A DNA stretch of 64,000 nt, from the IMG/VR virus record IMGVR_UViG_3300050120_000152, positions 62,001-126,000 of that record; one strand, given 5' to 3'. Numbering within the stretch: position 1 is the first letter of the stretch; each line of letters starts with the position of its first letter. This document shows, piece by piece, positions 1 to 64,000 of this stretch. The notes under the pieces were generated by a model. The model was given only the letters and a program-made list of their open reading frames with translations. It was not told where the DNA came from and made no database searches. The translations under genes and the position numbers were made by a program. The stretch comes from a virus.

Positions 1-96
1 CCAGAAAGTGGTACATTTCTCTTCGAAAAGACAAAGGCTGCTTGGGAAGTGTTCCGAGGTCGTGCTGATGCTGTTCGATGGCCGCAAGGGCAATAA
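1..96 (+). CDS. 3' end of an unidentified CDS
   Basis: An open frame enters from the left edge in frame 1 and stops with TAA at 94-96, giving 31 C-terminal codons ending in ADAVRWPQGQ. Codon use looks like the following genes. Too little is visible to name it. It lies about 70 bp upstream of the NAMPT gene, so it may share a transcript. Confidence 0.5.
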   Translation, partial: PESGTFLFEKTKAAWEVFRGRADAVRWPQGQ

Positions 97-168
97 TAAA
101 GCAGTAAACAACATTGATGTAAGACGGGTTACATAAAACAAATTAATTGTCTAATAGGAGACATAACA

Positions 169-1593
169 ATGAACAGTACATTTAAAACAGAATATTTGAA
201 CAACCTTACCGAGAATATGATTCTCGACGCAGATTCTTACAAGGCAAGCCATTTCGCTTTTCTTGAAGATGGTACTACAGACATTCGTCTATATATCGAG
301 GCCCGCACTGGTGCAAAGCATCAAGCTGTGGTAATGGCTGGTATCCAAGCCTTCAACAAAAAGTACATGATGAAGCCAATCACTCAATTTATGATTGATC
401 AGGCTGATTGGTTTCTTACCACTCATGGTGAGCCGTTTAATCGTGCTGGATGGGAATACGTGCTGAATTATCATGCTGGATATATGCCGGTCGTTATTAA
501 AAGCGCCGAAGAAGGCACCACTATCCCTATTGGTTGCCCGTACATCACCGTAGAGAACACTGACAAGCATCCTTTGGCTGCATGGTGCAGTTCGTACATT
601 GAAACGAAGATCATGCGTACATGGGCACCCATTGCTGTTGCAACACAGTCGAATCTTGTTCGCAAGCTTATCTTGGAATATCTTGAAAAGACTGGTACAC
701 CAGAATTGATTGATTATAAGATGGTTGATTTTGGTAGCCGTGGTGTTAGCTCTAAGGAAACTGCCGAAATTCTTGGTGCTGCTCATCTTACTAGTTTTCG
801 TTCTACAGATAATTTGATGGGCATTGCCCATGCAATGACATATTACAATGCTACTGAAATGTTGGGTGAATCTATCCCTGCCAGCGAGCATTCGGTGACC
901 TGTGCACGCGGCAAGGAAGGTGAACTTCAGTTCTATCTTGACATTGTTGATCGTTTCCTTGGTGAAGGTAAGATGGTATCGGTTGTTGGTGATACTTATG
1001 ACCTTGATGTTATGCTTGATATGCTAGGAACTATGGTTAAGCCATATTTGCTTGCAAAGGGTGGCACATGGGTAGTTCGTCCAGATAGTGGTGATCCTGT
1101 TCTTCAGGTCATGCAAACTATTCGCAAGTTGGAATTATATTTTGGTACAACTACCAATGATAAGGGCTATAAGGTTCTTCATCCTTCTGTTAGAATCATT
1201 CAAGGAGATGGTGTAGATGCTGCGTCGATCCATCGTATCTTGGTGGCTCTTGAGACGGCACATTATAGTGCGGACAATATCACATTTGGTTCGGGTGGTT
1301 GGTTGCTACAGTCGTTGAATCGTGACACCAATCGTACTGCCATGAAAGCATCGTATGTTGAAGTGGGTGATCGTAAGCTTGAAATCCGTAAGGAAGTCAA
1401 AACTGACCCAAGCAAGGCTTCGAAAGCTGGACGTGTTACTACTGTACTTCGCAACGGTAAGAAAATCTGTGTCAAGGAAGATGATATGATTGAAGGCGAT
1501 ATTGATCTTCTTAATGAAACCTATCGTGATGGTGAAGTCTTGAATTTGATTGACTTTGCGACAGTACGAGAGAACGTAAAAGCTGGGAAGTGA
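169..1593 (+). CDS. nadV: Nicotinamide phosphoribosyltransferase (NAMPT/NadV)
   Basis: 474 aa, the usual length of NAMPT, which makes NMN from nicotinamide and PRPP in the cytoplasm. Family signatures are visible: DFGSRGVSS near residue 187, FRSTDNLMG near 210, SIPASEHSV near 237 (carrying the catalytic His) and RPDSGDP near 305. The start follows a good ribosome site (aggag, 7 nt upstream). The next gene begins one base after its stop, suggesting an operon with the NadE gene (2519) and the nucleotidylyltransferase (4544). Phage NAMPT genes are known as part of NAD+ reconstitution routes that counter NAD-depleting defences; that role here is inferred from context. Confidence 0.95.
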   Translation: MNSTFKTEYLNNLTENMILDADSYKASHFAFLEDGTTDIRLYIEARTGAKHQAVVMAGIQAFNKKYMMKPITQFMIDQADWFLTTHGEPFNRAGWEYVLNYHAGYMPVVIKSAEEGTTIPIGCPYITVENTDKHPLAAWCSSYIETKIMRTWAPIAVATQSNLVRKLILEYLEKTGTPELIDYKMVDFGSRGVSSKETAEILGAAHLTSFRSTDNLMGIAHAMTYYNATEMLGESIPASEHSVTCARGKEGELQFYLDIVDRFLGEGKMVSVVGDTYDLDVMLDMLGTMVKPYLLAKGGTWVVRPDSGDPVLQVMQTIRKLELYFGTTTNDKGYKVLHPSVRIIQGDGVDAASIHRILVALETAHYSADNITFGSGGWLLQSLNRDTNRTAMKASYVEVGDRKLEIRKEVKTDPSKASKAGRVTTVLRNGKKICVKEDDMIEGDIDLLNETYRDGEVLNLIDFATVRENVKAGK

Positions 1594-1594
1594 T

Positions 1595-2158
1595 ATGATT
1601 AATGAAATCTTATTAAGGTCATATACCGAAGAAGGTTATGACAAAATACAAGAAATCATGAGTGTCATTATGTCTCACACTGACATGGAAGTTAGTGTGG
1701 TAGATCATTCAAGGGTTTCATATTTAGACTTTGATATTTTAGATGATGAGGTTATTATCAGTATTGACAAGTTCATTTCAGAACAGTTGAACGTGCCATA
1801 TTTCCAAATTTCAAGAGTCTTTAATCTTAATGGTAAACCACTATATCGTCATGTTAGTGGGGATATTGTAAGCACTGGCGCTAATGTTCGTATCATCGAC
1901 ACCGATAAAGTATTTGGCGATAGTATTAAATTAGCATGTGAGATATTTAACACACCTAACTACTCCACGTTATTGACTCTTAACAAAAATCAAGACCTTA
2001 TCGACATTGAAGATTTGCTTTACCCGCAGTCACTATTGATGTATAATGGAAAGACTACCAAATGTAGCTATCTATTAAATGAGAAATTTTTTACCACAAG
2101 GACTTCACTTCCGAAATCATGTTATAAACAATTTTGTAGGATTTTAAATTATGAATAA
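1595..2158 (+). CDS. Hypothetical protein, possibly phosphoribosyltransferase-like
   Basis: 187 aa. It starts directly after the NAMPT stop and overlaps the next gene by 8 nt, so translation is probably coupled. A segment near residue 90, GDIVSTGANVRIIDTD, recalls the D-x-x-x-T-G PRPP-binding loop of phosphoribosyltransferases, but the surrounding sequence is not convincing. No other motif, signal or membrane segment is seen. The location between NAMPT and NadE makes an NAD-related role possible but unproven. Confidence 0.75.
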   Translation: MINEILLRSYTEEGYDKIQEIMSVIMSHTDMEVSVVDHSRVSYLDFDILDDEVIISIDKFISEQLNVPYFQISRVFNLNGKPLYRHVSGDIVSTGANVRIIDTDKVFGDSIKLACEIFNTPNYSTLLTLNKNQDLIDIEDLLYPQSLLMYNGKTTKCSYLLNEKFFTTRTSLPKSCYKQFCRILNYE

Positions 2159-2522
2159 CAAATGGCTACCAATATCCAAAGCTCCGAAAGATGGGACTAT
2201 GATTTTAGTCACTGAAACTCCAAATGGTGAACATTGGAATGTTATCCCAGCATGTTGGATGGCATTAACCAGTTATACAGAATCGGACAAAGAAGCTTTT
2301 GAAAATGGTGGGTTTAATCCAGATAATAGCCATAAAGGATATTGGTGGGGCATTTGTGCTACTCGTTATTCACGAGAAGGGCCATTATACACACGATTTA
2401 AGCCCTTAGCTTGCACTCCAATTTGTTGGATGCCTTTTCCTGAAGCTGAATCTGAAAATAAATTGCGTCGTAGACTTTCTCAATTATATAGGAACCCACC
2501 GTATAGGAACACACAGTTATGA
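2151..2522 (+). CDS. DUF551-like phage protein
   Basis: 123 aa. The N-terminus WLPISKAPKDGTMIL and the late CTPICWMPFPEAE segment match the pattern of the small DUF551-type phage proteins (W..I..APKDGT.IL ... WMPLPE). The function of that family is unknown. It overlaps both neighbours by a few bases, typical of a translationally coupled phage operon. Confidence 0.7.
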   Translation: MNNKWLPISKAPKDGTMILVTETPNGEHWNVIPACWMALTSYTESDKEAFENGGFNPDNSHKGYWWGICATRYSREGPLYTRFKPLACTPICWMPFPEAESENKLRRRLSQLYRNPPYRNTQL

Positions 2523-3370
2523 TAACGATTAAAACCCAAAAATTAATTGATGATGTGGCACACTGGTTTGCTGATCGTCATCTTAATCATGCTGTGGTTG
2601 GATATTCAGGTGGTATCGATTCCGCTACCACAGCAGCATTGCTAGATGCTGCAAAAATTAAGACTACTATTGTTCAGGTTGGATTCAAAGGACAAAAATT
2701 TTCCTCTACAACGTTAGCCATGGAAATGTGTGGTGGTCGGAAATACATGCGTTGGGAATATATTGATATGCCTCCTATTAGCATATTTTTTGGTGATGCT
2801 GGTAAGGAGGCTGTGCTTCCTATTATTCGTAATGCTTATTTTTATGGTGTTGCAGCAGAATTACGTGAATCGGGAGAACGTCCTATTATTGTTGGAACAG
2901 CAAATTTTGATGAAGCATCATTTTTAGGATTTTGGGGGAAGGCTTCGGATGCTGCACAAGATTTTTATCCTATCAGCCATCTGCACAAATCTGAAGTTTA
3001 TGCTTTAGCTAAGGAATTGAATGTTCCACAAGAAATCATCAAAGCTGTGCCATCGGGTGATCTTCAATGGTCAGGAGAGCTTAATGATTATAAAATGATC
3101 GGAGCTACCTACGATCAAATTGAAGCATTGGTCAAGTTTGTGGATACACCAAAATGGAAAGGTCTATTTGAAATCATCGATTTCATTAAAAATACTGTCG
3201 ATAACCCCAAATGTTTTGTTAAAAATATTAGCAAGAATGCATTTAAATATGATCTACCCTTTCCCGGCTTCCACATTAATAATCGTCTTGAATTTTTCCG
3301 TAGAGAATATTATAGAAACATTCTGGTAGCTTCAATTTCATTAGAAATAGAGTTTGATTATCCTTATTAA
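2519..3370 (+). CDS. nadE: NAD+ synthetase (NadE)
   Basis: 283 aa, the size of ammonia-dependent NadE without the glutaminase domain. It amidates nicotinate adenine dinucleotide to NAD+ using ATP. The PP-loop SGGIDSATTAALL (about residue 30) binds ATP pyrophosphate; IIVGTANFDEASFLGF and the PISHLHKSEVYALAKEL segment match the active-site and helical regions of the family. The ATG overlaps the previous gene's stop. It converges on the HNH gene at 3367. With NAMPT and the NMNAT-like protein it gives two entries into NAD+. Confidence 0.92.
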   Translation: MITIKTQKLIDDVAHWFADRHLNHAVVGYSGGIDSATTAALLDAAKIKTTIVQVGFKGQKFSSTTLAMEMCGGRKYMRWEYIDMPPISIFFGDAGKEAVLPIIRNAYFYGVAAELRESGERPIIVGTANFDEASFLGFWGKASDAAQDFYPISHLHKSEVYALAKELNVPQEIIKAVPSGDLQWSGELNDYKMIGATYDQIEALVKFVDTPKWKGLFEIIDFIKNTVDNPKCFVKNISKNAFKYDLPFPGFHINNRLEFFRREYYRNILVASISLEIEFDYPY

Positions 3371-3702
3371 TGATTCAATTGCTCATAAAAATTAACAATC
3401 TTTTTCATTTCCTCAAGGGTAGCATTTGATTTTAATTTATTAGCTCTATGTGATATGACAATAAGATTATCTAAAGAATATCCTTTAGAAGAGTCAATAC
3501 GATCATAGCTGATAGAATCATCCTCTGCCATGTCTCTGTGGAAATATAATGGAATACCAAGGATGGGGCAGGTAATGGGTATACCAATCTCGTCTATATC
3601 AGACGGAGACAATGTAAAGGCTATATTTCGCTTCTTGGCTGAAGCTTTCAAATGAGTCCAAATATGCTTGAAATCTTTTTGAGTTAGATGTAAAGTATTC
3701 AT
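3367..3702 (-). CDS. HNH-like endonuclease, probably mobile
   Basis: 111 aa on the minus strand inside a plus-strand operon. The C-terminal half has CPILGIPL followed by SYDRIDSSKGYSLDNLIVIS and RANKLKSNAT, a pattern of small HNH-type phage endonucleases in which an Asp-Asn core replaces parts of the classic motif. Opposite orientation and insertion between NAD-module genes suggest a homing-type element. The exact subfamily is uncertain. Confidence 0.7.
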   Translation of the reverse strand: MNTLHLTQKDFKHIWTHLKASAKKRNIAFTLSPSDIDEIGIPITCPILGIPLYFHRDMAEDDSISYDRIDSSKGYSLDNLIVISHRANKLKSNATLEEMKKIVNFYEQLNH

Positions 3703-3725
3703 TCAGATATTTATAACAGGAAATT

Positions 3726-4532
3726 ATGATGCACAAATTGATGAACTATTCAGGTAATAAACTCTTAAAGCCAGAGTGGCAATCTGTCGTGCTTAATGAT
3801 GACGATACTTCTCCAACCATCCATAAAATCGAATACGATTTCTATTCGAAGTATCCAATCTATGTGGTAGAAAATGCTCTTTCTGCAAAATCTTGTGATT
3901 TTATTATTGATGACTTTGATGAACAAGAAACCCATCCCGTTGGTATTGATGGATATTGTAATCCTGAATCAAATGTGGGTTCTTATCGTGCCAATGCATG
4001 GGCTGAAGAATTATCAATTACCATTTCCGAAAAATTGCGTGCATTCATGGACGAGAAAGAATTTACCTTTCCATTACTGGGCGATGGTATTGATCCTATC
4101 GTTAATGATAAAGAATTTGCACTTCCATTTTGGCCTCATGATATGCAACCTTTCAGGTTGTTAGGATCAACCCCATTCATGCGTTTTATGAAGTATAAGA
4201 ATGGTGGCATGCATACTCCACACCATGATGCACCTTATAAGAATGAAGAGGAACGGTATATCAGTTTGTTCTCATGGGTGCTGTATCTTAATACACCAGA
4301 TGGGACAGGTGGACATTTTCAATTTGTAAATGATCTTAAACAGAAAGGTAAGCATCCTAGATCATGGGATACTTCCGATTGGACAAATATGTCTAACGAG
4401 GTTACAATGGAAGTTGCTCCGAAGCAGGGAAAATTGTTGATATTTCCTCACTGGCTGTGCCATCAGGTGCAAGAATACATCGGTGAGGGTTATCGTTATA
4501 TCATCAGGGGTGATGTGGCCTACTCTTTTTGA
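3726..4532 (+). CDS. 2-oxoglutarate/Fe(II) dioxygenase
   Basis: 268 aa. A double-stranded beta-helix oxygenase is indicated by HTPHHDAPY (the HxD metal ligands, about residue 164), the distal FPHWLCHQV His (about 242) and the RYIIRGD Arg that would bind 2-oxoglutarate. The layout resembles prolyl-4-hydroxylase-type enzymes. The substrate could be protein, nucleic acid or a small molecule and cannot be read from sequence. Ribosome site aggaaatt precedes ATG-ATG; either Met could start. Confidence 0.85.
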   Translation: MMHKLMNYSGNKLLKPEWQSVVLNDDDTSPTIHKIEYDFYSKYPIYVVENALSAKSCDFIIDDFDEQETHPVGIDGYCNPESNVGSYRANAWAEELSITISEKLRAFMDEKEFTFPLLGDGIDPIVNDKEFALPFWPHDMQPFRLLGSTPFMRFMKYKNGGMHTPHHDAPYKNEEERYISLFSWVLYLNTPDGTGGHFQFVNDLKQKGKHPRSWDTSDWTNMSNEVTMEVAPKQGKLLIFPHWLCHQVQEYIGEGYRYIIRGDVAYSF

Positions 4533-4543
4533 CCAAAAGTGAT

Positions 4544-5236
4544 ATGATTATGATTACTGAATCGTGGTATAAAAATCTTGAATCAAAATACGGATATGAT
4601 TTTTGTGTCCGCGCTGGGTATTTTGAAGAAACCAAGCCATGGGGAGAATCATCATATCGTGATATATTCGAATTACCATCTGGTGAATTTGTTATTCAAT
4701 ATTCGGGAGCTTTTTATCCATTACATGATGGGCATTTGGAAGTCATGCAAAAAGCTATGGATAATATTATTGAACGGTGGGATACTTCTGGTGTAGTTGT
4801 TATTCATGTGGATCACCATGAATATAGAACATCTAAAGGTAAATATTCTGAAGAAGAATTTAATAAATCATTAGCTAAACTTGATACACTATTTCCTTAC
4901 AAAGGGTTTACTTATCAAATCATAGCAGAAGATGCTATGCCTAATGGATGTTCACGAAATTTCACTAGGTTATATAGTGAGTTGAGTGACAAGTCTTTAT
5001 ACAATACCGTATATTTTTTGTGCGGTAGTGATCGAGCAAATTATGCTTTTACTTTTCTGGATGATGGTAATTGTTATATTGTCAATAGACCCAATACAAT
5101 TAATCCACTGCTGGCGACCATGGAAGTTTCTGTATTTGAGAATCTTGGTGCATATGCTAACGAGACTATCATATATTTGGATTGCAACAATCCAACGTCA
5201 TCTACAGAAATTAGAAACTTAACTACCGTTCTCTAA
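4544..5236 (+). CDS. Nucleotidylyltransferase, NMNAT-like
   Basis: About 230 aa. YSGAFYPLHDGHLEVM carries the HxGH-type motif of nucleotidylyltransferases, and SSTEIRN near the C-terminus matches the second signature (SSTxIR). FLCGSDRA sits where NMN/NaMN adenylyltransferases have their GxD segment. It would adenylate NMN from NAMPT to NAD+. The frame is open to a TTG at 4529 overlapping the oxygenase stop, with ATGs at 4544 and 4550; the true start is uncertain. Specificity for NMN is inferred from the neighbourhood. Confidence 0.8.
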   Translation: MIMITESWYKNLESKYGYDFCVRAGYFEETKPWGESSYRDIFELPSGEFVIQYSGAFYPLHDGHLEVMQKAMDNIIERWDTSGVVVIHVDHHEYRTSKGKYSEEEFNKSLAKLDTLFPYKGFTYQIIAEDAMPNGCSRNFTRLYSELSDKSLYNTVYFLCGSDRANYAFTFLDDGNCYIVNRPNTINPLLATMEVSVFENLGAYANETIIYLDCNNPTSSTEIRNLTTVL

Positions 5237-5605
5237 AATATAATTAAGTACATAGCCAATATTGTTACTTAAATAGAAGTTTATTAACTCAAAATCCTGT
5301 TTGTCGCCATCCGAATCTTGATCGCCATCGGCGACAAAGATTGATTCTATTTTATATTTTTTAGTTTCTTTGTCGATGAACAAATCTACCATGTACTCAA
5401 TCTTATTAGATTCATCCTGAAGCGTGAAGGTTCCATGGAGTACCTTCCCTTCATTTTTGTATAGCGTGCTGCTTAATATTTCAAAGTCATCTTTATATAA
5501 AGATTCAATAATTCGTTCGATTCGCATATGGAAAACCTGTGTAATGTTATTTATTGATTTGTATACATAGTTACTGCGAACAAAATAATTAAAAGACCCA
5601 TCCAC
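5219..5605 (-). CDS. Hypothetical protein
   Basis: Up to 128 aa, convergent with the NMNAT-like gene and overlapping its 3' end by 18 nt. It is acidic near the C-terminus (DGDQDSDGDKQDFE). An internal Met at about residue 27 (5527) could be the real start, because no clear ribosome site precedes the first Met. No family recognised. Confidence 0.55.
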   Translation of the reverse strand: MDGSFNYFVRSNYVYKSINNITQVFHMRIERIIESLYKDDFEILSSTLYKNEGKVLHGTFTLQDESNKIEYMVDLFIDKETKKYKIESIFVADGDQDSDGDKQDFELINFYLSNNIGYVLNYILENGS

Positions 5606-5639
5606 ATTCCATAAATAGAAGGTAATTTATGGAATTTAA

Positions 5640-6302
5640 ATGCAATATAGAATTATTTATGATCAACTAATTGATCATGCAAAAGCTACCAATAATGATA
5701 GTGGGCCTTATGAAAAACATCATATTATACCAAAAAGTTTAGGTGGCAGTAATTTAAAAAATAATATAGTAAAATTAACTCCAAGGCAACATTTTGTGGC
5801 CCATCGGCTATTAACAAAATTTTTAATAGGTGCAGATAAACACAAAATGATATTTGCTGTTAAGCGAATGGCAACATCAAATAAGAGGAAATTATATAAT
5901 ATAAATTCTAGAACTTATGAATGGCTGAGAATTCAACATAATATAGCAGCATCTATTGTTATGAAAGGTAGAAAACCATCAGATGATACTATACGTAAAC
6001 AATCTATTGCACAAAGAAAAAGATATGCATTAACACCTACCCATTGGAAAGATAGACAACATGACCCAAATAGTATAGAATTAATTAGGGAAGCTAATAT
6101 AGGTAAAAACAATCACCAATATGGAAAACCAAGAACTACTGAAGAAAGACTAAAAATTAGTTTAACTATGAAAGGTCGTAAAAAATCCAAAGAAACCATA
6201 GAAAAATTTAAAAATAGAAAAGATTCGGAAGAGACTAAGCGTAAAAAAAGTGATGCAGCAAAACTTAGATGGACTAAACATAAAAATGAAATCATGGGAT
6301 AA
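5640..6302 (+). CDS. HNH homing endonuclease with NUMOD3 repeats
   Basis: 220 aa, Lys-rich. The N-terminus has KHHIIPKSLGGSN followed by NNIVKLTPRQHFVAHRLL, the HNH pattern of mobile endonucleases. The C-terminal half has repeated NUMOD3-type DNA-binding motifs (MKGRKPSDDTIRK, GKNNHQYGKPRT, MKGRKKSKETIEK). Such free-standing enzymes cut alleles lacking them and spread by gene conversion. It overlaps the start of the deaminase gene (6286) by 17 nt, suggesting insertion just upstream of that gene. It is preceded by a small inverted repeat (about 5610-5637). Confidence 0.88.
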   Translation: MQYRIIYDQLIDHAKATNNDSGPYEKHHIIPKSLGGSNLKNNIVKLTPRQHFVAHRLLTKFLIGADKHKMIFAVKRMATSNKRKLYNINSRTYEWLRIQHNIAASIVMKGRKPSDDTIRKQSIAQRKRYALTPTHWKDRQHDPNSIELIREANIGKNNHQYGKPRTTEERLKISLTMKGRKKSKETIEKFKNRKDSEETKRKKSDAAKLRWTKHKNEIMG

Positions 6303-6735
6303 AAAATTTATAAATCTTGCTTTACATATAGCAGAATGGTCACACGATCCAAGTACCAAAGTTGGAGCAATTATAGTAGATGATGTGAATAATGTTCGTG
6401 CCATAGGTTATAATGGATTTCCTAGATTGGTCAAAGATACGGTTGAAAGATTGTCAGATCGACCAACCAAATATGCGTTAACTACTCATGCTGAAATAAA
6501 TGCATTGTTATCATGCACACGTTCGGGTGTAGCCACGGACGGTTATACTTTGGTATGTACTCATTATCCATGTTCTACATGTGCAGGAGCAATAATTCAA
6601 GCTGGTATCAAAAATGTAATAACCATTATGCCATCAGATGATTTAATATCAAGATGGGAAACTGAACTTAACATAGCTAAACTCATGTTTAATGAATCAG
6701 GAGTAACCGTGGTTGAGTATATATCAGGATTATGA
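6286..6735 (+). CDS. dCMP/deoxycytidylate deaminase
   Basis: 149 aa. Zinc ligands are visible as HAEINAL (His, catalytic Glu, about residue 72) and PCSTCAGAII (two Cys, about 97). DPSTKVGAIIV near the N-terminus is also typical. dCMP deaminase makes dUMP for thymidylate synthesis in T4-like phages. The ATG at 6286 lies inside the end of the homing endonuclease gene; longer in-frame starts upstream would extend into that gene and are less likely. Confidence 0.9.
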   Translation: MKSWDKKFINLALHIAEWSHDPSTKVGAIIVDDVNNVRAIGYNGFPRLVKDTVERLSDRPTKYALTTHAEINALLSCTRSGVATDGYTLVCTHYPCSTCAGAIIQAGIKNVITIMPSDDLISRWETELNIAKLMFNESGVTVVEYISGL

Positions 6736-6736
6736 A

Positions 6737-6765
6737 TTGATTGTTGTGTTGAAATACATTATCAT
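6737..6765 (+). promoter_or_regulatory. sigma70-like promoter for the 6794 kinase gene
   Basis: TTGATT at 6737-6742, a 17-bp spacer and TATCAT at 6760-6765, about 30 bp before the ATG at 6794. Confidence 0.5.
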
Positions 6766-6793
6766 AGTGAAATAAATTATAAGGTGGAAGAAT

Positions 6794-7330
6794 ATGGAAA
6801 CTCTTGAATTTAACAAAAATTTTGAATTAAGCAAACATGCAAAGTATTTCATTATGCTTGTTGGTTTGCCGGGTAGCGGAAAAAGCACTTGGTTGCAGGG
6901 AGTTCGCAATACTCAAATTATCATGAATACTGGTGTAAGTTTCGATGTTATCTCCACTGATGATATTATCGAAAAAATTGCTAAAGATCGTGGTCTTACC
7001 TATTCAGATGTTTGGTCTGAATCCATCAAAGGTGCGACCAAGGGAATGCATGAAAATTTTCAAAATGCTATCAGACATAATCATAATGTCATTTGGGATC
7101 AAACCAATTGCACTTCTAAGAAGCGTAAATCGGTAATAGTTCAAGTGCCTAATGATTATTACAAAGTTGCTGTAGTGTTTAATACTCCATTGGATGAAAT
7201 TGAACGTCGCCTTAAGGCTCGTGCTTTGGAAACTGGAAAAAACATCCCCAAGTCAGTATTACTAAATATGTATGATACCTTTGAACAACCGACACACGGA
7301 GAAGGTTTCGATTTCATCAACCAAGAATAA
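6794..7330 (+). CDS. P-loop kinase, polynucleotide-kinase-like
   Basis: 178 aa. Walker A LVGLPGSGKSTW (about residue 25), a STDDII segment typical of the T4 Pnk/AAA_33 kinase fold, VIWDQTN (about 98, Walker B-like) and a C-terminal lid with RRLKARALETGK. There is no HAD phosphatase domain, unlike full T4 Pnk. It may phosphorylate 5'-OH RNA or DNA ends, but a nucleoside or other small kinase cannot be excluded. The HNH gene follows 11 bp later. Confidence 0.8.
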   Translation: METLEFNKNFELSKHAKYFIMLVGLPGSGKSTWLQGVRNTQIIMNTGVSFDVISTDDIIEKIAKDRGLTYSDVWSESIKGATKGMHENFQNAIRHNHNVIWDQTNCTSKKRKSVIVQVPNDYYKVAVVFNTPLDEIERRLKARALETGKNIPKSVLLNMYDTFEQPTHGEGFDFINQE

Positions 7331-7341
7331 AGGAATTAATT

Positions 7342-7968
7342 ATGACTTTTCAAAATCATTATGATGGTTCTCCCAAGATATTACAGTTAGATTCTGGTGG
7401 TAATCCCATGGATTGGCTGTCTATAGAAGATTATGCAACATTAAAAGCGAAAGAAAGAGTTCTATGGACTACGGGTACATATGCCTATACAATGCGTGGT
7501 GGTACTAATGCAAAGACTGGTATGCGTTCTGAATTAATGTTGGATACCATTGTTGCAATCAAGCATGAAGGTAAAGTTAAAACTGCTAAACGTCATGCTA
7601 ACGGGTTCAATCCTACCTTGTCCAACAAAATGTTGTTTGAACGTGACAAGTACCTTTGCGCTTACTGCGGTCATGTGTATCCGAAGCATAAGTTGACTCG
7701 TGACCATATTATTCCTGTTAGCAAAAATGGGTCAGATGATTGGCTTAACGTGATTACAGCTTGCGGCCCCTGTAACCGATGGAAAGATAATAGAACCCCG
7801 GAAGAAGCAGGTTTGTTATTATTGATGGTTCCATATAAACCAAGTTTTCATGAGCATTTAATTTTAAAAAATAGAAATATACTCTATGATCAATTAGAAT
7901 TCTTGTTAAAGGGAGTTAGCCCTGATTCTCCAGTATATAAAGAAAGTATATTACGTTTAGCAAAATGA
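7342..7968 (+). CDS. HNH endonuclease
   Basis: 208 aa. The core runs FERDKYLCAYCG, TRDHIIPVSKNG, NVITACGPCNRWKDNRTPEEAG: two CxxC pairs around a DH-N-N catalytic motif, the standard bacterial/phage HNH nuclease. This arrangement is shared by homing enzymes and by phage DNA-processing nucleases. It ends before an intrinsic terminator. Confidence 0.88.
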   Translation: MTFQNHYDGSPKILQLDSGGNPMDWLSIEDYATLKAKERVLWTTGTYAYTMRGGTNAKTGMRSELMLDTIVAIKHEGKVKTAKRHANGFNPTLSNKMLFERDKYLCAYCGHVYPKHKLTRDHIIPVSKNGSDDWLNVITACGPCNRWKDNRTPEEAGLLLLMVPYKPSFHEHLILKNRNILYDQLEFLLKGVSPDSPVYKESILRLAK

Positions 7969-7971
7969 AAA

Positions 7972-8397
7972 TTATGCCGTTTGTGTGGTTATATAATAAC
8001 CACACAAAGGTTTTTTATCTTTAATTCTTCTACTTATATAAGTATGAAAAGTATTAAAAAATTTAGCAGCATCCGTTTTGGATGAAAAATATATAATATC
8101 ACCATTTTCAGTAGTGCATACTATAGAAGTCTTTGCTCTCACAATTTTTGTATAGGGTGTTAATTTATCATATCCTTCTATATTACCGTTAATATCTAAT
8201 CTACACCAATAATAACCTTGATAATATGATGATTTATTAACGACTGTCATTATCCGTTTATTAAAAATTGAATTCATATAGATTTCTTTGACAGAATTCC
8301 ATATCTTGATAATCTCAAGGGTTTTATTACCATCTACTTTGACTTGGTTTTGGAGCATATAATGTTGCAAATATATCTTTATTGATACCAACATCAA
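7972..8397 (-). pseudogene. Homing-endonuclease remnant (NUMOD1-like)
   Basis: About 140 codons open in a different frame from the gene it overlaps at 8327-8397. The C-terminal half, with SIVCTTENGDIIYFSSKTDAAKF and an S-R-R-I-K-D-K-K-P-L-C-G-Y stretch, resembles the NUMOD1 DNA-binding domain of homing endonucleases, but no HNH or GIY-YIG catalytic motif is seen. The start is unclear. It probably represents the tail of a decayed mobile endonuclease that replaced the end of the upstream gene. Confidence 0.55.
7980..8016. terminator. Intrinsic terminator between convergent genes
   Basis: A perfect 13-bp stem (7980-7992 with 7996-8008), a 3-nt loop and a T6 run at 8011-8016. It terminates the HNH gene; it overlaps the 3' end of the minus-strand remnant at 7972. 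Confidence 0.85.
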
Positions 8398-9361
8398 TAA
8401 TAACTAAATTACCCTGATAGACGCCCCAATTTGCTAAACGATTAAAATCTCCAATGGGCATGTCATAATTACCAACCATATCACCAAAGTTACTGGCGAA
8501 TTCATTTTCAGGATCAATTTTTGCATGATTACCACCAGTGTAATCTTTACCACCATGGCAATTAACAGCAAAAGCACATAAATCTGCTAAAGTTCCACCA
8601 CACGCTTTGATAAAATCAGAATCTTTAGCTTTAGTTGCAAATTCTGTATGAATCCATGATGGTTGTGGTGATTCTTCATCATAATCAATGATAGGAATTA
8701 TTAAATTTAAACTTTTTAAATAGTAATCATTCATTTTTTCAGCTTCGTGTTCATTTTGAACTAAGCCTTTCTTATTTTTTGCTATTTTTAATACTGTTTG
8801 CCGACCTTCATAGGGTAATACGAAAGCTACTCTGGAACTACCTACACCAACTTGACGTGCACGTTCTTTAGCATAACGAATTTGTTTAGCAAATGGCGTA
8901 TTATTATTGAAAGTTCCTTTGTCCCAATCAGCCGGTAAAGGCATTTCGTTTATCAAATAACGCTTAAAAGATAATTTTTCATTCATAGGTTTAGGTCTTG
9001 GTTTAGGATTTCTTATCATAGCTTCAGATACAGCAAAGTCTTTATTTCTACCACTATTCATGACAAACCCAAAAGATTTATAAAATTGAATTAAACGATT
9101 GCGGGATGTTGTCCCAAAATTCTTGTCAGTTGATCCCGGCGAGAGTATGATTCGACAATTGTTATCATCAGCTAATTCAGTCAAAGCATTCATGGCACGA
9201 CTACCGATTCCAGAATGTTGATTATCTTTGGATACAGCAATCATCATTAGATTTATATCATTGCCTTTCAGGTAAACTTCAAAATGGCTTAATCCAAGCT
9301 CATTCTTAGTTTTTTCGGCCCATGATTGTAATTCTGAATTTGTTAACATTGAATAAACCAT
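8327..9361 (-). CDS. GNAT acetyltransferase fused to a kinase-fold domain
   Basis: 344 aa. Residues 1-120 look like a GNAT acetyltransferase: NQHSGIGSRAMNAL is the acetyl-CoA loop and RLIQFYKSFGF the usual C-terminal strand. The second half resembles a protein-kinase/APH fold: TVLKIAKN (Lys of the ATP site), then GDFNRLANWG as catalytic loop and VIIDVGIN as the DFG-like segment. Phosphorylation of protein or a small molecule is possible. The extreme C-terminus may have been replaced when the overlapping remnant (7972-8397) inserted. The second Met (residue 5) is an alternative start. Confidence 0.75.
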   Translation of the reverse strand: MVYSMLTNSELQSWAEKTKNELGLSHFEVYLKGNDINLMMIAVSKDNQHSGIGSRAMNALTELADDNNCRIILSPGSTDKNFGTTSRNRLIQFYKSFGFVMNSGRNKDFAVSEAMIRNPKPRPKPMNEKLSFKRYLINEMPLPADWDKGTFNNNTPFAKQIRYAKERARQVGVGSSRVAFVLPYEGRQTVLKIAKNKKGLVQNEHEAEKMNDYYLKSLNLIIPIIDYDEESPQPSWIHTEFATKAKDSDFIKACGGTLADLCAFAVNCHGGKDYTGGNHAKIDPENEFASNFGDMVGNYDMPIGDFNRLANWGVYQGNLVIIDVGINKDIFATLYAPKPSQSRW

Positions 9362-9443
9362 ATATTAATGATATTTATCGTTAATAGTCTTTCCATGAAC
9401 ACAAAAACATGTTATCATCTTGTTCATAAATGGATAGTAACAA

Positions 9444-10013
9444 ATGAATTTACAAGAATACCAAAATTATGCATTAAGAACGGAGTCAATTATTAGTGAA
9501 GTTGTAGTAGAAGATAAGCATGAGTTAAATTATGTGTTATCAGCATTTATTACTGTAGGAGAAATGCTTGATTGCTATAAGAAAGCTGCATACTATCATA
9601 ATCCCAAAAAATATAATGAACAATTTCAAGAATTAACCCAAAAGTTAGTATTTTTTGCTGAAGCGTTGTCTAGGCATAAATCATTAGAACATACCCCAGC
9701 AAAACTTAATATTGATCCTCGTACATTCCACGGAATCGTTGGAATCGCCAGCGAAAGCGTGGAATTAGTAATGGCATTAGAAAAAGCCTTGAATGGTCAT
9801 GAAATTGATCCCGTTAATGTACAGGAAGAACTATCGGATATCGCATGGTATAATGCAATTTTAAATGACACGCTGAACCTTTCATGGGAAGAAGGTCTTG
9901 AACGTAATATTGCCAAGCTTAAGGCTCGATATCCTGAAAAATATTCAGATAAAAATGCTGAAATTCGTGATTTACATGTTGAACGAAAGATTCTTGAAGG
10001 TAATGGTGAATGA
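9444..10013 (+). CDS. MazG-like nucleotide pyrophosphohydrolase
   Basis: 189 aa. The GIASESVELVMALEKAL helix (about residue 98) and QEELSDIAWYNAIL (about 125) give the EExxE...ExxD metal-binding pattern of all-alpha NTP pyrophosphatases. MazG-type enzymes hydrolyse NTPs or alarmones, and phage members have been linked to altering host nucleotide pools. A ribosome site (ggatag) precedes the ATG. Confidence 0.8.
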   Translation: MNLQEYQNYALRTESIISEVVVEDKHELNYVLSAFITVGEMLDCYKKAAYYHNPKKYNEQFQELTQKLVFFAEALSRHKSLEHTPAKLNIDPRTFHGIVGIASESVELVMALEKALNGHEIDPVNVQEELSDIAWYNAILNDTLNLSWEEGLERNIAKLKARYPEKYSDKNAEIRDLHVERKILEGNGE

Positions 10014-10061
10014 AAATCAATAATATTATTGAAAAACAAATAGCAGAAGTAGTAACAGTAA

Positions 10062-10090
10062 TTGACTGATCTTGAACCTTGAGTTATACT
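10062..10090 (+). promoter_or_regulatory. Promoter giving a leaderless mRNA for the 10098 gene
   Basis: TTGACT at 10062-10067, a 17-bp spacer and TATACT at 10085-10090. The ATG at 10098 is 7 nt beyond the -10 box, where transcription should start. No Shine-Dalgarno is present before it. Confidence 0.7.
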
Positions 10091-10097
10091 TGGTAAA

Positions 10098-10676
10098 ATG
10101 AGTAAGTTTATGGACAATCAAAAAGTAGTAATATTAGATGCTGACGATACTCTGTTAGGGCTGCATGTTCCATTGTGTGCAGCTCTAAATGAGTTTACAG
10201 GAAAATCAATTTCATGTAATGAATGGGGAACATTTAATGTTACTGACATTTATGATGGTTTGCATATCGAAGATTTTTATAAACTAATCATAGGTAAAGA
10301 GTTATTAATATTAGCTGAACCGTATGAAAATACTAAAAACACATTGAACACATTGAAGCAATTGGGATATTATATAGTAATCATTAGTTCTCGCGGTTAC
10401 CATGATAACGGTTATGATGTGACTAAACGGTGGTTTGAAACCCATAATATACCATTTGATAAAATTCATATATCAGGTAATGGTATTAAAAAATCCATGT
10501 ATTCGATGATGTATGACAATGTAATAATGTCAGTTGATGATAATATAGAAAATTGTGAAGATTTTTCCAAAAATGGATGCATAAATAATGTGGTACTTAT
10601 GGATCAACCGTGGAACAGAAACAACAATGAATTTAAACGAATACATTCGATTGAAGAAATACTTGATTTGATTTAA
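10098..10676 (+). CDS. HAD-superfamily 5'(3')-nucleotidase-like phosphatase
   Basis: 192 aa. VVILDADDTLLGL gives the DxDxT nucleophile motif, IIISSRG the second motif (Ser), and SVDDNIENCEDF the acidic C-terminal motif. Together these resemble deoxyribonucleotidases of the NT5C type, which would salvage nucleosides from dNMPs. The start at 10098 coincides with the predicted transcription start, so the mRNA should be leaderless; ATG 10110 is an alternative but also lacks a ribosome site. Confidence 0.8.
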   Translation: MSKFMDNQKVVILDADDTLLGLHVPLCAALNEFTGKSISCNEWGTFNVTDIYDGLHIEDFYKLIIGKELLILAEPYENTKNTLNTLKQLGYYIVIISSRGYHDNGYDVTKRWFETHNIPFDKIHISGNGIKKSMYSMMYDNVIMSVDDNIENCEDFSKNGCINNVVLMDQPWNRNNNEFKRIHSIEEILDLI

Positions 10677-10695
10677 CAGGAAAATATTTTCCTGT
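10676..10695. terminator. Perfect 20-nt palindrome after the HAD gene
   Basis: Ten-base arms (10676-10685 and 10686-10695), A/T-rich at the centre. It could be a weak terminator or a protein-binding dyad. A -10-like TACAAT follows at 10698-10703, before the rhodanese-like gene. Confidence 0.5.
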
Positions 10696-10724
10696 AGTAC
10701 AATAACTAAAACAGGAAGATAATT

Positions 10725-11012
10725 ATGAAATTCGCAAATAAAACTAAAGTAAAGAGCCTTCTAGAAAAGGGTGGTGTGTTAATTGATCTACGTGATCCAG
10801 TATCTTTCCGTAATGGATCAATTGATGGCGCTAAAAATCTTCCATTGACTAATTTTATTAATAGTTTTTTGAAGTTTGATAAAAACAAGCCTATTGTGCT
10901 TATTGTGAATTTTGTTGATGATGCTGATCTTAAAACCGTCAATACTTATGCAGATCAGTTAGGCTATGAAAAGGTTTGGGCAGCTGAATACAATCAGTTG
11001 CGTGGCGAATAA
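10725..11012 (+). CDS. Rhodanese-like domain protein without catalytic Cys
   Basis: 95 aa single rhodanese fold: LIDLRDPVSFRNGSIDGAKNLPL is the classic N-terminal half. At the active-site loop, where sulfurtransferases have IVLYCxxGxRS, this protein reads IVLIVNFVDDADLKTV, with no cysteine. It is therefore unlikely to transfer sulfur and may be a binding domain. Confidence 0.75.
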   Translation: MKFANKTKVKSLLEKGGVLIDLRDPVSFRNGSIDGAKNLPLTNFINSFLKFDKNKPIVLIVNFVDDADLKTVNTYADQLGYEKVWAAEYNQLRGE

Positions 11013-11016
11013 TGGA

Positions 11017-11069
11017 TTGACAATTGCATTATAGTAGCGTATAGTGGCTTCCTAATCGGAAGCCATTTT
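11017..11069 (+). promoter_or_regulatory. Promoter overlapping a terminator hairpin, upstream of the TPM gene
   Basis: TTGACA at 11017-11022, a 17-bp spacer and TATAGT at 11040-11045. Immediately after the -10 box lies a hairpin (11046-11052 with 11058-11064) followed by TTTT. The hairpin can terminate the rhodanese gene's transcript while the promoter starts the next operon. Confidence 0.65.
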
Positions 11070-11100
11070 CACTTCCATCACATCACATTAGGAATATATC

Positions 11101-12288
11101 ATGTTGGGTCTTTTTTTATTTTTAATAATCATGTCTTTTCTGGTTGCTGTAGTATGCCGTTATGGCTTTCCAAATCGGTTTAATAATTTCGAAACCTGTC
11201 TAATCATAGGTGGTTCCCTATTGTGCGGCTTACTTCTTATGGGTATCGTCTCGTGGAATGCTACATCAGATTATGATGTTCTTAATGGACAGGTCACAAG
11301 CAAAGTTATGGAACGTGTAAGCTGTTCCCACAGTTATCAATGCCATTGTCATACAGTGAGTTCAGGTTATGGTAAAAGTCGTTCTTCACATACTGAATGT
11401 GATACTTGTTATGAACATCCGTATGATCAAGATTGGGTTGTAAAATCGACCATTGGAAATTTTGATATCAATCGTGTAGACCGCCAAGGTCTTGATGAAC
11501 CTCATCGCTGGACTATTGTAAATAAGAATGATCCAGTATCGGATACCGAAACTGTAAGAAATTACGTGTTGGCTGCACCAAATAGCTTGTTCAATGTGTC
11601 TAAATTTGCTAACGATAATGCTACTTTCGGTAAATATTTTCCATCGTATCCCAAAGTATATGATTACTACCACTTTGATCATGTCATCAATATGGGTGTG
11701 ACTGGACTTAAGATTAAAGATTATAATGTTGCTATGGCCGATATTATGCGAAACATTGGCCCCGCTAAACAAGCTAATATTGTTGTGGTGTTTGTTCCAA
11801 TTGATAATCGTGCCTACTTACAAGCATTAGAGCGTCATTGGCTTGGTTCCAAAAAGAATGATATTGTGGTAGTTATCGGAATCACTCATTATCCGCAGAT
11901 CGCATGGGCTGGTGCGTTCACATTCGGCAAGAGTGCTAAGAATGAATTGCTTGTAGTGAAAATGCGTGATACCATCGAAAATGTAAATGATGTATCAAAG
12001 GTGGATGATGTTGTAGCTCAGATCAAAGTTAATGCTGAATATTATTATAATCGCCAATCAATGAGTAACTATGAATACCTCAAACACGATTATTTCCCTA
12101 GTTCGAAAGCATTAATTATTTCTGGTGTGTTCTATCTTATCGTCTTACTAGCTTTGTTGGTGTTTTTCTGGCTCAAAGACGTTACCATGAATGGTATTGC
12201 AAATGGTGAAACATCAGGTTATAATGGTAACACAAGCAAATCGTTCTCAAATCTCAATCGTTTCAATAACTCAAGGAAATTCAAATGA
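11101..12288 (+). CDS. Membrane-anchored TPM-domain protein
   Basis: 395 aa. Two N-terminal membrane segments (about residues 2-20 and 33-52), a Cys/His cluster (CSHSYQCHCHT then CDTCYEH, about 94-124) that could bind metal, then a TPM-like domain (about 190-315: NIVVVFVPID, DIVVVIGITHYPQIAWAGAFTFG) and a last membrane helix (about 343-365). Bacterial TPM proteins are often encoded beside LemA, as here: the LemA gene overlaps its stop by 4 nt. Function in phages is unknown; an envelope role is inferred. Confidence 0.75.
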   Translation: MLGLFLFLIIMSFLVAVVCRYGFPNRFNNFETCLIIGGSLLCGLLLMGIVSWNATSDYDVLNGQVTSKVMERVSCSHSYQCHCHTVSSGYGKSRSSHTECDTCYEHPYDQDWVVKSTIGNFDINRVDRQGLDEPHRWTIVNKNDPVSDTETVRNYVLAAPNSLFNVSKFANDNATFGKYFPSYPKVYDYYHFDHVINMGVTGLKIKDYNVAMADIMRNIGPAKQANIVVVFVPIDNRAYLQALERHWLGSKKNDIVVVIGITHYPQIAWAGAFTFGKSAKNELLVVKMRDTIENVNDVSKVDDVVAQIKVNAEYYYNRQSMSNYEYLKHDYFPSSKALIISGVFYLIVLLALLVFFWLKDVTMNGIANGETSGYNGNTSKSFSNLNRFNNSRKFK

Positions 12289-12833
12289 AATTAGGTCTTA
12301 TTATAGCTGGTGCATTTCTCGCTCTGGTCTTGATTATCTGCGGAGGCGCTTATGTTTCAGCCGCAAACTATGGTAATGCTTCAGAAATGGCCCTTAATGC
12401 TAAGGTATCTGATAGCCAGAATATTTTGGCAAACTATACTACTTCAATCGCGGAAATGATCCAAATTCCACAGATGTACAAGAAGGATTTGGGTGATATC
12501 ATTGACAAGACTTTCAAGGGTAGATACGGTGATGGTGGTTCAAAGGCAATGTTCCAGTTCATTAAGGAACAGAATTTGAATCTTGATCCATCCATGTACA
12601 AAAATGTACAGGAAAAGATGGAAGCTGGTCGTAATGAGTTCAAGGATTCACAGACTGCTGTAATTGACTATAAGCGTAGCTACCAGACCTCATTGGGTTC
12701 AGTATGGGAAGGTTTCTGGTTAAAGCGGACAGGCTATCCAAAGATTGATCTTACAGCGATTCAACCAGTCATTAATGATCATACGGCTGAAGCTTTCAAG
12801 ACCCATCGCGATGAAGGTATCAAACTTCAGTAA
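12285..12833 (+). CDS. LemA-like membrane protein
   Basis: 182 aa. One N-terminal membrane helix (about residues 4-24) followed by helical LemA-type sequence, including YVSAANYGNASEMALNAK, LANYTTSIAEMIQIP and TGYPKIDL. LemA proteins are inner-membrane proteins with an external helical bundle, of unknown biochemical activity. It overlaps the TPM gene by 4 nt, so the two proteins are probably made together and may act as a complex. Confidence 0.75.
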   Translation: MKLGLIIAGAFLALVLIICGGAYVSAANYGNASEMALNAKVSDSQNILANYTTSIAEMIQIPQMYKKDLGDIIDKTFKGRYGDGGSKAMFQFIKEQNLNLDPSMYKNVQEKMEAGRNEFKDSQTAVIDYKRSYQTSLGSVWEGFWLKRTGYPKIDLTAIQPVINDHTAEAFKTHRDEGIKLQ

Positions 12834-12852
12834 TCGTTACAATTTAATATGT

Positions 12853-12888
12853 TAAAATGAATGCGGCCATAGTGCCGCATTCATTTTT
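12853..12888 (+). terminator. Strong intrinsic terminator after lemA
   Basis: A 10-bp GC-rich stem (12858-12867 with 12874-12883), a 6-nt loop and T5 at 12884-12888. A TAAAAT box (12853-12858) directly abuts the stem, but no good -35 is seen. The same gaatgcggc stem sequence recurs at 14287. Confidence 0.85.
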
Positions 12889-12924
12889 GGAAAATGATGG
12901 ATGGAACGGTGGTGATAGTAGGGA

Positions 12925-12952
12925 TTGACATTCATTTTTAATGTGATAGACT
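12925..12952 (+). promoter_or_regulatory. Promoter for the Gly/Ser-rich exported protein
   Basis: TTGACA at 12925-12930, a 16-bp spacer and TAGACT at 12947-12952, leaving a leader of about 70 nt before the ATG at 13029. Confidence 0.55.
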
Positions 12953-13028
12953 TCACACTCTTGGCTTGGTATACAGTGGGGCCAGTCAAGTTAATCATTC
13001 CTACTAATTAAATCAATGGAGAATTAAA

Positions 13029-13586
13029 ATGAATAAACTTAATATTGTTTTGGGAATTGCTCTTGCTTTCGGTATTTCAACCGCAGCAATGGCTACTGAT
13101 GGTGGTAATACCTCGACTACTTCTGGTAGCGTGACAGGTCAGGTTACTGGTTGGCAGGGTGGTGTTATTGGTTCAACCGGCTCAACGACTATTGCTGGTT
13201 CACAAGCATCTACGGGTGTTGTTGGTACTGGCTCAAGTCAGCAATCGACGGTGAATAGCAGTGGTGGTGTTGCTTCTGCTGGAGGTTCTATTTCTGGCGC
13301 GGGCGTATCCACTTCCACGTCTGGTGCAACTTATAGCAATGGTGCGAGCAGTGGAGCTTTCACAGGTTCAGCAGGCGACTTCCGTAATGATACAAGTGGT
13401 GGTGCACAGTCCAATGTTGCTGCAACTGTAAGTGGCTCGTTCACCTTAAGCTCGTTCGGTGGAAGTGCTTCATTTGGCGGAAGTCAGAGTAGTGACTCAC
13501 AAGGAAATCAGAGCGGTAATGGTCAGGGAAATGGTAATGGTAATGGAACGGGCGAATCCGGTAATAATGGTCATGGCCATAATTAA
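13029..13586 (+). CDS. Exported Gly/Ser/Thr-rich protein
   Basis: 185 aa. A clear signal peptide (LNIVLGIALAFGISTAAMA, predicted cut after AMA at about residue 22) is followed by a low-complexity Gly, Ser, Thr and Gln-rich body and a C-terminal tail of GN repeats ending GHGHN. No Cys is present. Ribosome site ggagaatt precedes the ATG. Such proteins may act in the periplasm or at the cell surface; the function is not known. It precedes a second exported protein at 13661. Confidence 0.75.
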   Translation: MNKLNIVLGIALAFGISTAAMATDGGNTSTTSGSVTGQVTGWQGGVIGSTGSTTIAGSQASTGVVGTGSSQQSTVNSSGGVASAGGSISGAGVSTSTSGATYSNGASSGAFTGSAGDFRNDTSGGAQSNVAATVSGSFTLSSFGGSASFGGSQSSDSQGNQSGNGQGNGNGNGTGESGNNGHGHN

Positions 13587-13603
13587 TATTAGCTAATTAA
13601 TAT

Positions 13604-13634
13604 AAATGAGGAAGGATAATATCCTTCCTCATTT
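13604..13634. terminator. Long hairpin between the two exported-protein genes
   Basis: A perfect 14-bp stem (13604-13617 with 13621-13634), a 3-nt loop and no strong T run. It probably acts as a terminator, attenuator or RNA-stabilising hairpin. Confidence 0.65.
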
Positions 13635-13660
13635 CACTTCACGACATACAGGGATTCATC

Positions 13661-14257
13661 ATGAAATTAAAAATTTTTCTAATCATTTTATTATCATTAA
13701 GTTCAATGAACTTAATAGCACAAGATATAACAAACGGCAACACAGCAGCTTCCAGCGCAACTACCAACACTGCCGCAAACTCAGTTAATGGTGGATTGCA
13801 AAATCAACAAAATTTTATTACCAATAATCCAGATACTATACATTATAGTGGGTCATTTACGCAACATAATGTGCCTTCTGTATCACTGGGTTCTTTTGGT
13901 AATAGTTTTTCTAGTGATTATTGTAGTGGCACTATGCAGGCTTCCGTTGGTATTGCAGGCTTTGGTGCTGCCGCTGGCACACAGAAATTAGATGAAGGAT
14001 GTCAACTACTTCGTACCAGTGATATGCTAATGCGTATTTCGGCGGTTGAACGGGCGAATGCTGCTGCATCTTGGCAATTTGCTAAACAGTTTAATCAGAA
14101 AGGCAGTCAACTTGCCGATATTGCACAGAAAGCATCGTATGCAAAGGCTGAAAAGGCAGATCAACTTGAAGATGCTGCAATTAATAATATCTGTTCTATT
14201 AGTGATAAAATTTTAAAAAATATGGTTGCCGCAGGCATTCAGTGTCCCAAACGCTGA
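13661..14257 (+). CDS. Exported phage protein with Ala/Ser-rich N-terminus
   Basis: 198 aa. Signal peptide KIFLIILLSLSSMNLIAQ (cut near residue 20), an Asn/Ala/Ser/Thr-rich linker, then a domain with SGSFTQHNVPSVSLGSF, DYCSGTMQASVGIAGFG and KLDEGCQLLRTSDML (two Cys that may pair). This pattern of a GFG segment followed by DE-C and a coiled C-terminus recurs in unannotated phage exported proteins, from memory. The role is unknown; a lysis or envelope function is a guess. Confidence 0.75.
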   Translation: MKLKIFLIILLSLSSMNLIAQDITNGNTAASSATTNTAANSVNGGLQNQQNFITNNPDTIHYSGSFTQHNVPSVSLGSFGNSFSSDYCSGTMQASVGIAGFGAAAGTQKLDEGCQLLRTSDMLMRISAVERANAAASWQFAKQFNQKGSQLADIAQKASYAKAEKADQLEDAAINNICSISDKILKNMVAAGIQCPKR

Positions 14258-14258
14258 C

Positions 14259-14316
14259 TTGACTATAAGATGTAATATGTTATACTGAATGCGGCCATTA
14301 TGACCGCATTCTTTTT
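14259..14316 (+). promoter_or_regulatory. Promoter fused to a terminator hairpin
   Basis: TTGACT at 14259-14264, a 16-bp spacer and TATACT at 14281-14286. The next base starts a hairpin (14287-14294 with 14304-14311) followed by T5. It copies the arrangement at 12853-12888 and 11017-11069. The frame of the next ORF begins inside the hairpin. Confidence 0.65.
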
Positions 14317-14614
14317 AGGAAAATTTAATGAGTGTCTATCTTGGGATGAAACCCAAGAATGGTTTGATCTACTAAGAGTAACTAGCGTCCCAATTCTTTA
14401 TGATGGAATTTATGACGAACATAAAATAAAATCTTTGTGGGATCAATCTAAACGCGATATCATGGAAGGTTATGTAATTCGTATAGCAGATGGGTTTGCT
14501 TATAGAGATTTTAAGAAATATGTAGCCAAGTTTGTACGTAAAGGTCATGTAAGCCAAAAAACACATTGGCGTTATCAAAAAGTTATTCCAAATGGTCTTA
14601 AATTTAAGGATTAA
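14300..14614 (+). pseudogene. C-terminal remnant of an RNA ligase
   Basis: 104 codons. LSWDETQEWFDLLRVTSVPILYDGIYDE, then EGYVIRIADGFAY and KYVAKFVRKGHV match motifs IIIa-V of Rnl-type RNA ligases. Motif I (KxxG with the nucleotidyl-accepting Lys) and the whole N-terminal half are absent. The only in-frame ATG is inside a terminator stem and there is no ribosome site. It is most likely a gene truncated by a deletion that brought the promoter/terminator module to the breakpoint. A complete Rnl2-type ligase lies at 60091. Confidence 0.7.
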
Positions 14615-14615
14615 T

Positions 14616-14828
14616 ATGCAAATCATAGAAAATGCATTATTTCAAATTGAATGTGCGAAATTAATGGGTGATATCTATATAAGAGTTAATTTGCCAGAGT
14701 CACTTCATCCATGGGCATTGAAAGAGTTAACGGAAGTTCATCATTTAATATGTAAATTTAAAAGTATTGATAATTCTTCAGTATATACTGAACCGCAATA
14801 CATTTATGATGTATTTTTTAAGGAGTAA
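14616..14828 (+). CDS. Hypothetical protein
   Basis: 70 aa starting with MQIIENALFQIE, two bases after the ligase-remnant stop; a longer in-frame start upstream overlaps that remnant and is less likely. No motif recognised. Part of a run of small genes reaching to the CCA-adding enzyme. Confidence 0.55.
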   Translation: MQIIENALFQIECAKLMGDIYIRVNLPESLHPWALKELTEVHHLICKFKSIDNSSVYTEPQYIYDVFFKE

Positions 14829-14832
14829 TATT

Positions 14833-15210
14833 ATGGGATGTTGTGGGCCACTTTCAGGTCGTAAAATAACGACTTCATGTTATGAAACACCAATACCTAA
14901 GCGTATTGAAGGTAATCCTGATCCAAAAAATTATAAAATTGGTAAAATTGTTCAGATGAACAATCTACTTATAGTTAAAATTAATTATCCAGATTGTAAA
15001 AATTATGAAGGTGATAAAATTTTAATATTTGAAGATGTATCGTTGGAAGATTTGATGCACACCAAAATCATTGATCCTCATTTTACAAATGCATTACGTG
15101 CACATATTGTACCAATTGCCAGATTCAAACCGGATGATGAAGGAATGAACATGGCAATAACATTTGCCAGATTTTGGAAATCTGGCTATGAAAGATTATT
15201 CACTGGATAG
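14833..15210 (+). CDS. Hypothetical protein
   Basis: 125 aa, start chosen at MGCCGPLSG because aaggagtaatatt precedes it. The N-terminus has a CC pair and further Cys at residue 17. No signal peptide and no family recognised. Confidence 0.65.
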   Translation: MGCCGPLSGRKITTSCYETPIPKRIEGNPDPKNYKIGKIVQMNNLLIVKINYPDCKNYEGDKILIFEDVSLEDLMHTKIIDPHFTNALRAHIVPIARFKPDDEGMNMAITFARFWKSGYERLFTG

Positions 15211-15215
15211 GTGTA

Positions 15216-15533
15216 GTGAAATATATTGCATGTTTGTTTCTATTTATGCTATCATGGTCGTGTAAAGCTCAGATCAACACTACTGATCTTACTTGTCCAT
15301 GCATTGTACCGAAACATGGTGATGTTTCGGAAACGTGTGCCATGGAACAAGGTTTTATAGATATAAAAACGTATGTATCATATATTTGTGCTGACAACTA
15401 TACAGCACATATAATTAAAGAAGATTATATTTACTTGAAAAAAGATAGATTCAGGTTTATTCGTATACATTATGCAGTAGATGATCCAATTCAATGTATT
15501 CCCTTAAACATATTCGAAAATAGGTGTATTTAA
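15216..15533 (+). CDS. Small exported Cys-rich protein
   Basis: 105 aa from a GTG start. The N-terminus KYIACLFLFMLSWSCKAQ is a signal peptide, either cut after KAQ or processed as a lipoprotein at the Cys. The mature part has several Cys (CPC, ETC, ICADN, QC, RC) that could form disulfides in the periplasm. Function unknown. Confidence 0.6.
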   Translation: MKYIACLFLFMLSWSCKAQINTTDLTCPCIVPKHGDVSETCAMEQGFIDIKTYVSYICADNYTAHIIKEDYIYLKKDRFRFIRIHYAVDDPIQCIPLNIFENRCI

Positions 15534-15534
15534 A

Positions 15535-16722
15535 ATGAAAATTTTTAAGGTAGGTGGAAGCATTCGTGATTTCTTTCTAAAAAAGACTCCACACGATCAT
15601 GATTATGTAGTCGTGGGTGCAACACCTTCTGAAATGGAATCTATGGGCTATAAACAAGTCGGTAAGGACTTCCCGGTCTACTTGCATCCTGATACTGGCG
15701 AAGAGTACGCGTTGGCTCGTACAGAGCGTAAAACAGGCTTGAAGCATACTGATTTTGATACAGTGTTTGATACTTCGGTAACCATTGAAACTGACCTTGC
15801 CAGACGTGATTTAACGATAAATTCTATTGCGCAAGATTTGGAAACTGGTGAATACATCGATCCATTCAATGGCATTCAAGATATTGAAAATAAAGTGCTG
15901 CGTCATACCACGGAAGCCTTCAAGGAAGACCCATTGCGTGTATTGCGTTTGGGACGTTTCTGTGCAAAATTTCCAGATTTTGAAGTGGCCGATGATACAG
16001 ATACAATGGTAAATCATATGATTGCCCGTGGTGAATTGGAGCATTTGTCCAAGGATCGTGTGTGGGAAGAAACTAAGAAAGCAGTGTTGTCAAAAGAACC
16101 GTTTAAATATTTTCTATTCTTACATCATGTGGAAGCATTACAATATGCTGTCATCGGTGGAAATATGATTACGGCTGAATTTGCTGAAGCGTTTAAGCGG
16201 ATTACCGAGTCTACTGAAAAAATGCCAGATGATGAAAAACTGTTGTGTCGTATGGCAGTCGTTTATTACCATTTGGGTACTTTATATAAATTGCAGTATC
16301 AATCTAACAAAGCTGCTACAGCAGAATTGAATACATGGAAAATTCCAACAGAAATTGCAGAATTTATTCAATTGGTGAATACTAAAGCATATGCGCTGAC
16401 GCATACTATTTTTAATTATAAGAATTTAGTTGAAATTATGGATGATATTGGAGTACGTAATAGAATTCAGAAGAATGACAGTTTCTTACAGAATTTGGGT
16501 TTAGTGTGTAACGCAATTTATCCAACAAAAGATATGTCTGCTACATATGACCCTGAATGGAATATTAAACATTTTATTGAACATGTACCATGCTATTTCG
16601 ATACCAAGGAAGCATTGGCCGAATGGATGGATGTAAATAAGCATGCTACAGGTAAAGAAATCAATGACAGATTGAAATTGATTAGAATACAAAATATGTT
16701 TTTAAATAGAGCTACACTATGA
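15535..16722 (+). CDS. cca: CCA-adding tRNA nucleotidyltransferase
   Basis: 395 aa, close to the bacterial family size. FKVGGSIRDFFL and DHDYVVVG (about residues 4-30) form the class II nucleotidyltransferase head with the DxD metal ligands; LARRDLTINSIAQ (about 88) and the LRVLRLGRFCAKF helix follow as in Cca. It repairs or adds the 3' CCA of tRNAs. All phage tRNAs here already encode CCA, so repair of damaged host or phage tRNAs is the likely use. It starts one base after the previous stop and overlaps the HAD gene by 4 nt. Confidence 0.93.
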   Translation: MKIFKVGGSIRDFFLKKTPHDHDYVVVGATPSEMESMGYKQVGKDFPVYLHPDTGEEYALARTERKTGLKHTDFDTVFDTSVTIETDLARRDLTINSIAQDLETGEYIDPFNGIQDIENKVLRHTTEAFKEDPLRVLRLGRFCAKFPDFEVADDTDTMVNHMIARGELEHLSKDRVWEETKKAVLSKEPFKYFLFLHHVEALQYAVIGGNMITAEFAEAFKRITESTEKMPDDEKLLCRMAVVYYHLGTLYKLQYQSNKAATAELNTWKIPTEIAEFIQLVNTKAYALTHTIFNYKNLVEIMDDIGVRNRIQKNDSFLQNLGLVCNAIYPTKDMSATYDPEWNIKHFIEHVPCYFDTKEALAEWMDVNKHATGKEINDRLKLIRIQNMFLNRATL

Positions 16723-17330
16723 AGAAAGTAAAAGCCGTAGTATTTGATGCATATGGTACCATTGTAAAAATTGGGAAAAAGACTAAACCACTAAATCCAT
16801 ATAAAATGATTTCCGGTAATATTAAAAATCATGGTTACAATCCTGTAACCATGGAGTTATCATTGAAAGATTATGATGAAATAATGCAAGGTAGTTCAGC
16901 CTATATAGATAATTATATTGAAGCTGAGATTGCTCTTCAAAAAGAAATTAAGTCTATCAAACCGTTCCCAGAAGCTATGGATGTAATGAAAATATTAAAG
17001 AAACATGGAATTAAAATTGCAGTTTGTTCTAATTTAGCACAACCATATGCACAGCCGATCATTGACATTTTTGGTGATGTAGTAGATGAATATGTTTGGA
17101 GTTTCAACACATTTGCTAAACCTGATATTCGAATTTATCAAATTGTAGAAGAGCGACTTGGATTACTAGGTAACGATATTCATATGATCGGAGATAGTTA
17201 CATCAATGATTATATGACGCCCAAAGAATTTATGGGTTGGTCGGCAACATTTTTGGATAGAACTGGCGGTGATGCTGGGCATCCATCGGTGTCACGCCTT
17301 AATTCTATTTTTCTGGATATTCAATTATGA
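16719..17330 (+). CDS. HAD-family hydrolase
   Basis: 203 aa. VVFDAYGTIVKI has the nucleophile Asp in the form DAYGT used by haloacid-dehalogenase type II enzymes; AVCSNLAQPYA (motif II) and FAKPDIRIYQIV with MIGDSYINDY (motifs III and IV) complete the set. Substrate unknown. Overlaps genes on both sides by 4 nt. Confidence 0.82.
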   Translation: MKKVKAVVFDAYGTIVKIGKKTKPLNPYKMISGNIKNHGYNPVTMELSLKDYDEIMQGSSAYIDNYIEAEIALQKEIKSIKPFPEAMDVMKILKKHGIKIAVCSNLAQPYAQPIIDIFGDVVDEYVWSFNTFAKPDIRIYQIVEERLGLLGNDIHMIGDSYINDYMTPKEFMGWSATFLDRTGGDAGHPSVSRLNSIFLDIQL

Positions 17331-18349
17331 CAACTATATTAATCATAACCGACGCATTTTTGCCGCAGGTAAACGGGGTTGTAACTACTTTCATTAATAC
17401 TATAAAAGTATTAGAACAGGAAGGTTTTGTAGTAGATGTTATATCACCATCATTATTTAAAACGATTCCCTTAATTGGTTATAGAGAAATCAGAATTGCC
17501 ATCAATCCATGGATAGTCGGCAAATTGATAGAAACTATAAACCCCGATCATATCCATATTGCTACAGAAGGCCCAATAGGTTTATTTGCTGGAATTTATT
17601 GTCGAAAAAAAGGTTACCAATTTTCTACATCGTATCATACAAAAATGCCAGAGTATATCAAGGAAAGATATAAAGTTATACCAGTAAACTTTAGTTACAC
17701 TTATATGAAATTTATTCATCGCGGATCATCTAATATTTTAGTTACTACTGATTCTATGAAAACCGAACTGCTTAAACAGGGGTTTAAAAATAAAATAACT
17801 GTATGGGGTCGAGGGGTTGATACTACAATTTTTAATGATACAGGTAGAATACCACATAAAAAACTGTCACTACTATATGTAGGACGAATATCTATCGAAA
17901 AAAATATTAAGGCATATCTTGATATGCCTGTAGATGCAGTAAAATATGTAGTAGGTAATGGCCCTCTGTTGGAGACTTATAAGAAAAATTATAAAAATGA
18001 TCCTAATATTATATTTGTTGGTGAAAAGAAGGGCAAAGAATTACAATATTATTATGTAAATGCAGATGTATTTGTATTTCCTTCAAAAACTGACACACTT
18101 GGAATTGTATTGCTAGAATCCATAGCATGCGGTACGCCTGTCATAGCTTATCCAGTTACGGGGCCAATTGACTGTATTACAGATGGTTTGACTGGAATAT
18201 TAAGCAATAATCTTGGTAATATTGAGATGCAGAAAGCAATATTGTTAGATAGACATAAAATATTTGAAATAGGTCAAACTCTTACATGGGAAAAGTGTAC
18301 GGACATTTTCAGAAACTCTTTGGTGAGAGCATTGAACTATCGTAAATAA
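17327..18349 (+). CDS. Glycosyltransferase, GT4 type
   Basis: 340 aa. The GT-B fold is shown by ITDAFLPQVNGVVTT at the N-terminus, LYVGRISIEKNI (start of the second Rossmann domain) and FVFPSKTDTLGIVLLESIACGTPVIAY, the E-x7-E region that binds the donor sugar nucleotide. It resembles diacylglycerol or phosphatidylinositol mannosyltransferase-like GT4 enzymes. It may modify cell envelope, phage DNA or a protein; no target can be read here. Confidence 0.88.
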   Translation: MTTILIITDAFLPQVNGVVTTFINTIKVLEQEGFVVDVISPSLFKTIPLIGYREIRIAINPWIVGKLIETINPDHIHIATEGPIGLFAGIYCRKKGYQFSTSYHTKMPEYIKERYKVIPVNFSYTYMKFIHRGSSNILVTTDSMKTELLKQGFKNKITVWGRGVDTTIFNDTGRIPHKKLSLLYVGRISIEKNIKAYLDMPVDAVKYVVGNGPLLETYKKNYKNDPNIIFVGEKKGKELQYYYVNADVFVFPSKTDTLGIVLLESIACGTPVIAYPVTGPIDCITDGLTGILSNNLGNIEMQKAILLDRHKIFEIGQTLTWEKCTDIFRNSLVRALNYRK

Positions 18350-18358
18350 TGAGTTGGC

Positions 18359-18387
18359 TTGACACTTTCCATCAATTGCGTTACAAT
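18359..18387 (+). promoter_or_regulatory. Promoter of the Nudix-AlkB operon
   Basis: TTGACA at 18359-18364, a 17-bp spacer and TACAAT at 18382-18387; the Nudix gene starts at 18419 after the ribosome site aaagga. Confidence 0.7.
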
Positions 18388-18418
18388 ATCTTTTGAATAA
18401 TAAAAAAGGATTAGTACA

Positions 18419-18838
18419 ATGGAAACGCAAATGGTTACGTCATGTGGAGTGTTGGTCAAGCATGCCGGGAAATATATTCTCGGTCATGCTACAGGTCGAA
18501 TTCATTTTGATATTTTTAAGGGTAGAATGGATGAAGGTGAAACTTATCTTCAGACAGCATTGCGTGAATGTCAAGAAGAATCGGGATTAATCTTTACAGG
18601 TGAAGCTATTCATGATCTAGGTTTACATGATTATATTAAGAATAAAATGCTGTATCTTTATATCGGTAAACTTGAAGAATTGGACATGTCAACGATGGCA
18701 TGCTCAACCTATTTTGATAATAATATTCTTGAAATGGATTATTACGAATCATTTGAATTTGATGAAATGCTTACCAAGATCGGTAAAAACATGCGTCGAA
18801 TTTTTCTTTCATTAAAAGATACTATTGAAGCTTATTGA
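18419..18838 (+). CDS. Nudix hydrolase
   Basis: 139 aa. The Nudix box is complete: GRMDEGETYLQTALRE followed by CQEESGL (about residues 36-58), containing the REx2EE core. The N-terminal SCGVLVKHAGKYILGHA strand pair is also typical. It would hydrolyse a nucleoside diphosphate derivative. It shares its mRNA with the AlkB-like gene, so removal of damaged nucleotides is plausible. Confidence 0.88.
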   Translation: METQMVTSCGVLVKHAGKYILGHATGRIHFDIFKGRMDEGETYLQTALRECQEESGLIFTGEAIHDLGLHDYIKNKMLYLYIGKLEELDMSTMACSTYFDNNILEMDYYESFEFDEMLTKIGKNMRRIFLSLKDTIEAY

Positions 18839-18846
18839 GAATTATT

Positions 18847-19389
18847 ATGTATACCTATATCCCAAATTTTATTGAAAATCCAGATGCAGTTTTGGATACT
18901 TTAGTCAATGACCTTGCATGGACTAGGCACGGTACTGTGCCGCGTTTGGAATATTATACCAGCAAACTCGGTTTACCATATTCTTACGGCGTAGCAGCCT
19001 ACGCCAGAGAGTATCCTTCACAAGCTTCTCATCCAACTATTGAATTGATCGAAAACAATCTTAATAAAGAAACTGGAGCCTCTTACGAGGTATGTTTCCT
19101 CAATAGATATGAAGATCAATCTGACCATTTAGGATGGCATGCAGATGATAGTCCAGAAATGGATGATACAAGACCAATCTGTATTGTAAGTTTAGGTGTT
19201 GAGCGTGAAATTTGGTTCAAACCACAAGGTGGTTCAGCAGATGATGTGTTCAAGTTGAAGCTTGGGCATGGTTCATTGTGTATTATGCCAGCCGGAATGC
19301 AAGATACACATTATCATAGAATTCCAAAGGCCAGCTTTTTGTGTGGTCGAAGAATTTCTTTAACTTATAGGGGCTATGTTGCACCATGA
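18847..19389 (+). CDS. AlkB-like alkylated nucleic-acid dioxygenase
   Basis: 180 aa. LGWHADDSPEM gives the HxD iron ligands (about residue 101), THYHRIPKA the distal His (about 156), and GRRISLTYRGY the Arg pair that binds 2-oxoglutarate. AlkB enzymes oxidatively demethylate DNA or RNA bases. I place the start at the ATG at 18847; the frame is also open to a TTG at 18835 overlapping the Nudix stop. Confidence 0.9.
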   Translation: MYTYIPNFIENPDAVLDTLVNDLAWTRHGTVPRLEYYTSKLGLPYSYGVAAYAREYPSQASHPTIELIENNLNKETGASYEVCFLNRYEDQSDHLGWHADDSPEMDDTRPICIVSLGVEREIWFKPQGGSADDVFKLKLGHGSLCIMPAGMQDTHYHRIPKASFLCGRRISLTYRGYVAP

Positions 19390-19655
19390 GAGAAATTACA
19401 CAAGAAGAGATAGATGCGGTTGTTGACGGAGCATTATTAATGATCGCTTCTCTTGGGCCATCAATATTTAATTTTTCAAACGTAAAGGTTACAGGAGAAA
19501 ATTTAGAAAATATGTGCTGTCTACTAAGAGTATTATCAACATGGAGAGTAGATATAACTGGTTATGAAATATGTATTTCACGATGTAAAACATGTTGTTT
19601 AGAAGATGGAATCGACCCTCAAGATATTTTATACGGTATGATACCGAAGGAATAA
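19386..19655 (+). CDS. Hypothetical protein with C-terminal Cys cluster
   Basis: 89 aa overlapping alkB by 4 nt. It has CC near residue 44 and a C-x3-C-x2-CC cluster (ISRCKTCCLE) that could bind metal. No family recognised. Confidence 0.65.
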   Translation: MREITQEEIDAVVDGALLMIASLGPSIFNFSNVKVTGENLENMCCLLRVLSTWRVDITGYEICISRCKTCCLEDGIDPQDILYGMIPKE

Positions 19656-19656
19656 T

Positions 19657-20085
19657 ATGGAAAATAATTTTTTGGGAACTTATAACTGTCCCATTTGTAC
19701 AAAATCTTCACCACATTCACATGATTTAATTAATCATTGGATTGGTGTGGATTTTGATAATACTCTTGCCTACGATAGTCCAACTAGACATGATCCATAT
19801 TCTTTGGGTGAACCCATAATAGAGATGGTAAATCGTGTGAAGGACTGGATAGCTAGGGGTTATACGGTAAAGATATTCACCGCTAGAATGTGTGATTTTT
19901 CTTATACCAGTAATCAATCGCGTGATGTAGACAACATGCGTTCTGTGCTTGAAGCATGGTGTTTAAAGCATATTGGTAAAGTAGTAGAATGTACTAATCA
20001 AAAAGATGGTGCTATGGAAGTATTATGGGATGATCGTGCTGTCAGGGTAGCATACAATATGGGTAAACCTGAACATACATCTTAA
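19657..20085 (+). CDS. HAD phosphatase with N-terminal zinc-like knuckle
   Basis: 142 aa. The first 25 residues have CPICTKSSPHSHDLINH, a possible Cys/His zinc site. VDFDNTLAYDSP is the HAD nucleophile motif (DxDxT), KIFTARM motif II, and VLWDDRAVRV the acidic motif. Small HAD proteins of this type often dephosphorylate nucleotides or nucleic-acid ends in phages. Confidence 0.78.
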   Translation: MENNFLGTYNCPICTKSSPHSHDLINHWIGVDFDNTLAYDSPTRHDPYSLGEPIIEMVNRVKDWIARGYTVKIFTARMCDFSYTSNQSRDVDNMRSVLEAWCLKHIGKVVECTNQKDGAMEVLWDDRAVRVAYNMGKPEHTS

Positions 20086-20090
20086 TAACA

Positions 20091-20126
20091 AAATGAAACG
20101 GGGAGCAATTGCTCCCCGTTTCATTT
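20091..20126. terminator. Bidirectional intrinsic terminator
   Basis: A perfect 16-bp stem (20091-20106 with 20111-20126), loop AATT, flanked by A and T tracts on both sides. It separates the convergent HAD and PhoH genes. Confidence 0.9.
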
Positions 20127-20127
20127 A

Positions 20128-20892
20128 TTAAATACCAGCCTCTTCGCATGCACAAATAAAAGATTTTACGAACCCACTACGTACAATATCATTTCTAGTG
20201 AATGATATGATATCTAATTCATCCATCAGATTAGCTACCTGCATAAATTTATCAAATCCACTGGGAGTTTTTTTATCATATAGAAGATCATTTTGACGAC
20301 GGTCACCAATCACAAAGATTTTACTATTTTTACCCACTCGTGTCATAACAGAAGTTATTTCCTCAATATTCATATTTTGTACTTCATCTACAATGATGAT
20401 AGCATTATCCCAAGTTAAACCTCTGATGAAGGTGGTTGGCATGAACTCAATTTTTCTAACAGCTTTCATGTCATCATATGAAGAAGCCTTGCCTAATAAA
20501 TCATGTAGAATATCTTTATAAGGTGCTTCAAACGGTGCCATCTTATCCTCTAACTCACCCGGCAATGCTCCCACATCTTTACCAGTACCCACATTCGATC
20601 TAACGATTATAATTTTATTTTGATTGTATTCTTTAGAAAGGATAGCATTTAAGGCAAGCCATAATGCAATATAGGTTTTTCCTGTTCCAGCTGAACCATC
20701 AGCAACAATATGGTTACCCATATAAAATGATTCTATCATAGTTGCTTGAGGATCATTTAGCGGTTTGATGTTCTTAATGTCTAAAACCGTCCACGATTTC
20801 TTTCTTGCGCCTTGTGTAATGGCAAAAACATTACTTTCGGTGAACTCTGGATTTTCAACTCTGGGTTTTCTGTGTGAAGCTTTTCTAGCCAT
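20128..20892 (-). CDS. phoH: PhoH-like ATPase
   Basis: 254 aa. VADGSAGTGKTYIALWLAL is Walker A (about residue 62), IIIVDEVQNM Walker B (about 164), and FVIGDRRQND motif III (about 195): a PhoH/SF1-like ATPase as found widely in phages. The cellular role is not settled; RNA metabolism has been suggested. The minus-strand start has a good ribosome site (ggagaaaatt). Confidence 0.9.
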   Translation of the reverse strand: MARKASHRKPRVENPEFTESNVFAITQGARKKSWTVLDIKNIKPLNDPQATMIESFYMGNHIVADGSAGTGKTYIALWLALNAILSKEYNQNKIIIVRSNVGTGKDVGALPGELEDKMAPFEAPYKDILHDLLGKASSYDDMKAVRKIEFMPTTFIRGLTWDNAIIIVDEVQNMNIEEITSVMTRVGKNSKIFVIGDRRQNDLLYDKKTPSGFDKFMQVANLMDELDIISFTRNDIVRSGFVKSFICACEEAGI

Positions 20893-20979
20893 ATAATTTT
20901 CTCCTAAAATTTATAATTGCTATATTAAAAATTGGGTTAGGTATCACATTAAATTATCTTACATAGGCAGACTCCTTCA

Positions 20980-21008
20980 TTGACATTAACCGAGGCTGAA
21001 TGTATAAT
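20980..21008 (+). promoter_or_regulatory. sigma70-like promoter in the phoH upstream gap
   Basis: TTGACA at 20980-20985, a 17-bp spacer and TATAAT at 21003-21008, a near-consensus promoter. It leaves a leader of roughly 95 nt before 21109. The 215-bp gap (20893-21108) also contains AT-rich sequence with no gene. Confidence 0.75.
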
Positions 21009-21108
21009 TTCGTGATTAAAATTACATGTTGGAAAAGAAAATTTTGACAAACTTGAGAATCCTTTCGATTTCAATAATATTTATGAATAACATAGAGTAA
21101 AACTAAAA

Positions 21109-21303
21109 ATGACAAACAAAACCTATATTTACGAAGGTAAAGAACATGTTCTAACTGGCCGTACTGCAACAAAACGATTACGCTCAGATAAGATAAAAAT
21201 ATTACATGAAATTCGGCCTGCCGATTTGGATTCTGATAAAAATGAATTTAACCAATGGATAGAAATGGATGATCTATTCGTAGTCGAAGATTTACCAGAA
21301 TAA
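21109..21303 (+). CDS. Small hypothetical protein
   Basis: 64 aa, charged, with TYIYEGKEHVLTGRTATK at the N-terminus and an acidic C-terminus (VVEDLPE). No family recognised. It is co-oriented with and 24 bp upstream of the 2H phosphoesterase. Confidence 0.6.
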   Translation: MTNKTYIYEGKEHVLTGRTATKRLRSDKIKILHEIRPADLDSDKNEFNQWIEMDDLFVVEDLPE

Positions 21304-21327
21304 ATATAAACAGATAACTATTAGGAA

Positions 21328-21843
21328 ATGAATGTGAAATTGGAAACCTTAAGTGAAGCATTAAAAGAAAGCCCAACACGCGGTACATATGTTGCTGTAA
21401 ATTTTTCAAAAGATACTGCCAAGCGAATAAAAGCTTTTATTAAAAAGTATAATATTCCTAACCCATTAGCAACCAACAAATTACATACGACTATCATTTA
21501 TTCAAGAAAATATTTACCCGAGTTTAAGACTCAGGGTAAATTGGATGAGCCGTGGGTAGGTAAGCCATCAAAATTAGAAATTTTTAAAAGTAGAGAAGGT
21601 AATAACTGCTTAGTGGTATTATTTACCTGTAAGGAAGCTGTTGCTCGCCATAAAGAAATAATGAAAGACCATGAAGCTACCTACGGTTTTCCAGAATTTA
21701 AAACACATTTTACATTGTCCTACGATTCTGGGGATTTCGACCCAGACTCTATCAAAAATCTTAAAGATGAACTTGGTGATATTGAAATTGTTGAAGAATA
21801 TACAGAAGATTTGAACTTGGATTGGGCTAAAAAATCCAGTTAA
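21328..21843 (+). CDS. 2H phosphoesterase, Acb1-like (anti-CBASS)
   Basis: 171 aa. Two HxT motifs define the 2H fold: KLHTTIIYSRKYLP (about residue 51) and KTHFTLSYDSGDF (about 129). The N-terminal VAVNFSKDTAKRI and NIPNP before the first motif, and the spacing, fit my recollection of T4 Acb1 (gp57B), which cuts cyclic nucleotide signals of CBASS immunity. 2',3'-cyclic phosphodiesterase or RNA-ligase activity of the wider LigT family is the alternative. Confidence 0.75.
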   Translation: MNVKLETLSEALKESPTRGTYVAVNFSKDTAKRIKAFIKKYNIPNPLATNKLHTTIIYSRKYLPEFKTQGKLDEPWVGKPSKLEIFKSREGNNCLVVLFTCKEAVARHKEIMKDHEATYGFPEFKTHFTLSYDSGDFDPDSIKNLKDELGDIEIVEEYTEDLNLDWAKKSS

Positions 21844-21909
21844 AGTAGGTTTGTGCGACACACTTTTTTTAGTACCATAAATAATTTTACAAATTATATG
21901 GAATAAAAA

Positions 21910-23094
21910 ATGTTTAAAACCAATGAATTAGAAATTATAAATGTAATTTACAATATTAAAAATAATGAGTCATCATACAAAAACAAAATAGCCCAGATTC
22001 AAAAAGTTATTTCTGACTATATCAATTCAAACCGATTAATCGTTAAAGTAGATTTTTTGGATAGGTACATAGAAGTTACTTATGGAATAACTTTAAAGCG
22101 TAGACAATCTACATTAGATTATCAAAATAATCCAGAATATAGAAAACTTGTATTAGAATCATCCTTCGATTCGGTGGCAGGCTTAGACGAAAACGATTGT
22201 TTTAATAAATTAGAAAACGATCAGTTTCCCCTTTATATCTGTATTGAAACTATGTTTACTTATACTATCGATTCCTTTAGTGATCAGAAAAATGGTCACA
22301 TTTTAGATCAAATATTAAACAATAATAGATATGAAACACGATTTGGTTTTGAGTTATTTGATAACGATAACTATAAACCTATAATTAGAAAGATTAACAT
22401 CAACGATTATTTAACATCGGATGATTTAATTAAACTTGATAATATAATTTCTGTTGTGGGCGTAGCCACTAAAGTATGTAATGATCTAATAGATAATCAT
22501 CTAATAGAACCTAAAAAATATGATGAAGATACAACTGCTAAAAAATATGATGAAGATACAACTGCTAAAAAATATGATGAAGATACAACGGCTATATTAG
22601 GCGAGGAACTTTACGATAGTACCTATGATACCAAAAAAGTTGTTCATACGGTGAATGAAATCAAATATTATGTCAGACAAGTTACCGGGTACGGTAATGA
22701 AGATATATTCATGAATTCATTAGATTTGAAGACCTATGAAGATGTTGATAAATTACAATGTATCAAGCAATTTTTGAGATTGGTGCATCTGATCATGTCA
22801 AAAATGGAATATAATTATGATTATTTGGGCAATATTAAAGACTTGCCGATTGGTGAGTTACATGCTGATGGACATTTCTGCCAAAATAGTAGATTGATAA
22901 AGATCATTGGCCGAGTGATAAAATCTACTATCATCTCCACGCGCGATCTAGAATATATTATCACATTGTATTCTGACAAATCATATGTTGTAGGGTTGGC
23001 TATTAAGCATACTGATGAAGTTAAGAAAGAACCTGAGATGATGACACTCAACAGAAGTGAAAACACTTTGAAAGAATATAGTCAGTTCGCCTAA
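21910..23094 (+). CDS. Hypothetical protein with triplicated acidic repeat
   Basis: 394 aa, no signal peptide or membrane segment. The middle carries three copies of the nonapeptide KKYDEDTTA (residues about 202-228), likely a flexible linker between two domains. The N-terminal part is rich in N, D, K and I, the C-terminal part has IKIIGRVIKSTIIST. No enzymatic motif seen. Confidence 0.75.
   Translation: MFKTNELEIINVIYNIKNNESSYKNKIAQIQKVISDYINSNRLIVKVDFLDRYIEVTYGITLKRRQSTLDYQNNPEYRKLVLESSFDSVAGLDENDCFNKLENDQFPLYICIETMFTYTIDSFSDQKNGHILDQILNNNRYETRFGFELFDNDNYKPIIRKININDYLTSDDLIKLDNIISVVGVATKVCNDLIDNHLIEPKKYDEDTTAKKYDEDTTAKKYDEDTTAILGEELYDSTYDTKKVVHTVNEIKYYVRQVTGYGNEDIFMNSLDLKTYEDVDKLQCIKQFLRLVHLIMSKMEYNYDYLGNIKDLPIGELHADGHFCQNSRLIKIIGRVIKSTIISTRDLEYIITLYSDKSYVVGLAIKHTDEVKKEPEMMTLNRSENTLKEYSQFA
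22513..22593 (+). repeat. 3 x 27-bp in-frame tandem repeat
   Basis: Three consecutive 27-bp units (22513, 22540, 22567), identical except for one synonymous change in the last (aca-acg), coding for a repeated nonapeptide. Recent slippage expansion is likely. Confidence 0.95.
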
Positions 23095-23098
23095 CCTA

Positions 23099-23155
23099 TT
23101 GCATTACATTTAGATTCCGTGTAGAATGACCATTCATTTCTACACGGAATTTTTT
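23099..23155 (+). promoter_or_regulatory. Promoter and hairpin overlapping, upstream of ligA
   Basis: TTGCAT at 23099-23104, a 17-bp spacer and TAGAAT at 23122-23127. The -10 lies in the left arm of a 13-bp hairpin (23114-23126 with 23138-23150) followed by T5, directly before the ATG at 23156. The hairpin probably terminates the upstream transcript. Confidence 0.7.
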
Positions 23156-25027
23156 ATGTCTGACATTGATGCCATCGTTGCCCAACTTGAAGTGTACGAT
23201 ATCGCCTATGATGATGGTGATTCACTCGTACCTGATGCACAATACGATGCTATGAAACGTGATGCATTCAAGCGATTCCCAACTCACCCATATTTTATGA
23301 CCGTAGGCGCTACCGTTCGTGGTGGTAAGGTTAAGCTTCCTTATACCATGGGGTCACTTGACCAAAAATACGAGGGTGAAATCGAAGATTGGGTTAAAAA
23401 GTATAGTCTGTATAATGAAGAAATTTGTATTAGTCATAAACTTGATGGTGCAAGTGGCATGGAACGTTATAATGGTGGAACATTTCAGATATCTTATAGT
23501 CGTGGTAATGGTGTGCTTGGTGCAGATAGTAGCCGCCATGTAAAGAATTTGCCAAGTAATCCCCAAACAATTTCTAAATTAGGTCATCTAACTGTTCGCG
23601 GTGAATTAATTGTTCGCAATGATACGTTCGAAAATCGTTATGCGGATGATTATAAGACCGCTCGTGCTATGGCATCTGGTTGCATGAATGCATCTAATAC
23701 GTCACAGAATAAATTGAACGATATTGATTTTATTATGTATAGTGTTGTTGACTGTGATCCAGAATTCGAAACGGTTTCACAATCAGCCTCTTTGGATATG
23801 CTTGAATTATTAGGATTTAAAGTTGTTCCTTATATTATTGTTAGGGGATCGGAATTGAATGATGATTTCCTTACTAAAACGTTGGCTAAAGCACGCGCAG
23901 ATTCGCCATATGAATTAGATGGTATCGTGTTGACTATCAACAAAAAGTCTGCACAAAAGAATTTATCGAATTCTTCCAGTTTGAATCCTGAACATTCTGT
24001 AAAATATAAAGTTTTGGATGCTGCTGCATTGATTGAAACGACAGTAGTTAAAGTCCATTATGAAATTAGTAAGAATGGATATCAGAAGCCTCGCGTGGAG
24101 ATTAACCCTGTTCAGCTATTCGGCACAACGGTAACGTTCGCCACGGGCTTTAATGGCCGTTACATTGTGGATAATAACATTGGATCGGGAACCAAAATCA
24201 AAATTACCAAAAGTGGATCAGTTATTCCATATATTGTAGAAATTGTTAAATCTACCGTCGCCGATGTTCCGTCTGGCGATTGGGATTGGAATGATAACAA
24301 GGTAGAAATGGTAGTTCGTGATCCACAGAATCATCCTGAAGTCATTTTTAAACAAGTATTGGACTTCTTTAATACACTGGAAGTTGATCTACTAAAGGAA
24401 GCATCTATCGAAAAGGTTATTAGCTATCTGAAGCTTAATAATTCTTCCTATGAAACCATTCTGTTCACTATGCTTAATTTGCTAGAAATGGAATGGGAGA
24501 AGATCATTGGCTCTAATGGTGCAAAAATCTTTGCCAGCTTGGAACGTCGATTGTCGTCCTTGACTCTTGCTAAATATTTGGGATCACTTAAATATTTTGG
24601 TACGGGGTTTGGAGTTCGCAAGGCTAAACTATTGTTGAAAAATCTTACGGATGAAAATGATGTATGGAAATTATCTGTCAATAGGATTGTGGATTTTGAA
24701 GGTTTCGATGTAAAGACTGCAACAAAGTTTATTGATGGCTTATATGATGCTAAGGCATTTGCTGACAAAATGAATTTGAAGTTTGTGCAGGAAAAGAAAA
24801 CTAATGAATTAGAACATTTGAATGTTGTATTCACTGGTTTTCGTGATAAAGAATTTCAAGAAAAACTTGAGAAATCAGGTGCCAAAGTTGGATCATCAGT
24901 GTCTAAAAAGACAACTCATGTGCTAACAGCAGAACCAAATTCTAGTTCAGGTAAGGCTGTCAAGGCTCGTGAGTTAGGTATTGATACTCTTTCGCTAGAT
25001 GAATTTAAAGAAAAATTTAATTTATGA
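23156..25027 (+). CDS. ligA: NAD+-dependent DNA ligase
   Basis: 623 aa. The adenylation motif is HKLDGASG (Lys about residue 100), followed by RGELIVRN, SPYELDGIVLTI and HSVKYKVLD, then the OB fold (ATGFNGRYIVDNN), HhH-like region and a C-terminal BRCT domain (VVFTGFRDKEF ... TLSLDEF). The Cys4 zinc finger normally between OB and HhH domains is not seen. Start taken at ATG 23156, after the T run of the hairpin; an ATG at 23126 lies inside the hairpin. NAD+ use connects it to the phage NAD+ genes. Confidence 0.93.
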   Translation: MSDIDAIVAQLEVYDIAYDDGDSLVPDAQYDAMKRDAFKRFPTHPYFMTVGATVRGGKVKLPYTMGSLDQKYEGEIEDWVKKYSLYNEEICISHKLDGASGMERYNGGTFQISYSRGNGVLGADSSRHVKNLPSNPQTISKLGHLTVRGELIVRNDTFENRYADDYKTARAMASGCMNASNTSQNKLNDIDFIMYSVVDCDPEFETVSQSASLDMLELLGFKVVPYIIVRGSELNDDFLTKTLAKARADSPYELDGIVLTINKKSAQKNLSNSSSLNPEHSVKYKVLDAAALIETTVVKVHYEISKNGYQKPRVEINPVQLFGTTVTFATGFNGRYIVDNNIGSGTKIKITKSGSVIPYIVEIVKSTVADVPSGDWDWNDNKVEMVVRDPQNHPEVIFKQVLDFFNTLEVDLLKEASIEKVISYLKLNNSSYETILFTMLNLLEMEWEKIIGSNGAKIFASLERRLSSLTLAKYLGSLKYFGTGFGVRKAKLLLKNLTDENDVWKLSVNRIVDFEGFDVKTATKFIDGLYDAKAFADKMNLKFVQEKKTNELEHLNVVFTGFRDKEFQEKLEKSGAKVGSSVSKKTTHVLTAEPNSSSGKAVKARELGIDTLSLDEFKEKFNL

Positions 25028-25476
25028 TATATCCGACACTATCAAAATCTAAAATGCCAATTATTGAAAATCCAAAATATGCATGGATGTATGGATTAAA
25101 GCCGGAAGGGTTTTGGTATAGTAAAGAAGAGCCACATTATCCTCAAGCTGAACATAGTGATGTGGAGCATTCATTAAAGCAGCAAATTTTAAATGCTTAT
25201 GATAATTTATTGAACGAAGATAGATTTAACCCGCATCGCAATGAATCATGGGATACTAATGAACATGTTATAACATATAGAGGATCATCTTGGTGCCGAT
25301 GCTGTACAAAAGAACAACAGTTTAATCAAGAGACTAGAAAAATTCTTATATCCATGGGTTCTCGGCAATACGTATTAAATGGCTGGGAATGGCCCGAAGG
25401 ATATCGACATTATATTGATGTACATAATATTGTTCCATCTAAAGAGTGGCTTGAAAATGTGCTAAATATATATTAA
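25024..25476 (+). CDS. Hypothetical protein
   Basis: 150 aa overlapping ligA by 4 nt. Rich in Trp, Tyr and His, with a Cys trio (WCRCCTKEQ). WMYGLKPEGFWYSKEEPHYPQ at the N-terminus. No family recognised. Confidence 0.7.
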   Translation: MIYPTLSKSKMPIIENPKYAWMYGLKPEGFWYSKEEPHYPQAEHSDVEHSLKQQILNAYDNLLNEDRFNPHRNESWDTNEHVITYRGSSWCRCCTKEQQFNQETRKILISMGSRQYVLNGWEWPEGYRHYIDVHNIVPSKEWLENVLNIY

Positions 25477-25480
25477 AGAG

Positions 25481-26245
25481 ATGGAAATGAACTATAACGC
25501 TATATTCATCAGTGATGTACATTTAGGAAGAATTGAAAGCCAGCATATAAAATTATTAGCTTTTCTCAAATCTCTTGAGACTGACGATGGGCATGGTTAT
25601 AGAGTGAAAACATTATATCTCAATGGTGATATTGTTGATGTTACAAATTTTCAAAAGAAACCATTCTTTTCTGATCATTTAACAGTCATAAAGAAAATAC
25701 TTAGAATGAAAGACAAGGGTGTCAGAGTCGTGTATATCCTTGGAAATCATGAAGCGCCTTTGAAATCTTATATTTTTGAAAACGATGATATTGAATATAA
25801 TGGTATTGAATTCAAAAAACATGCGATTCATGATGCAATCAATGGCAAAAAATATTTGATTATTCACGGTGATCAATTTGATGGCATTGTAAGAACACAT
25901 CCAGTAATTTACAAACTTGGTGATTTTGCTTATAATTTAATGAATAGCCTTAATCGAATTCAAAATAGAATTCGTAGATTATTTGGTAAAGTGGAATGGT
26001 CTTTTGCTCATTGGATAAAAATGAAAGCTAAAGGTGCTGTAAAATTTGTTGCTAATTTTGAGCATATTATCGTCGATTATTCTAAGAAATATAATGTCGA
26101 TGGAGTAATGGCAGGTCATATTCATATGCCAGAAAATAGAATGATTGATGGAGTTCATTATTTAAATAGCGGATGTTGGGTAGAATTGTGTTCTGCCATA
26201 TTAGAAGATGAACATGGAAATATATCGGTACAACGATTTGATTAA
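25481..26245 (+). CDS. LpxH-like metallophosphoesterase
   Basis: 254 aa. The calcineurin-like phosphoesterase signature is complete: FISDVHLG, LNGDIVD, ILGNHE, IHGDQFD and MAGHIHMPE. The QNRIRRLFGKVEWSFAHWIK insertion between the metal motifs resembles UDP-2,3-diacylglucosamine hydrolase (LpxH), an enzyme of lipid A synthesis. It may alter host envelope lipids, or act on another phosphodiester. Met at 25487 is an alternative start. Confidence 0.82.
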   Translation: MEMNYNAIFISDVHLGRIESQHIKLLAFLKSLETDDGHGYRVKTLYLNGDIVDVTNFQKKPFFSDHLTVIKKILRMKDKGVRVVYILGNHEAPLKSYIFENDDIEYNGIEFKKHAIHDAINGKKYLIIHGDQFDGIVRTHPVIYKLGDFAYNLMNSLNRIQNRIRRLFGKVEWSFAHWIKMKAKGAVKFVANFEHIIVDYSKKYNVDGVMAGHIHMPENRMIDGVHYLNSGCWVELCSAILEDEHGNISVQRFD

Positions 26246-26254
26246 GAGATTATT

Positions 26255-26446
26255 ATGAACCAATTTAATGCCTATTTAGGCCAACCTTTTGAAGTATTGG
26301 AAGCAGCTTGTCATAAGGCTGGAAAAACTATTAGAATTACCGTACTCAATGGTCAAGCACAAAGAGTAACCCAAGAAATTAATGTGAATCGTTTGAACGT
26401 CAGTGTAGACCATAACATTGTAGTTCATGTGGGGAATTTCGGATGA
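26255..26446 (+). CDS. Small protein resembling I78-type protease inhibitors
   Basis: 63 aa. The pattern GQPFEVLEAACHKAGKTIRI ... RLNVSVDHNIVVHVG matches the layout of peptidase inhibitor I78 domains (G..-A...G..-R....G ... N..-D....I..V.-G). It has no signal peptide, unlike many I78 proteins, so it would act in the cytoplasm if real. Overlaps the next gene by 4 nt. Confidence 0.5.
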   Translation: MNQFNAYLGQPFEVLEAACHKAGKTIRITVLNGQAQRVTQEINVNRLNVSVDHNIVVHVGNFG

Positions 26447-26883
26447 TACATTATTGCGTAGGATTCGCATTCTATTATGATAATAATAGTGTAGCTCTTA
26501 TAAAAAAGAATAGACCGGCATGGCAAGCTGGTAAAATGAATGGTATTGGCGGTAAACTTGAATTAGATGAAACACCTGTAGAAGCCATGATTCGTGAGTT
26601 TAGAGAAGAAACCGGCCATGAAATTACTGATTGGAAAGATTTATGTACATTGCACGGTAATGATTTTGTAGTTAGCGTATTTGTATCATATGACAATGAT
26701 CATCCTGAATTATTAAAGACCATGACAGATGAAATGATAGATATTGTTGATATTTATGTAGTTAATGATAATTGTTGTGAATCATGGTTTATTAGCAATC
26801 TACCATGGTTAGTCAATTTAGCTCTCGATCCTGATTTCAAAATGGGTAGAATTGATCCGCCCATTATTAATTATAATAAATAA
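26443..26883 (+). CDS. Nudix hydrolase (MutT-like)
   Basis: 146 aa. NGIGGKLELDETPVEAM followed by IREFREETGHEI is a complete Nudix box (about residues 30-60). The preceding VGFAFYYDNNSVALIKKNRPAW is the usual first strand pair. It may sanitise oxidised dNTPs. It is the second Nudix gene in the window and is not closely similar to the first (18419). Confidence 0.87.
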   Translation: MIHYCVGFAFYYDNNSVALIKKNRPAWQAGKMNGIGGKLELDETPVEAMIREFREETGHEITDWKDLCTLHGNDFVVSVFVSYDNDHPELLKTMTDEMIDIVDIYVVNDNCCESWFISNLPWLVNLALDPDFKMGRIDPPIINYNK

Positions 26884-26892
26884 GAGTATCTA

Positions 26893-27150
26893 ATGATATT
26901 AAACATATTTTGTATTTTATATATTACTACAGTAATATTTGTGTTTATTAAAAATATTATTGCTCACAATGAATATTGTAAAGATGAAGAATTTCAACGC
27001 GAACTAGATAAAACTAGAGCGTTGTTGCCTGCAAAAAGTGGTAATACAATTATATCTTTACTCATCGCAGTGTTTCTCGTATTGTGTAGTATTGCGTGGC
27101 CTCTTGTCATTATATGGAATTGGAATAGCCCGGATGATGATAATGCATGA
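26893..27150 (+). CDS. Small membrane protein
   Basis: 85 aa with two predicted membrane helices (about residues 2-20 and 52-76) separated by a charged cytoplasmic or periplasmic loop, and an acidic C-terminus. No family recognised. Confidence 0.65.
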   Translation: MILNIFCILYITTVIFVFIKNIIAHNEYCKDEEFQRELDKTRALLPAKSGNTIISLLIAVFLVLCSIAWPLVIIWNWNSPDDDNA

Positions 27151-27295
27151 TGAAGATGATGATTTTGTAGAAATCATTTCTGATGCTCTTGAAGGAGTAG
27201 AAGAATTATTTAAAAAAGAAAATAACCATATATTATTTGTTTTAGGTATAATTGTTGTTGTTATTGTAATGTTATTATTTTTTATATTGGTATAA
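27143..27295 (+). CDS. Tail-anchored acidic membrane peptide
   Basis: 50 aa starting MHDEDDDFVEI at 27143 and overlapping the previous gene by 8 nt. It has an acidic N-terminal half and a single C-terminal membrane helix (about residues 30-50). ATGs at 27134 and 27137 are alternatives. Possibly paired with the membrane protein encoded before it. Confidence 0.6.
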   Translation: MHDEDDDFVEIISDALEGVEELFKKENNHILFVLGIIVVVIVMLLFFILV

Positions 27296-27299
27296 TATT

Positions 27300-27584
27300 A
27301 TGTTCGATTTGCCAGAAATTTTGCCGGAATTGTTACCGTGTCCATTCTGCGGTCATCATGCAATGTCACATGAAAAAGTTCATGGTGAATATTGGGGTCA
27401 ATGGGATTGGGAATTGCGTTGCTCATCATCACATTGTTGTGCTAGAATTCGTATTGTAGCTGATACATGGGAAGAGCCACGAACTGTGTTGCAGCCTGAT
27501 GGAAGTTATTTACCAACAAAGATTACACGTTTAACAAATCTTTATAAAATGTGGAATCGAAGAGTGGTTGACAAGTCTAATTAA
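27300..27584 (+). CDS. Lar-like zinc-ribbon protein (restriction alleviation)
   Basis: 94 aa. LLPCPFCGHHA at the N-terminus and RCSSSHCCARIRI in the middle, followed by a terminal MWNRR, reproduce the Lar family pattern (PCPFCG ... C..C ... WN.R). Lar of Rac prophage relieves type I restriction. Many phage Lar-like proteins have no tested function. The tmRNA promoter overlaps its 3' end. Confidence 0.7.
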   Translation: MFDLPEILPELLPCPFCGHHAMSHEKVHGEYWGQWDWELRCSSSHCCARIRIVADTWEEPRTVLQPDGSYLPTKITRLTNLYKMWNRRVVDKSN

Positions 27585-27595
27585 TGTGTTATAGT
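27568..27595 (+). promoter_or_regulatory. tmRNA promoter
   Basis: TTGACA at 27568-27573, a 16-bp spacer and TATAGT at 27590-27595. It overlaps the last codons of the Lar-like gene, and transcription should begin near 27602. Confidence 0.75.
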
Positions 27596-27601
27596 AGTTT
27601 T

Positions 27602-28150
27602 GTGATATGGGTCAAAGTTGAAAGGGATCGTTTAGGTAATCCCTGAAGCCTACTCAGTAAGGGTTAATAACCAAGGTTTCCTAGCCGCTTTGGTGATACA
27701 ACTGAGATATCACAATAATTAAGTTTATATGAATTATTTTTCATATAAATAGAAATATCCAAAGTAATTTGGATTATGATTGTAAAGATATCGTAAGGTA
27801 TCTGAGATTGTGAGTAATAAAGGGCCGCGACACGAGGGTTCGACTCCCTCCATCTCCACCACATATGTTCTTTACTGTTGCAACAGTAACGCTAGACGCC
27901 TATCAACTCCCTTCGAAAGGAGCCATGTGTAGGATGAGACAAGCCCAATGATGGCGCGGAAGAACATAGCTGATGGGGATGCAATGGCTTCGACCGGGGT
28001 TAGAATAGACAAACAGACAATCCGTTTAGAATGGTACGTTATACCTTAAAAAACTATAAATGCTTCTAACGATGCGATTTATTCAATGGAATACAGCTTA
28101 GCTGCTTGAAATTGATGGGGTTTAATCCACCTTATTACCCAACAAGATTA
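27602..28150 (+). ncRNA. ssrA: Circularly permuted (two-piece) tmRNA
   Basis: The tRNA-like 3' half precedes the 5' half. The upstream acceptor piece ends with a T arm (27834-27850, loop TTCGACT), acceptor strand CATCTCC (27851-27857), A, and encoded CCA (27859-27861). The downstream coding piece begins GGGGATG (27975-27981), which pairs with CATCTCC over 7 bp (one G-U), then a tmRNA-like AATGGCTTCGACC. The resume codon GCT at 28062 opens a 15-codon tag ending LAA-stop. The intervening 27862-27974 is held together by a 9-bp stem (27864-27872 with 27960-27968) and should be excised. Several hairpins in 27610-27800 could be the pseudoknot region. Permuted tmRNA is known in alphaproteobacteria, some betaproteobacteria and cyanobacteria. 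Exact mature ends in the loop are not determined. Confidence 0.93.
28062..28109 (+). other. tmRNA proteolysis-tag reading frame
   Basis: Codons 28062-28106 plus TGA at 28107-28109 encode ASNDAIYSMEYSLAA. The AxND start and the LAA end match known tmRNA tags, and LAA is the ClpX recognition end. The tag is longer than the 8-11 residues common in bacteria. Confidence 0.9.
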
Positions 28151-28151
28151 C

Positions 28152-28179
28152 AAAAAGGAGCTTCGGCTCCTTTTTGTTT
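28152..28179 (+). terminator. tmRNA terminator
   Basis: A 10-bp stem (28152-28161 with 28166-28175) closed by a TTCG tetraloop, its right arm ending in T5 and followed by further Ts. Clear intrinsic terminator after the coding piece. Confidence 0.92.
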
Positions 28180-28255
28180 TATAGTGCATTGCAAAATATT
28201 CAAATGATTTTCATCCACCATAAATACTTAGACATTTATTTTGGAGGATACTAAA

Positions 28256-28438
28256 ATGTTAACTTTAATCTTTGGAGTTGTATTAGGCGTTGTGTTATGT
28301 GGATTAGGAATTGTAACCTTACCAAAATTGAAGACTTTATTGGCTGCAATTAAAGCAAAGTTTGCAAAGGCACCAGTAGTCGCTGCTACTGTTACCACTC
28401 CACCAACATTAACACCAGCAACTACCCCCGTACCGTAA
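28256..28438 (+). CDS. Single-pass membrane peptide with Pro/Thr tail
   Basis: 60 aa, start chosen at ATG 28256 because ggagg lies 8 nt upstream. One membrane helix (about residues 3-24), a Lys/Ala-rich stretch, and a TPPTLTPATTPVP tail. It sits between the tmRNA and clpP. Function unknown. Confidence 0.6.
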   Translation: MLTLIFGVVLGVVLCGLGIVTLPKLKTLLAAIKAKFAKAPVVAATVTTPPTLTPATTPVP

Positions 28439-28445
28439 CTAATGA

Positions 28446-28481
28446 TAAGCCGCTTGATTTAACTATCAGGCGGCTTTACCA
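28446..28481 (+). terminator. Hairpin upstream of clpP
   Basis: AAGCCGC at about 28448 pairs with GCGGCTT at about 28471-28477, with extra TGA/TCA pairs in the loop. No long T run. It is a possible terminator or leader structure in front of the ClpP gene. Confidence 0.55.
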
Positions 28482-28517
28482 TACCAGAGGTATCAGAAAC
28501 CACAACAAGGTATTATA

Positions 28518-29279
28518 ATGAATTATAGTAAAAATGCGGCAATGGAACTAGCAACACAGATTCTCAAATCACAAAATCCCACACAAATGGGTGGCGGCTT
28601 GGATGAACTTTTTCAATTAGATTTGGGACAACCGGATAGAAAAATCAAACATTTCAAACAAACAATTCCGGTCAATATCCATCATTTTTATATTGTTGAA
28701 GATATCAAAGAAGTTGATTATTATTTAAGCATGATCAACACAATTAGAACAGCAGAACAACATGATACCATATTCATTTACTTGAATACTCCCGGTGGAA
28801 ATCTACATACTGCCATACAAATTATTGCAGCTATTAGACAATCATCCGCAACTGTTGTAACATGTCTTGAGGGCGTTGTATGCTCGGCTGGTACAATGAT
28901 TTTCTTAGCTGGTCACAAGCATGTAGTTAATCAAAATTGTACATTCATGATCCACAACTATTCTCAATGGGTAGGTGGTAAGGGTAATGACATTACGATT
29001 CAGGTAAAATATACAGAATCTTATTTTAGAAAATTATCAGAAGATATTTATGGTAAATTCTTATCTAAGGATGAAATTGAATCAGTATTGGAGGGTAAAG
29101 ATTTATGGATGGAAAGTTCTGATGTTGCAAGACGTGTTAAAGATAAATTAATAGCACAAGAAGCACCCGAAGATTCAGTTCCAGCCGTACATCAGCCTGC
29201 ACCATCTGTAGATGCAACAGAACCTGTTGTACCTATTAAACCAAAACGTAAACGAGTAGCCTCAAAGAAAAAAGTGTGA
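28518..29279 (+). CDS. clpP: ClpP-like serine protease
   Basis: 253 aa. LNTPGGNLHTAIQI is the ClpP oxyanion strand, VCSAGTMIFLAGH carries the catalytic Ser (about residue 130) and TFMIHNYSQWVGG the catalytic His. The C-terminal 50 residues are a Pro/Val/Lys-rich extension (KPKRKRVASKKK) not found in standard ClpP. It lacks its own ATPase here and would need host ClpX or ClpA. It lies 340 bp from the tmRNA whose tag ends LAA, so joint use in tagged-protein degradation is attractive but unproven. Confidence 0.88.
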   Translation: MNYSKNAAMELATQILKSQNPTQMGGGLDELFQLDLGQPDRKIKHFKQTIPVNIHHFYIVEDIKEVDYYLSMINTIRTAEQHDTIFIYLNTPGGNLHTAIQIIAAIRQSSATVVTCLEGVVCSAGTMIFLAGHKHVVNQNCTFMIHNYSQWVGGKGNDITIQVKYTESYFRKLSEDIYGKFLSKDEIESVLEGKDLWMESSDVARRVKDKLIAQEAPEDSVPAVHQPAPSVDATEPVVPIKPKRKRVASKKKV

Positions 29280-29285
29280 TAATAT

Positions 29286-29308
29286 AAGCCTTCGTAAGAA
29301 GGCTTTTT
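29286..29308 (+). terminator. Intrinsic terminator between clpP and primase
   Basis: An 8-bp stem (29286-29293 with 29298-29305), loop GTAA, with its T run ending next to the primase ATG at 29309. Confidence 0.75.
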
Positions 29309-30352
29309 ATGTTTGACAAAACCATTGAAGATATTGTTAAAGAAAATGTTACATTTTTGGATAATGCCAAAGAATGGACAAAATGTTCATGTCCATTGTG
29401 TAATGACGGTAAATCACATAATCCTAGAGGCGGATGGCTATTTAACGACGAAATGGCATCCTATAATTGTTTTAACTGCGGAACCAAAGGTACGTTTGAT
29501 CCAAACAGAGAATATGCCTTTTCCAAGGATATGAAACATATCCTTGAAGGCTTTAATGTTCCTTTATCAGAATGTTATGCAATTATATTTTCAAAGAATG
29601 ATAATAAGAAAATAAAACCATCTATTCCTAAAGTGGTAGTTTCTACTTTAGAGATGCCGAAATATTTTTATAAATTAGAAGATGGTAATCCAGAAAATAT
29701 TATTGTTCAAAAAGCATATGCTGAATTAAGCCGAAGAAATATTGATCCCGCATCATATCCATTTTATTTAAGCAATGGTATCACCAAAGATGGCCCACGA
29801 CACGAGGCAATCGCCAAAGCTATGATGAATAGATTAATTATTCCATTTTTTAATGCCGATAATGAATTAATATTTTATCAAGGACGCTCATTGGATAAGC
29901 AATCGACCATGAAATATCTTAATGCTGATGTTCCTCGTGGAAATATAATTTATGGTATGGATCGTTTACATAGTGATATTAATAAACCATTATTTGTATG
30001 TGAGGGATTTTTTGATGCATTCCATTTAAAGGGTGTAAGCCTTCAAGAAAATAATATCACAACTGGTCAAATAGAATTACTTAAAAAAAGCCCTCGCAAA
30101 AAGGTATGGGTTCCTGATAAAGGTTCCGATTCGTCACGAGTCGTTGATGCCTTTTGTAAATTAAATTGGCATATTGCTGTACCAGAATTTGGGTCAAGCT
30201 GTAAGGACGTTGATGATTCTATTAGAAAATATGGTAAATTACATACAGTGCAACAAATAATGTCTAATATCTACGATTGCGAATTTGCAAAAACGTTATT
30301 AATTATGAACGGTTTTCTTATCAAATCTAAAAATAATAAATTTATAAAGTAA
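29309..30352 (+). CDS. DNA primase (zinc-ribbon plus Toprim)
   Basis: 347 aa. CSCPLCNDGKSHNPRGG and YNCFNCGTKG (about residues 28-58) form a zinc-binding domain as in DnaG/gp61 primases. LIIPFFNADNELIFYQGRSLD and LFVCEGFFDAFHLKG (Toprim Glu and Asp-rich motif, about 230) are the catalytic core. It makes RNA primers for lagging-strand synthesis. The T run of the upstream terminator runs to the ATG; no clear ribosome site is visible, so expression could be low. Confidence 0.9.
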   Translation: MFDKTIEDIVKENVTFLDNAKEWTKCSCPLCNDGKSHNPRGGWLFNDEMASYNCFNCGTKGTFDPNREYAFSKDMKHILEGFNVPLSECYAIIFSKNDNKKIKPSIPKVVVSTLEMPKYFYKLEDGNPENIIVQKAYAELSRRNIDPASYPFYLSNGITKDGPRHEAIAKAMMNRLIIPFFNADNELIFYQGRSLDKQSTMKYLNADVPRGNIIYGMDRLHSDINKPLFVCEGFFDAFHLKGVSLQENNITTGQIELLKKSPRKKVWVPDKGSDSSRVVDAFCKLNWHIAVPEFGSSCKDVDDSIRKYGKLHTVQQIMSNIYDCEFAKTLLIMNGFLIKSKNNKFIK

Positions 30353-30391
30353 CTACGATAAATAAATGTATCATAATATGAGATTAAATTG

Positions 30392-30562
30392 ATGAATAAT
30401 GATGGTATTAAATTATCTGAAAAGAGTCGGGTCGATTTAATCAACGAAAAAATTATTTCGTTGACCTTTCGTGCAGAACTTCAGCGTAGAACGGCCGAAT
30501 ATTGTTTAGATTGTGATGATGTGCTTACGGTGTTAACCCGTGAAATGCTAGAGAATGTATAA
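30392..30562 (+). CDS. Small hypothetical protein
   Basis: 56 aa, MNNDGIKLSEKSRVDLIN at the N-terminus and ending MLENV, mostly helical. It overlaps the next small gene by 8 nt. Codon use matches neighbours. No family recognised. Confidence 0.6.
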   Translation: MNNDGIKLSEKSRVDLINEKIISLTFRAELQRRTAEYCLDCDDVLTVLTREMLENV

Positions 30563-30716
30563 CAGCTTGCAAAAATTATCACAATTGATTGATGAAGTTG
30601 GTATAGAGATAGCATTAGAGACAATCGACATCAATGATGTCGATGATCCCACCGTAAAAGTAATTTTACGCACCATTAAATATTCAATTGCACGCTTACG
30701 CGAAGAATTGAATTAA
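30555..30716 (+). CDS. Small hypothetical protein
   Basis: 53 aa starting MYNSLQKLSQLIDEVGIEIA and ending LREELN, acidic and helical. It overlaps the previous gene, and the tail protein gene follows 45 bp later. No family recognised. Confidence 0.6.
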   Translation: MYNSLQKLSQLIDEVGIEIALETIDINDVDDPTVKVILRTIKYSIARLREELN

Positions 30717-30761
30717 AACCTTCACATAAACTTATAAATAGTTCGATAAAAACTATTTCAT

Positions 30762-32852
30762 ATGGCCGATACTCCCTCTACCACCATTGCCAAAAAAAGC
30801 CCGATAGATGCGTTTACATCGTATTTTATGGCAGTGAAGCCTTATCATTCAAAAATTCTCGAAATTGTTGAAAAATACAACTTTTATGATAATGTCGTGG
30901 TGGATACCACTGAACGAGTTACTACCCAGTATGGCTTAGCTAATACACCACTTTGTAATCAAGTAGGATTTGGTTTAGTTTGGGATAACGGATGTAGTGG
31001 AGGGTGTGGATTTGATGCTACTGAATGCTGTGATTTGGGAACCTGTCCAACAACAGTAGCGAGTTTTGATAATTTATCTTCTGCAACATCAGCACCCATT
31101 CAGCAAGCGATAGCATCTACAGGTAACGTTATTGTTTCAGGTAATATGACCTTTGATCAAACTTTTCAAATAGTCAAAATTTTGACTCAAAATATGTTTA
31201 CGGTATCTGGTAATCAAACTACCTTATTTAATTTGGAATCCATCTTTTCTATTGTCCCATTTAACACGATTAATTACACGGTAAATGCTCTTAATTCTAT
31301 ATCACTTGTTGGAAATTATGCCCAACAATTTACAAATGAAAAGCATTTTCAAATTTATGGATCGAATTTTAATGACGGAAAATATTACGTTGCATCTGCT
31401 GCATATACTCAATCCTCAAATACGACAACCATAATAACTATTGAAAATATGACAATAGGTGATCCCGGATCAATTTTAATTTCATCTCCTACTAGAAATC
31501 GGGGTGTATATTCTGTTATTAATGCAACATTCAATGGATCAAATACTATTGTGACTATTGATCCAACAATAAAAAAATTAACTATAGAATCTGAACCACC
31601 ATCTGTATTATTTTTGACTGCATTCAAAGAACTTAGAATAGTAAATCTTGTAGGAAATAATGCTGGTGAATCAGGAAACAATGCTGGTAGTTATGTGATA
31701 GTAAATAGTGCATACGATCCCGTATCATCTACAACAAATGTATCATTGACTAGTTTGTTAAATGTAGACACCGGGGTTTCCGGCAATATGGTATTGCAGT
31801 TAGCTATGGATGATGTTCCAACATATATAGCAGCAATTGCATGTGATCCTCCTAAAGAATATAATGTATCGGTCAATTTTGCTGAACAATTAGTGCTTAG
31901 TGGTGGCTTTAGACCATCTATTACGCCTACACCAACAATTACGCCTACACCATCAGCGACCCCAACATTAACGATTACGCCAACATTAACAATTACACCA
32001 ACATCGACTGCCGCCACAACACCAACAATTACGCCTACAAGTACGCCAACGGGTACTCCACCAATTACAGCTACCATTACACCTATAGCTACTATAACCC
32101 CAACAACTACATCAACAGTTACACCAACAGCTACGATAACCCCTACACCTACACCAGCAGCATCTGTAACCCCAACATCATTCCCACCATTAAGTTATTA
32201 TGTTGTTGATGGTGACCCACGTTCAGCAGTGTATATGCATAATTTTGGAAAAACACCAACCTTAAGTTTGTATACTACAGCATATTATGCTAGTGGAGCA
32301 TATCACGGTGCAGCATTTGCAGTCGATCCAACATCCTCAAACGTAATAAATTGTACTAACTATTGGAATAGTACATATACACCAACATCACGCCCACCAC
32401 AATATGAGGATAGTAATGGACATACCAACATGCCTATCATTTTCCCAACAGGTGGTTCAGGAAGTTATACGGTTACAGTAAGTAATCTTTCAGTATCATG
32501 TCAAAAACAATCATATGCTCTAGGGCCACCAGCTATTGGCGTGGTTCAATCTACTGCTAATGCGCAAACAACCATTTCTACCTATTCGGGTAATGCCATT
32601 ATGTGTATAAATACTGGATCAGTTTGGTCACCCGGCCCAGCAAAGGACTTATTATTAAATTCCTATTATGGTGGTTATGGCCCAATTTTCGGTATGGCAG
32701 GTTGCTCTTCTACTAATGCTTATCAATTAGCTGCAGCATTTACTACTACTATTACAGATAATGTTACTGGGTTAACCTTAGTAATACCGGGAATCATGGC
32801 TGTAGATCGTTCAGTAGATGGTTCACAAGGTGTATATGATCCATGTCATTAA
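30762..32852 (+). CDS. Putative virion/tail-associated protein with Thr-Pro stalk
   Basis: 696 aa. The N-terminal 60 residues (SPIDAFTSYFMAVKPYHSKI) are followed by beta-rich, Thr/Ser/Asn-rich sequence to about 385, then a roughly 90-residue stalk of TPT and ITPT repeats and a C-terminal globular domain (about 480-696) with six Cys. This head-stalk-tip layout fits a fibre or surface-exposed structural protein, perhaps a host- or polysaccharide-binding one. No catalytic motif seen. It is the only likely structural gene in the window. Confidence 0.6.
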   Translation: MADTPSTTIAKKSPIDAFTSYFMAVKPYHSKILEIVEKYNFYDNVVVDTTERVTTQYGLANTPLCNQVGFGLVWDNGCSGGCGFDATECCDLGTCPTTVASFDNLSSATSAPIQQAIASTGNVIVSGNMTFDQTFQIVKILTQNMFTVSGNQTTLFNLESIFSIVPFNTINYTVNALNSISLVGNYAQQFTNEKHFQIYGSNFNDGKYYVASAAYTQSSNTTTIITIENMTIGDPGSILISSPTRNRGVYSVINATFNGSNTIVTIDPTIKKLTIESEPPSVLFLTAFKELRIVNLVGNNAGESGNNAGSYVIVNSAYDPVSSTTNVSLTSLLNVDTGVSGNMVLQLAMDDVPTYIAAIACDPPKEYNVSVNFAEQLVLSGGFRPSITPTPTITPTPSATPTLTITPTLTITPTSTAATTPTITPTSTPTGTPPITATITPIATITPTTTSTVTPTATITPTPTPAASVTPTSFPPLSYYVVDGDPRSAVYMHNFGKTPTLSLYTTAYYASGAYHGAAFAVDPTSSNVINCTNYWNSTYTPTSRPPQYEDSNGHTNMPIIFPTGGSGSYTVTVSNLSVSCQKQSYALGPPAIGVVQSTANAQTTISTYSGNAIMCINTGSVWSPGPAKDLLLNSYYGGYGPIFGMAGCSSTNAYQLAAAFTTTITDNVTGLTLVIPGIMAVDRSVDGSQGVYDPCH
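31918..32190 (+). repeat. Thr/Pro-rich low-complexity repeat region
   Basis: Imperfect repeats of acn-ccn-aca codons (TPT, TITPT) form an extended linker inside the 30762 gene. The variable unit length suggests expansion by slippage or recombination. Confidence 0.9.
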
Positions 32853-32854
32853 AA

Positions 32855-32880
32855 CAGAAGCCTGATTTCTCAGGCTTCTG
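32855..32880. terminator. Bidirectional hairpin terminator
   Basis: An 11-bp stem (32855-32865 with 32870-32880), loop TTTC. It ends the tail gene and overlaps the stop region of the convergent HAD gene. Confidence 0.75.
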
Positions 32881-33421
32881 CGAAAACAACATCTAATTTA
32901 AGCAATTCTTGTAGCTGCTTAATTGTTGATTTTGCATCAGTATGCAAAATACCGATGCCACCAGCTGCAATCCACGGATCAAGTGACTTTGCACGATCAT
33001 CAATCAAGATAGTCGTAGGAGTGGCAAATGCAGCCTTGTCAGGGCTCTTTGCAACCACTTCCACATGGTAGTCGCCAAAATGCTTACGAACCCATCTCTT
33101 CTTCTGCTGTGGGGCGTCAGATGGTGTATGACCAGATGCCGTCAAAATGCCAATATCATCATGGTCAAAATGTTCTAGAACAAAATCAAACAGTTCATCA
33201 GCATCAGGCATCTTATCCAAAGTATAAAAAAATGGAGTATGTTCATCATAACGATGAATAACCTTCCACATCAATCGTTTATCAATGGAATCATCCTTTT
33301 CTGCCTCATCCATCAACAGTCCACTTTCTTTTTTAGAAAGATGAATAAGCTCCCGAACTCTGCCTTCAAACGAAGCCAGCACACCATCCAAATCCAAAAA
33401 AAGTTTAAGTCCGCTTCTCAT
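32870..33421 (-). CDS. HAD-family 5' nucleotidase-like protein
   Basis: 183 aa. KLFLDLDGVLASFEG has the HAD nucleophile (DxDxV), GILTASGHTPS motif II and ILIDDRAKSLDPW the acidic motif. The pattern is that of small phage 5' nucleotidases with a DDxxK metal site. It runs opposite to the tail gene and shares its terminator. Confidence 0.8.
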   Translation of the reverse strand: MRSGLKLFLDLDGVLASFEGRVRELIHLSKKESGLLMDEAEKDDSIDKRLMWKVIHRYDEHTPFFYTLDKMPDADELFDFVLEHFDHDDIGILTASGHTPSDAPQQKKRWVRKHFGDYHVEVVAKSPDKAAFATPTTILIDDRAKSLDPWIAAGGIGILHTDAKSTIKQLQELLKLDVVFAEA

Positions 33422-33478
33422 CTCATCTCACCTATTAGTTATTTCCATCATGATAGCACAATTACATTATATGTCAAG

Positions 33479-33507
33479 TTGCAATGCATTTGCAATTGTG
33501 TTAATAT
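33479..33507 (+). promoter_or_regulatory. Promoter for the 33527 gene
   Basis: TTGCAA at 33479-33484, a 17-bp spacer and TAATAT at 33502-33507, followed by the ribosome site ggaga and ATG at 33527. A minus-strand promoter for 32870 may share this gap. Confidence 0.6.
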
Positions 33508-33526
33508 GAATGTATGGAGAATTAGT

Positions 33527-33796
33527 ATGAATGAACATTGGCGCAAAAAATTAACAGAATTTTCTAAAAAGCTAGATAAATCTGATTGTCATTACGTTAC
33601 CATTATGAGTAAGGGGTTTGATTATGAAAGTGATCTGCGACAAGAAGCTAACCTAAGACGGTTACGATTGGAAGATCAAATAATGCCAGCAACTCCCAAT
33701 GCTTTGACCAAAGAAGATGCTGAAGATATTATTCATGAATATCTTGGGAAAGCCGGAGAATTTGGATTCTGGGCTGCATTAATTATGGGCAAATAA
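33527..33796 (+). CDS. Hypothetical protein
   Basis: 89 aa from MNEHWRKKLTEF, start set by the ggaga site 10 nt upstream. Longer in-frame starts would overlap the promoter. The C-terminus is helical (EDAEDIIHEYLGKAGEFGFW). Not recognised. Confidence 0.65.
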   Translation: MNEHWRKKLTEFSKKLDKSDCHYVTIMSKGFDYESDLRQEANLRRLRLEDQIMPATPNALTKEDAEDIIHEYLGKAGEFGFWAALIMGK

Positions 33797-33797
33797 A

Positions 33798-33817
33798 AAG
33801 CGGGGAATTCCCCGCTT
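33798..33817. terminator. Hairpin between convergent genes
   Basis: An 8-bp stem (33798-33805 with 33810-33817), loop AATT, flanked by A and T tracts. Confidence 0.75.
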
Positions 33818-34013
33818 AAATATTTCGTTCTACAACATCGCTTGCGTCTCGAAAAATTTCGGTAATACGTTTTACTTCTTCATCTTGAATATCATCTTCT
33901 TCAGCATCATAGCATTCAAAGTTTGGGATACCTGAGCCGATGAACAATTCACTAATTTCTGTCATATGTTCTTTCAAAGCTTCAAAGAAGCTTTCACGAT
34001 CTAAATTACGCAT
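33816..34013 (-). CDS. Small acidic hypothetical protein
   Basis: 65 aa, strongly acidic in the middle (CYDAEEDDIQDEEVK). Ribosome site ggaga on the minus strand precedes the start. Not recognised. Confidence 0.6.
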   Translation of the reverse strand: MRNLDRESFFEALKEHMTEISELFIGSGIPNFECYDAEEDDIQDEEVKRITEIFRDASDVVERNI

Positions 34014-34032
34014 TTTATTCTAAATCTCCTAA

Positions 34033-34209
34033 TTAACCTAATAAAAATTGCTTGCCACTCTTAGTCACTGGGACAATGGTAGCTCTTTTCTTTGTGGATT
34101 CATCCATCTTATCTATACACACTTCAGCCAACACATGACTACCATGCGTTGAAATCACTTTACCTTCTACCAATACTTCAAATTGTAAATCATTATCTGT
34201 TAAGTTCAT
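34033..34209 (-). CDS. Small hypothetical protein
   Basis: 58 aa starting MNLTDNDLQFEVLVEGKVI and ending GKQFLLG, beta-rich, between two other minus-strand genes in the 34014-34244 gap. Codon use matches neighbours. No family recognised. Confidence 0.6.
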   Translation of the reverse strand: MNLTDNDLQFEVLVEGKVISTHGSHVLAEVCIDKMDESTKKRATIVPVTKSGKQFLLG

Positions 34210-34244
34210 AACCGTAATCCCATTATACCTAATATAATGGATAT

Positions 34245-35069
34245 TTAGATATTATTTGTATCAGTGTCATTAAAATCGAAATACTGTTCCACTTCATTAA
34301 TTACAGCGTGGCACTTCTCTAGGTCAAATTTGTTATCAGTACGAACCCCAGATTCCATATCAATATAATAGGATTCAATACGAAAACCATCATATTTCCC
34401 GGTTTCCGTGTTGATTAATTTCAGGACGTTTGAGATATTTCCCGGTTTTAATCCACCAGCATAACCAGTTAAAATATCCTTATAAGGGCGTTTAACCACT
34501 TCGATTTCACGTCCAAAACCACCAGAACCATCATAGAGAATATTAATATTAGGCATAACACCAGAGATAGATGCTTCTTGATTCATTCGTTTAACTAATT
34601 TTGTAATAAACTCTTCTTTAGATTTGTTACTTTGTAAAATTAATGGAAATGAATGTTTATGACTGACTTCTAATACATTGTCAATAAGTTCTTCAATATT
34701 AGTAAAATTATTCATCGCAAAATTTAATTGGATTCTTGAACTGCAACCCATGTCAATAAATTCATTATCAGATTTTAAATAACGATTTACGGCATCTTCG
34801 CCGCAAAGATGTAAGGATGTTGTAATGCTTTTAGGAAACAATTTAGCAATAGACTCTTTTATAAAATTCAATGGTGGATAACGGATATCAGTTGTCAATG
34901 AACGCGTTTTACTGAATAAAAATCCAAACTCAATAAAAGGAGGATTATTCATATATTCAAAAGTATCTACAGCATTTAAATCCAAATCTATTAATTTGAG
35001 TAAATCAGTTGATTCATCAACACCAACAAATGAGATTAATTCTAACATAGACATATCCTTAAAGAACAC
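34245..35069 (-). CDS. TrpF-like TIM-barrel protein
   Basis: 274 aa. Segments fall in the order of phosphoribosylanthranilate isomerase: IEFGFLFSKTRSLTTDIRYP (beta 1-2), TTSLHLCGEDAVNRYL (beta 3), RIQLNF (beta 4), ILYDGSGGFGREIEV (beta 5), LTGYAGGLKPGNI (beta 6, phosphate loop) and IDMESGVRT (beta 8, phosphate loop). The SGV and GYAGGLKP motifs are the strongest. A phage gene of this fold may act on a ribose phosphate rather than in tryptophan synthesis. It overlaps the next gene on the minus strand by 11 nt. Confidence 0.7.
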   Translation of the reverse strand: MFFKDMSMLELISFVGVDESTDLLKLIDLDLNAVDTFEYMNNPPFIEFGFLFSKTRSLTTDIRYPPLNFIKESIAKLFPKSITTSLHLCGEDAVNRYLKSDNEFIDMGCSSRIQLNFAMNNFTNIEELIDNVLEVSHKHSFPLILQSNKSKEEFITKLVKRMNQEASISGVMPNINILYDGSGGFGREIEVVKRPYKDILTGYAGGLKPGNISNVLKLINTETGKYDGFRIESYYIDMESGVRTDNKFDLEKCHAVINEVEQYFDFNDTDTNNI

Positions 35070-35442
35070 TTGGTATAGCAGTTATTGTAATAGGGGTAAA
35101 ATGAACAATTTTATCAGCTTCTTTAACCAATATATTAGAATCGACAGGCTTGTAACCTAATTCCGAATCCAATGAATGTGTAATATGAAAAATTTTTCCA
35201 TCAGGTCTAATCGTTTCACCATCCACATTAGTCAAAAAACATTCTAGACCATCCCCACTATCGATATATCCAATAATTTTAATGGACGTTGCTTCCTTTG
35301 GTAATGGAGCATCCATAGGAACATTGAAGACCACCGTAATATGATGACATAATACTTTTTTATATTTTGGTGGAAACTTTTCAAGTAATAAATTTCTTGA
35401 TTTTTCAGATAATAGATAGCAGCTATACATGATAAGTCCCAT
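35059..35442 (-). CDS. 2H-type phosphoesterase-like protein
   Basis: About 127 aa. Two H-x-T motifs, LCHHITVVFNVP (about residue 33) and GKIFHITHSLD (about 83), give the 2H fold of cyclic phosphodiesterases and RNA-repair proteins. It differs from the Acb1-like protein at 21328. ATG at 35430 (residue 5) is an alternative start. It overlaps the TrpF-like gene. Confidence 0.65.
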   Translation of the reverse strand: MGLIMYSCYLLSEKSRNLLLEKFPPKYKKVLCHHITVVFNVPMDAPLPKEATSIKIIGYIDSGDGLECFLTNVDGETIRPDGKIFHITHSLDSELGYKPVDSNILVKEADKIVHFTPITITAIPSVL

Positions 35443-35521
35443 AGATTTAAAGATGAAGTATAATGCCTGAAGACTTAACTGTCAAGGATCATCTATAAAT
35501 ATGTGAATAGGGGCTGTATAT

Positions 35522-36073
35522 ATGACATACGATCTAACCCATTGGGATAATCCACGCGCTGCAATAGCAACCAAATATGTAAATAATGATTTTGCATATG
35601 TGTCGCGTGGAGCAAATATCGCATTTTACATATTAAAAGAATTTAACATATCGCCAAATGAAGCTAAAGATTTGACCGTACTGGATTATGGTTGTGGTAC
35701 AGGAAGAGCTGCAGCATTCTTAGCATTAATATTTAAAACATCCGTGGGATATGATCCTAATATTAATTGTATAAAGGTAGCTAAAGAAGAAAATCTAAAA
35801 TCTGAATTAAATGTACATAATTTAATATTGACTGATAATGTAGCTAACATACCACAATGTGATATTGCATTTAGTACCAATGTCATAGAACATTTAGATT
35901 ATGCAGCACAACAGATTATGATAGATACTCTTAAAAGTAAAGTTACCGGCAAATCATTGCTTTGGTATAATCCTGCTATGAATAATAAACTAGAACCCTA
36001 TATTGTTAGTAGTGTATGGGCAGATAAATTAAGGGGCGGAAAAATACAAATAGACTTTTTTGATATCCATTAA
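35522..36073 (+). CDS. SAM-dependent methyltransferase
   Basis: 183 aa. LTVLDYGCGTGRAAAFLA is motif I (SAM binding, about residue 49), followed by VGYDPN, then CDIAFSTNVIEHLD (motif IV). Class I Rossmann methyltransferase. The C-terminal part is short for this class. Target unknown. Ribosome site gggg upstream. Confidence 0.82.
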   Translation: MTYDLTHWDNPRAAIATKYVNNDFAYVSRGANIAFYILKEFNISPNEAKDLTVLDYGCGTGRAAAFLALIFKTSVGYDPNINCIKVAKEENLKSELNVHNLILTDNVANIPQCDIAFSTNVIEHLDYAAQQIMIDTLKSKVTGKSLLWYNPAMNNKLEPYIVSSVWADKLRGGKIQIDFFDIH

Positions 36074-36085
36074 AATATAACTAGT

Positions 36086-36346
36086 TTATGCACATTGGCC
36101 ATCTTGAACTTTCAACCATTCGATCAAATCATTTAAATCGCCGATATGGTTATTGTTGACTATTATTTGGGGAGCGCTTTTCAAGGGTTTAATTGATTTT
36201 AGCTCGGTAATTCTTTGATGTAAATCTTGAATAGTCAAATCTTTTCCAAGTATCTTTTCTTCAAAATCTAAACATTTAGATTTTAGAAGAGATTTTGCAG
36301 TATTACATTGTACACACATATCTTTGCTGATGACTTCTATATACAT
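36086..36346 (-). CDS. Glutaredoxin-like protein
   Basis: 86 aa. CVQC active site at residues 11-14, APQIIVNNNHIG (cis-Pro) and GDLNDLIEWL. It would reduce disulfides such as those of ribonucleotide reductase. One of two glutaredoxins here (see 39681). Confidence 0.85.
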   Translation of the reverse strand: MYIEVISKDMCVQCNTAKSLLKSKCLDFEEKILGKDLTIQDLHQRITELKSIKPLKSAPQIIVNNNHIGDLNDLIEWLKVQDGQCA

Positions 36347-36366
36347 TATTATTTTCCTAGTATAGT

Positions 36367-36822
36367 TTATTTATTGTATTCGTAGATTGTAATCTCGATC
36401 CGTGGATACTTGGCATGATATTCTTTAAAAATAGGTTCTACATCTAATTCCCATGATAGTCCACCTAATCCACATCCTATTTTAGGAAAATGTGCAGATA
36501 AATTATCATGTAAAGAACACCAATTTAGCGCTTGGTGTATTACCTGTTCGATAGCTTTTACTGAAGCATATCGTTTTCCATCATTACCATAATTTAATTG
36601 AGTGAATCCATTACCAATGTAAAGATCATTTTCGATATGTACTATTTGTAATTTCCCGAGAGAATCTACCCCTGTAGGCATCATTTTAAACTTATCATAA
36701 ACTTGAGGGAATTGTTTACGAATTTGACCTGCTACCCCGCTGCCAAAAGCACCACTGGCATTTGTTCCATGAACGATTAATCCTTCAGTGCATTTAAGAA
36801 TGTCTTTATTGAGTAATTTCAT
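36367..36822 (-). CDS. Macro-domain ADP-ribose-binding protein
   Basis: 151 aa, a single macro domain. LIVHGTNASGAFGSGVAGQI (about residue 15) is the ADP-ribose loop, and FPKIGCGLGGLSWE (about 113) the second phosphate-binding loop. Such stand-alone macro domains hydrolyse ADP-ribose-1''-phosphate or remove ADP-ribose from proteins or nucleic acids. It overlaps the MoxR gene's 3' end on the same strand. See findings for links to RNA repair and NAD+ metabolism. Confidence 0.9.
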   Translation of the reverse strand: MKLLNKDILKCTEGLIVHGTNASGAFGSGVAGQIRKQFPQVYDKFKMMPTGVDSLGKLQIVHIENDLYIGNGFTQLNYGNDGKRYASVKAIEQVIHQALNWCSLHDNLSAHFPKIGCGLGGLSWELDVEPIFKEYHAKYPRIEITIYEYNK

Positions 36823-38242
36823 TGATGATCTTTTCCTGTATTAAGCGTTGACCAACTTCATTAAATAGAGTATCTGATTGTGCAATCTTACGTAATCCTG
36901 CTAATTTTTGGGTATAAATTATATCAAGTTTTACGTAATGAAGTCTCTCCCGAATTTTTTTAATAGTACGAATATTAGCTAGGATAAATGGATGCAATGC
37001 TTCTTCTGTGCGAGTCAACAACTCACACATCACCCCAAACATTTTGGTATAATAATCTTCAGCCAAAATAATATCGTAACTGGTTATCAATCCAACACGG
37101 TTAATAACTTCGCGTTGCTTATCTGGATCAGCATAATATCCAATATTATGTCGATTATCAGAAACCACATTGATAAATTCCATATCACTCAACTCATCAG
37201 ATGGAATAGTTTTAGCTCTCCACCGCTTTAGCCCAGAAATGATACTATATTCTATTTTATTGGTACCCCCGCTCTTTTGAGAAATGATCGGGTCAAAGTA
37301 TATTTGATATTTACGATAATCTTCGGTGTCCATGATATGGCGGCGAATAGTAGAATGTGACAAAAAGGTTTTAATCAATTTTTCCTTGGGAAAATGTTGA
37401 ACAAAATAGGTTTGATAACTCTTGTCATTTAAGATCAAAGCTTCAGTGGCAAAATAGAAATTTTCGCTTTCGAATGCCTCTTTAGAAGCAGCATCATTCT
37501 TTTCTAAAAATAATGCCTTTAATTTTTCAGCAGGTGCCCCATCAGCCAATTGTGTAACCAATTGATGTACACTTACACTGGCTGGTAAAATATAACTCAA
37601 ATCACCACCCACAAGATATTCATCAAGTACATAACTTAACCGGCGTGGAGAAATTTCATCTTTCACATCATCTTCTAAAGCATCCCACCAATCACATGCG
37701 GTATTACCAATCGCTCCATAACGCTTTGTAAAGAACTCTCGGTTAACGGCATAGGGTAGCTCCACATGAACATGGAAACGGTCACGTTGAGCCGGATCAA
37801 GCTTCTCAACATCATAGGAATCATCATCGTCAGGGTTGATTGCTGCCCAAATAACTTCAAGGTTCTCCATCTTCTTACCATTGATGGATTTGAACTGTAG
37901 AATTTCCATTACCGCGTTTCGCACTTTAGGCGCTGCGCGATTATATTCATCAATCATGATAGCTCTAACACTATCAGTTTGAAATAGTTTAGGGCGCACC
38001 AAATCAAGATAACTTTCGTGTGTGATAGGGTCAAATACTTCTTTAGGCACACCTACGAAGTCTACCCATGGATCAAGTGTGGAAGCACTGAAGTAGAGCC
38101 AATTGCCCTTACCATAGTGTTCATCAAATTTCTCTTTAACGGTTTCGGTCTTACCGATGCCGTGTTTACCTGTAAATAACACATTACGTTTGTTTACGAT
38201 CCATGAATCGTAATTTGCTGGTAGAGGGGTACGCTTGGTCAC
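36806..38242 (-). CDS. MoxR-type AAA+ ATPase
   Basis: 478 aa. VLFTGKHGIGKTETVKEKF is Walker A (about residue 20), RAIMIDEYNRAAP Walker B (about 95), EVIWAAINPDDDD sensor 1 (about 128) and LDPAQRDRFHVHVEL the arginine-finger/GAFTP-like region. MoxR ATPases act with VWA proteins as chaperones for metal insertion or assembly. The VWA partner is encoded divergently at 38331. Confidence 0.87.
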   Translation of the reverse strand: MTKRTPLPANYDSWIVNKRNVLFTGKHGIGKTETVKEKFDEHYGKGNWLYFSASTLDPWVDFVGVPKEVFDPITHESYLDLVRPKLFQTDSVRAIMIDEYNRAAPKVRNAVMEILQFKSINGKKMENLEVIWAAINPDDDDSYDVEKLDPAQRDRFHVHVELPYAVNREFFTKRYGAIGNTACDWWDALEDDVKDEISPRRLSYVLDEYLVGGDLSYILPASVSVHQLVTQLADGAPAEKLKALFLEKNDAASKEAFESENFYFATEALILNDKSYQTYFVQHFPKEKLIKTFLSHSTIRRHIMDTEDYRKYQIYFDPIISQKSGGTNKIEYSIISGLKRWRAKTIPSDELSDMEFINVVSDNRHNIGYYADPDKQREVINRVGLITSYDIILAEDYYTKMFGVMCELLTRTEEALHPFILANIRTIKKIRERLHYVKLDIIYTQKLAGLRKIAQSDTLFNEVGQRLIQEKIINEITQ

Positions 38243-38274
38243 TATAGAAATCCTTTGGTTGTCAATGGTTGCCT

Positions 38275-38289
38275 ATCTTATCCTAAGAT
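38275..38289. promoter_or_regulatory. Operator-like inverted repeat between moxR and VWA genes
   Basis: ATCTTA (38275-38280), spacer TCC, TAAGAT (38284-38289): a perfect 6-bp dyad in the 88-bp divergent gap, flanked by possible -35 elements on both strands (TTGTCA-like forward, TTGCAA-like reverse). A shared regulator site is plausible but not proven. Confidence 0.45.
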
Positions 38290-38330
38290 GGTAAGCTATT
38301 GCAACATATAAACAACATTGCAGGTCAAAT

Positions 38331-39653
38331 ATGACACTTCAAACTACCGACGAAGCAACAAATAACATACCTGCCCCAGCAGTTAAACATCGTTACAATA
38401 CCGTAGCTCGCATGTCTCAAGTAGAAATGATGGAAATTTCGTTCCATTTACAGAAGCATCACGCCATTTTTAACAAATTTTTTACATCTGGTGCACCCAT
38501 CTTTGAGCGTACCTTACATACTGCTGCTGTCTATGCTACTGCTGATACTGGTAAATTCTTGTTCATGAAGATTAACCCTGATTTTTGGGCTTCTCTAGAC
38601 ATGACACAAAAGCTATTCATCATTTCACACGAATGTCTGCATCTGATTCTAAACCATTTAACCCGCTTGTGCAATGAAAAATTTCCACGATTGGTTAATT
38701 ACGCTAAAGATTTGGTCGTCAATCATATGGCAGTAGAAAAATTTGGATTCAAGCGTTCAGAAATCGATCCCGAAAATGTGTATTGCTGGGTAGATAAATT
38801 TTTTAAATCAGAAGAAAACATTAAAACGAATGAAACGGCTGAATATTATTATTCATTGCTGTTGGTAAAGAAAGAGAATGGTACACTTCCCGAAGGTTGT
38901 GAAACCGTGGATGAACATGCAACCATCTCCCCAGAAGATTTAAATGATTTTATTGATGATATGGATAAATTTTTAACGCCTGAAGAAAAGGAATATCTTA
39001 AGGATATTCTTATTCAACATGGTGCAGTAGGCGGTGGTACTATCGCAGGTAAAGGTGGTGGCCCCGGTTCATGGACATTCTTTGATATTAAAGTAAAAAA
39101 GAAAAAGAAGTGGGAAACCGTTATTAAACGTTGGGCTATGCAAACTGCGGGTCGAAAAGAAAAAGTTGCTGACCAATGGGCTAGAATTAATCGTCGGTTT
39201 GCTTTTCTTAGTGATGATTTATTTTTACCATCAGAATTAGAAACTGATGAAGCACACAAAGAAAAGAAAAAGATTGACGTAATGTTTTTCTTGGATACAA
39301 GTGGATCATGTCATCATTTAGCAGAACGATTTTTTATTGCCGCGAAATCTCTCCCATCAGAGAGATTTAATATACGATTGTTCTGCTTTCATGATTATGT
39401 AGTGGAAACAGATATTTCTGGTGACAAAGTGCATAAAGGTGGTGGAACTAATTTTCAAATTATTGAAAATGAAATTCAAAAAACAGTAAGTGCGGGGGGC
39501 AAATATCCAAAAGCAGTATTTGTGGTGACAGATGGTGATGGTACTCCCATATCAGCAGAGTATCCAGAAAATTACCATTGGTTTTTGAGTCATCGTTCTA
39601 TATCATATATTCCAAAAGAATCTAAATGGTACGATTTGAATGATTTTGAATAA
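38331..39653 (+). CDS. VWA-like metallopeptidase (DUF2201 type)
   Basis: 440 aa. An N-terminal HECLHLILNH (about residue 101) is a zinc metallopeptidase-type HExxH-like motif, and the C-terminal KKKIDVMFFLDTSGSCHHL starts a VWA-like MIDAS domain (DxSGS). The middle is a Lys-rich, Gly-rich hinge (GGGTIAGKGGGPGSW). Pairs of such proteins with MoxR ATPases are known in bacteria. Role in a phage unknown. The divergent MoxR gene suggests they are co-regulated. Confidence 0.82.
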   Translation: MTLQTTDEATNNIPAPAVKHRYNTVARMSQVEMMEISFHLQKHHAIFNKFFTSGAPIFERTLHTAAVYATADTGKFLFMKINPDFWASLDMTQKLFIISHECLHLILNHLTRLCNEKFPRLVNYAKDLVVNHMAVEKFGFKRSEIDPENVYCWVDKFFKSEENIKTNETAEYYYSLLLVKKENGTLPEGCETVDEHATISPEDLNDFIDDMDKFLTPEEKEYLKDILIQHGAVGGGTIAGKGGGPGSWTFFDIKVKKKKKWETVIKRWAMQTAGRKEKVADQWARINRRFAFLSDDLFLPSELETDEAHKEKKKIDVMFFLDTSGSCHHLAERFFIAAKSLPSERFNIRLFCFHDYVVETDISGDKVHKGGGTNFQIIENEIQKTVSAGGKYPKAVFVVTDGDGTPISAEYPENYHWFLSHRSISYIPKESKWYDLNDFE

Positions 39654-39680
39654 AATAAAGCCCCTTTCGGGGCTTTATTT
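39653..39680. terminator. Bidirectional intrinsic terminator
   Basis: A 12-bp stem (39653-39664 with 39669-39680), loop TTTC, flanked by T runs. It separates the VWA gene from the convergent glutaredoxin. Confidence 0.9.
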
Positions 39681-39947
39681 TTACTTATTTGAATTGTAAG
39701 CTTGCGCCCAAGGATATATGCGAACTAAATCACTATATCCACCAATATACGATTCATCTATGAATATTTGAGGCACAGTATTAATTTTTACATCCAATCC
39801 TAAAGCATCAACTCTGGCTTGAACTTGTTCTTTTGTAATATTCGTACCAATGGTATATTCGGTAAAAGGTAAATCAGCAGCTTTAAATGCATTTTTTGCA
39901 TTAACACAATACGGGCAATTCGGTTTACTATAAATCTCAATTTTCAT
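39681..39947 (-). CDS. Glutaredoxin
   Basis: 88 aa. KPNCPYCVNAK has the CPYC active site, TVPQIFIDE the cis-Pro, and YIGGYSDL the GG motif: a standard monothiol/dithiol glutaredoxin. It is more typical than the one at 36086. Ribosome site ggaga on the minus strand. Confidence 0.92.
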   Translation of the reverse strand: MKIEIYSKPNCPYCVNAKNAFKAADLPFTEYTIGTNITKEQVQARVDALGLDVKINTVPQIFIDESYIGGYSDLVRIYPWAQAYNSNK

Positions 39948-40018
39948 TTATTATTCTCCTAAAAATAATGACAACTTTCGTTGTCATTATTTAGTATATC
40001 ATTAATGCTGGTGAAATA

Positions 40019-40342
40019 TCAATCTTCTTTTTTACCATCACCATTCTTGCTACCTTCAGGTCTGCCAGTGCGCGGCAATTCACCATCTTTACCTTGCTTA
40101 GCCTTCAATGCCTGTACACTGGTTAAGTGATACCATGAATCACGGCTACCCGGTTCTGGTTCACGACTAGCTTTCAAGTCACCATCAGCTTTATATTGTC
40201 TGACTCGTGACATACTGCAACCTAGAATTTTTGCGGCTTGAGCCCCGGTTATTTCTTCAGATTTTGGGGCTGGAGCCTTATTCGGTGTTTCATCTTCGGT
40301 AGTAGATTCTTTCAATAATTTGTTCAAAACATCTAATTTCAT
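40019..40342 (-). CDS. Helix-turn-helix protein, excisionase/MerR-like
   Basis: 107 aa. The middle segment EITGAQAAKILGCSMSRVRQYKADG is a winged-helix recognition helix of the excisionase/MerR type. An acidic/Pro N-terminus (DETPNKAPAPK) and a basic C-terminal tail follow. Likely a transcriptional regulator or DNA-binding factor. Confidence 0.65.
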   Translation of the reverse strand: MKLDVLNKLLKESTTEDETPNKAPAPKSEEITGAQAAKILGCSMSRVRQYKADGDLKASREPEPGSRDSWYHLTSVQALKAKQGKDGELPRTGRPEGSKNGDGKKED

Positions 40343-40385
40343 TGCGGGGATTCCGTTAGTTATGTCTATTTATATCTATATTTGA

Positions 40386-40679
40386 TTATGGTAACGACTT
40401 TGAAGTACAAACAAGGTCTTCCCATTCGATTTGATTTATTGACCAATGTTTACCATTTACGTCAACTACATTAGAAATTATAAAATCTGCGAAATATTGT
40501 GAGGGTATATCTACTCGTTGAGATTTTAAATATTCTACTGTAGAATGATCTAATTTACTTACACAGCTTACTAAGGTATCATTATGAACCTTAGACAAAT
40601 CGGGGGGTGTTGGTGTAACAGTTTGTGCCGAACATGAAAATACAAACATTAGCATCGGAATTATTAAAAACTTTTTCAT
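40386..40679 (-). CDS. Lipoprotein
   Basis: 97 aa from MKKFLIIPMLMFVFSCSAQ, start supported by gagaa upstream. The signal has a lipobox-like FVFSC, so lipidation at Cys 16 is likely. The mature part has further Cys (VSCVSK, LVCTSK). Small phage lipoproteins often affect superinfection or lysis; the role here is unknown. Confidence 0.65.
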   Translation of the reverse strand: MKKFLIIPMLMFVFSCSAQTVTPTPPDLSKVHNDTLVSCVSKLDHSTVEYLKSQRVDIPSQYFADFIISNVVDVNGKHWSINQIEWEDLVCTSKSLP

Positions 40680-40727
40680 TGCATTTCTCAATTTATTAAT
40701 ATTATTTATTCCACTATAAATAATTTC

Positions 40728-41186
40728 ATGCAAGATAAAATCAAAGACCCTATTAAAATAGATAAAAAACAAACCTTTTCATTGATACTTACCATTATAA
40801 CAGTATGTTTAATTTTGGTAGCTGGGGGTATTATGCTACCTTATCTAGTGAGTCATCATAAACAAAACTCATTAGACACACATTTTTATTTGAATAGAAT
40901 TACTAATTTGGCACAAGTTACAGAAAAGTATAAGACATTCTGGCATAGATATGATATAATACTGACTCAGCGTGCCAATACTGATGGAAACCCTGCAATA
41001 AGTTTACAAGAAAAAGCCACATTTGATGAAGGATTTTTTGGCACATTAGGATTGACAGTAGATCAGACAACTAAAACCATCACAAAAAATGATGGATCAT
41101 ATCCCAATGAAACTGCATTAATTTGTAGGATTAACTATTATTACCCTTCTCACCCATGGATACATCCGATCTGCCCAGATTTATAA
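40728..41186 (+). CDS. Membrane protein with periplasmic domain
   Basis: 152 aa. A single membrane helix (about residues 18-40) followed by a periplasmic domain with two Cys at the C-terminus (LICRIN, HPICPDL). Its 3' end overlaps the convergent gene at 41131. No family recognised. Confidence 0.65.
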   Translation: MQDKIKDPIKIDKKQTFSLILTIITVCLILVAGGIMLPYLVSHHKQNSLDTHFYLNRITNLAQVTEKYKTFWHRYDIILTQRANTDGNPAISLQEKATFDEGFFGTLGLTVDQTTKTITKNDGSYPNETALICRINYYYPSHPWIHPICPDL

Positions 41187-41394
41187 TTTTAAACCCTTTG
41201 AGAACCGTGTTGATACCGTCAATAGTTCCGAGCAATCCAATAATCAAAGTAAATATGCCATTGGTTAATTGAAAATTACTATGCGAATCACTTAGAGAAA
41301 TTCCGCCATATATAACGATAGCACCGAAGAATAAAGTGAAGATAGCCCCAACAATCAGATTGTACACTGCATATTTTTTTGTTAATTTATTCAT
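41131..41394 (-). CDS. Small membrane protein, two helices
   Basis: 87 aa. Two membrane segments (about residues 10-30 and 42-62) and a basic C-terminus. Overlaps the 3' end of the gene at 40728 by 56 nt in the opposite orientation, an unusually long overlap here. Not recognised. Confidence 0.55.
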   Translation of the reverse strand: MNKLTKKYAVYNLIVGAIFTLFFGAIVIYGGISLSDSHSNFQLTNGIFTLIIGLLGTIDGINTVLKGFKIINLGRSDVSMGEKGNNS

Positions 41395-41459
41395 ATCTAT
41401 TGACTTTCATTCTTATTTTATTTATCATCGCCAACTCACCCAACCCAACAGGAAATTAA

Positions 41460-41765
41460 ATGAATAAGCCCCATCATGAACAACTATCCATTAAACCGGA
41501 ACACGATTATGTATTTGTTAAACATACTAAAGTCAAACAAACTACTATGGCATCTGGTGTTATTGTAGCTGAAGTAAATAAATTTGCTGATATTTTGAAT
41601 GGGACAGTAGTTGCCGTAAGCGACAGTAGCCCATATCCATTAACAGTAAATATTGCGGATACAGTCTGGTTTACCGAACAGACTATCAAAACTAAAACTA
41701 TTTTAGATGGTAAAGAATACTTAGTATTAAGTGAAAAAGATTTGCTTGCCTATCGATCCCATTAA
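41460..41765 (+). CDS. GroES-like co-chaperonin
   Basis: 101 aa. DYVFVKHTKVKQTTMASGVIV and TVVAVSDS-like strand pairs, followed by ADTVWFTEQT and KEYLVLSEKDLLA, follow the Cpn10/T4 gp31 pattern (mobile loop at about residues 22-32). It would cap host GroEL for folding phage proteins. Ribosome site aggaaatt. Confidence 0.75.
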   Translation: MNKPHHEQLSIKPEHDYVFVKHTKVKQTTMASGVIVAEVNKFADILNGTVVAVSDSSPYPLTVNIADTVWFTEQTIKTKTILDGKEYLVLSEKDLLAYRSH

Positions 41766-41778
41766 CGCATGCGTTAAT
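41761..41778. promoter_or_regulatory. 18-nt perfect palindrome
   Basis: ATTAACGCATGCGTTAAT is perfectly symmetric and overlaps the GroES stop. It could be a regulator binding site. The following 41779-42033 has no gene. Confidence 0.5.
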
Positions 41779-41797
41779 TGAGAATATTGTAATCCAG

Positions 41798-41832
41798 CCT
41801 TGAAAAATTCATACCGCATGAATTTTTCAAGG
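41798..41832 (+). repeat. 15-bp perfect hairpin in a nested inverted repeat
   Basis: A 15-bp stem (41798-41812 with 41818-41832) with a 5-nt loop, itself flanked by ATTGTAAT (about 41786) and ATTACAAT (about 41844), which pair. There is no T run, so it is not an ordinary terminator. It may be an RNA structure, protein site or replication element. Confidence 0.7.
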
Positions 41833-41965
41833 TCATTAGAATATTACAATGTGTTATATCTATTGATTATAATAATATACATCAAGGCTGTCATAGTATA
41901 ACATAGAATTTAAAATAATTCAATAATTCCGATAATTAATTTATCTATGGTTCATAATTATATCA

Positions 41966-41995
41966 TTGACGTTACTATATGTAATGTATTACACT
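41966..41995 (+). promoter_or_regulatory. Promoter for the 42034 gene
   Basis: TTGACG at 41966-41971 and TACACT at 41990-41995 with an 18-bp spacer, about 40 bp before the ATG at 42034. Confidence 0.45.
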
Positions 41996-42033
41996 AGTCT
42001 CTGTTGAAATATATCATATCGAGGAATGTTGTC

Positions 42034-42294
42034 ATGGGTAAAATTTTTGGTGAACTCTTAACTACATATGCTTTGTACACTTTGAACGGTGCAGGGTTAA
42101 TTGTTGTTTTCTGGACTTTAGCAAGTTGGTACATCACTTGCATTTATGGATGGTTGGCTGAAGGTGCATTCGTTGTGCTGACCTATATAGCGCTCAAGCT
42201 GATTATCAATGCTATTGCAAATTATATCAACAAAAAATCTATTTATTATGGTAACCGATCTAATTGGGACAACCGTAAGAAAGATACTGAATAA
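42034..42294 (+). CDS. Small membrane protein
   Basis: 86 aa starting MGKIFGELLTTYALYTLNGA at ATG 42034, which has gagga 8 nt upstream; a longer frame is open to 42004 but from a TTG without ribosome site. Two membrane segments (about residues 10-30 and 40-62). Not recognised. Confidence 0.65.
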   Translation: MGKIFGELLTTYALYTLNGAGLIVVFWTLASWYITCIYGWLAEGAFVVLTYIALKLIINAIANYINKKSIYYGNRSNWDNRKKDTE

Positions 42295-42304
42295 GGAGTC
42301 TGCT

Positions 42305-42475
42305 ATGTATACTGTAGTTTACGAATGGAACGGTCGTAGATCAGCTATTTATGATATCGTGTTGCAATGGGTAAAAGAAGAAGGCCGTCTTCCTATTGAA
42401 ACTATTAAAAAGTTTTTGATAGGAGATGCTGAACCCAAACTGTCTGCTCGTTTCTATTACATCCGAAAGGATTGA
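42305..42475 (+). CDS. Small hypothetical protein
   Basis: 56 aa, MYTVVYEWNGRRSAIYDI, start set by aaggag 8 nt upstream. Basic/hydrophobic, no family. It lies just before rIIA. Confidence 0.65.
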   Translation: MYTVVYEWNGRRSAIYDIVLQWVKEEGRLPIETIKKFLIGDAEPKLSARFYYIRKD

Positions 42476-42500
42476 CATAAATATTCCCATTACATATAAT
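42472..42500 (+). promoter_or_regulatory. rIIA promoter
   Basis: TTGACA at 42472-42477, a 17-bp spacer and TATAAT at 42495-42500: full -10 and -35 consensus. The -10 overlaps a frame-matched ATG (42499) that is therefore unlikely to be the real start. Confidence 0.85.
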
Positions 42501-42531
42501 GGGAGTACTTCAACTATTACTGGATCATTTA

Positions 42532-44733
42532 ATGATTATTCCAAATTCTAATCCCTTCGTGATTCAGTCTCAAAATCTTGTTAGTCATGATTTTGGTGCT
42601 AAGTTGGATGGCAAATTCTTTAAAATGATTACCGAATCGCAGTATGAGAACAAAATTGGTTCTCCTGTGCGAGAATTATCGTGTAATGCCTTGGATTCAC
42701 ATAATTCTGTTGGGAAAGGCAATATTCCATTTGAAATTCATTTACCATCGGTTTATGAACCGTGGTTCAGTGTGCGTGACTTTGGTTCAGGCATGTCTGA
42801 TGAATTTGTACAAACCACTTATACTACCTTTGGTGCCAGTACCAAAGATATTGCCAATGATGCTATTGGCGGGTTTGGGTTAGGATCGAAAACGCCGCTG
42901 GCATATACAGATAGCTTCTCAGTCTGTTCTATTTTTAACGGTGTGAAATCACATTACAGCGTCATTTATGGTGATACTGGTATTCCCGCATTGACAGCGT
43001 TTGACAGCGAACCCACTGATGACCCCAATGGCGTAGAAATTAAGTTTTCTGTTAAGTCAGACGATTATCGTAGTTTTTCTAATGAAGTAATCAAACAGTT
43101 GATGTTCTTCAAGGTTAAACCAACATTGCTTAACAATACGTTTAATGCTCAATTTCATGAAATCGAATATAAGGAAAATTTTGGTAATTTTAAGATTACC
43201 AATAGCGTTTCGGGAATGTGGATCGTTCAGGGTGAAGTTGGCTATCGTCTCGATAAAGCATTATTTGCGGAAAAAATTAAGGATAAAGACCAACTTGAAT
43301 TTTTCAATCTGTATAATAATGCGGTAATGTTTTTTGATATTGGAGATATTGAGGTTACTATCAGTCGTGAAGGTGTTTCTTATAGCCCGCATACAGTAGA
43401 ACATCTTGAGAAATTTGTAAGCATTCATGCACCCATCATCTATGGAAATATCAAAACACATATTGAAAATATGTCTTGTGATTGGGAGCGGTTATGCTAT
43501 CTGAACGAAGATTATACTAATCGTCGCTTTGCCGCATTAGCTGGCATGAAATTTGGTAAAGATGGCAATACTGGCGATATGAAGCTTTCTATTCATGGTA
43601 GTGGCAGTACAACTTATGGTATTACACTTACTTCAAATTGGCGTGTTAATAACATTAAAATGTGGAACATTTGTTCATTTGACAATACTAAGAAGACACG
43701 CGCGTATTTTAATGGGAATGAGTTTATTATCAATCCATCAAAAAATATTCGTATTTTTATCCGTGATGTAGCAAAATCTACTATTGGCAAAATGAAACAT
43801 TATATCAGTTCAAATTCTGAATATAATGTTTATATGATTGAACATCCTGATGGTGCTGCTAAAGTAAATGCAGAATTTATTGGAAATATTAAAAATTATT
43901 TTGGCGGAGTCGAAATTCAGCTGGCATCAAGTTTTCCAGAGCTTGATCGTTCAGCCCGTATTGCATCAAAGAATAGTCCAGTTGTGGTCTATAAAAATGA
44001 TGCTACTAAAAATGTAATATTTAACACCGAATCATTCTATCATTGGGATCGAATTTATGATGAAGAAGAAATTGAAGGTGGCTATTTCTTAATTTATGAT
44101 TCGTTTCCACGAATTAATGCAGCTATTAATGATCTTGAAATGATCAAAAAAGTTGTGTATGCGGGATTGTTTGATAAACCCATTTATATTATTAAACGTG
44201 AAAAATCAGCTTTGCTACGGGATAATCCAAATTTTAGTTGTCCTATCGTTAAGGCTCGTGAAATTATTGAAGAAAATGAAAAGAAGATTTTGAAATCTGA
44301 AGTGCAAATTCAACGTTATAAATTCGCACGGGCTGTTAACCAATATATTAATGGTGTTATCGGTAGTCCTAATGCGTCTCTTATGATAATCCCGGAGGAT
44401 GTTAATCGGTTGCCTACTAATAGTGTCCCAGCACGTATTAAGAAGATTCACAAAGTCAGTGAACGATACGTAGCACGTATCAATAAAATGATAGAAGAGC
44501 AGACACAACCCTTATTGAAAGCATTATTTGAAGAAAGAATCAAAGCATCATTTGACGATCAACAGAGTGTATTATCAAAAATTTATAATCATAATGATAC
44601 TGAAATGTTTTATGAGAAGTATCCCATGATTAAAGAATTGTACGGATCATATAACCGTTACGGCGAAAGCATAAAAATTCGTTCCAAAAATATGGTTGAT
44701 TACATTTTGACAGTTGACAAGGCAACTGCTTAA
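42532..44733 (+). CDS. rIIA: rIIA-like protein
   Basis: 733 aa from MIIPNSNPFVIQ, start placed after the promoter. The GHKL (MutL/Hsp90-type) ATPase domain is visible: VRELSCNALDSH (N-box Glu and Asn, about residue 45), FSVRDFGSGMS (G1 box, about 76) and IGGFGLGSKTPLAYTD (G2 region, about 112). T4 rIIA is a membrane-associated exclusion and lysis-timing factor. It precedes rIIB in the same orientation as in T4. Confidence 0.85.
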   Translation: MIIPNSNPFVIQSQNLVSHDFGAKLDGKFFKMITESQYENKIGSPVRELSCNALDSHNSVGKGNIPFEIHLPSVYEPWFSVRDFGSGMSDEFVQTTYTTFGASTKDIANDAIGGFGLGSKTPLAYTDSFSVCSIFNGVKSHYSVIYGDTGIPALTAFDSEPTDDPNGVEIKFSVKSDDYRSFSNEVIKQLMFFKVKPTLLNNTFNAQFHEIEYKENFGNFKITNSVSGMWIVQGEVGYRLDKALFAEKIKDKDQLEFFNLYNNAVMFFDIGDIEVTISREGVSYSPHTVEHLEKFVSIHAPIIYGNIKTHIENMSCDWERLCYLNEDYTNRRFAALAGMKFGKDGNTGDMKLSIHGSGSTTYGITLTSNWRVNNIKMWNICSFDNTKKTRAYFNGNEFIINPSKNIRIFIRDVAKSTIGKMKHYISSNSEYNVYMIEHPDGAAKVNAEFIGNIKNYFGGVEIQLASSFPELDRSARIASKNSPVVVYKNDATKNVIFNTESFYHWDRIYDEEEIEGGYFLIYDSFPRINAAINDLEMIKKVVYAGLFDKPIYIIKREKSALLRDNPNFSCPIVKAREIIEENEKKILKSEVQIQRYKFARAVNQYINGVIGSPNASLMIIPEDVNRLPTNSVPARIKKIHKVSERYVARINKMIEEQTQPLLKALFEERIKASFDDQQSVLSKIYNHNDTEMFYEKYPMIKELYGSYNRYGESIKIRSKNMVDYILTVDKATA

Positions 44734-44742
44734 CCGTAGAAT
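44714..44742 (+). promoter_or_regulatory. rIIB promoter inside the rIIA 3' end
   Basis: TTGACA at 44714-44719, a 17-bp spacer and TAGAAT at 44737-44742, with a leader of about 27 nt before rIIB. The -35 is within the last codons of rIIA. Confidence 0.65.
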
Positions 44743-44775
44743 GTCCAAATTATTCACAACATCGGAGAAACAATA

Positions 44776-45765
44776 ATGAGTGTACAACGCATCGCTTATC
44801 AATATAAACAAAATGGCAGTGTCGTCCTATATGTTAATGGTATGGTTACCATTGGTAAGGATGATGTAAATTATAATACTATCATTGCAGCCCTTAAAGC
44901 TGGAGATGATGATGCTGTCCGCCGTAGTATTACGGTAAAGAAGGCAATTGCCGATCTTACGGATGGTCGCGTTGAAATTTTTGGGAGTGAAGTTCATGTG
45001 GATAAGAAGCCATTGCCAAAAGCAGTCGCTGATCGAATCTTGACTCTTTTCCGCAATAATTTCAATTTGAATCCGGTTTTTCGTTTATTGGAAAATATCG
45101 AATCCAATCCTGAAAAATTCAGTCGTGATGAACTGTATTTGTTCTTGGAGCATAACAGCTTACCATTCACACCAGATGGTTGTTTCTTAGCCTATAAAAT
45201 GGTTCGTGGTGATTATTTTGATATCTACACTGGCAAGACTATCAAAAACGAAATTGGTTGTAGACCTGAAATGTTACGTTCGGACGTTGACCCAAATCGT
45301 CATAATACATGTTCGCGTGGTCTTCATTTCTGTTCGTTCGATTATCTTGACAAAGCATACAACATGGATAACGGTCAGCGTTTAATGGTCTTGAAGATTA
45401 ATCCAGCTGATGTAGTTAGTATTCCATCGGATTATAATAATTCCAAGGGTCGTACATGGCGTTATGAAGTGGTCGATGAGTTGCCACATTTTGTCGATGC
45501 CATTCCGAAGGATTTCACTGATAAGTATTCTGATGTGAAGGCTACTGACAATGCTCCTGTAAAGAAGGTTCCCCATGTCAAGGCTGACATTTCGGATAAG
45601 GCTCCTGCCAATTATTCGGCAAAGCTTTCGGAAGCTGATGTTCGCAAAATCAAAAAAATGCTCAAGGAAGATTGGACAATCGTTGGAATCGCCAATACGT
45701 TCGGAGTTTCGGCGCGACAGATTGCCCGAATTCGTGATGGCGAAGCATGGGCTGACGTTAAGTAA
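44776..45765 (+). CDS. rIIB: rIIB-like protein
   Basis: 329 aa. KDDVNYNTIIAALKAGDDDAV (N-terminal repeat), FLEHNSLPFTPDGCFLAYK and TCSRGLHFCSFDYL, the rIIB core, then a C-terminal HTH-like segment (LKEDWTIVGIANTFGVSARQ) not typical of T4 rIIB. rIIB pairs with rIIA in lysis/exclusion control. Ribosome site ggaga upstream. Confidence 0.82.
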   Translation: MSVQRIAYQYKQNGSVVLYVNGMVTIGKDDVNYNTIIAALKAGDDDAVRRSITVKKAIADLTDGRVEIFGSEVHVDKKPLPKAVADRILTLFRNNFNLNPVFRLLENIESNPEKFSRDELYLFLEHNSLPFTPDGCFLAYKMVRGDYFDIYTGKTIKNEIGCRPEMLRSDVDPNRHNTCSRGLHFCSFDYLDKAYNMDNGQRLMVLKINPADVVSIPSDYNNSKGRTWRYEVVDELPHFVDAIPKDFTDKYSDVKATDNAPVKKVPHVKADISDKAPANYSAKLSEADVRKIKKMLKEDWTIVGIANTFGVSARQIARIRDGEAWADVK

Positions 45766-45771
45766 TAGAAG

Positions 45772-45797
45772 AGGGCGATGAATATTCATCGCCCTTT
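45772..45797 (+). terminator. Intrinsic terminator after rIIB
   Basis: A 9-11-bp GC-containing stem (45772-45782 with 45783-45793 in a near-perfect palindrome), followed by a T run (to 45799). Confidence 0.85.
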
Positions 45798-45801
45798 TTA
45801 C

Positions 45802-45829
45802 TTGACATGTATGAGCATTGACGTATAAT
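45802..45829 (+). promoter_or_regulatory. Promoter giving a leaderless mRNA for the deaminase
   Basis: TTGACA at 45802-45807, a 16-bp spacer and TATAAT at 45824-45829. The ATG at 45836 starts 6 nt after the -10 box. The promoter follows the rIIB terminator directly. Confidence 0.8.
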
Positions 45830-45835
45830 GGATTA

Positions 45836-46234
45836 ATGATAACTCCATACGAACTAAGAAATCTAAGATGTTTGAAATTGATTGCAACGAATCTTACCCA
45901 TGGTTTGCGGTGTAAGCATGCTGCCATGTTGACTGTTGGTGGAAAAATTATTAGCATTGGTGTGAATAAAGCTAAGAGTGATCCTTTACAGAAACGGTAT
46001 ACTCGTCATGCTGCATTGTCATGGACGCATGCTGAAGTAGATTGTCTCAAAGGTATTGAAATTGATTTGAAACGTGCTACACTATATGTAATACGTACTG
46101 ATGATAACGGTAATCTTATGGAAAGTTGTCCCTGTAGTGGATGCCGGTCATTAATCAATGAATTAAAAATCCCACGAATCGTGCATAGTACGACAGATGG
46201 GCAAATTATAGAATTACTCACTAAAGAGAAATAA
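45836..46234 (+). CDS. Cytidine/deoxycytidylate deaminase-like protein
   Basis: 132 aa from MITPYELRNLRCLKL, start placed at the predicted transcription start. THAEVDCLKG (HAE) and ESCPCSGCRSLINE (PCxxC) are the zinc site. A distant member of the CDA/dCMP deaminase family; the substrate may be dCMP or a tRNA base. It is the second deaminase here. Confidence 0.78.
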   Translation: MITPYELRNLRCLKLIATNLTHGLRCKHAAMLTVGGKIISIGVNKAKSDPLQKRYTRHAALSWTHAEVDCLKGIEIDLKRATLYVIRTDDNGNLMESCPCSGCRSLINELKIPRIVHSTTDGQIIELLTKEK

Positions 46235-46236
46235 TT

Positions 46237-46689
46237 ATGGATAGTTGGAAAATTACACCAAAAAATACATCATATCGTTTTTTAAATCGTTGGTCGAAAG
46301 CTGATTTAAAGCATCAGACCTTTTGTAGTTATTATCGTTTGGTTGTTCTTAATATACTCAAAGTGTTTATGATTGGTATGATATTACCTTCTATGGTAGT
46401 AGCATTCGCATTAATTACCGGAGTTATTCTACCAGAGAGGCTTAATAATTTTTATGGTGTAACAGAATTCAATATTGCAGTTTATGGGTTTCTATGTTGT
46501 ATGCTATGTATTTTGGGCATATTTGCTGGTATTTTTTATTCAATTGGATTGGGAATTACTTGGTTAGTGGATTGGTTAGCGGAAAAACGTCAAGATAATA
46601 AAAAAGAATCCAATCCAAATATCGTTTGGACTTGGATTAAAACTAAGAAGCAGAAATTCTGTCCATTTGTCGAAATCATCAAGGAATAA
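46237..46689 (+). CDS. Membrane protein, paralog A
   Basis: 150 aa. Two to three membrane segments (about residues 40-65 and 82-112), the motif FLNRW near residue 15 and FCSYY near 32, and a C-terminal KFCPFVEIIKE. The next protein shares the same order of motifs (YLSRW, FCSYY, NFCSTIEFE) and is likely a paralog. Confidence 0.7.
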   Translation: MDSWKITPKNTSYRFLNRWSKADLKHQTFCSYYRLVVLNILKVFMIGMILPSMVVAFALITGVILPERLNNFYGVTEFNIAVYGFLCCMLCILGIFAGIFYSIGLGITWLVDWLAEKRQDNKKESNPNIVWTWIKTKKQKFCPFVEIIKE

Positions 46690-46691
46690 TT

Positions 46692-47258
46692 ATGACCTTC
46701 ATCATCAAGAAAACTAGCTCGTCTTTCAAATATCTTTCACGTTGGAAGAATAATTACAAAGCATTTGCTAAAGACGGTAAGTTTGTATGGTATTATAATG
46801 ATAGTATTGATGCTAGTGACTGGTATTCTCGGAATATTGCAAGAGATTTTTGTTCCTATTATCATGATGTATTAAAATTAATGTTTTTTCATTTTTGTAT
46901 ATCATTATTGGTTCCGTCATTGTTAATTCTTGTATTAATGTTATTTGGTGGAATTTATGTCCCACCAAATGTAACATTAACATCATTATTGTATATTATC
47001 GCAAGTTTGCCAGCAACAATGGGGGTATTATTTTGTGTAGCATTTGTGGTGGTAGCTTTCATAGAAAATGTATGGCCTAAAATTAAAAATTGGGTTAGAA
47101 AATTGTTACCTGAACGTAAGCCACGTCCTGATGCATCAAATAACACACCAAAACAACCCAGTGTGCTTGCAATGTGGTATGATGGCTTCAAGGGCAATTT
47201 CTGCTCCACTATTGAATTTGAAGTAGAGAACCATGATCAAACTATTCACCCCGAATAA
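46692..47258 (+). CDS. Membrane protein, paralog B
   Basis: 188 aa. Motifs KYLSRWK and DFCSYYHDV match the preceding protein, as does the terminal GNFCSTIEFE. Two membrane segments (about residues 68-92 and 100-125) followed by a basic loop (RKLLPERKPRP). Its 3' end overlaps the TilS gene by 26 nt. Not recognised beyond the duplication. Confidence 0.7.
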   Translation: MTFIIKKTSSSFKYLSRWKNNYKAFAKDGKFVWYYNDSIDASDWYSRNIARDFCSYYHDVLKLMFFHFCISLLVPSLLILVLMLFGGIYVPPNVTLTSLLYIIASLPATMGVLFCVAFVVVAFIENVWPKIKNWVRKLLPERKPRPDASNNTPKQPSVLAMWYDGFKGNFCSTIEFEVENHDQTIHPE

Positions 47259-47853
47259 TAGTAAACCTTGGACAGGTAATTTTGCGATTGCCTGTTCTGG
47301 TGGTTTTGATAGTATGGCAGTTGCACATTTCTTTATTAAAGGAAAACGTAAGCCTACTATTTTGCATGTAAATCATTCAACGGGAAATGATGCAGCAGAA
47401 GCTGAAGTATTACATTTTTGCACTCAGAATGAGTTGAAAATGTTTACTTATAAAGTTAATCCTGCGGATAAGCTTAAGAAAGAGTCTTGGGAAGAATTTT
47501 GGCGTAATGAAAGAATCAAGGCTTTTCGAACAGTAGACATGCCAGTGATCACAGGTCATAATTTGGATGATGCTATGGAAACTTGGATGTTTGGGGCTAT
47601 GCATGGGCAACCAAAGCTTATTCCATACAACACCAACAATGTTTATAGACCTTTCTTGCTTACTCCGAAGGATGATCTTCGCAATTATTGCATTAAGCAT
47701 AAGATTAGCTGGAATGAAGATAAAAGTAACAAAGATAATAAGTATGCTCGTAATAGAATTCGCAACAATATCATGCCAGAAGTATTAAAAATCAACGCCG
47801 GTTTCCCCACAGTTGTCGCCCGTAAATATAGAGAAATGTATGAAAAATCCTGA
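47233..47853 (+). CDS. tilS: tRNA(Ile)-lysidine synthetase TilS
   Basis: 206 aa, the catalytic N-terminal domain only. IACSGGFDSMAVAHFF is the PP-loop, TILHVNHSTG the His loop, ITGHNLDDAMETW and EDKSNKDNKYARNRIRNNI the tRNA-Ile2-specific active-site segments. TilS converts C34 of CAU-anticodon tRNA-Ile to lysidine so it reads AUA. The C-terminal domains of bacterial TilS are missing, as in other minimal TilS. CAU-type tRNA-like genes lie at 57731 and 57832. Confidence 0.92.
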   Translation: MIKLFTPNNSKPWTGNFAIACSGGFDSMAVAHFFIKGKRKPTILHVNHSTGNDAAEAEVLHFCTQNELKMFTYKVNPADKLKKESWEEFWRNERIKAFRTVDMPVITGHNLDDAMETWMFGAMHGQPKLIPYNTNNVYRPFLLTPKDDLRNYCIKHKISWNEDKSNKDNKYARNRIRNNIMPEVLKINAGFPTVVARKYREMYEKS

Positions 47854-48268
47854 TAATTTTGCAAAAAATACCATTGATCGTTATTTGGCTGATGATGATG
47901 ATAACCCACCACCAAAGTCTTATGCTGTTGATAAGTCTTGTGCTGTTGATACAGTCATCAAAATGCTCATTGTAGCCAACCGTAAAGCTATTCAAGATCA
48001 CTTACAATCTATTTTTGATTATGTGCGTAAATCTGCCGACTCTACTGAAAATTTGGCTGATGGTACGATTTATAATTTCCATAAAGGATTTCGCTCATAT
48101 AATGTAGTTGAATCTGTCGGTGACTCTCGTTCACCTGATTATCTATGCATTGATATGGTATTTTATAATTTATTGAATGCAGAGCATTCGTTTTACAATA
48201 CCATTTCGGCATCGGTGTATCGACATAGCATGTTTGAAAACGCACCGTTTGAAGATGACAATGAATAA
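47840..48268 (+). CDS. Hypothetical protein
   Basis: 142 aa starting MKNPDNFAKNTIDRYLADDDD, overlapping TilS by 14 nt. Contains a KSYAVDKSCAVD repeat. Longer starts would extend into TilS and are less likely. Not recognised. Confidence 0.6.
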   Translation: MKNPDNFAKNTIDRYLADDDDNPPPKSYAVDKSCAVDTVIKMLIVANRKAIQDHLQSIFDYVRKSADSTENLADGTIYNFHKGFRSYNVVESVGDSRSPDYLCIDMVFYNLLNAEHSFYNTISASVYRHSMFENAPFEDDNE

Positions 48269-48485
48269 TAGTTTACCTAAAATGAGTAATACCGCATCAG
48301 CAAGTGATCCAAGCGAAGAGTTTTCGTGGACGTGGATTCAATTTTCACCAGAGTATGATCATGGTATGTGGTATTCTACCGAAAAGGATGCTGAGGATGC
48401 AGCCTTAGATAATTATCATCATTTTGGCCCGACGATGAAACAATCAGTATTGATTATTAAGGCTTACAAAGGATGGAATTTATGA
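48261..48485 (+). CDS. Hypothetical protein
   Basis: 74 aa from MNNSLPKMSNTASAS, start chosen because GAAG precedes by 6 nt (48255 and 48282 are alternatives). Contains FSWTWIQFSPEYDHGMWY. Overlaps both neighbours. No family recognised. Confidence 0.55.
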   Translation: MNNSLPKMSNTASASDPSEEFSWTWIQFSPEYDHGMWYSTEKDAEDAALDNYHHFGPTMKQSVLIIKAYKGWNL

Positions 48486-48961
48486 ACGATATTCAAATGT
48501 TTTATCTAAATGATGCCAGTAATGGTAGACCAACTTACGATCAAGTTATGGCTGCAACGCCAGAATGGATCGAAGGCACTCATGATTGGGTTCAGCGTGC
48601 ATTCCCTAATTTTGAACCAAGTGAGATTGTATCAGATGCTCCGGTATTGGACGAATTTACCTTAATTATTCTTAAGGATAGTCATGTACAGGCACGGATT
48701 TATTCATTAGTATTCAAATATTTGAATCACTACGCCCATATTTCAGATGAAAGTAGATTACCGCATAATAATCGTCGTGTAACGCGCCTCATCAAATTCT
48801 TAATCATGTTGGGATATGAAGATGCCGCCAAAACGGTGTTTATGACATGTCGTAGTTTATTATATGAATGGAATAACGAAACGATCTTGCCATTTGATAT
48901 TAGCACTGCTATTATGTATTGGAGAGAAGCATTAACTTATAAAAGAGAAAATAATGAATAG
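48482..48961 (+). CDS. Hypothetical protein
   Basis: 159 aa from MNDIQMFYLNDAS, start after aagga. Mostly helical, with many aromatic residues (WNNE, MYWREAL). Overlaps the next gene by 8 nt. Not recognised. Confidence 0.65.
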   Translation: MNDIQMFYLNDASNGRPTYDQVMAATPEWIEGTHDWVQRAFPNFEPSEIVSDAPVLDEFTLIILKDSHVQARIYSLVFKYLNHYAHISDESRLPHNNRRVTRLIKFLIMLGYEDAAKTVFMTCRSLLYEWNNETILPFDISTAIMYWREALTYKRENNE

Positions 48962-49271
48962 AGCAGAGTTAACAAATCATTTGAAGATATTGCAATTTGA
49001 CCAAGCTTCAAATATTAAGTTTTATAAAATTTTGTGGTCACGATTGACTGAATTGGATATTCCATCAGATGATGCTACAAAGATTGCATCGACCGTGGAA
49101 TACGATTTTTCAAATGTTCCAGAAGACAACGATAGCTTGAGTGAATTTGCAACCGAGTATGCAGATTATTGTCTAAAGGTTTATAAAAATATTCGTTTAA
49201 ATGGTGTGCGTGATATTACTCCATTGTTACGATATTTCAAAACCTTTAAATTAGAAATTTCTGGATTATGA
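48954..49271 (+). CDS. Hypothetical protein
   Basis: 105 aa, acidic, with SEFATEYADYCLKVYKNI. Overlaps the previous gene by 8 nt. No motif recognised. Confidence 0.6.
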   Translation: MNRAELTNHLKILQFDQASNIKFYKILWSRLTELDIPSDDATKIASTVEYDFSNVPEDNDSLSEFATEYADYCLKVYKNIRLNGVRDITPLLRYFKTFKLEISGL

Positions 49272-49300
49272 AATCCGAATAAAATTATTAGGAATAAATT

Positions 49301-49546
49301 ATGAACGATTTAATGAAAGTGGTAAAAGAATTATTGACTCAGTATGATAATTATGGTACTGTATCCGAGAAAATTATGGATGAGCTTGAAGAAGCTTACG
49401 AATGTTCCATTTTTAAGACAAGTTCAGTGTTAAATTCTGAATTAGGTTTAGGTGATTTGAATTTTCCTGAACATGCTCCGACCGAAACCGTTGTTTATGA
49501 AGCTGGTGCAGCATTGACTGATGCTCAGCATAATGATGAATTTTAA
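49301..49546 (+). CDS. Hypothetical protein
   Basis: 81 aa, acidic, ribosome site aggaataaa before the ATG. No motif recognised. The tRNA promoter starts 4 bp after its stop. Confidence 0.6.
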   Translation: MNDLMKVVKELLTQYDNYGTVSEKIMDELEEAYECSIFKTSSVLNSELGLGDLNFPEHAPTETVVYEAGAALTDAQHNDEF

Positions 49547-49549
49547 TAC

Positions 49550-49578
49550 TTGACATTAAATTATTTGTGAAGTAGTAT
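49550..49578 (+). promoter_or_regulatory. Promoter of the first tRNA cluster
   Basis: TTGACA at 49550-49555, a 17-bp spacer and TAGTAT at 49573-49578, 14 bp before the first tRNA at 49592. Confidence 0.65.
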
Positions 49579-49591
49579 AAATAGATTATAT

Positions 49592-49669
49592 GGGCTATTG
49601 AAGGGAATTGGTCTACCTACCATCCTTAGAAGTTGGTGTTTCTCGGTTCGAATCCGAGGTAGCCCACCA
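49592..49669 (+). tRNA. tRNA with UAG anticodon (Leu codon CUA), class I shape
   Basis: Acceptor GGGCTAT/GTAGCCC (one G-U), T arm 49642-49658 (loop TTCGAAT), discriminator A, encoded CCA 49667-49669. The anticodon loop CTTAGAA gives anticodon TAG at 49627-49629, but the stem has one T-T mismatch. The variable loop is only 5 nt, whereas bacterial tRNA-Leu normally has a long variable arm. Assignment to Leu rests on the anticodon alone. Confidence 0.8.
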
Positions 49670-49675
49670 AATTAT

Positions 49676-49758
49676 GCCGATGTGGGGGAACGTATACCCA
49701 GCACGCTAAGGACGTGCCGCCGCAAGGCATGCAGGTTCAAGTCCTGTCATCGGTACCA
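49676..49758 (+). tRNA. tRNA-Leu (AAG anticodon)
   Basis: Acceptor GCCGATG/CATCGGT, T arm 49731-49747, discriminator A, CCA at 49756-49758. Anticodon stem GCACG/CGTGC with loop CTAAGGA gives AAG (49708-49710). A proper long variable arm (stem GCC-GCAA-GGC) marks it as class II, as expected for Leu. A34 in a bacterial-type tRNA-Leu is uncommon. Confidence 0.87.
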
Positions 49759-49769
49759 AATTTAAATCT

Positions 49770-49823
49770 TAGGGACTGATGATTGTAAGACCCAAGTGAA
49801 ACTAGCGTTCTAGTAACAATCAA
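49770..49823 (+). other. Structured spacer between tRNAs
   Basis: GATTGT near 49781 pairs with ACAATC near 49816, and inside it ACTAG-CGTT-CTAGT forms a hairpin. There is no acceptor stem or CCA. It may be a processing signal, a tRNA relic or a small RNA. Confidence 0.45.
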
Positions 49824-49826
49824 TAT

Positions 49827-49906
49827 ACCGCTGTTGGGCAATGGAGGCCCGCCAGAATACGAATCTGGTATAACACATGTTGGTTCGAATCCAATCAGCG
49901 GTGCCA
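49827..49906 (+). tRNA. tRNA-Arg (ACG anticodon)
   Basis: Acceptor ACCGCTG/CAGCGGT with full pairing, D arm GGGC/GCCC, anticodon stem CCAGA/TCTGG with loop ATACGAA giving ACG (49859-49861), T loop TTCGAAT, discriminator G, CCA 49904-49906. The variable region is about 10 nt. A34 would normally be converted to inosine by the host TadA to read CGN. Confidence 0.9.
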
Positions 49907-49909
49907 CTT

Positions 49910-49937
49910 AAAAAGCTCTCAATTGAGAGCTTTTTGT
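49910..49937 (+). terminator. Terminator of the first tRNA cluster
   Basis: An 11-bp stem (49910-49920 with 49925-49935), loop AATT, with flanking A and T tracts. Confidence 0.88.
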
Positions 49938-50015
49938 TTAGCCCAATATTCGTTTGGTGGTTTTTATTCCACATTTTTAAATAAATTTTACGTAAATCTA
50001 AACACGGATTTATAT

Positions 50016-50044
50016 TTGCAATTCATTATAGCTCCTGCTATAAT
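50016..50044 (+). promoter_or_regulatory. Promoter giving a leaderless mRNA for the 50051 gene
   Basis: TTGCAA at 50016-50021, a 17-bp spacer and TATAAT at 50039-50044. The ATG at 50051 is 6 nt after the -10 box, without a ribosome site. Confidence 0.75.
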
Positions 50045-50050
50045 GATCAC

Positions 50051-50254
50051 ATGAATAATAACACACAAAAATTACTTGAACGGGATGCAAAACGCTATCG
50101 AGCGTTGATGAGGCATTTTAAGCATGATCATATCTGGTACGACGTCATGGGTTCGCCTGAAGGTATGGGTAGAAGTGTGAATGAAGTATTAGACAATTTA
50201 GTTAATGATCCTAAAACTTATTATGTCTATGATTATAGTTATACAATTAATTAA
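50051..50254 (+). CDS. Small hypothetical protein
   Basis: 67 aa, MNNNTQKLLERDAKRYRAL, then HFKHDHIWYD, ending VYDYSYTIN. Translation probably starts on a leaderless mRNA. No family recognised. Confidence 0.65.
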   Translation: MNNNTQKLLERDAKRYRALMRHFKHDHIWYDVMGSPEGMGRSVNEVLDNLVNDPKTYYVYDYSYTIN

Positions 50255-50266
50255 AGGTAATTTCTT

Positions 50267-50515
50267 ATGTCCACATCATCTAACGATATTTCACAATGGT
50301 TCGATCATGGATGCAACACAAAAGCCACCCATTTGATTGTTGTATGCGATACCTATGATTGGGATGATTACCCAGTTTATGTAAAGTCGAGTGAAAACGT
50401 CCGCGAAGTGTTTGAACATTATTCTGATAAAAACATGCAGCGCGTAATGGAAGTCTATAATCTAAAAGAAGATAAAGAGACGCAGCTACAACAAACACGA
50501 TCATTTAATTTTTGA
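50267..50515 (+). CDS. Hypothetical protein
   Basis: 82 aa. LIVVCDTYDWDDYPVYVKS followed by a helical EVFEHYSDKNMQRVMEVY. Ribosome site aaaggt upstream. No family recognised. Confidence 0.6.
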   Translation: MSTSSNDISQWFDHGCNTKATHLIVVCDTYDWDDYPVYVKSSENVREVFEHYSDKNMQRVMEVYNLKEDKETQLQQTRSFNF

Positions 50516-50524
50516 GGTATTATT

Positions 50525-50971
50525 ATGACTACGCTTAAAGCACAAATTATGGCAGAACGTATTACGGCATTGAAGGCCAAGGATTCTGCGCGCACACAAA
50601 TTGTAAGCTCTATTCTTGCTGCTATCAAACAGGTTGAAGTAGATACTCGTGTTGAACAGGATGATACTGGTGTGTTGACTGTACTTAATCGAATGGTCAA
50701 ACAGCGCTTAGATTCCATCTCACAATTTAATGCTGCTGGCCGTACAGATTTGTCAGAAATTGAAGAGAAAGAATTAGTCGTTATTAAAGAGTTCATGCCA
50801 CAACAAGCTTCCGAATCTGAAATTGATACTATTATTTCTGATGCATTGGCCTCAGTTGGTTCAACGTCTGTTAAGGATATGGGAAAGATCATGGCTATCG
50901 TTAAGCCTCAGTTACTTGGCAAAGCTGACATGGCTAAGGTCTCCCAATCTATTAAGAGTAAGCTTTCATGA
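50525..50971 (+). CDS. YqeY/GatB-like protein
   Basis: 148 aa, the full size of YqeY. The helical segments LKAQIMAERITALKAKDSART, RTQIVSSILAAIKQVEVD and IIKEFMPQQASESEID-type region, and SVKDMGKIMAIVKPQLLGKAD at the end, match the family. YqeY resembles the tRNA-binding tail domain of the GatB amidotransferase subunit. Its function is not settled; it fits the tRNA theme of this region. Confidence 0.85.
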   Translation: MTTLKAQIMAERITALKAKDSARTQIVSSILAAIKQVEVDTRVEQDDTGVLTVLNRMVKQRLDSISQFNAAGRTDLSEIEEKELVVIKEFMPQQASESEIDTIISDALASVGSTSVKDMGKIMAIVKPQLLGKADMAKVSQSIKSKLS

Positions 50972-51318
50972 GTAAAGATATTTTTGAAACACATTATCCA
51001 GCATTACGTAATATTATATTGCATGGATTATTATATGAACAGCTTAAATATGCTATTCGTAGATCGGTAATCATTATCATGATGGATGCTGTCCAACGCT
51101 CGTCACCTTCTTATACTGATCCACAAACCTTTACTGATGCTTATTGTGTTGTGGCCGGTGAATGTGTAGATAAATTGGTTCTTGATAGTCTTGAAATTAT
51201 TATGAATTCGGTAGGGAATGGAACTTTACGGGATGGTATCTACAGTATGATTGGACATGTTAATACGGTCAGCTATCATGCAGGCCAATCGTTTGCTAAA
51301 ACTGGAAAGGTATCATGA
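50968..51318 (+). CDS. Hypothetical protein
   Basis: 116 aa, helical. Overlaps neighbours by 4 nt on each side. No motif recognised. Confidence 0.6.
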   Translation: MSKDIFETHYPALRNIILHGLLYEQLKYAIRRSVIIIMMDAVQRSSPSYTDPQTFTDAYCVVAGECVDKLVLDSLEIIMNSVGNGTLRDGIYSMIGHVNTVSYHAGQSFAKTGKVS

Positions 51319-51503
51319 ATAAATTATTTAAATTGCTTTTGGTGGCAATTGTTATTTCATTATTAAGTGTAGGATATGCCTTCATGATGGGGTTTTCTTG
51401 GGGTACACCGGCCTTTGGTGAGTGTGTATCGAGTAGCTTTGGTACGGGAATTGTAATTGTAATATTAGCAACTATATTTTTTGATATAAATTTTGATAAC
51501 TAA
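51315..51503 (+). CDS. Small membrane protein
   Basis: 62 aa with two membrane segments (about residues 5-25 and 38-58) and a CVSSSFGTG turn. Overlaps the preceding gene by 4 nt. Not recognised. Confidence 0.6.
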   Translation: MNKLFKLLLVAIVISLLSVGYAFMMGFSWGTPAFGECVSSSFGTGIVIVILATIFFDINFDN

Positions 51504-51516
51504 TAGAGAGAATTTT

Positions 51517-51738
51517 ATGACATGTAAATGTGGTTCATCATTAATCATAAATTTTCAAGCAAAGTGCGGTGACTTATCACGAACCTGTTATAAAAGTTAT
51601 AACACGGATGGTTACGTCCCACGCGGTTTAAGCATTGGTGGCGGTGACTATATTGATTTTGATTTTTGCGCAGCGTGCGGGCTAATCCAGCATTTTGCTG
51701 CCATTGAAGAGACTGAATTGGAGTTAATTCTTTCATGA
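51517..51738 (+). CDS. Small Cys-rich zinc-like protein
   Basis: 73 aa. MTCKCGSSLIINFQAKCGD at the N-terminus and FDFCAACGLIQHF near residue 58 give two CxC/CxxC knuckles, likely a zinc ribbon. Start set by the gagag ribosome site. Overlaps the next gene by 4 nt. Confidence 0.65.
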   Translation: MTCKCGSSLIINFQAKCGDLSRTCYKSYNTDGYVPRGLSIGGGDYIDFDFCAACGLIQHFAAIEETELELILS

Positions 51739-52082
51739 ATCTTGATCCATTCACTTTTGGTGATTCTGCTCCTGCTATATGGTTAGCAGATAAACTCAAT
51801 GAAGCCAATAATACAAAATGTACCCGATCCATATCTGCATTTTTAGGCACGGCTAATCGTACCATCAATGCTATTGCTACTATTGAAGACCCCGAATCTA
51901 GAATCACTTTAGCAAGCTTGTTTCGTCATGATATTCATTCTCGTTTGAAAGCGAGTACATCTATTCCAGAATATTTTAAAAGTCGTGTAAGCAACATTTT
52001 GATTACGAAAATTGTCATTCTTATTAGAGATACTAATGAAATGGAAAAATTTAAGCGAGCATGTGAAACGAATCGTCTTTGA
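51735..52082 (+). CDS. Hypothetical protein
   Basis: 115 aa, helical. FTFGDSAPAIWLADKLNEAN at the start. No motif recognised. The 52141 promoter begins 7 bp after its stop. Confidence 0.6.
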   Translation: MNLDPFTFGDSAPAIWLADKLNEANNTKCTRSISAFLGTANRTINAIATIEDPESRITLASLFRHDIHSRLKASTSIPEYFKSRVSNILITKIVILIRDTNEMEKFKRACETNRL

Positions 52083-52089
52083 TATACGA

Positions 52090-52118
52090 TTGACAAGAGT
52101 TGTAATGTATTGTATGCT
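52090..52118 (+). promoter_or_regulatory. Promoter for the HD protein operon
   Basis: TTGACA at 52090-52095, a 17-bp spacer and TATGCT at 52113-52118, about 20 nt before the ATG at 52141. Confidence 0.6.
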
Positions 52119-52140
52119 CTAATCAAACGAGGATCATACC

Positions 52141-52761
52141 ATGCTTTCCAACATTGAAAAAACCCGTATTGCACTCTATCATTGGATGCTTGGAAAAGGC
52201 TTTTTCATTGCTTCCGAAGCCATGGCTTATGCTGAAAACACACATGTAGGTTTCCGTAAGGATGGTGTCACGCCAGCTTTTGCTCACCAGATTTGGATTG
52301 CTAATCGTATCCGTACATTCAATCTTCCCGATGATGTAATGGAACTCTGCCTCATTTTGGCGTTCTTACATGATACTGCTGAAGATTATGATGTAGGTTT
52401 TGAAGAATTTAATGCAAAGTATGGTGCTGTTGTTGCTGATGGTGTTCGTCGTTTGACGAAAAAGCATCGCGGGATGGTTATCCCAAAAGAAACTTATTTC
52501 AGTGATTTGGCACTCATGGCGGCTGCAGCTATCGTAAAAGGTGTAGATCGTTTGCATAACCTTTCTACGATGATTGGAGTGTTCAATCCTGCGAAACAGA
52601 TGGATTATATTGCAGAAACTATGTTGTTCCATTTGCCTATGCTTAAGAAAGCTCGAAAAAGCTTCCCTATGTATTGGCAGGCTTTTGAAAGCATCAAACA
52701 GGCTATCAATGATAAAATGGAAATGGTCAATATGATTCTTAAACTTGAGGCAAAATCATGA
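52141..52761 (+). CDS. HD-domain hydrolase, SpoT/small-alarmone-hydrolase-like
   Basis: 206 aa. AHQIWIANRI (first His), LILAFLHDTAEDYD (HD plus ED, about residue 77) and AIVKGVDRLHNLSTM (catalytic Asp, about 140) follow the order of (p)ppGpp hydrolases (HxxxxR ... HDxxED ... D.xxN). It lacks the synthetase domain, like MESH1-type hydrolases. Removal of alarmone during infection is plausible; other HD phosphohydrolase activity cannot be excluded. Confidence 0.75.
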   Translation: MLSNIEKTRIALYHWMLGKGFFIASEAMAYAENTHVGFRKDGVTPAFAHQIWIANRIRTFNLPDDVMELCLILAFLHDTAEDYDVGFEEFNAKYGAVVADGVRRLTKKHRGMVIPKETYFSDLALMAAAAIVKGVDRLHNLSTMIGVFNPAKQMDYIAETMLFHLPMLKKARKSFPMYWQAFESIKQAINDKMEMVNMILKLEAKS

Positions 52762-53048
52762 AATTTATTGTACCTGTTTACATGGGTGATGATTGTACAT
52801 GGTCAACTACAGAATATGTGGCTTTTGAATGCAATTCTAAAGAAGAATTATATGTCTCATTGGTAGATGTTATTATCAAAAGTATTGACACCGATCTAGT
52901 CTACACTATAGTAACTGTATGTGGGTCAAAAATTGACGTGCGTTGGTTTACCTATATTGATGATAATGAAAAATTAACATATAATGAACCTAATATTATG
53001 ACATTAGATGAATGGTTCACGCACCAAACTAAATTGGATTGGTGTTAA
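52758..53048 (+). CDS. Hypothetical protein
   Basis: 96 aa, beta-rich. VPVYMGDDCTWSTTEYVAFEC at the start. Overlaps the HD gene by 4 nt. Not recognised. Confidence 0.6.
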   Translation: MKFIVPVYMGDDCTWSTTEYVAFECNSKEELYVSLVDVIIKSIDTDLVYTIVTVCGSKIDVRWFTYIDDNEKLTYNEPNIMTLDEWFTHQTKLDWC

Positions 53049-53049
53049 T

Positions 53050-53190
53050 ATGATCATTTTAACCGTAAACGGTAAGTATCGTCCCGGTGAAGACGAAGTA
53101 TTAGATGAAGAAATTCAGCCAATATTCAACTTTAGTCGGGATAATTATATCCCTTCACGAACAGAACTATTCGATAATACAAATGGTTGA
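53050..53190 (+). CDS. Small hypothetical protein
   Basis: 46 aa starting MIILTVNGKYRPGEDEV one base after the previous stop; a longer reading would begin inside that gene. No family recognised. Confidence 0.55.
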   Translation: MIILTVNGKYRPGEDEVLDEEIQPIFNFSRDNYIPSRTELFDNTNG

Positions 53191-53215
53191 CAATAATCAA
53201 ATGTACTAGTAATAT
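53187..53215 (+). promoter_or_regulatory. Promoter for the 53257 gene
   Basis: TTGACA at 53187-53192, a 17-bp spacer and TAATAT at 53210-53215. It begins in the last codon of the previous gene. Confidence 0.65.
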
Positions 53216-53256
53216 ATACGAACACTAACATCACCAACACATTAAGGAATCACATC

Positions 53257-53550
53257 ATGCATAATACATTCAAGTTTGCTCATCTCGGTGACCCACTCTT
53301 TGGTCGTCGTACCATCGGTTATCGGATTAATGACACTGATAATACTGTTGATTTTGCAGTAGCACAGTGCCGTACCAATGATCAGTTTTGTAAGGCCACA
53401 GGCCGTAAGATTGTAGAAGGTCGCATCCTCAAGGGTGGGAACCATGCTAATACAGGTTTGCCACGCTCTTATTCTATCAATTTGGCAGATATCAAAAATG
53501 GTAGCACCAAATATCGTGATATCATCGCATATATTGATGCAAATTTTTAA
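53257..53550 (+). CDS. Hypothetical protein
   Basis: 97 aa, basic. FKFAHLGDPLFGRRTIGYRI followed by GRILKGGNHANTGLPRSY. GC-richer and with a different codon balance from its neighbours (many gtc/atc/cgt codons). No family recognised. Confidence 0.6.
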   Translation: MHNTFKFAHLGDPLFGRRTIGYRINDTDNTVDFAVAQCRTNDQFCKATGRKIVEGRILKGGNHANTGLPRSYSINLADIKNGSTKYRDIIAYIDANF

Positions 53551-53568
53551 CTGCAAATAATTACAAGC

Positions 53569-53609
53569 TATACTTTACCAAAATAGGATAGCAATATCCT
53601 ATTTTCTTT
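53569..53609 (+). terminator. Terminator with a -10-like box next to it
   Basis: An 11-bp stem (53580-53590 with 53595-53605), loop GCAA, then CTTTTT. A TATACT (53569-53574) sits just before it, but no good -35 is seen, so a promoter is only possible. Confidence 0.75.
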
Positions 53610-53622
53610 TTGGAGAAATATT

Positions 53623-54036
53623 ATGGAACAGACATATGCACAATGGGTAGAGGAAAATTTCGCATCAGTATGCGGACTGTATGAAATAACACATTCATAC
53701 GGATCATGGACTAATTACCGTAAATCTTTCAACCAAGTTGATAATATTAATAATTTAGTGATTCATCATGAGTGGAGCATGGGCGGAACCTACGGTAATT
53801 GTTATGATGACAATAAATCAACTGTAGAAGGTGAAATCCAGCCAGAATTTACAGATTTGGATATAGTGATTGAGCTGTTAAATCCAAACCTCACATTCAT
53901 GCAATATAGAAGAAAAGTGATTCCCCTAATTAAAACTACTATTCAAAGTCGTGGCGATTATTATGGTGGCGAGACTTCAACTGGTATTGAATATATAATG
54001 CTTAAAGATTTATGGGATGCATTAGATGAATTATAA
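53623..54036 (+). CDS. Hypothetical protein
   Basis: 137 aa, aromatic-rich. SWTNYRKSFNQVD, HHEWSMGGTYGNCYDD and RGDYYGGETSTGIEY stand out. Overlaps the next gene by 11 nt. No family recognised. Confidence 0.6.
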   Translation: MEQTYAQWVEENFASVCGLYEITHSYGSWTNYRKSFNQVDNINNLVIHHEWSMGGTYGNCYDDNKSTVEGEIQPEFTDLDIVIELLNPNLTFMQYRRKVIPLIKTTIQSRGDYYGGETSTGIEYIMLKDLWDALDEL

Positions 54037-54433
54037 AGTCATATTGATAGTAGGTTTGCCGGGTAGTGGGAAAACTACCTTGGCAACGTCTATGCTCAAT
54101 TCTGACACATTCCTGATTGATGACCCTAGCAGAGACACGTCTTTGTTCACCAAAGCCTTAGAGAGCGGCAAATCAACTATTATAATATGTGATCCATTAT
54201 TAATAGTTACCAAAGCAGAAAATGTAATAACTTTCATGCAGAAGAAGTTTGGTAGTGATGTTGACATTCAATGGATTTACTTCGATAATGATCCTGTTCA
54301 AACATGGAAAAATCATGAGCAGCGTAATAAACATGATTATCGGTTATTGGATAAAAACAAATTTAATGATATGTCAAAGAAATATGCTATTCCTGAGAAT
54401 GTAACTCCTATTTCTGTTTATAAAGGTAGATAG
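54026..54433 (+). CDS. P-loop kinase-like protein
   Basis: 135 aa. ILIVGLPGSGKTTLATSML is Walker A (about residue 8); LIDDPSRD (Walker B-like) and IQWIYFDNDP follow. It is short, like the polynucleotide-kinase-type phage kinase at 6794 but distinct from it. It may phosphorylate RNA or a nucleoside. It overlaps the gene before it. Confidence 0.72.
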   Translation: MNYKVILIVGLPGSGKTTLATSMLNSDTFLIDDPSRDTSLFTKALESGKSTIIICDPLLIVTKAENVITFMQKKFGSDVDIQWIYFDNDPVQTWKNHEQRNKHDYRLLDKNKFNDMSKKYAIPENVTPISVYKGR

Positions 54434-54435
54434 TC

Positions 54436-54648
54436 ATGTTGATGCCGTTTGAAATTGTACTTCATAATATTGTTAGTGTTACAGACGATAGTAGCAAGCG
54501 ATATAAGCAGATAGGTAAAATCACTTTCATTGATGATAAGCTTGGATTTCGTCGTAGTTATACTTATTTTGATATTTCAGTGAAATTTGATGATTCAGTT
54601 AATGATGAAATCTTCAAATCATGGAATTTGAAACTTAATCAACCCTGA
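54436..54648 (+). CDS. Small hypothetical protein
   Basis: 70 aa, MLMPFEIVLHNIV, beta-rich with GFRRSYTYFDISVKF. Two bases after the previous stop. Not recognised. Confidence 0.55.
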   Translation: MLMPFEIVLHNIVSVTDDSSKRYKQIGKITFIDDKLGFRRSYTYFDISVKFDDSVNDEIFKSWNLKLNQP

Positions 54649-54666
54649 ATTACATAACATATAACA

Positions 54667-54694
54667 TTGACAAATTAATTACATCATGTAATAT
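54667..54694 (+). promoter_or_regulatory. Promoter upstream of the 54752 gene and the rRNA-like RNA
   Basis: TTGACA at 54667-54672, a 16-bp spacer and TAATAT at 54689-54694. It could serve both the 54752 gene and the RNA at 55014. Confidence 0.6.
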
Positions 54695-54751
54695 GTGATA
54701 TGTTGTCCGGGTGGACACATTGAATACCATAAAACATTACAGGAAAATTTT

Positions 54752-54994
54752 ATGACAGACTCAACCGTAGAAAAGAAGCAACGTGGGGCAAAGCGCAATC
54801 CCAATAGCGCAATCAGCAAAACATATGAGATTATCAAAAATCTCCCGGTCGCTGAACGTACTCGCTCTAATGTGTTAAGCCTTATTGGGGTTGGCACAAC
54901 CATCAATTTGCAAGAAAAGGTTGCTAGTGTATATTATTACAACACAATGAAGAAGATTCGTAATGAAGCTGCAACGTCAACTGTAACCGCATAA
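54752..54994 (+). CDS. Small basic hypothetical protein
   Basis: 80 aa from MTDSTVEKKQRGAKRNP, start chosen after the ribosome site aggaaaa; a longer frame to 54695 lies in the promoter. Basic N-terminus and a helical RTRSNVLSLIGVGTTINLQEK segment suggest nucleic-acid or RNA binding. It ends about 20 bp before the rRNA-like RNA, so it may be its partner; this is speculation. Confidence 0.6.
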   Translation: MTDSTVEKKQRGAKRNPNSAISKTYEIIKNLPVAERTRSNVLSLIGVGTTINLQEKVASVYYYNTMKKIRNEAATSTVTA

Positions 54995-55013
54995 AAGTCT
55001 TGAGAGGGCGGAT

Positions 55014-55266
55014 GAAGGTCGTAGGCTTAGAAGCAGCCATCATAAGAGTGAGACAAAGGCCAAATGCTATCATGTAGATAAGTCGAAGGGTATCGTTAAC
55101 TTATCGAAATTTCAAAAACTGCCAATATCCATAATACGCTATTATGGTTTAGAGCAATGGGATGGCTTCCCTGAGAAAAAGACGCATTGGACACCACTTG
55201 GTAAAGTAATGATGCACCCCAGAAATGGTAAGGCAGATTTTCTCTTTAGCGTAATAGCACACCTTC
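55014..55266 (+). ncRNA. 23S rRNA GTPase-associated-centre-like RNA, split by about 199 nt
   Basis: 55021-55043 reads GTAGGCTTAGAAGCAGCCATCAT, broken here for readability: GTAGGCTTAGAAGC then AGCC then ATCAT. From GG of that segment, 20 nt match the E. coli 23S helix-43 loop region (about positions 1060-1080). The segment CGTAATAGCACAC (from 55250) matches the helix-44 hairpin (AGCGUAAUAGC core). GAAGGT (55014-55019) pairs with ACCTTC (55261-55266), reproducing the closing stem of the domain, and GTG (55048) can pair with CAC (55258). Between G55050 and C55250 lie 199 nt that 23S rRNA lacks; they contain hairpins (for example CCATAATA-CGC-TATTATGG at about 55129 and a CCA-GAAA-TGG) and an open frame without a start. 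The element would fold like the L11- and EF-G-binding site. Whether the insert is spliced, an intron relic or a stable loop is unknown. Confidence 0.75.
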
Positions 55267-55292
55267 AACAATCTTATGATTAAATAAATCTA

Positions 55293-55320
55293 TTGACAAA
55301 TGATATAAATAGTATATCAT
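55293..55320 (+). promoter_or_regulatory. Promoter of the second tRNA cluster
   Basis: TTGACA at 55293-55298, a 16-bp spacer and TATCAT at 55315-55320, 11 bp before the tRNA at 55332. Confidence 0.65.
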
Positions 55321-55331
55321 ATGATTATTAT

Positions 55332-55403
55332 GGCCTATTCGGCGAATCCGAACTGAAGTCTTCGAAACTTTATGGAAGTGTTTGACTCACTTATGGGCCT
55401 CCA
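55332..55403 (+). tRNA. tRNA-like gene, UCG anticodon (Arg), atypical D arm
   Basis: Acceptor GGCCTAT/ATGGGCC, anticodon stem GAAGT/ACTTT with loop CTTCGAA giving TCG (55362-55364), T arm 55376-55392 (loop TTTGACT), discriminator T, CCA at 55401-55403. The D region (TCGG-CGAAT-CCGA) forms a tight hairpin with a 5-nt loop and no GG pair, so D/T-loop contacts of a normal tRNA are missing. Only 69 nt without CCA. Confidence 0.65.
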
Positions 55404-55411
55404 AATTATAT

Positions 55412-55492
55412 GGCCTCGTAACGAGCAAGGTTTCTACCCTTGACAATCGTAATTGGATGTAAATGGGGGTTCGAATCCCTCCGGGGCCACCA
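55412..55492 (+). tRNA. tRNA-like gene, UCU anticodon (Arg), D arm apparently missing
   Basis: Acceptor GGCCTCG/CGGGGCC, T arm 55465-55481 (loop TTCGAAT), CCA 55490-55492. The only good anticodon arm is CAAGG-TTTCTAC-CCTTG (55426-55442) giving TCT at 55433-55435; that leaves just 7 nt for the D region and a 22-nt variable region with CAAT-CGTA-ATTG. This resembles D-armless mitochondrial tRNA-Ser more than a normal tRNA. Anticodon assignment is tentative. Confidence 0.6.
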
Positions 55493-55513
55493 TTTAACTA
55501 AATACTAGTTAAA

Positions 55514-56209
55514 ATGATCATTATGAAAATACAATACTTAATTGAAGATTTAGTAAACGCTGACATTGCCAGAAAGAGATTCAACGGCACGCTCAAGCGT
55601 AAAGATACTGGTTACGCTTTAAGTGGAAAACAATTAAGTAATGGCTCTCAAGCATCTGTAAAAGCTGATCCTAATGACCCTCATATGATCAAGAAACATA
55701 ATACCAAAGTATATCCCGAAAAGTCTATAATACAAGGCTTTAAGCCAACCAGAGCTAATGACGGATTCAATGATTATATTGAATATCTTATCAATAATAA
55801 TCTCACTGATAATATCCATTTTCCCAAAGTATATAATGTAAAAACTATCATAGATAAGAATGGTGATAAAATCCATACTTATACCATGGAAAGATTGATA
55901 GAAACTGACACATTAACGGTAGAACAGATCGAAGCTTTTCTTGAAAATAATTTATCAGAAAAATGGCAAGACTCCGTAAAATGGACAAGTCATCCTATTG
56001 AATATGTAGTTAGATTAATTACAAATTGTATACAAGGGACTAGAGATATGGATGAAATTTTTACGAATAAAGAATTAATTTCTGCAATCTCAATCATAAA
56101 ACAAATTAAAAATACTATATCTGCTCAAATTGACCTTTCAGTGCATAATATTATGTGGCGCAGAACACCATATGGAATGATTTTGGTATTCACTGACCCA
56201 TTTTTTTGA
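55514..56209 (+). CDS. Kinase-fold (APH/protein-kinase-like) protein
   Basis: 231 aa. TMERLIETD (hinge), DLSVHNIMWRR (catalytic loop, Asp and Asn at about 207-212) and LVFTDPFF (DFG-like) at the very C-terminus. The N-terminal region SGKQLSNGSQASVKADPND resembles a P-loop/Gly-rich loop area. It is similar in layout to the C-terminal half of the gene at 8327. Substrate unknown. Met at 55523 is an alternative start. Confidence 0.7.
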   Translation: MIIMKIQYLIEDLVNADIARKRFNGTLKRKDTGYALSGKQLSNGSQASVKADPNDPHMIKKHNTKVYPEKSIIQGFKPTRANDGFNDYIEYLINNNLTDNIHFPKVYNVKTIIDKNGDKIHTYTMERLIETDTLTVEQIEAFLENNLSEKWQDSVKWTSHPIEYVVRLITNCIQGTRDMDEIFTNKELISAISIIKQIKNTISAQIDLSVHNIMWRRTPYGMILVFTDPFF

Positions 56210-56211
56210 GC

Positions 56212-56240
56212 TTGACATAGAAACTTCCATGAATTATACT
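56212..56240 (+). promoter_or_regulatory. Promoter for the 56266 gene
   Basis: TTGACA at 56212-56217, a 17-bp spacer and TATACT at 56235-56240. Confidence 0.75.
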
Positions 56241-56265
56241 ATCCAATAAATGTTAGGGTATGTTC

Positions 56266-56655
56266 ATGGAAAAAATTATTTCTATATCAGAAGATGGATT
56301 TTCTATTAAAGGAGATTATTATGATTATGACGGCTACGTTATTGTAACTTCTGAACAAATTATTAAAGTAGGTATTTCCAACATATCAAATTGTTGTGAG
56401 AACTGGTCGGTTAAGTATACCACAGATGATGTTCCAGATAATTTAGAAAAATTTATAGGTACAGAATTATATAATATCATAGAGTGTGATGATCCTCTGG
56501 AATACAATAGTTATGATGAAGGTGGATCAATAGCCATTGATCTTCAGACTTCGAAAGGATCATTGAAACTAATATTAAGTAATAGTCACAATGGTTATTA
56601 TTCACATTCATACTTTATAGAATCTAATCAATTTAAACAAGAAGGAAGATTATAA
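56266..56655 (+). CDS. Hypothetical protein
   Basis: 129 aa from MEKIISISEDGFSI, start set by AGGG 7 nt upstream (ATG at 56260 is an alternative). Acidic, beta-rich. The stop overlaps the next ATG (TAATG). No family recognised. Confidence 0.65.
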   Translation: MEKIISISEDGFSIKGDYYDYDGYVIVTSEQIIKVGISNISNCCENWSVKYTTDDVPDNLEKFIGTELYNIIECDDPLEYNSYDEGGSIAIDLQTSKGSLKLILSNSHNGYYSHSYFIESNQFKQEGRL

Positions 56656-56816
56656 TGGGATATTTTATTGATGACGATGGGTTGAACAAAGCTTGCACCC
56701 ATCCCGAACACAATCCACCATCCATGCTTTATGTTCCCTATGGGAAAGTTTATATCCATGAATGTCCTCAGTGCGGTAGCTGCACTAGACTTCAATCATC
56801 TGATGTGACGATGTAA
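56655..56816 (+). CDS. Small zinc-like protein
   Basis: 53 aa, MGYFIDDDGLNKACTHPEHN then ECPQCGSCTRLQ. The C-x-H and CxxC-x2-C pattern suggests zinc binding. Overlaps the previous stop by one base. Not recognised. Confidence 0.6.
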   Translation: MGYFIDDDGLNKACTHPEHNPPSMLYVPYGKVYIHECPQCGSCTRLQSSDVTM

Positions 56817-56820
56817 TCTT

Positions 56821-57033
56821 ATGAGTCCTTTTTATGATGCCGTGTATGCGCTATTCTTGGCAATGGCTGTTTTGGTATGTGCCGCATTCACTTTCAAGTG
56901 TGGTATGATGATTCATGATGCTGGATTGACATATTCAACCATAATAGGTATGATAGGTTTCTCAGTCAATGGCATCATTACCGCTGTCATGCTCTGGTAT
57001 CATATCAAAACTGGTAACAATAACCTGTATTAG
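56821..57033 (+). CDS. Small membrane protein
   Basis: 70 aa with two membrane segments (about residues 5-27 and 38-60). Not recognised. Confidence 0.6.
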   Translation: MSPFYDAVYALFLAMAVLVCAAFTFKCGMMIHDAGLTYSTIIGMIGFSVNGIITAVMLWYHIKTGNNNLY

Positions 57034-57041
57034 GAATATGT

Positions 57042-57314
57042 ATGACATATACAATAGATGACCTTTGGCAAGCAGTTTATGTCTTCATCCCATCTTTTAA
57101 GAAGGCGCGAGAAGCTGGCGTAAACATGAATCTGCCTTCATCACTGAATAGTGCAATCATTGCATGGTCAGCATTGCGTTTTGCTTGTGATAAGGATGGA
57201 GCATTACCAAATACCCTATTCATTAACGCAGCAAATGTATTGCATACTGCCCATAACGATTTGCACACCCATAGTCAACTTATGCCATCGGATAATAATT
57301 ATGCAGATGTTTAA
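57042..57314 (+). CDS. Hypothetical protein
   Basis: 90 aa, helical, with AIIAWSALRFACDKDGALPN. Overlaps the next gene by 14 nt. No family recognised. Confidence 0.6.
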   Translation: MTYTIDDLWQAVYVFIPSFKKAREAGVNMNLPSSLNSAIIAWSALRFACDKDGALPNTLFINAANVLHTAHNDLHTHSQLMPSDNNYADV

Positions 57315-57669
57315 TTGGAAGAAACATCCTGAGAATATTCCTTCGTATAAAGAGCAAATTTTAAAACTGTGTAATGATGATAATAATGTAGACTTAGATA
57401 CGCTTTTTGGAATTTATCTAGGTTATCCACGTTGTTGCATTGAATCACTTGCTGCTGGACATTGGGCAAAGGCTGGTTTACCATGCACTGGTACAGGATA
57501 CGTTCCATGTTTTGAATGCCGTAAAAAACCTGAAGAAGAATTGCTTGATTACATTGAAAAATACAGATTATGTGACTTGCCATTTCCCGAATGTGATGAT
57601 ATCATGGGTCACCAACATTTCACCGATATGGTTTTGTACGGTGATCTTATAAATATTGCTACTTACTAA
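57301..57669 (+). CDS. Cys-rich hypothetical protein
   Basis: 122 aa from MQMFNWKKHPEN (ATG 57307 also possible). The motif LGYPRCCIESLAAGHW near residue 43 recurs, from memory, in other unannotated phage proteins, followed by YVPCFECRKK (CxxC). Possibly metal binding. Not recognised. Confidence 0.6.
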   Translation: MQMFNWKKHPENIPSYKEQILKLCNDDNNVDLDTLFGIYLGYPRCCIESLAAGHWAKAGLPCTGTGYVPCFECRKKPEEELLDYIEKYRLCDLPFPECDDIMGHQHFTDMVLYGDLINIATY

Positions 57670-57691
57670 AAATATTTAGAATTATAAATAC

Positions 57692-57719
57692 TTGATATAA
57701 TGATGTAAAGCTGTATACT
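57692..57719 (+). promoter_or_regulatory. Promoter of the third tRNA cluster
   Basis: TTGATA at 57692-57697, a 16-bp spacer and TATACT at 57714-57719, 11 bp before the tRNA. Confidence 0.65.
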
Positions 57720-57730
57720 AGGCACACAAC

Positions 57731-57817
57731 GGATCGGTAGCAGAATTGGTTAAATGCACTCGACTCATAATCGAGCGGAGAAATCCACTGAAGGTTCAAG
57801 TCCTTCTCGATCCACCA
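57731..57817 (+). tRNA. Class II tRNA with CAU anticodon
   Basis: Acceptor GGATCGG/TCGATCC (one G-U), D stem GCA/TGC with AATTGGTT loop, anticodon stem CTCGA/TCGAG and loop CTCATAA giving CAT (57766-57768), a long variable arm (GGA-GAAA-TCC within 57776-57789), T arm GAAGG/CCTTC, discriminator A, CCA 57815-57817. CAT means Met or lysidine-modified Ile2 by anticodon, but long variable arms belong to Leu, Ser and Tyr. Its amino acid identity is unclear. Confidence 0.88.
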
Positions 57818-57831
57818 TTTTTAAATAAAAT

Positions 57832-57981
57832 GGGACGTTAGCTCAATTGGTTAGAGCGATGACCTCTCCGGGAGAGTTTTAAGACTCTCCAATCTAACAG
57901 ATTTTTATAGTCTGTTACTTTGGGTAGTTTTCCCTAAAGATAAGTCATGGGTTGCTGGTTCAAGTCCAGCACGTCCCACCA
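57832..57981 (+). tRNA. tRNA interrupted in the anticodon loop, probable tRNA-Ile2/Met (CAU)
   Basis: Acceptor GGGACGT/ACGTCCC, D stem GCTC/GAGC, T arm GCTGG/CCAGC (57954-57970), discriminator A, CCA 57979-57981. The anticodon stem ATGAC (57859-57863) pairs with GTCAT (57944-57948), but the loop is 80 nt instead of 7. Removing 57867-57939 leaves CTCATAA, identical to the loop of the neighbouring tRNA (anticodon CAT). The T arm also matches that of E. coli tRNA-Ile2 as I remember it. Other cuts would give GAT or CTT. See the intron entry. Confidence 0.85.
57867..57939 (+). other. Predicted 73-nt intervening sequence in the tRNA
   Basis: Three hairpins follow each other: GGAGAG/CTCTCC (about 57871-57890), AACAGA/TCTGTT (about 57896-57916) and CTTTGGG/CCTAAAG (about 57918-57939). 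Ends depend on the true anticodon. It is far shorter than any known self-splicing group I intron (about 200 nt or more), and no group I core motif is seen. Confidence 0.65.
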
Positions 57982-57996
57982 TTCAAGAGAATAATC

Positions 57997-58191
57997 ATGG
58001 ATTACAATTATAATCATGCTACTGAGAAAAAGTGTGCATGGTGTGATAAAATTGCTCCACGAACTGAATCATTTTGGCAATTTGCCGCTAATCTTCCTTT
58101 TCATTATGTCTGTAGTAACCAATGCGCTACAGACTTGAAGGATTATTTTGCTGCTCAAAAAGAGCTTAAAGAAGCAAAGAAAAAGTCTTGA
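57997..58191 (+). CDS. Small zinc-binding protein
   Basis: 64 aa from MDYNYNHATEKKCAWC, start set by the aagaga ribosome site; a longer frame into the tRNA is rejected. CAWCDK and FHYVCSNQCATD make a treble-clef-like C-x2-C ... C-x3-C site. The Ala/Glu/Lys-rich C-terminus may be a coiled coil. Confidence 0.6.
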   Translation: MDYNYNHATEKKCAWCDKIAPRTESFWQFAANLPFHYVCSNQCATDLKDYFAAQKELKEAKKKS

Positions 58192-58215
58192 CAATCCATT
58201 ATATGGGTGTATAAT
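58188..58215 (+). promoter_or_regulatory. Promoter giving a leaderless mRNA for the 58222 gene
   Basis: TTGACA at 58188-58193, a 16-bp spacer and TATAAT at 58210-58215. The ATG at 58222 lies 6 nt past the -10. The -35 overlaps the stop of the preceding gene. Confidence 0.8.
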
Positions 58216-58221
58216 TATCCA

Positions 58222-58440
58222 ATGAAAACTCAAACCGACTACCAGAAATTTATCAAAGTGCTATATGAAGCATACGATGCTTCTTTAGAAGTAGATAATT
58301 TTGATCTTGATTCGTCAACGGCCAACAGCAAACAGGTATGGAATAGTTTGGTTAAACAACAGGCCCGAGCTTTTAATAAAATGTGTAATATGGCTAAAAA
58401 TAGCCCAATAGCAATACCACCTACACCCATTGGATTTTAA
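58222..58440 (+). CDS. Hypothetical protein
   Basis: 72 aa, MKTQTDYQKFIKVLYEAYDA. The GTG at 58207 would lie in the -10 region and is not the start. No family recognised. Confidence 0.65.
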   Translation: MKTQTDYQKFIKVLYEAYDASLEVDNFDLDSSTANSKQVWNSLVKQQARAFNKMCNMAKNSPIAIPPTPIGF

Positions 58441-58441
58441 T

Positions 58442-58753
58442 ATGTCTAAAACATCAATAACCGGCATCTTTATTGGTGGCCCACATGCATGTGCAACCGT
58501 ATATGACATGGCTCATGTAGAAGTTGTTATCAAGGCATTATGTGAAGTCACTGGCGATGATCAGGATGATTATACGGCAACAGATTTGGATAACCCACAA
58601 GCTTTTAAATTTGACTTCAAAGCGTTCCTTGATCCGGTTTGGGTTAAGGCGAACGAAACCTTTAAAGAAGCTGACAAAGCCTTCAAAGCCGCAGAAAAGG
58701 CACTGGATGATGCTTTTGATTCAGCATTTGCATGGAAAAGCCACGATGACTAA
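58442..58753 (+). CDS. Hypothetical protein
   Basis: 103 aa, MSKTSITGIFIGGPHACATVYD, with a helical C-terminus (FKEADKAFKAAEKALDDAFDS) that may be a coiled coil. Overlaps the next gene by 8 nt. Not recognised. Confidence 0.6.
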   Translation: MSKTSITGIFIGGPHACATVYDMAHVEVVIKALCEVTGDDQDDYTATDLDNPQAFKFDFKAFLDPVWVKANETFKEADKAFKAAEKALDDAFDSAFAWKSHDD

Positions 58754-59003
58754 GCAGCGGCGCAGCATTATCGAAGAATTTATGCTATCCAATGAATGGA
58801 TAGCTGCCGGACATTTGGAAAAAATGCATACTCGACAGCTTCTTTCTATAAAAAATAGCTTATTTATTTACTATGGTGGACGACATGATCTAACTGAACC
58901 ACTTTATGATAAAGTAAAAGCAATCCTTTCTACACGGGAGCATATCCCATCCAAAAAAGAGGCGAAAGAAATTCGCCAAGCTAAGGCTAAACAAGGACAC
59001 TAA
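58746..59003 (+). CDS. Small basic hypothetical protein
   Basis: 85 aa, MTKQRRSIIEEFMLSNEW, basic C-terminus (KKEAKEIRQAKAKQGH). Starts within the previous gene's end. Not recognised. Confidence 0.6.
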   Translation: MTKQRRSIIEEFMLSNEWIAAGHLEKMHTRQLLSIKNSLFIYYGGRHDLTEPLYDKVKAILSTREHIPSKKEAKEIRQAKAKQGH

Positions 59004-59005
59004 TT

Positions 59006-59404
59006 GTGAAAAATCCAACAGTCAAAGGCTTCATATCAGGACATTTCAATAAGCAGCAAGTTTATGATTTTGTTCGTGATAAACTTATTGCTCAAGAACG
59101 TGGTAGTGTGAACATCAACTATAGAGGATGTGCCTATCGTGGAGTAGATGGAGCGAAATGTGCAGTAGGTTGGCTTATTCCAGATAGGCAATATAATAAA
59201 GATATGGAAGGTGATGTTGACAATCTATTTAATTATTATAATATTGATACGCATTCAAACAAATCGACCGTCGATAAGTACGAGTTTTTAACTCGTCTAC
59301 AATCTGTGCATGATGCAATTGCTCATTTGGAGGGAAAAGCCTTCGTTAATTGTATTAAACCACGTTTAACCAGATTTGCATTAAAAAATGGTCTTAAGCC
59401 ATGA
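59006..59404 (+). CDS. Hypothetical protein
   Basis: 132 aa from a GTG start. The central YRGCAYRGVDGAKCAVGWLIPD segment with paired Cys recurs, from memory, in phage hypotheticals. Overlaps the SET gene by 4 nt. No function known. Confidence 0.6.
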   Translation: MKNPTVKGFISGHFNKQQVYDFVRDKLIAQERGSVNINYRGCAYRGVDGAKCAVGWLIPDRQYNKDMEGDVDNLFNYYNIDTHSNKSTVDKYEFLTRLQSVHDAIAHLEGKAFVNCIKPRLTRFALKNGLKP

Positions 59405-59724
59405 ATGATTTTTATGTAGGCACATCTGATATTGCCGGATTTGGTTGCTTCACCCGACGACCAGTTAAAGCCATGGAAAAATTTACCTTTTCTGTAGTAC
59501 CAATCCCCCGGACAACTCAGAGTCATCACAAATACCCATTTGATTCGACCCGCTCATGCATTATATTATCAGAATTTAGCTACTGCAATCATTCAAAATC
59601 TCCAAATGTTGAACCGATATCAATGGATATTACAAACATGGAAATCACGTTTGTATGTTTGAAGGATATCCAGCCATATTCTGAGTTAACATTTGATTAT
59701 GGTGATGGCAACGTATATCCTTAA
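59401..59724 (+). CDS. SET-domain methyltransferase-like protein
   Basis: 107 aa, the bare SET core. DIAGFGCFTRRPVKA (first GxG strand), FSYCNHSKSPNVEPI (NHS motif of SET proteins) and IQPYSELTFDYGD (ELTFDYG). Bacterial and viral SET proteins methylate lysines on ribosomal or host proteins. The pre- and post-SET zinc regions are absent. Confidence 0.78.
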   Translation: MNDFYVGTSDIAGFGCFTRRPVKAMEKFTFSVVPIPRTTQSHHKYPFDSTRSCIILSEFSYCNHSKSPNVEPISMDITNMEITFVCLKDIQPYSELTFDYGDGNVYP

Positions 59725-59737
59725 CCGTAGTTAACTA

Positions 59738-59778
59738 TTGACTTGGGAACAGTATAGCATTTATACTGTTCCCGTTTT
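59738..59778 (+). promoter_or_regulatory. Promoter and terminator superimposed
   Basis: TTGACT at 59738-59743 and TATACT at 59762-59767 (18-bp spacer). A 12-bp hairpin (59745-59756 with 59762-59773) followed by GTTTTAG covers the same bases, so it can end the SET gene's transcript while the promoter starts the 59801 gene. Confidence 0.7.
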
Positions 59779-59800
59779 AGTATATAACACAAGGAATTAT

Positions 59801-60028
59801 ATGGAAACTACGTATACTGTTGAATTTATATCATTTATTAACGGCGTAAGTCATTACACTACTCTAATAGATTGTACGAAGACTGAAGCCGATATGATTC
59901 AAAATAAAGCCGCTCGTGCGTTGGCAAACGAAGATGCTTTAGAAATTGCATTGGATGGAGAATTTTTGATTTTCCCATATCATATTCTATCACAAACAAT
60001 CATTAAGATAATAAAAACCGAAGAATAA
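59801..60028 (+). CDS. Small hypothetical protein
   Basis: 75 aa, METTYTVEFISFINGVSHY, start after aaggaatt. Mostly helical and beta mix, IIKIIKTEE at the end. Not recognised. Confidence 0.6.
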   Translation: METTYTVEFISFINGVSHYTTLIDCTKTEADMIQNKAARALANEDALEIALDGEFLIFPYHILSQTIIKIIKTEE

Positions 60029-60031
60029 CTA

Positions 60032-60060
60032 TTGCATTACATGCAACAGTAAGCTATACT
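60032..60060 (+). promoter_or_regulatory. Promoter of the RNA ligase gene
   Basis: TTGCAT at 60032-60037, a 17-bp spacer and TATACT at 60055-60060, 30 bp before the ATG. Confidence 0.6.
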
Positions 60061-60090
60061 AGTCAAATCTAACAACACTGAGAATGTATC

Positions 60091-61077
60091 ATGGAAAAGT
60101 TTACATCAATTGAATCCCTCAAGCATATTGTCGCCAATGTGCGCAAGCATTACAACAAGATCGCTAAACCGTTCCCTACCCTCAATTTTACGGGTACGGT
60201 GAAGCTTCATGGCACAAACGCATCAGTAATGCGCAAACATTCTGGCAAACTTCAACCACAATCGCGTGAACGCATTCTTGATGTTACATCTGACAATTAT
60301 GGCTTTGCCATGTTTATTGAATCCAACAAGGAAGCCGTTAATAATCTCTTCAGTGCCTTCCCCAATGATATTGATGTTACGCTCTATGGTGAGTGGTGTG
60401 GTGGTAATATCCAGCCTGCTGTAGCTCTTACACAGGTTCCAAAGCATTGGGTATTATTTGCTGTTAAGTATGGTGTCGGTGAAGATGCCAAATATATGAA
60501 ATTATCAAATGTTGTGCATAATAATGCATATGGTATTTACAATATTGCACAGATTCCATCGTACCATGTAGAAATTAATTTTCTTTCGCCTGAACCAGCA
60601 TCAGAAATTCTTGCTGATTTGACTCTTAAGGTTGAGCAAGAATGTCCATGGGCTACACTCATGTTCAATGTTTCCGGGATTGGTGAAGGTCTTTGCTGGG
60701 TCTGCGATGAACATCCTGAAATTAGTGATCTATGGTTTAAGACCAAGGGCATGCTTCACAAGGGCAATGATAAAACCAAAGTACCGAAAATTAAGATTGA
60801 TGACCAGAAACTTGCTTCTATTATGGAAGTAGTGAAGGAAGTCTTGCCACAATGGCGTCTTGAACAGGGTATTTCGCATCTTCGTGATGAAGGTATCCCA
60901 TTGCTTCCACAGGGTACGAGTGATTATTTGAAATGGATTGCCAAAGATATTCTCAAGGAAGAAGTTGACACTATTGCAGCCAGTGGTTTTGACTGGAAGG
61001 GTATCAATGGTTCTGTCATGCAAACTGCACGTCAGTATTTCTTGACAGCTATTCAGCAGAATTTTGAGGAAGTATAA
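60091..61077 (+). CDS. Rnl2-type RNA ligase
   Basis: 328 aa. Motif I VKLHGTNASV (nucleotidyl Lys, about residue 37), then VTLYGEWCGGNI (motif III region, about 95), EGLCWVCDE (motif IV) and LWFKTKGMLHKG (motif V). It joins RNA with 3'-OH and 5'-phosphate ends and can seal nicked or cleaved tRNA. Codons are GC-richer than in neighbouring genes, and the promoter above is close to consensus. A truncated relative lies at 14300. Confidence 0.88.
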   Translation: MEKFTSIESLKHIVANVRKHYNKIAKPFPTLNFTGTVKLHGTNASVMRKHSGKLQPQSRERILDVTSDNYGFAMFIESNKEAVNNLFSAFPNDIDVTLYGEWCGGNIQPAVALTQVPKHWVLFAVKYGVGEDAKYMKLSNVVHNNAYGIYNIAQIPSYHVEINFLSPEPASEILADLTLKVEQECPWATLMFNVSGIGEGLCWVCDEHPEISDLWFKTKGMLHKGNDKTKVPKIKIDDQKLASIMEVVKEVLPQWRLEQGISHLRDEGIPLLPQGTSDYLKWIAKDILKEEVDTIAASGFDWKGINGSVMQTARQYFLTAIQQNFEEV

Positions 61078-61082
61078 TTATC

Positions 61083-61361
61083 ATGGATAAACTCTTACAT
61101 ACTGAAACTTTCAATTTGGCCCCCCATGAAAATGGGGGAGAAAGTTTGTTACTTCATATTGAATATTTTGATAATGGTGATCATAATTATCACGGCATTT
61201 ACATGAATCAAACGCTTTCACTGCAATCTTACGGTAATAGCGCATCATTTAATTTATGTGGAGCCGCTTTATCACCAGAAATTTTACGTAAATTAGCTGA
61301 TACTATTGAACGTGGACATGCGCTATCTGCATTAAACTTTTTTGAAAAGGTGGAGAAATAA
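61083..61361 (+). CDS. Hypothetical protein
   Basis: 92 aa. LHIEYFDNGDHNYHGIYMN pattern and helical C-terminus. Follows the ligase closely and may share its mRNA. Not recognised. Confidence 0.6.
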   Translation: MDKLLHTETFNLAPHENGGESLLLHIEYFDNGDHNYHGIYMNQTLSLQSYGNSASFNLCGAALSPEILRKLADTIERGHALSALNFFEKVEK

Positions 61362-61363
61362 TC

Positions 61364-61852
61364 ATGGGTTTTCATAGAACTAACAGCATTGGCTATTTTG
61401 TAATTGTTAAGCCAACTACAACAGTGGTTGAGCGTATCACGTACAAATGTCCTCAATGCTCAAGAAAGTCTTCTCTCCTAGAGACTGACAAATTTTGCTC
61501 TTATCATGGTGTAGAGATTATCAAAACTGTAAAGCATGACACCATAAAATTAGATGATCCTTGTCAGATGGTTCAGGATAACGAAGCATTATATGAAAAA
61601 TATGATGAAGATTTTCTATGGTCGCCTGAATATGGCCCTGAAGGCATTGGTATTTTTAATATAAATGTGACAGAGAAGTCACGTCATTTTGACGAAGATA
61701 ATTATTGCACCATTACATCAGATAATCTTGTACCACCAGAAATGTTACCTGATGCTGAAGTTAGAATCAATCAGTTTCTTAATGATTTCCGCAATGTTTA
61801 TGGTGAAGATTCTATTGAATTAAAATATGGGTTTTATAATTATGATAGTTAA
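61364..61852 (+). CDS. Hypothetical zinc-ribbon protein
   Basis: 162 aa. YKCPQCSRKSSLLETDKFC and an H (SYHG) give a CxxC ... C-x2-H zinc ribbon (about residues 26-46). The remainder is acidic, with no known domain. Confidence 0.6.
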   Translation: MGFHRTNSIGYFVIVKPTTTVVERITYKCPQCSRKSSLLETDKFCSYHGVEIIKTVKHDTIKLDDPCQMVQDNEALYEKYDEDFLWSPEYGPEGIGIFNINVTEKSRHFDEDNYCTITSDNLVPPEMLPDAEVRINQFLNDFRNVYGEDSIELKYGFYNYDS

Positions 61853-61861
61853 GGTGTTTTC

Positions 61862-62230
61862 ATGAGTGTAGAAATTCCCTATTTTGTTAATGATTTTTTC
61901 AAAGAGCAGATCAGAGAAAAGGGTGTGCTTATTGTTGAAGTTGATGTATTTGACCAAAATGATGAAACTAAATTTCTTTATCGACATGGGTTAACTTTTG
62001 GCATTGATATGCATTTTCATGGTGCCAATTCTTATACATTAAGTATCAATGAATATCTCAAACGATTACTCACTTACACGATTAAGCCTATTAAGATTTA
62101 TGTAAATAAAGTGGCTTTAAACACTATTGAACCTAAAGCGTTACCACCAGTCATCACACCTATTGAAATTGATTTGACCAATGTGGTAGAATCAGATGAT
62201 GATACACCACCATCAACAACCGAAGGATAA
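61862..62230 (+). CDS. Hypothetical protein
   Basis: 122 aa, acidic, with a C-terminal acidic/Thr/Pro tail (VESDDDTPPSTTEG). No motif recognised. Confidence 0.6.
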   Translation: MSVEIPYFVNDFFKEQIREKGVLIVEVDVFDQNDETKFLYRHGLTFGIDMHFHGANSYTLSINEYLKRLLTYTIKPIKIYVNKVALNTIEPKALPPVITPIEIDLTNVVESDDDTPPSTTEG

Positions 62231-62232
62231 TT

Positions 62233-62421
62233 ATGAATATTGCAGGAAAGATCGCTGGGATTGTTACATATATTTTACTATTACTTACTGTCATCTATGT
62301 TGATTTGACCGCTAATGTAGACCTTTTTGGTCATCTTGTATTTGCCCTCGCTATCGCATTCATTGTGGTTTGTGGTTTGGGCGTTTATAAAGGTGGCGAT
62401 GCATCATCTGACCCAGAATAG
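62233..62421 (+). CDS. Small membrane protein
   Basis: 62 aa with two membrane segments (about residues 6-25 and 33-52) and an acidic end. Two bases after the previous stop. Not recognised. Confidence 0.6.
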   Translation: MNIAGKIAGIVTYILLLLTVIYVDLTANVDLFGHLVFALAIAFIVVCGLGVYKGGDASSDPE

Positions 62422-62441
62422 ATCAAACAGGTCAAATAATT

Positions 62442-62702
62442 ATGTTATTATGTAGTAACAAACCACTTAACAAATTAGTGAACAATTTTTTCAATGATAT
62501 TGCAAATATTCTTCATCATGTACGAGATAGGGTATCTGATAATAAAGTGTTGAAAGAAGTTGTCTCTCTAAGAGAAACTGTAGTTGCTACTCAATTAAAA
62601 TTTGATCCTGATGAAGATTATTCAGAACTTATTGAAATTATAAAATTTTTGGATATTCTTGAATATGTGGTGTTATATACCAAAGAAACGTGGGAATCTT
62701 GA
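62442..62702 (+). CDS. Hypothetical protein
   Basis: 86 aa, helical (VRDRVSDNKVLKEVVSLRE), possible coiled coil. The stop is one base before the next ATG. Not recognised. Confidence 0.6.
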   Translation: MLLCSNKPLNKLVNNFFNDIANILHHVRDRVSDNKVLKEVVSLRETVVATQLKFDPDEDYSELIEIIKFLDILEYVVLYTKETWES

Positions 62703-62703
62703 T

Positions 62704-63075
62704 ATGTCATATTGTCGATGTGGTACTAATAGTGATATGTATGCTTATTGTAGTGGTGATACATATGAATTAATTTTTGCTGGTGCAAAGTTAAAAGAAG
62801 GCTCACGTAGACGTTGGAAATATCTAAGTGATATGATGGCTAATAATAATGGTAATCCTCTTAAACAAAGCTCATTATGGGCCGAAATGAAAGAATTGTG
62901 GGAACCTATCCCACTCAAATTAGATAAAGCGTCTTATATATTTGATACTCCACGAGAACTTTACAACAAAATGTTGGAAGGTCAAACGGCAGGTTACAAA
63001 GTGCCAAAATATGTTCTAAATCACGTTTTGGCTGATGCCAAATCTTATGAAAAAACAATTAAAGGAAAAATATGA
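62704..63075 (+). CDS. Hypothetical protein
   Basis: 123 aa from MSYCRCGTNSDMYAYC, the start chosen over an upstream in-frame ATG that lies inside the preceding gene. Three N-terminal Cys could bind metal. GSRRRWKYLSDMM is basic. Overlaps the next gene by 4 nt. Not recognised. Confidence 0.6.
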   Translation: MSYCRCGTNSDMYAYCSGDTYELIFAGAKLKEGSRRRWKYLSDMMANNNGNPLKQSSLWAEMKELWEPIPLKLDKASYIFDTPRELYNKMLEGQTAGYKVPKYVLNHVLADAKSYEKTIKGKI

Positions 63076-63461
63076 CTGTCGAACATTTTATTCAAGCTAT
63101 TATCGCTATTTCAAGTAGTTATAATTTTTGGCCTTATTGGGTTCCTATCATTATTTGTCTTGTTGGTTATATCTTCAAGACCGTTAAAGAATATAACGAA
63201 GATGTGAAGAATCGTGCTGATTATCTCAGTCAACCAGATTCTGCGCAAATTCAAAGGCGATATATACCAGAATTAGTAGTGGGTCATTTAGTTGGCCGAC
63301 TATTGGTATCATTCATTCCAGTCGTAAATTTTTGTATTGCCTTATTCGTATTTCTTCCAACGCTTGCTCGTGATATCATTGACGTTTGCAGTAATTGGTT
63401 AGATATTCCGCTTGTACCAAAGAAAGAGAAAGCTACTGCAGTAGAAATAAACTCATACTAA
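63072..63461 (+). CDS. Membrane protein
   Basis: 129 aa. Two membrane segments (about residues 18-38 and 72-98) on either side of a charged loop. Not recognised. Confidence 0.6.
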   Translation: MTVEHFIQAIIAISSSYNFWPYWVPIIICLVGYIFKTVKEYNEDVKNRADYLSQPDSAQIQRRYIPELVVGHLVGRLLVSFIPVVNFCIALFVFLPTLARDIIDVCSNWLDIPLVPKKEKATAVEINSY

Positions 63462-63572
63462 GATTCATATAAGATATATTGTAAATAATCATTTGCCTGT
63501 CACGGTTAATAGACAAGATGAACACACTAGTAATGGTATAATACTCCCATCATAACAACAGGAGAATCCATT

Positions 63573-63923
63573 ATGATTACTAATAAAAATAATAAGAACA
63601 AAAGTATATTATTAGGTTTGATGCTCGTTACACTTGCTACTTCAGCACTTGCCGAAGATATGATAGTACACACAACTATCCCTACAGGGAAAGAATTAGT
63701 AGGTATGTCGGCCAGTGATAGCCGAACCTATATCAACGGTATTCTTGTCAGTGATTTGCATAAGAATAAAAGTTGGACATGTTCAGAAGGGAAAAATTGG
63801 ACGATTGATGCTAGAGATGATTTGATATTGAAGAAACTCAATGATAACGCTACCGAGCAAATGAAACCTGCACCCGAAGCTATCTGGGATGTTTACAAGG
63901 ATGCATGTTCGACTCCTATGTGA
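63573..63923 (+). CDS. Exported protein, Rap1a/Tai-like
   Basis: 116 aa. Signal peptide SILLGLMLVTLATSALA, cut after ALA near residue 27. Mature part with SDSRTYINGILVSDL, CSEGKNWTID and a Pro-Ala segment ending WDVYKDACSTP: two Cys that may pair, recalling Rap1a-type exported domains. Family assignment is tentative. A -10-like TATAAT at 63537 lies upstream without a clear -35. Confidence 0.6.
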   Translation: MITNKNNKNKSILLGLMLVTLATSALAEDMIVHTTIPTGKELVGMSASDSRTYINGILVSDLHKNKSWTCSEGKNWTIDARDDLILKKLNDNATEQMKPAPEAIWDVYKDACSTPM

Positions 63924-63948
63924 TATCATAGACAAGATCGAGCGCAAA

Positions 63949-63976
63949 ACAAGCCCCTTTCGGGGCTTGTTTTTAT
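63949..63976 (+). terminator. Intrinsic terminator
   Basis: A 9-bp stem (63949-63957 with 63962-63970), loop TTTC, and a T run (63971-63974). It ends the 63573 gene. Confidence 0.9.
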
Positions 63977-64000
63977 TGTCAAAACTCTTGAATTAGAGTG

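Follow-up and report, generated by a model that had tools for sequence, protein, structure and literature searches.

A phage RNA family homologous to the GTPase-associated centre of 23S rRNA, possibly capturing L11

Comparative analysis showed a conserved family of phage RNAs that is homologous to the GTPase-associated centre (GAC) of 23S rRNA, with selection on the secondary structure and on the tertiary pair 1082-1086. One member lies in the window, the whole analyzed stretch of 64,000 nt that comprises bases 62001-126000 of a 340,344-base IMG/VR virus record. At 55013-55267 a stand-alone RNA is predicted, the shell of which is the GAC, which consists of helices 43 and 44 (E. coli 23S positions 1051-1108). 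Judged from sequence comparison, many large phages carry such an RNA, mostly unannotated and usually among tRNA genes. The RNA probably captures host L11 or another partner of that site.

The GAC shell of the window RNA

A preliminary description of this DNA had pointed out two matches to 23S rRNA in native order, and both were confirmed. The sequence GGCTTAGAAGCAGCCATCAT at 55024-55043 is identical in all 20 bases to E. coli 23S 1062-1081, and its 19-base core occurs a single time in the window and in 0 of 100 dinucleotide shuffles. On the other side, GCGTAATAGC at 55249-55258 is identical to the helix-44 hairpin, to which CGTAATAGC at 55250-55258 belongs. The proposed closing stem GAAGGT/ACCTTC also turned out to be real: 55014-55019 pairs with 55261-55266, extended by T55013-A55267, the bases differ from those of 23S rRNA, and the outer stem covaries across the family. 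The claim that GTG/CAC restores helix 44 had to be refined. Helix 44 does re-form, but its pairs are G1089-C1102, U1090-A1101, G55249-C1100, and C1092-G1099, and the insert branches off as a separate stem. The insert site corresponds to 23S 1090/1091, and the insert has its own 4-bp closing stem. The features are compiled in Table 1.

Table 1. Features of the GAC RNA and its surroundings in the window
Feature	Position	Strand	Remark
Sigma70-like promoter, 10 of 12	54667..54694	+	Consensus match only; candidate for transcription of the small ORF and of the GAC RNA
80-aa basic ORF upstream of the GAC RNA	54752..54994	+	No Pfam family; possibly same transcript
Outer stem, 5' strand TGAAGG	55013..55018	+	Pairs with 55262-55267; G55018 = 23S G1055
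Helix 43 hairpin GGCTTAGAAGCAGCC (23S 1062-1076)	55024..55038	+	Identical to E. coli 23S; inside covariance-model match
GAC junction strand (23S 1077-1091), ATCATAAGAGTG variant	55039..55050	+	3 nt below family consensus length
Insert closing stem, 5' strand GAGA	55050..55053	+	Pairs with 55241-55244; covaries in family
199-nt insert in helix 44, including linker UUUA 55245-55248	55051..55249	+	Insert site and UUUR linker family-conserved
Type-A module hairpin ATGC-ACCCCAGAAATGGTAAG-GCAG	55212..55236	+	Recurrent insert hairpin with covarying flanks
Insert closing stem, 3' strand TCTC	55241..55244	+	Covariation in family
Helix 44 tip G-C-GUAAUA-G-C (23S 1091-1100)	55249..55258	+	Pairs invariant in family
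Helix 44 and outer stem, 3' strand (23S 1101-1109)	55259..55267	+	Family covariation and covariance-model match
tRNA-Arg(TCT), downstream, same strand	55412..55489	+	tRNA proximity common in family

A covariance model was built from 36 other phage copies, with the window copy excluded. In the 64-kb window it yielded one match, which includes both flanks (55006-55274, 56.5 bits, E 2.2e-14), and the whole 340-kb record likewise contained one match. Applied to E. coli 23S rRNA, the model picked 1043-1116 (52.4 bits, E 1.1e-12). LSU models, which had been suggested for recognizing the element, did not do so: Rfam gave no match to it at E<=1 and no LSU rRNA match in the window. The silence of Rfam on the element is expected because the short domain is broken by a long insert.

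Minimum-free-energy folding of the single window sequence was no better than that of shuffles (z 0.15), so the evidence for the window fold is comparative, not thermodynamic. A protein-coding insert was also considered, as a 97-codon open frame (54990-55280) crosses the element; it was rejected because the frame has no start codon and no Pfam match and because the inserts elsewhere are unrelated.

The window copy is a short variant of the family. Compared with the family sequence CATCNTTTAARGAGTG (the 1080-1086 stretch), its CATCATAAGAGTG lacks 3 nt, and the copy is also 1 nt shorter than the family within 1056-1059, with a weakened 1057-1059 helix. Because of these deletions, the tertiary pair 1082-1086 is absent. 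An exact scan of viral contigs for the short variant found none. The same short form is present at locus L213, where the 1059-1079 pair is swapped from G-C to C-G, and this suggests that the window variant is also maintained.

Members, covariation, and neighbourhood of the family

The search of phage genomes for covarying copies, as proposed in the preliminary description, revealed a large family. With blastn of phage records, the same pieces were found in Aeromonas phage 4_4572, Pseudomonas pf16, and UNO-G1W1, and also in the rak2-like jumbo phages GAP32, CBB, BF, XbC2, and Kaldavass, mostly unannotated. Further members are the Pseudomonas phages Astolliot and Milchi, XacN1, Vibrio phage 2.275.O, and Acinetobacter phage ME3 (confirmed by covariance model). 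In total, more than 10 isolated phages were matched by the model, including pf16, GAP32, XacN1, and ME3. Scanning of viral contigs with CYTTDGCGTARNAGCNCAC gave at least 120 matches, two narrower motif scans gave 47 matches each, and a helix-43 scan gave 50. A similar motif was present in only 13 stretches of 11.3 million bacterial/archaeal contigs. Helix 43 was found within 460 nt of the motif at 125 of the 133 distinct sites that had enough upstream sequence, compared to 3.4% after dinucleotide shuffling. The covariance model matched 174 of 200 motif-collected loci, a count that includes the model's own 36 sequences and leaves aside locus L200. L200 is true 23S rRNA by Rfam and was left out of the family, as were Paenibacillus phage Pd_22F, which reads as ordinary 23S rRNA, and several short "phage" records matching helix 43. 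With the exception of L200, Rfam reported no LSU rRNA in the related loci scanned.

Covariation was quantified for 89 sequences, one per insert cluster. The top covarying pairs were 1058-1080, insert +1:-7, 1051-1108, 1052-1107, the tertiary pair 1082-1086, 1054-1105, 1053-1106, and insert +2:-8, followed by pairs that extend the outer stem outward, by 1057-1081, and by 1091:-6. The scores of these pairs were 0.24-0.99, whereas the maximum in independent column shuffles was 0.14. On the 36-sequence alignment, 89.9% of the cells of the named structure were paired, and its covariation score was 0.473, compared to 0.129 when shuffled and at most 0.148 when slid. The outer stem covaries family-wide at 1047-1054/1105-1112 and has a median of 8 pairs versus 2 with the 5' flank shuffled. 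The results for the tertiary pairs were not uniform. The 1082-1086 pair is kept as U-A, C-G, or A-U in 92% of the 89 representatives, and U1060-A1088 is unvaried (36/36 and 111/111), leaving no variation for covariation testing. The 1061-1070 pair is not retained (50% of cells). The covariation of known GAC pairs, of the outer stem, and of the insert stem shows that the fold is under selection, and the earlier view that it is maintained and not random debris holds for many phages.

Conservation was counted in 111 copies without core indels. Invariant in all 111 were G1055, G1059, U1060, G1063, G1071, A1084, A1085, G1087, A1088, G1089, C1092, A1098, G1099, C1100, and C1104, to be read with the fact that the main search patterns fixed most of helix 44 and left 1055-1061 and 1077-1091 free. 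A1067 is relaxed: it is A in 88 of the 111 phage copies (not kept in 21%) versus all 99 native matches found in 46 bacterial genomes. A1070 is likewise relaxed in the 111 phage copies.

The insertion follows a common plan. G1091 opens the insert stem and pairs with a C six bases before C1092; after the stem comes a UUUR linker, and G-C1092-GUARNA-G-C1100 then rebuilds the tip of helix 44. The native GAC is thus preserved, with the insert added to it as a third branch. Between clusters the inserts are almost unrelated, and this lack of conservation suggests that the insert may be a scaffold or have a host-specific second function. A recurrent type-A hairpin, NNNC-ACCCCRNAANNGGTAAG-GNNN, is located 12-14 nt before the insert end in 28 members from 17 insert clusters, with covarying flanks. 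A sarcin-ricin loop in the inserts was considered and rejected. The L162 insert shares CTAGTACGAGAGG with 23S rRNA, but this sequence is complementary to the upstream CGTACTAG and probably is a helix arm, and the longest matches between inserts and 23S rRNA are no longer than those of shuffles.

Several loci have a particular architecture. L090 (3842-4340, minus strand) contains two diverged GAC RNAs in tandem; the first, which has diverged further than the aligned copies, has C1092-G1099 changed to U-A. In L147 (1931-2367, plus strand) a permuted tmRNA is followed directly by a divergent GAC-like 3' half (23.8 bits). At L151 (8345-8572) and L144 (1034-1213) helix 43 seems to be swapped for another hairpin, with the helix-44 side retained. 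L017, L091, L120, L088, L075, and others have a second insertion, often hairpin-like, in 1078-1082 after helix 43.

Concerning the neighbourhood, 78 of the 143 copies have a tRNA at a distance of up to 500 nt, compared to 37% for random positions in the same loci. In all 78 the tRNA is on the same strand, and the median distance is 44 nt where a tRNA is present. A complete tmRNA above the family cut-off was found in 11 of 50 related records. The window phage has a permuted tmRNA at 27806-28109 (plus strand; Rfam RF04321, 88.9 bits). Between its GAC RNA and the tRNA-Arg, a 68-nt cloverleaf is predicted (55332-55399, plus strand), which was called a tRNA by neither ARAGORN nor Rfam. Further downstream, 57832-57978 (plus strand) is a tRNA by Rfam (54.7 bits), not called by ARAGORN, with an insertion of about 70-90 nt in the anticodon-loop region that resembles three hairpins. 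A YqeY-like protein is encoded at 50525-50971 (plus strand; Pfam PF09424, E 2e-46).

Two neighbouring proteins had been thought to suit a link to the stringent response. The possible (p)ppGpp hydrolase, encoded at 52141-52761 (plus strand), 3 kb from the GAC RNA, was borne out as small alarmone hydrolase-like: it carries an LHDTAED motif, has a Pfam HD_4 match (E 7e-6) just under the curated cut-off, and matches RelA/SpoT structures down to E 1e-8. At E<=0.001, a RelA/SpoT-type hydrolase domain was present in only 13 of 50 related records, with 3 of these above the curated cut-off, a frequency that has no matched control set. For the small basic protein at 54752, nothing connects it with the GAC RNA except its upstream position. 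An L11 gene was found in none of the 50 related records, so an L11 partner would be that of the host.

Possible functions

The C-terminal domain of L11 binds H43/H44 tightly (PMC3592554), and an isolated 58-nt GAC RNA binds L11 in Mg2+ (PMC10161774; PMC8373061). RelA is not supported by ribosomes lacking L11, and loss of L11 abolishes RelA activation (PMC4974054). A1067 is a tRNA-elbow contact and the key site of thiostrepton resistance (PMC5829649). The invariant core together with the relaxed A1067 therefore favours recognition by L11 or via the tertiary core over contact with a factor or tRNA elbow. The conserved fold that L11 grips, the relaxed A1067, and the L11 requirement of RelA favour a decoy that captures L11, and the alarmone hydrolase-like gene near the window GAC RNA was counted for this reading as well.

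We hypothesized that the GAC RNA would be transcribed together with the phage tRNAs and would bind host L11. With lower confidence, the decoy might lower the amount of free or exchangeable L11 and leave some ribosomes without L11; RelA would then be activated less strongly, and factor-dependent steps would change. The variable insert may contribute to stability or serve a second partner. The chances are about even that the phage RNA is a stand-alone non-coding RNA that folds like the 23S GAC and binds host L11 in trans. The wider proposal, that the widespread family is a free-standing copy of this ribosomal centre which would capture L11 and so sever the link of the ribosome to RelA and to normal factor control during infection, is offered tentatively. 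Titration of L11 and interference with the stringent response, both put forward in the preliminary description, are plausible candidate effects; titration would need high RNA levels because ribosome-bound L11 is abundant. Further points argue against an L11 decoy. The window copy is without the 1082-1086 pair and has the weakened 1057-1059 helix, a few relatives (L151, L144) appear to replace helix 43, the 1061-1070 pair is not retained, and the insert gets no clear role in the decoy model.

Other functions were considered. GAC RNAs sit in tRNA clusters, often with tmRNA, and such clusters are translation-rescue kits; the GAC shell is conserved while the remainder diverges. Both would suit a decoy that draws off a host defence or stress enzyme recognizing or cleaving the ribosomal GAC, by analogy to phage tRNAs that replace or evade tRNA-cleaving defences. 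We regard this as unlikely, as we know of no GAC-specific defence nuclease and the relaxation of A1067 and A1070 would spoil a target recognized by its loop. It is also unlikely that the RNA serves as the scaffold of a phage RNP or as a regulatory element, with L11 or a phage protein bound to the GAC shell to control processing of the tRNA transcript or to display the insert. The constant insert site with its covarying closing stem, the type-A hairpin at a fixed distance, and the same-strand tRNA adjacency agree with such a role, but there is no constant neighbour gene, and some copies are located away from tRNAs.

Quite improbable is a platform that directly binds translational GTPases, RelA, or tRNA elbows as a ribosome-in-pieces competitor. 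Both loops, that of helix 43 and that of helix 44, are present, and binding of EF-G to oligonucleotides of the thiostrepton domain has been reported (Munishkin and Wool 1997, as cited in PMC5829649), but the tRNA-elbow base A1067 is invariant in native matches and not in the phage copies, and a sarcin-ricin loop partner is lacking.

That the element is non-functional debris of captured 23S rRNA, as the shortness of the window copy and its shuffle-like folding could indicate, is very far-fetched: for the family, debris is already refuted by extensive compensatory change across more than 100 diverged phage sequences, and the motif is nearly absent from bacterial contigs. A GAC exon interrupted by an intron or another self-splicing insert, the spliced arrangement considered earlier, agrees with the native helix 44 that would result if the insert were removed, but it has hardly any probability left, as the inserts are about 30 to 370 nt long, range down to simple hairpins, share no catalytic core, and gave no Rfam intron family match in the window or in 15 scanned loci.

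Relation to known RNAs

Genes for tRNAs, tmRNA, and ribosomal proteins are known from phages, but we know of no viral RNA that is built on a functional rRNA domain. No description of a phage GAC RNA was found in the open-licence PMC literature, and the RNA matched nothing in Rfam. If the proposal is true, no earlier viral mimic of an rRNA domain would be known. Both as a small RNA fold and in its complex with L11, the GAC is among the best studied, and RelA activation is gated by L11; the L11 idea is therefore directly testable, in vitro as well as with ordinary laboratory pairs of phage and host. In addition, the family offers more than 100 diverged GAC sequences as a natural library, and its recurrent helix-44 insertion site tolerates almost any domain.

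The species 1 and 2 RNAs of T4 (rnaC, rnaD) are also stable RNAs in a phage tRNA cluster, for which we know of no function. They were rejected as family members, as the covariance model had no match in the T4 tRNA region (L219). GOLLD and ROOL are ornate, large structured RNAs associated with phages, and they resemble the GAC RNA in often being near phage tRNAs. To our knowledge they contain no GAC domain, and Rfam found no match to them in the window or the scanned related loci. Like phage tRNAs and tmRNA, the GAC RNA is a host-like translation RNA of large phages and is found in the same clusters; in contrast to them, it is a piece of rRNA and not a complete translation RNA.

The closest relative is the 23S GAC itself, with which the phage RNA shares the sequence, the secondary structure, the tertiary pair 1082-1086, and the geometry of the outer stem, in agreement with the reciprocal covariance-model match. 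In contrast to the 23S GAC, the phage RNA is predicted to be stand-alone, without helix 42 or other parts of 23S rRNA, and has the helix-44 insert with its UUUR linker. Two positions set it apart as well: A1067 is relaxed, and position 1101 is A in 109 of 111 phage copies, whereas it is U in 72 of 72 native matches.
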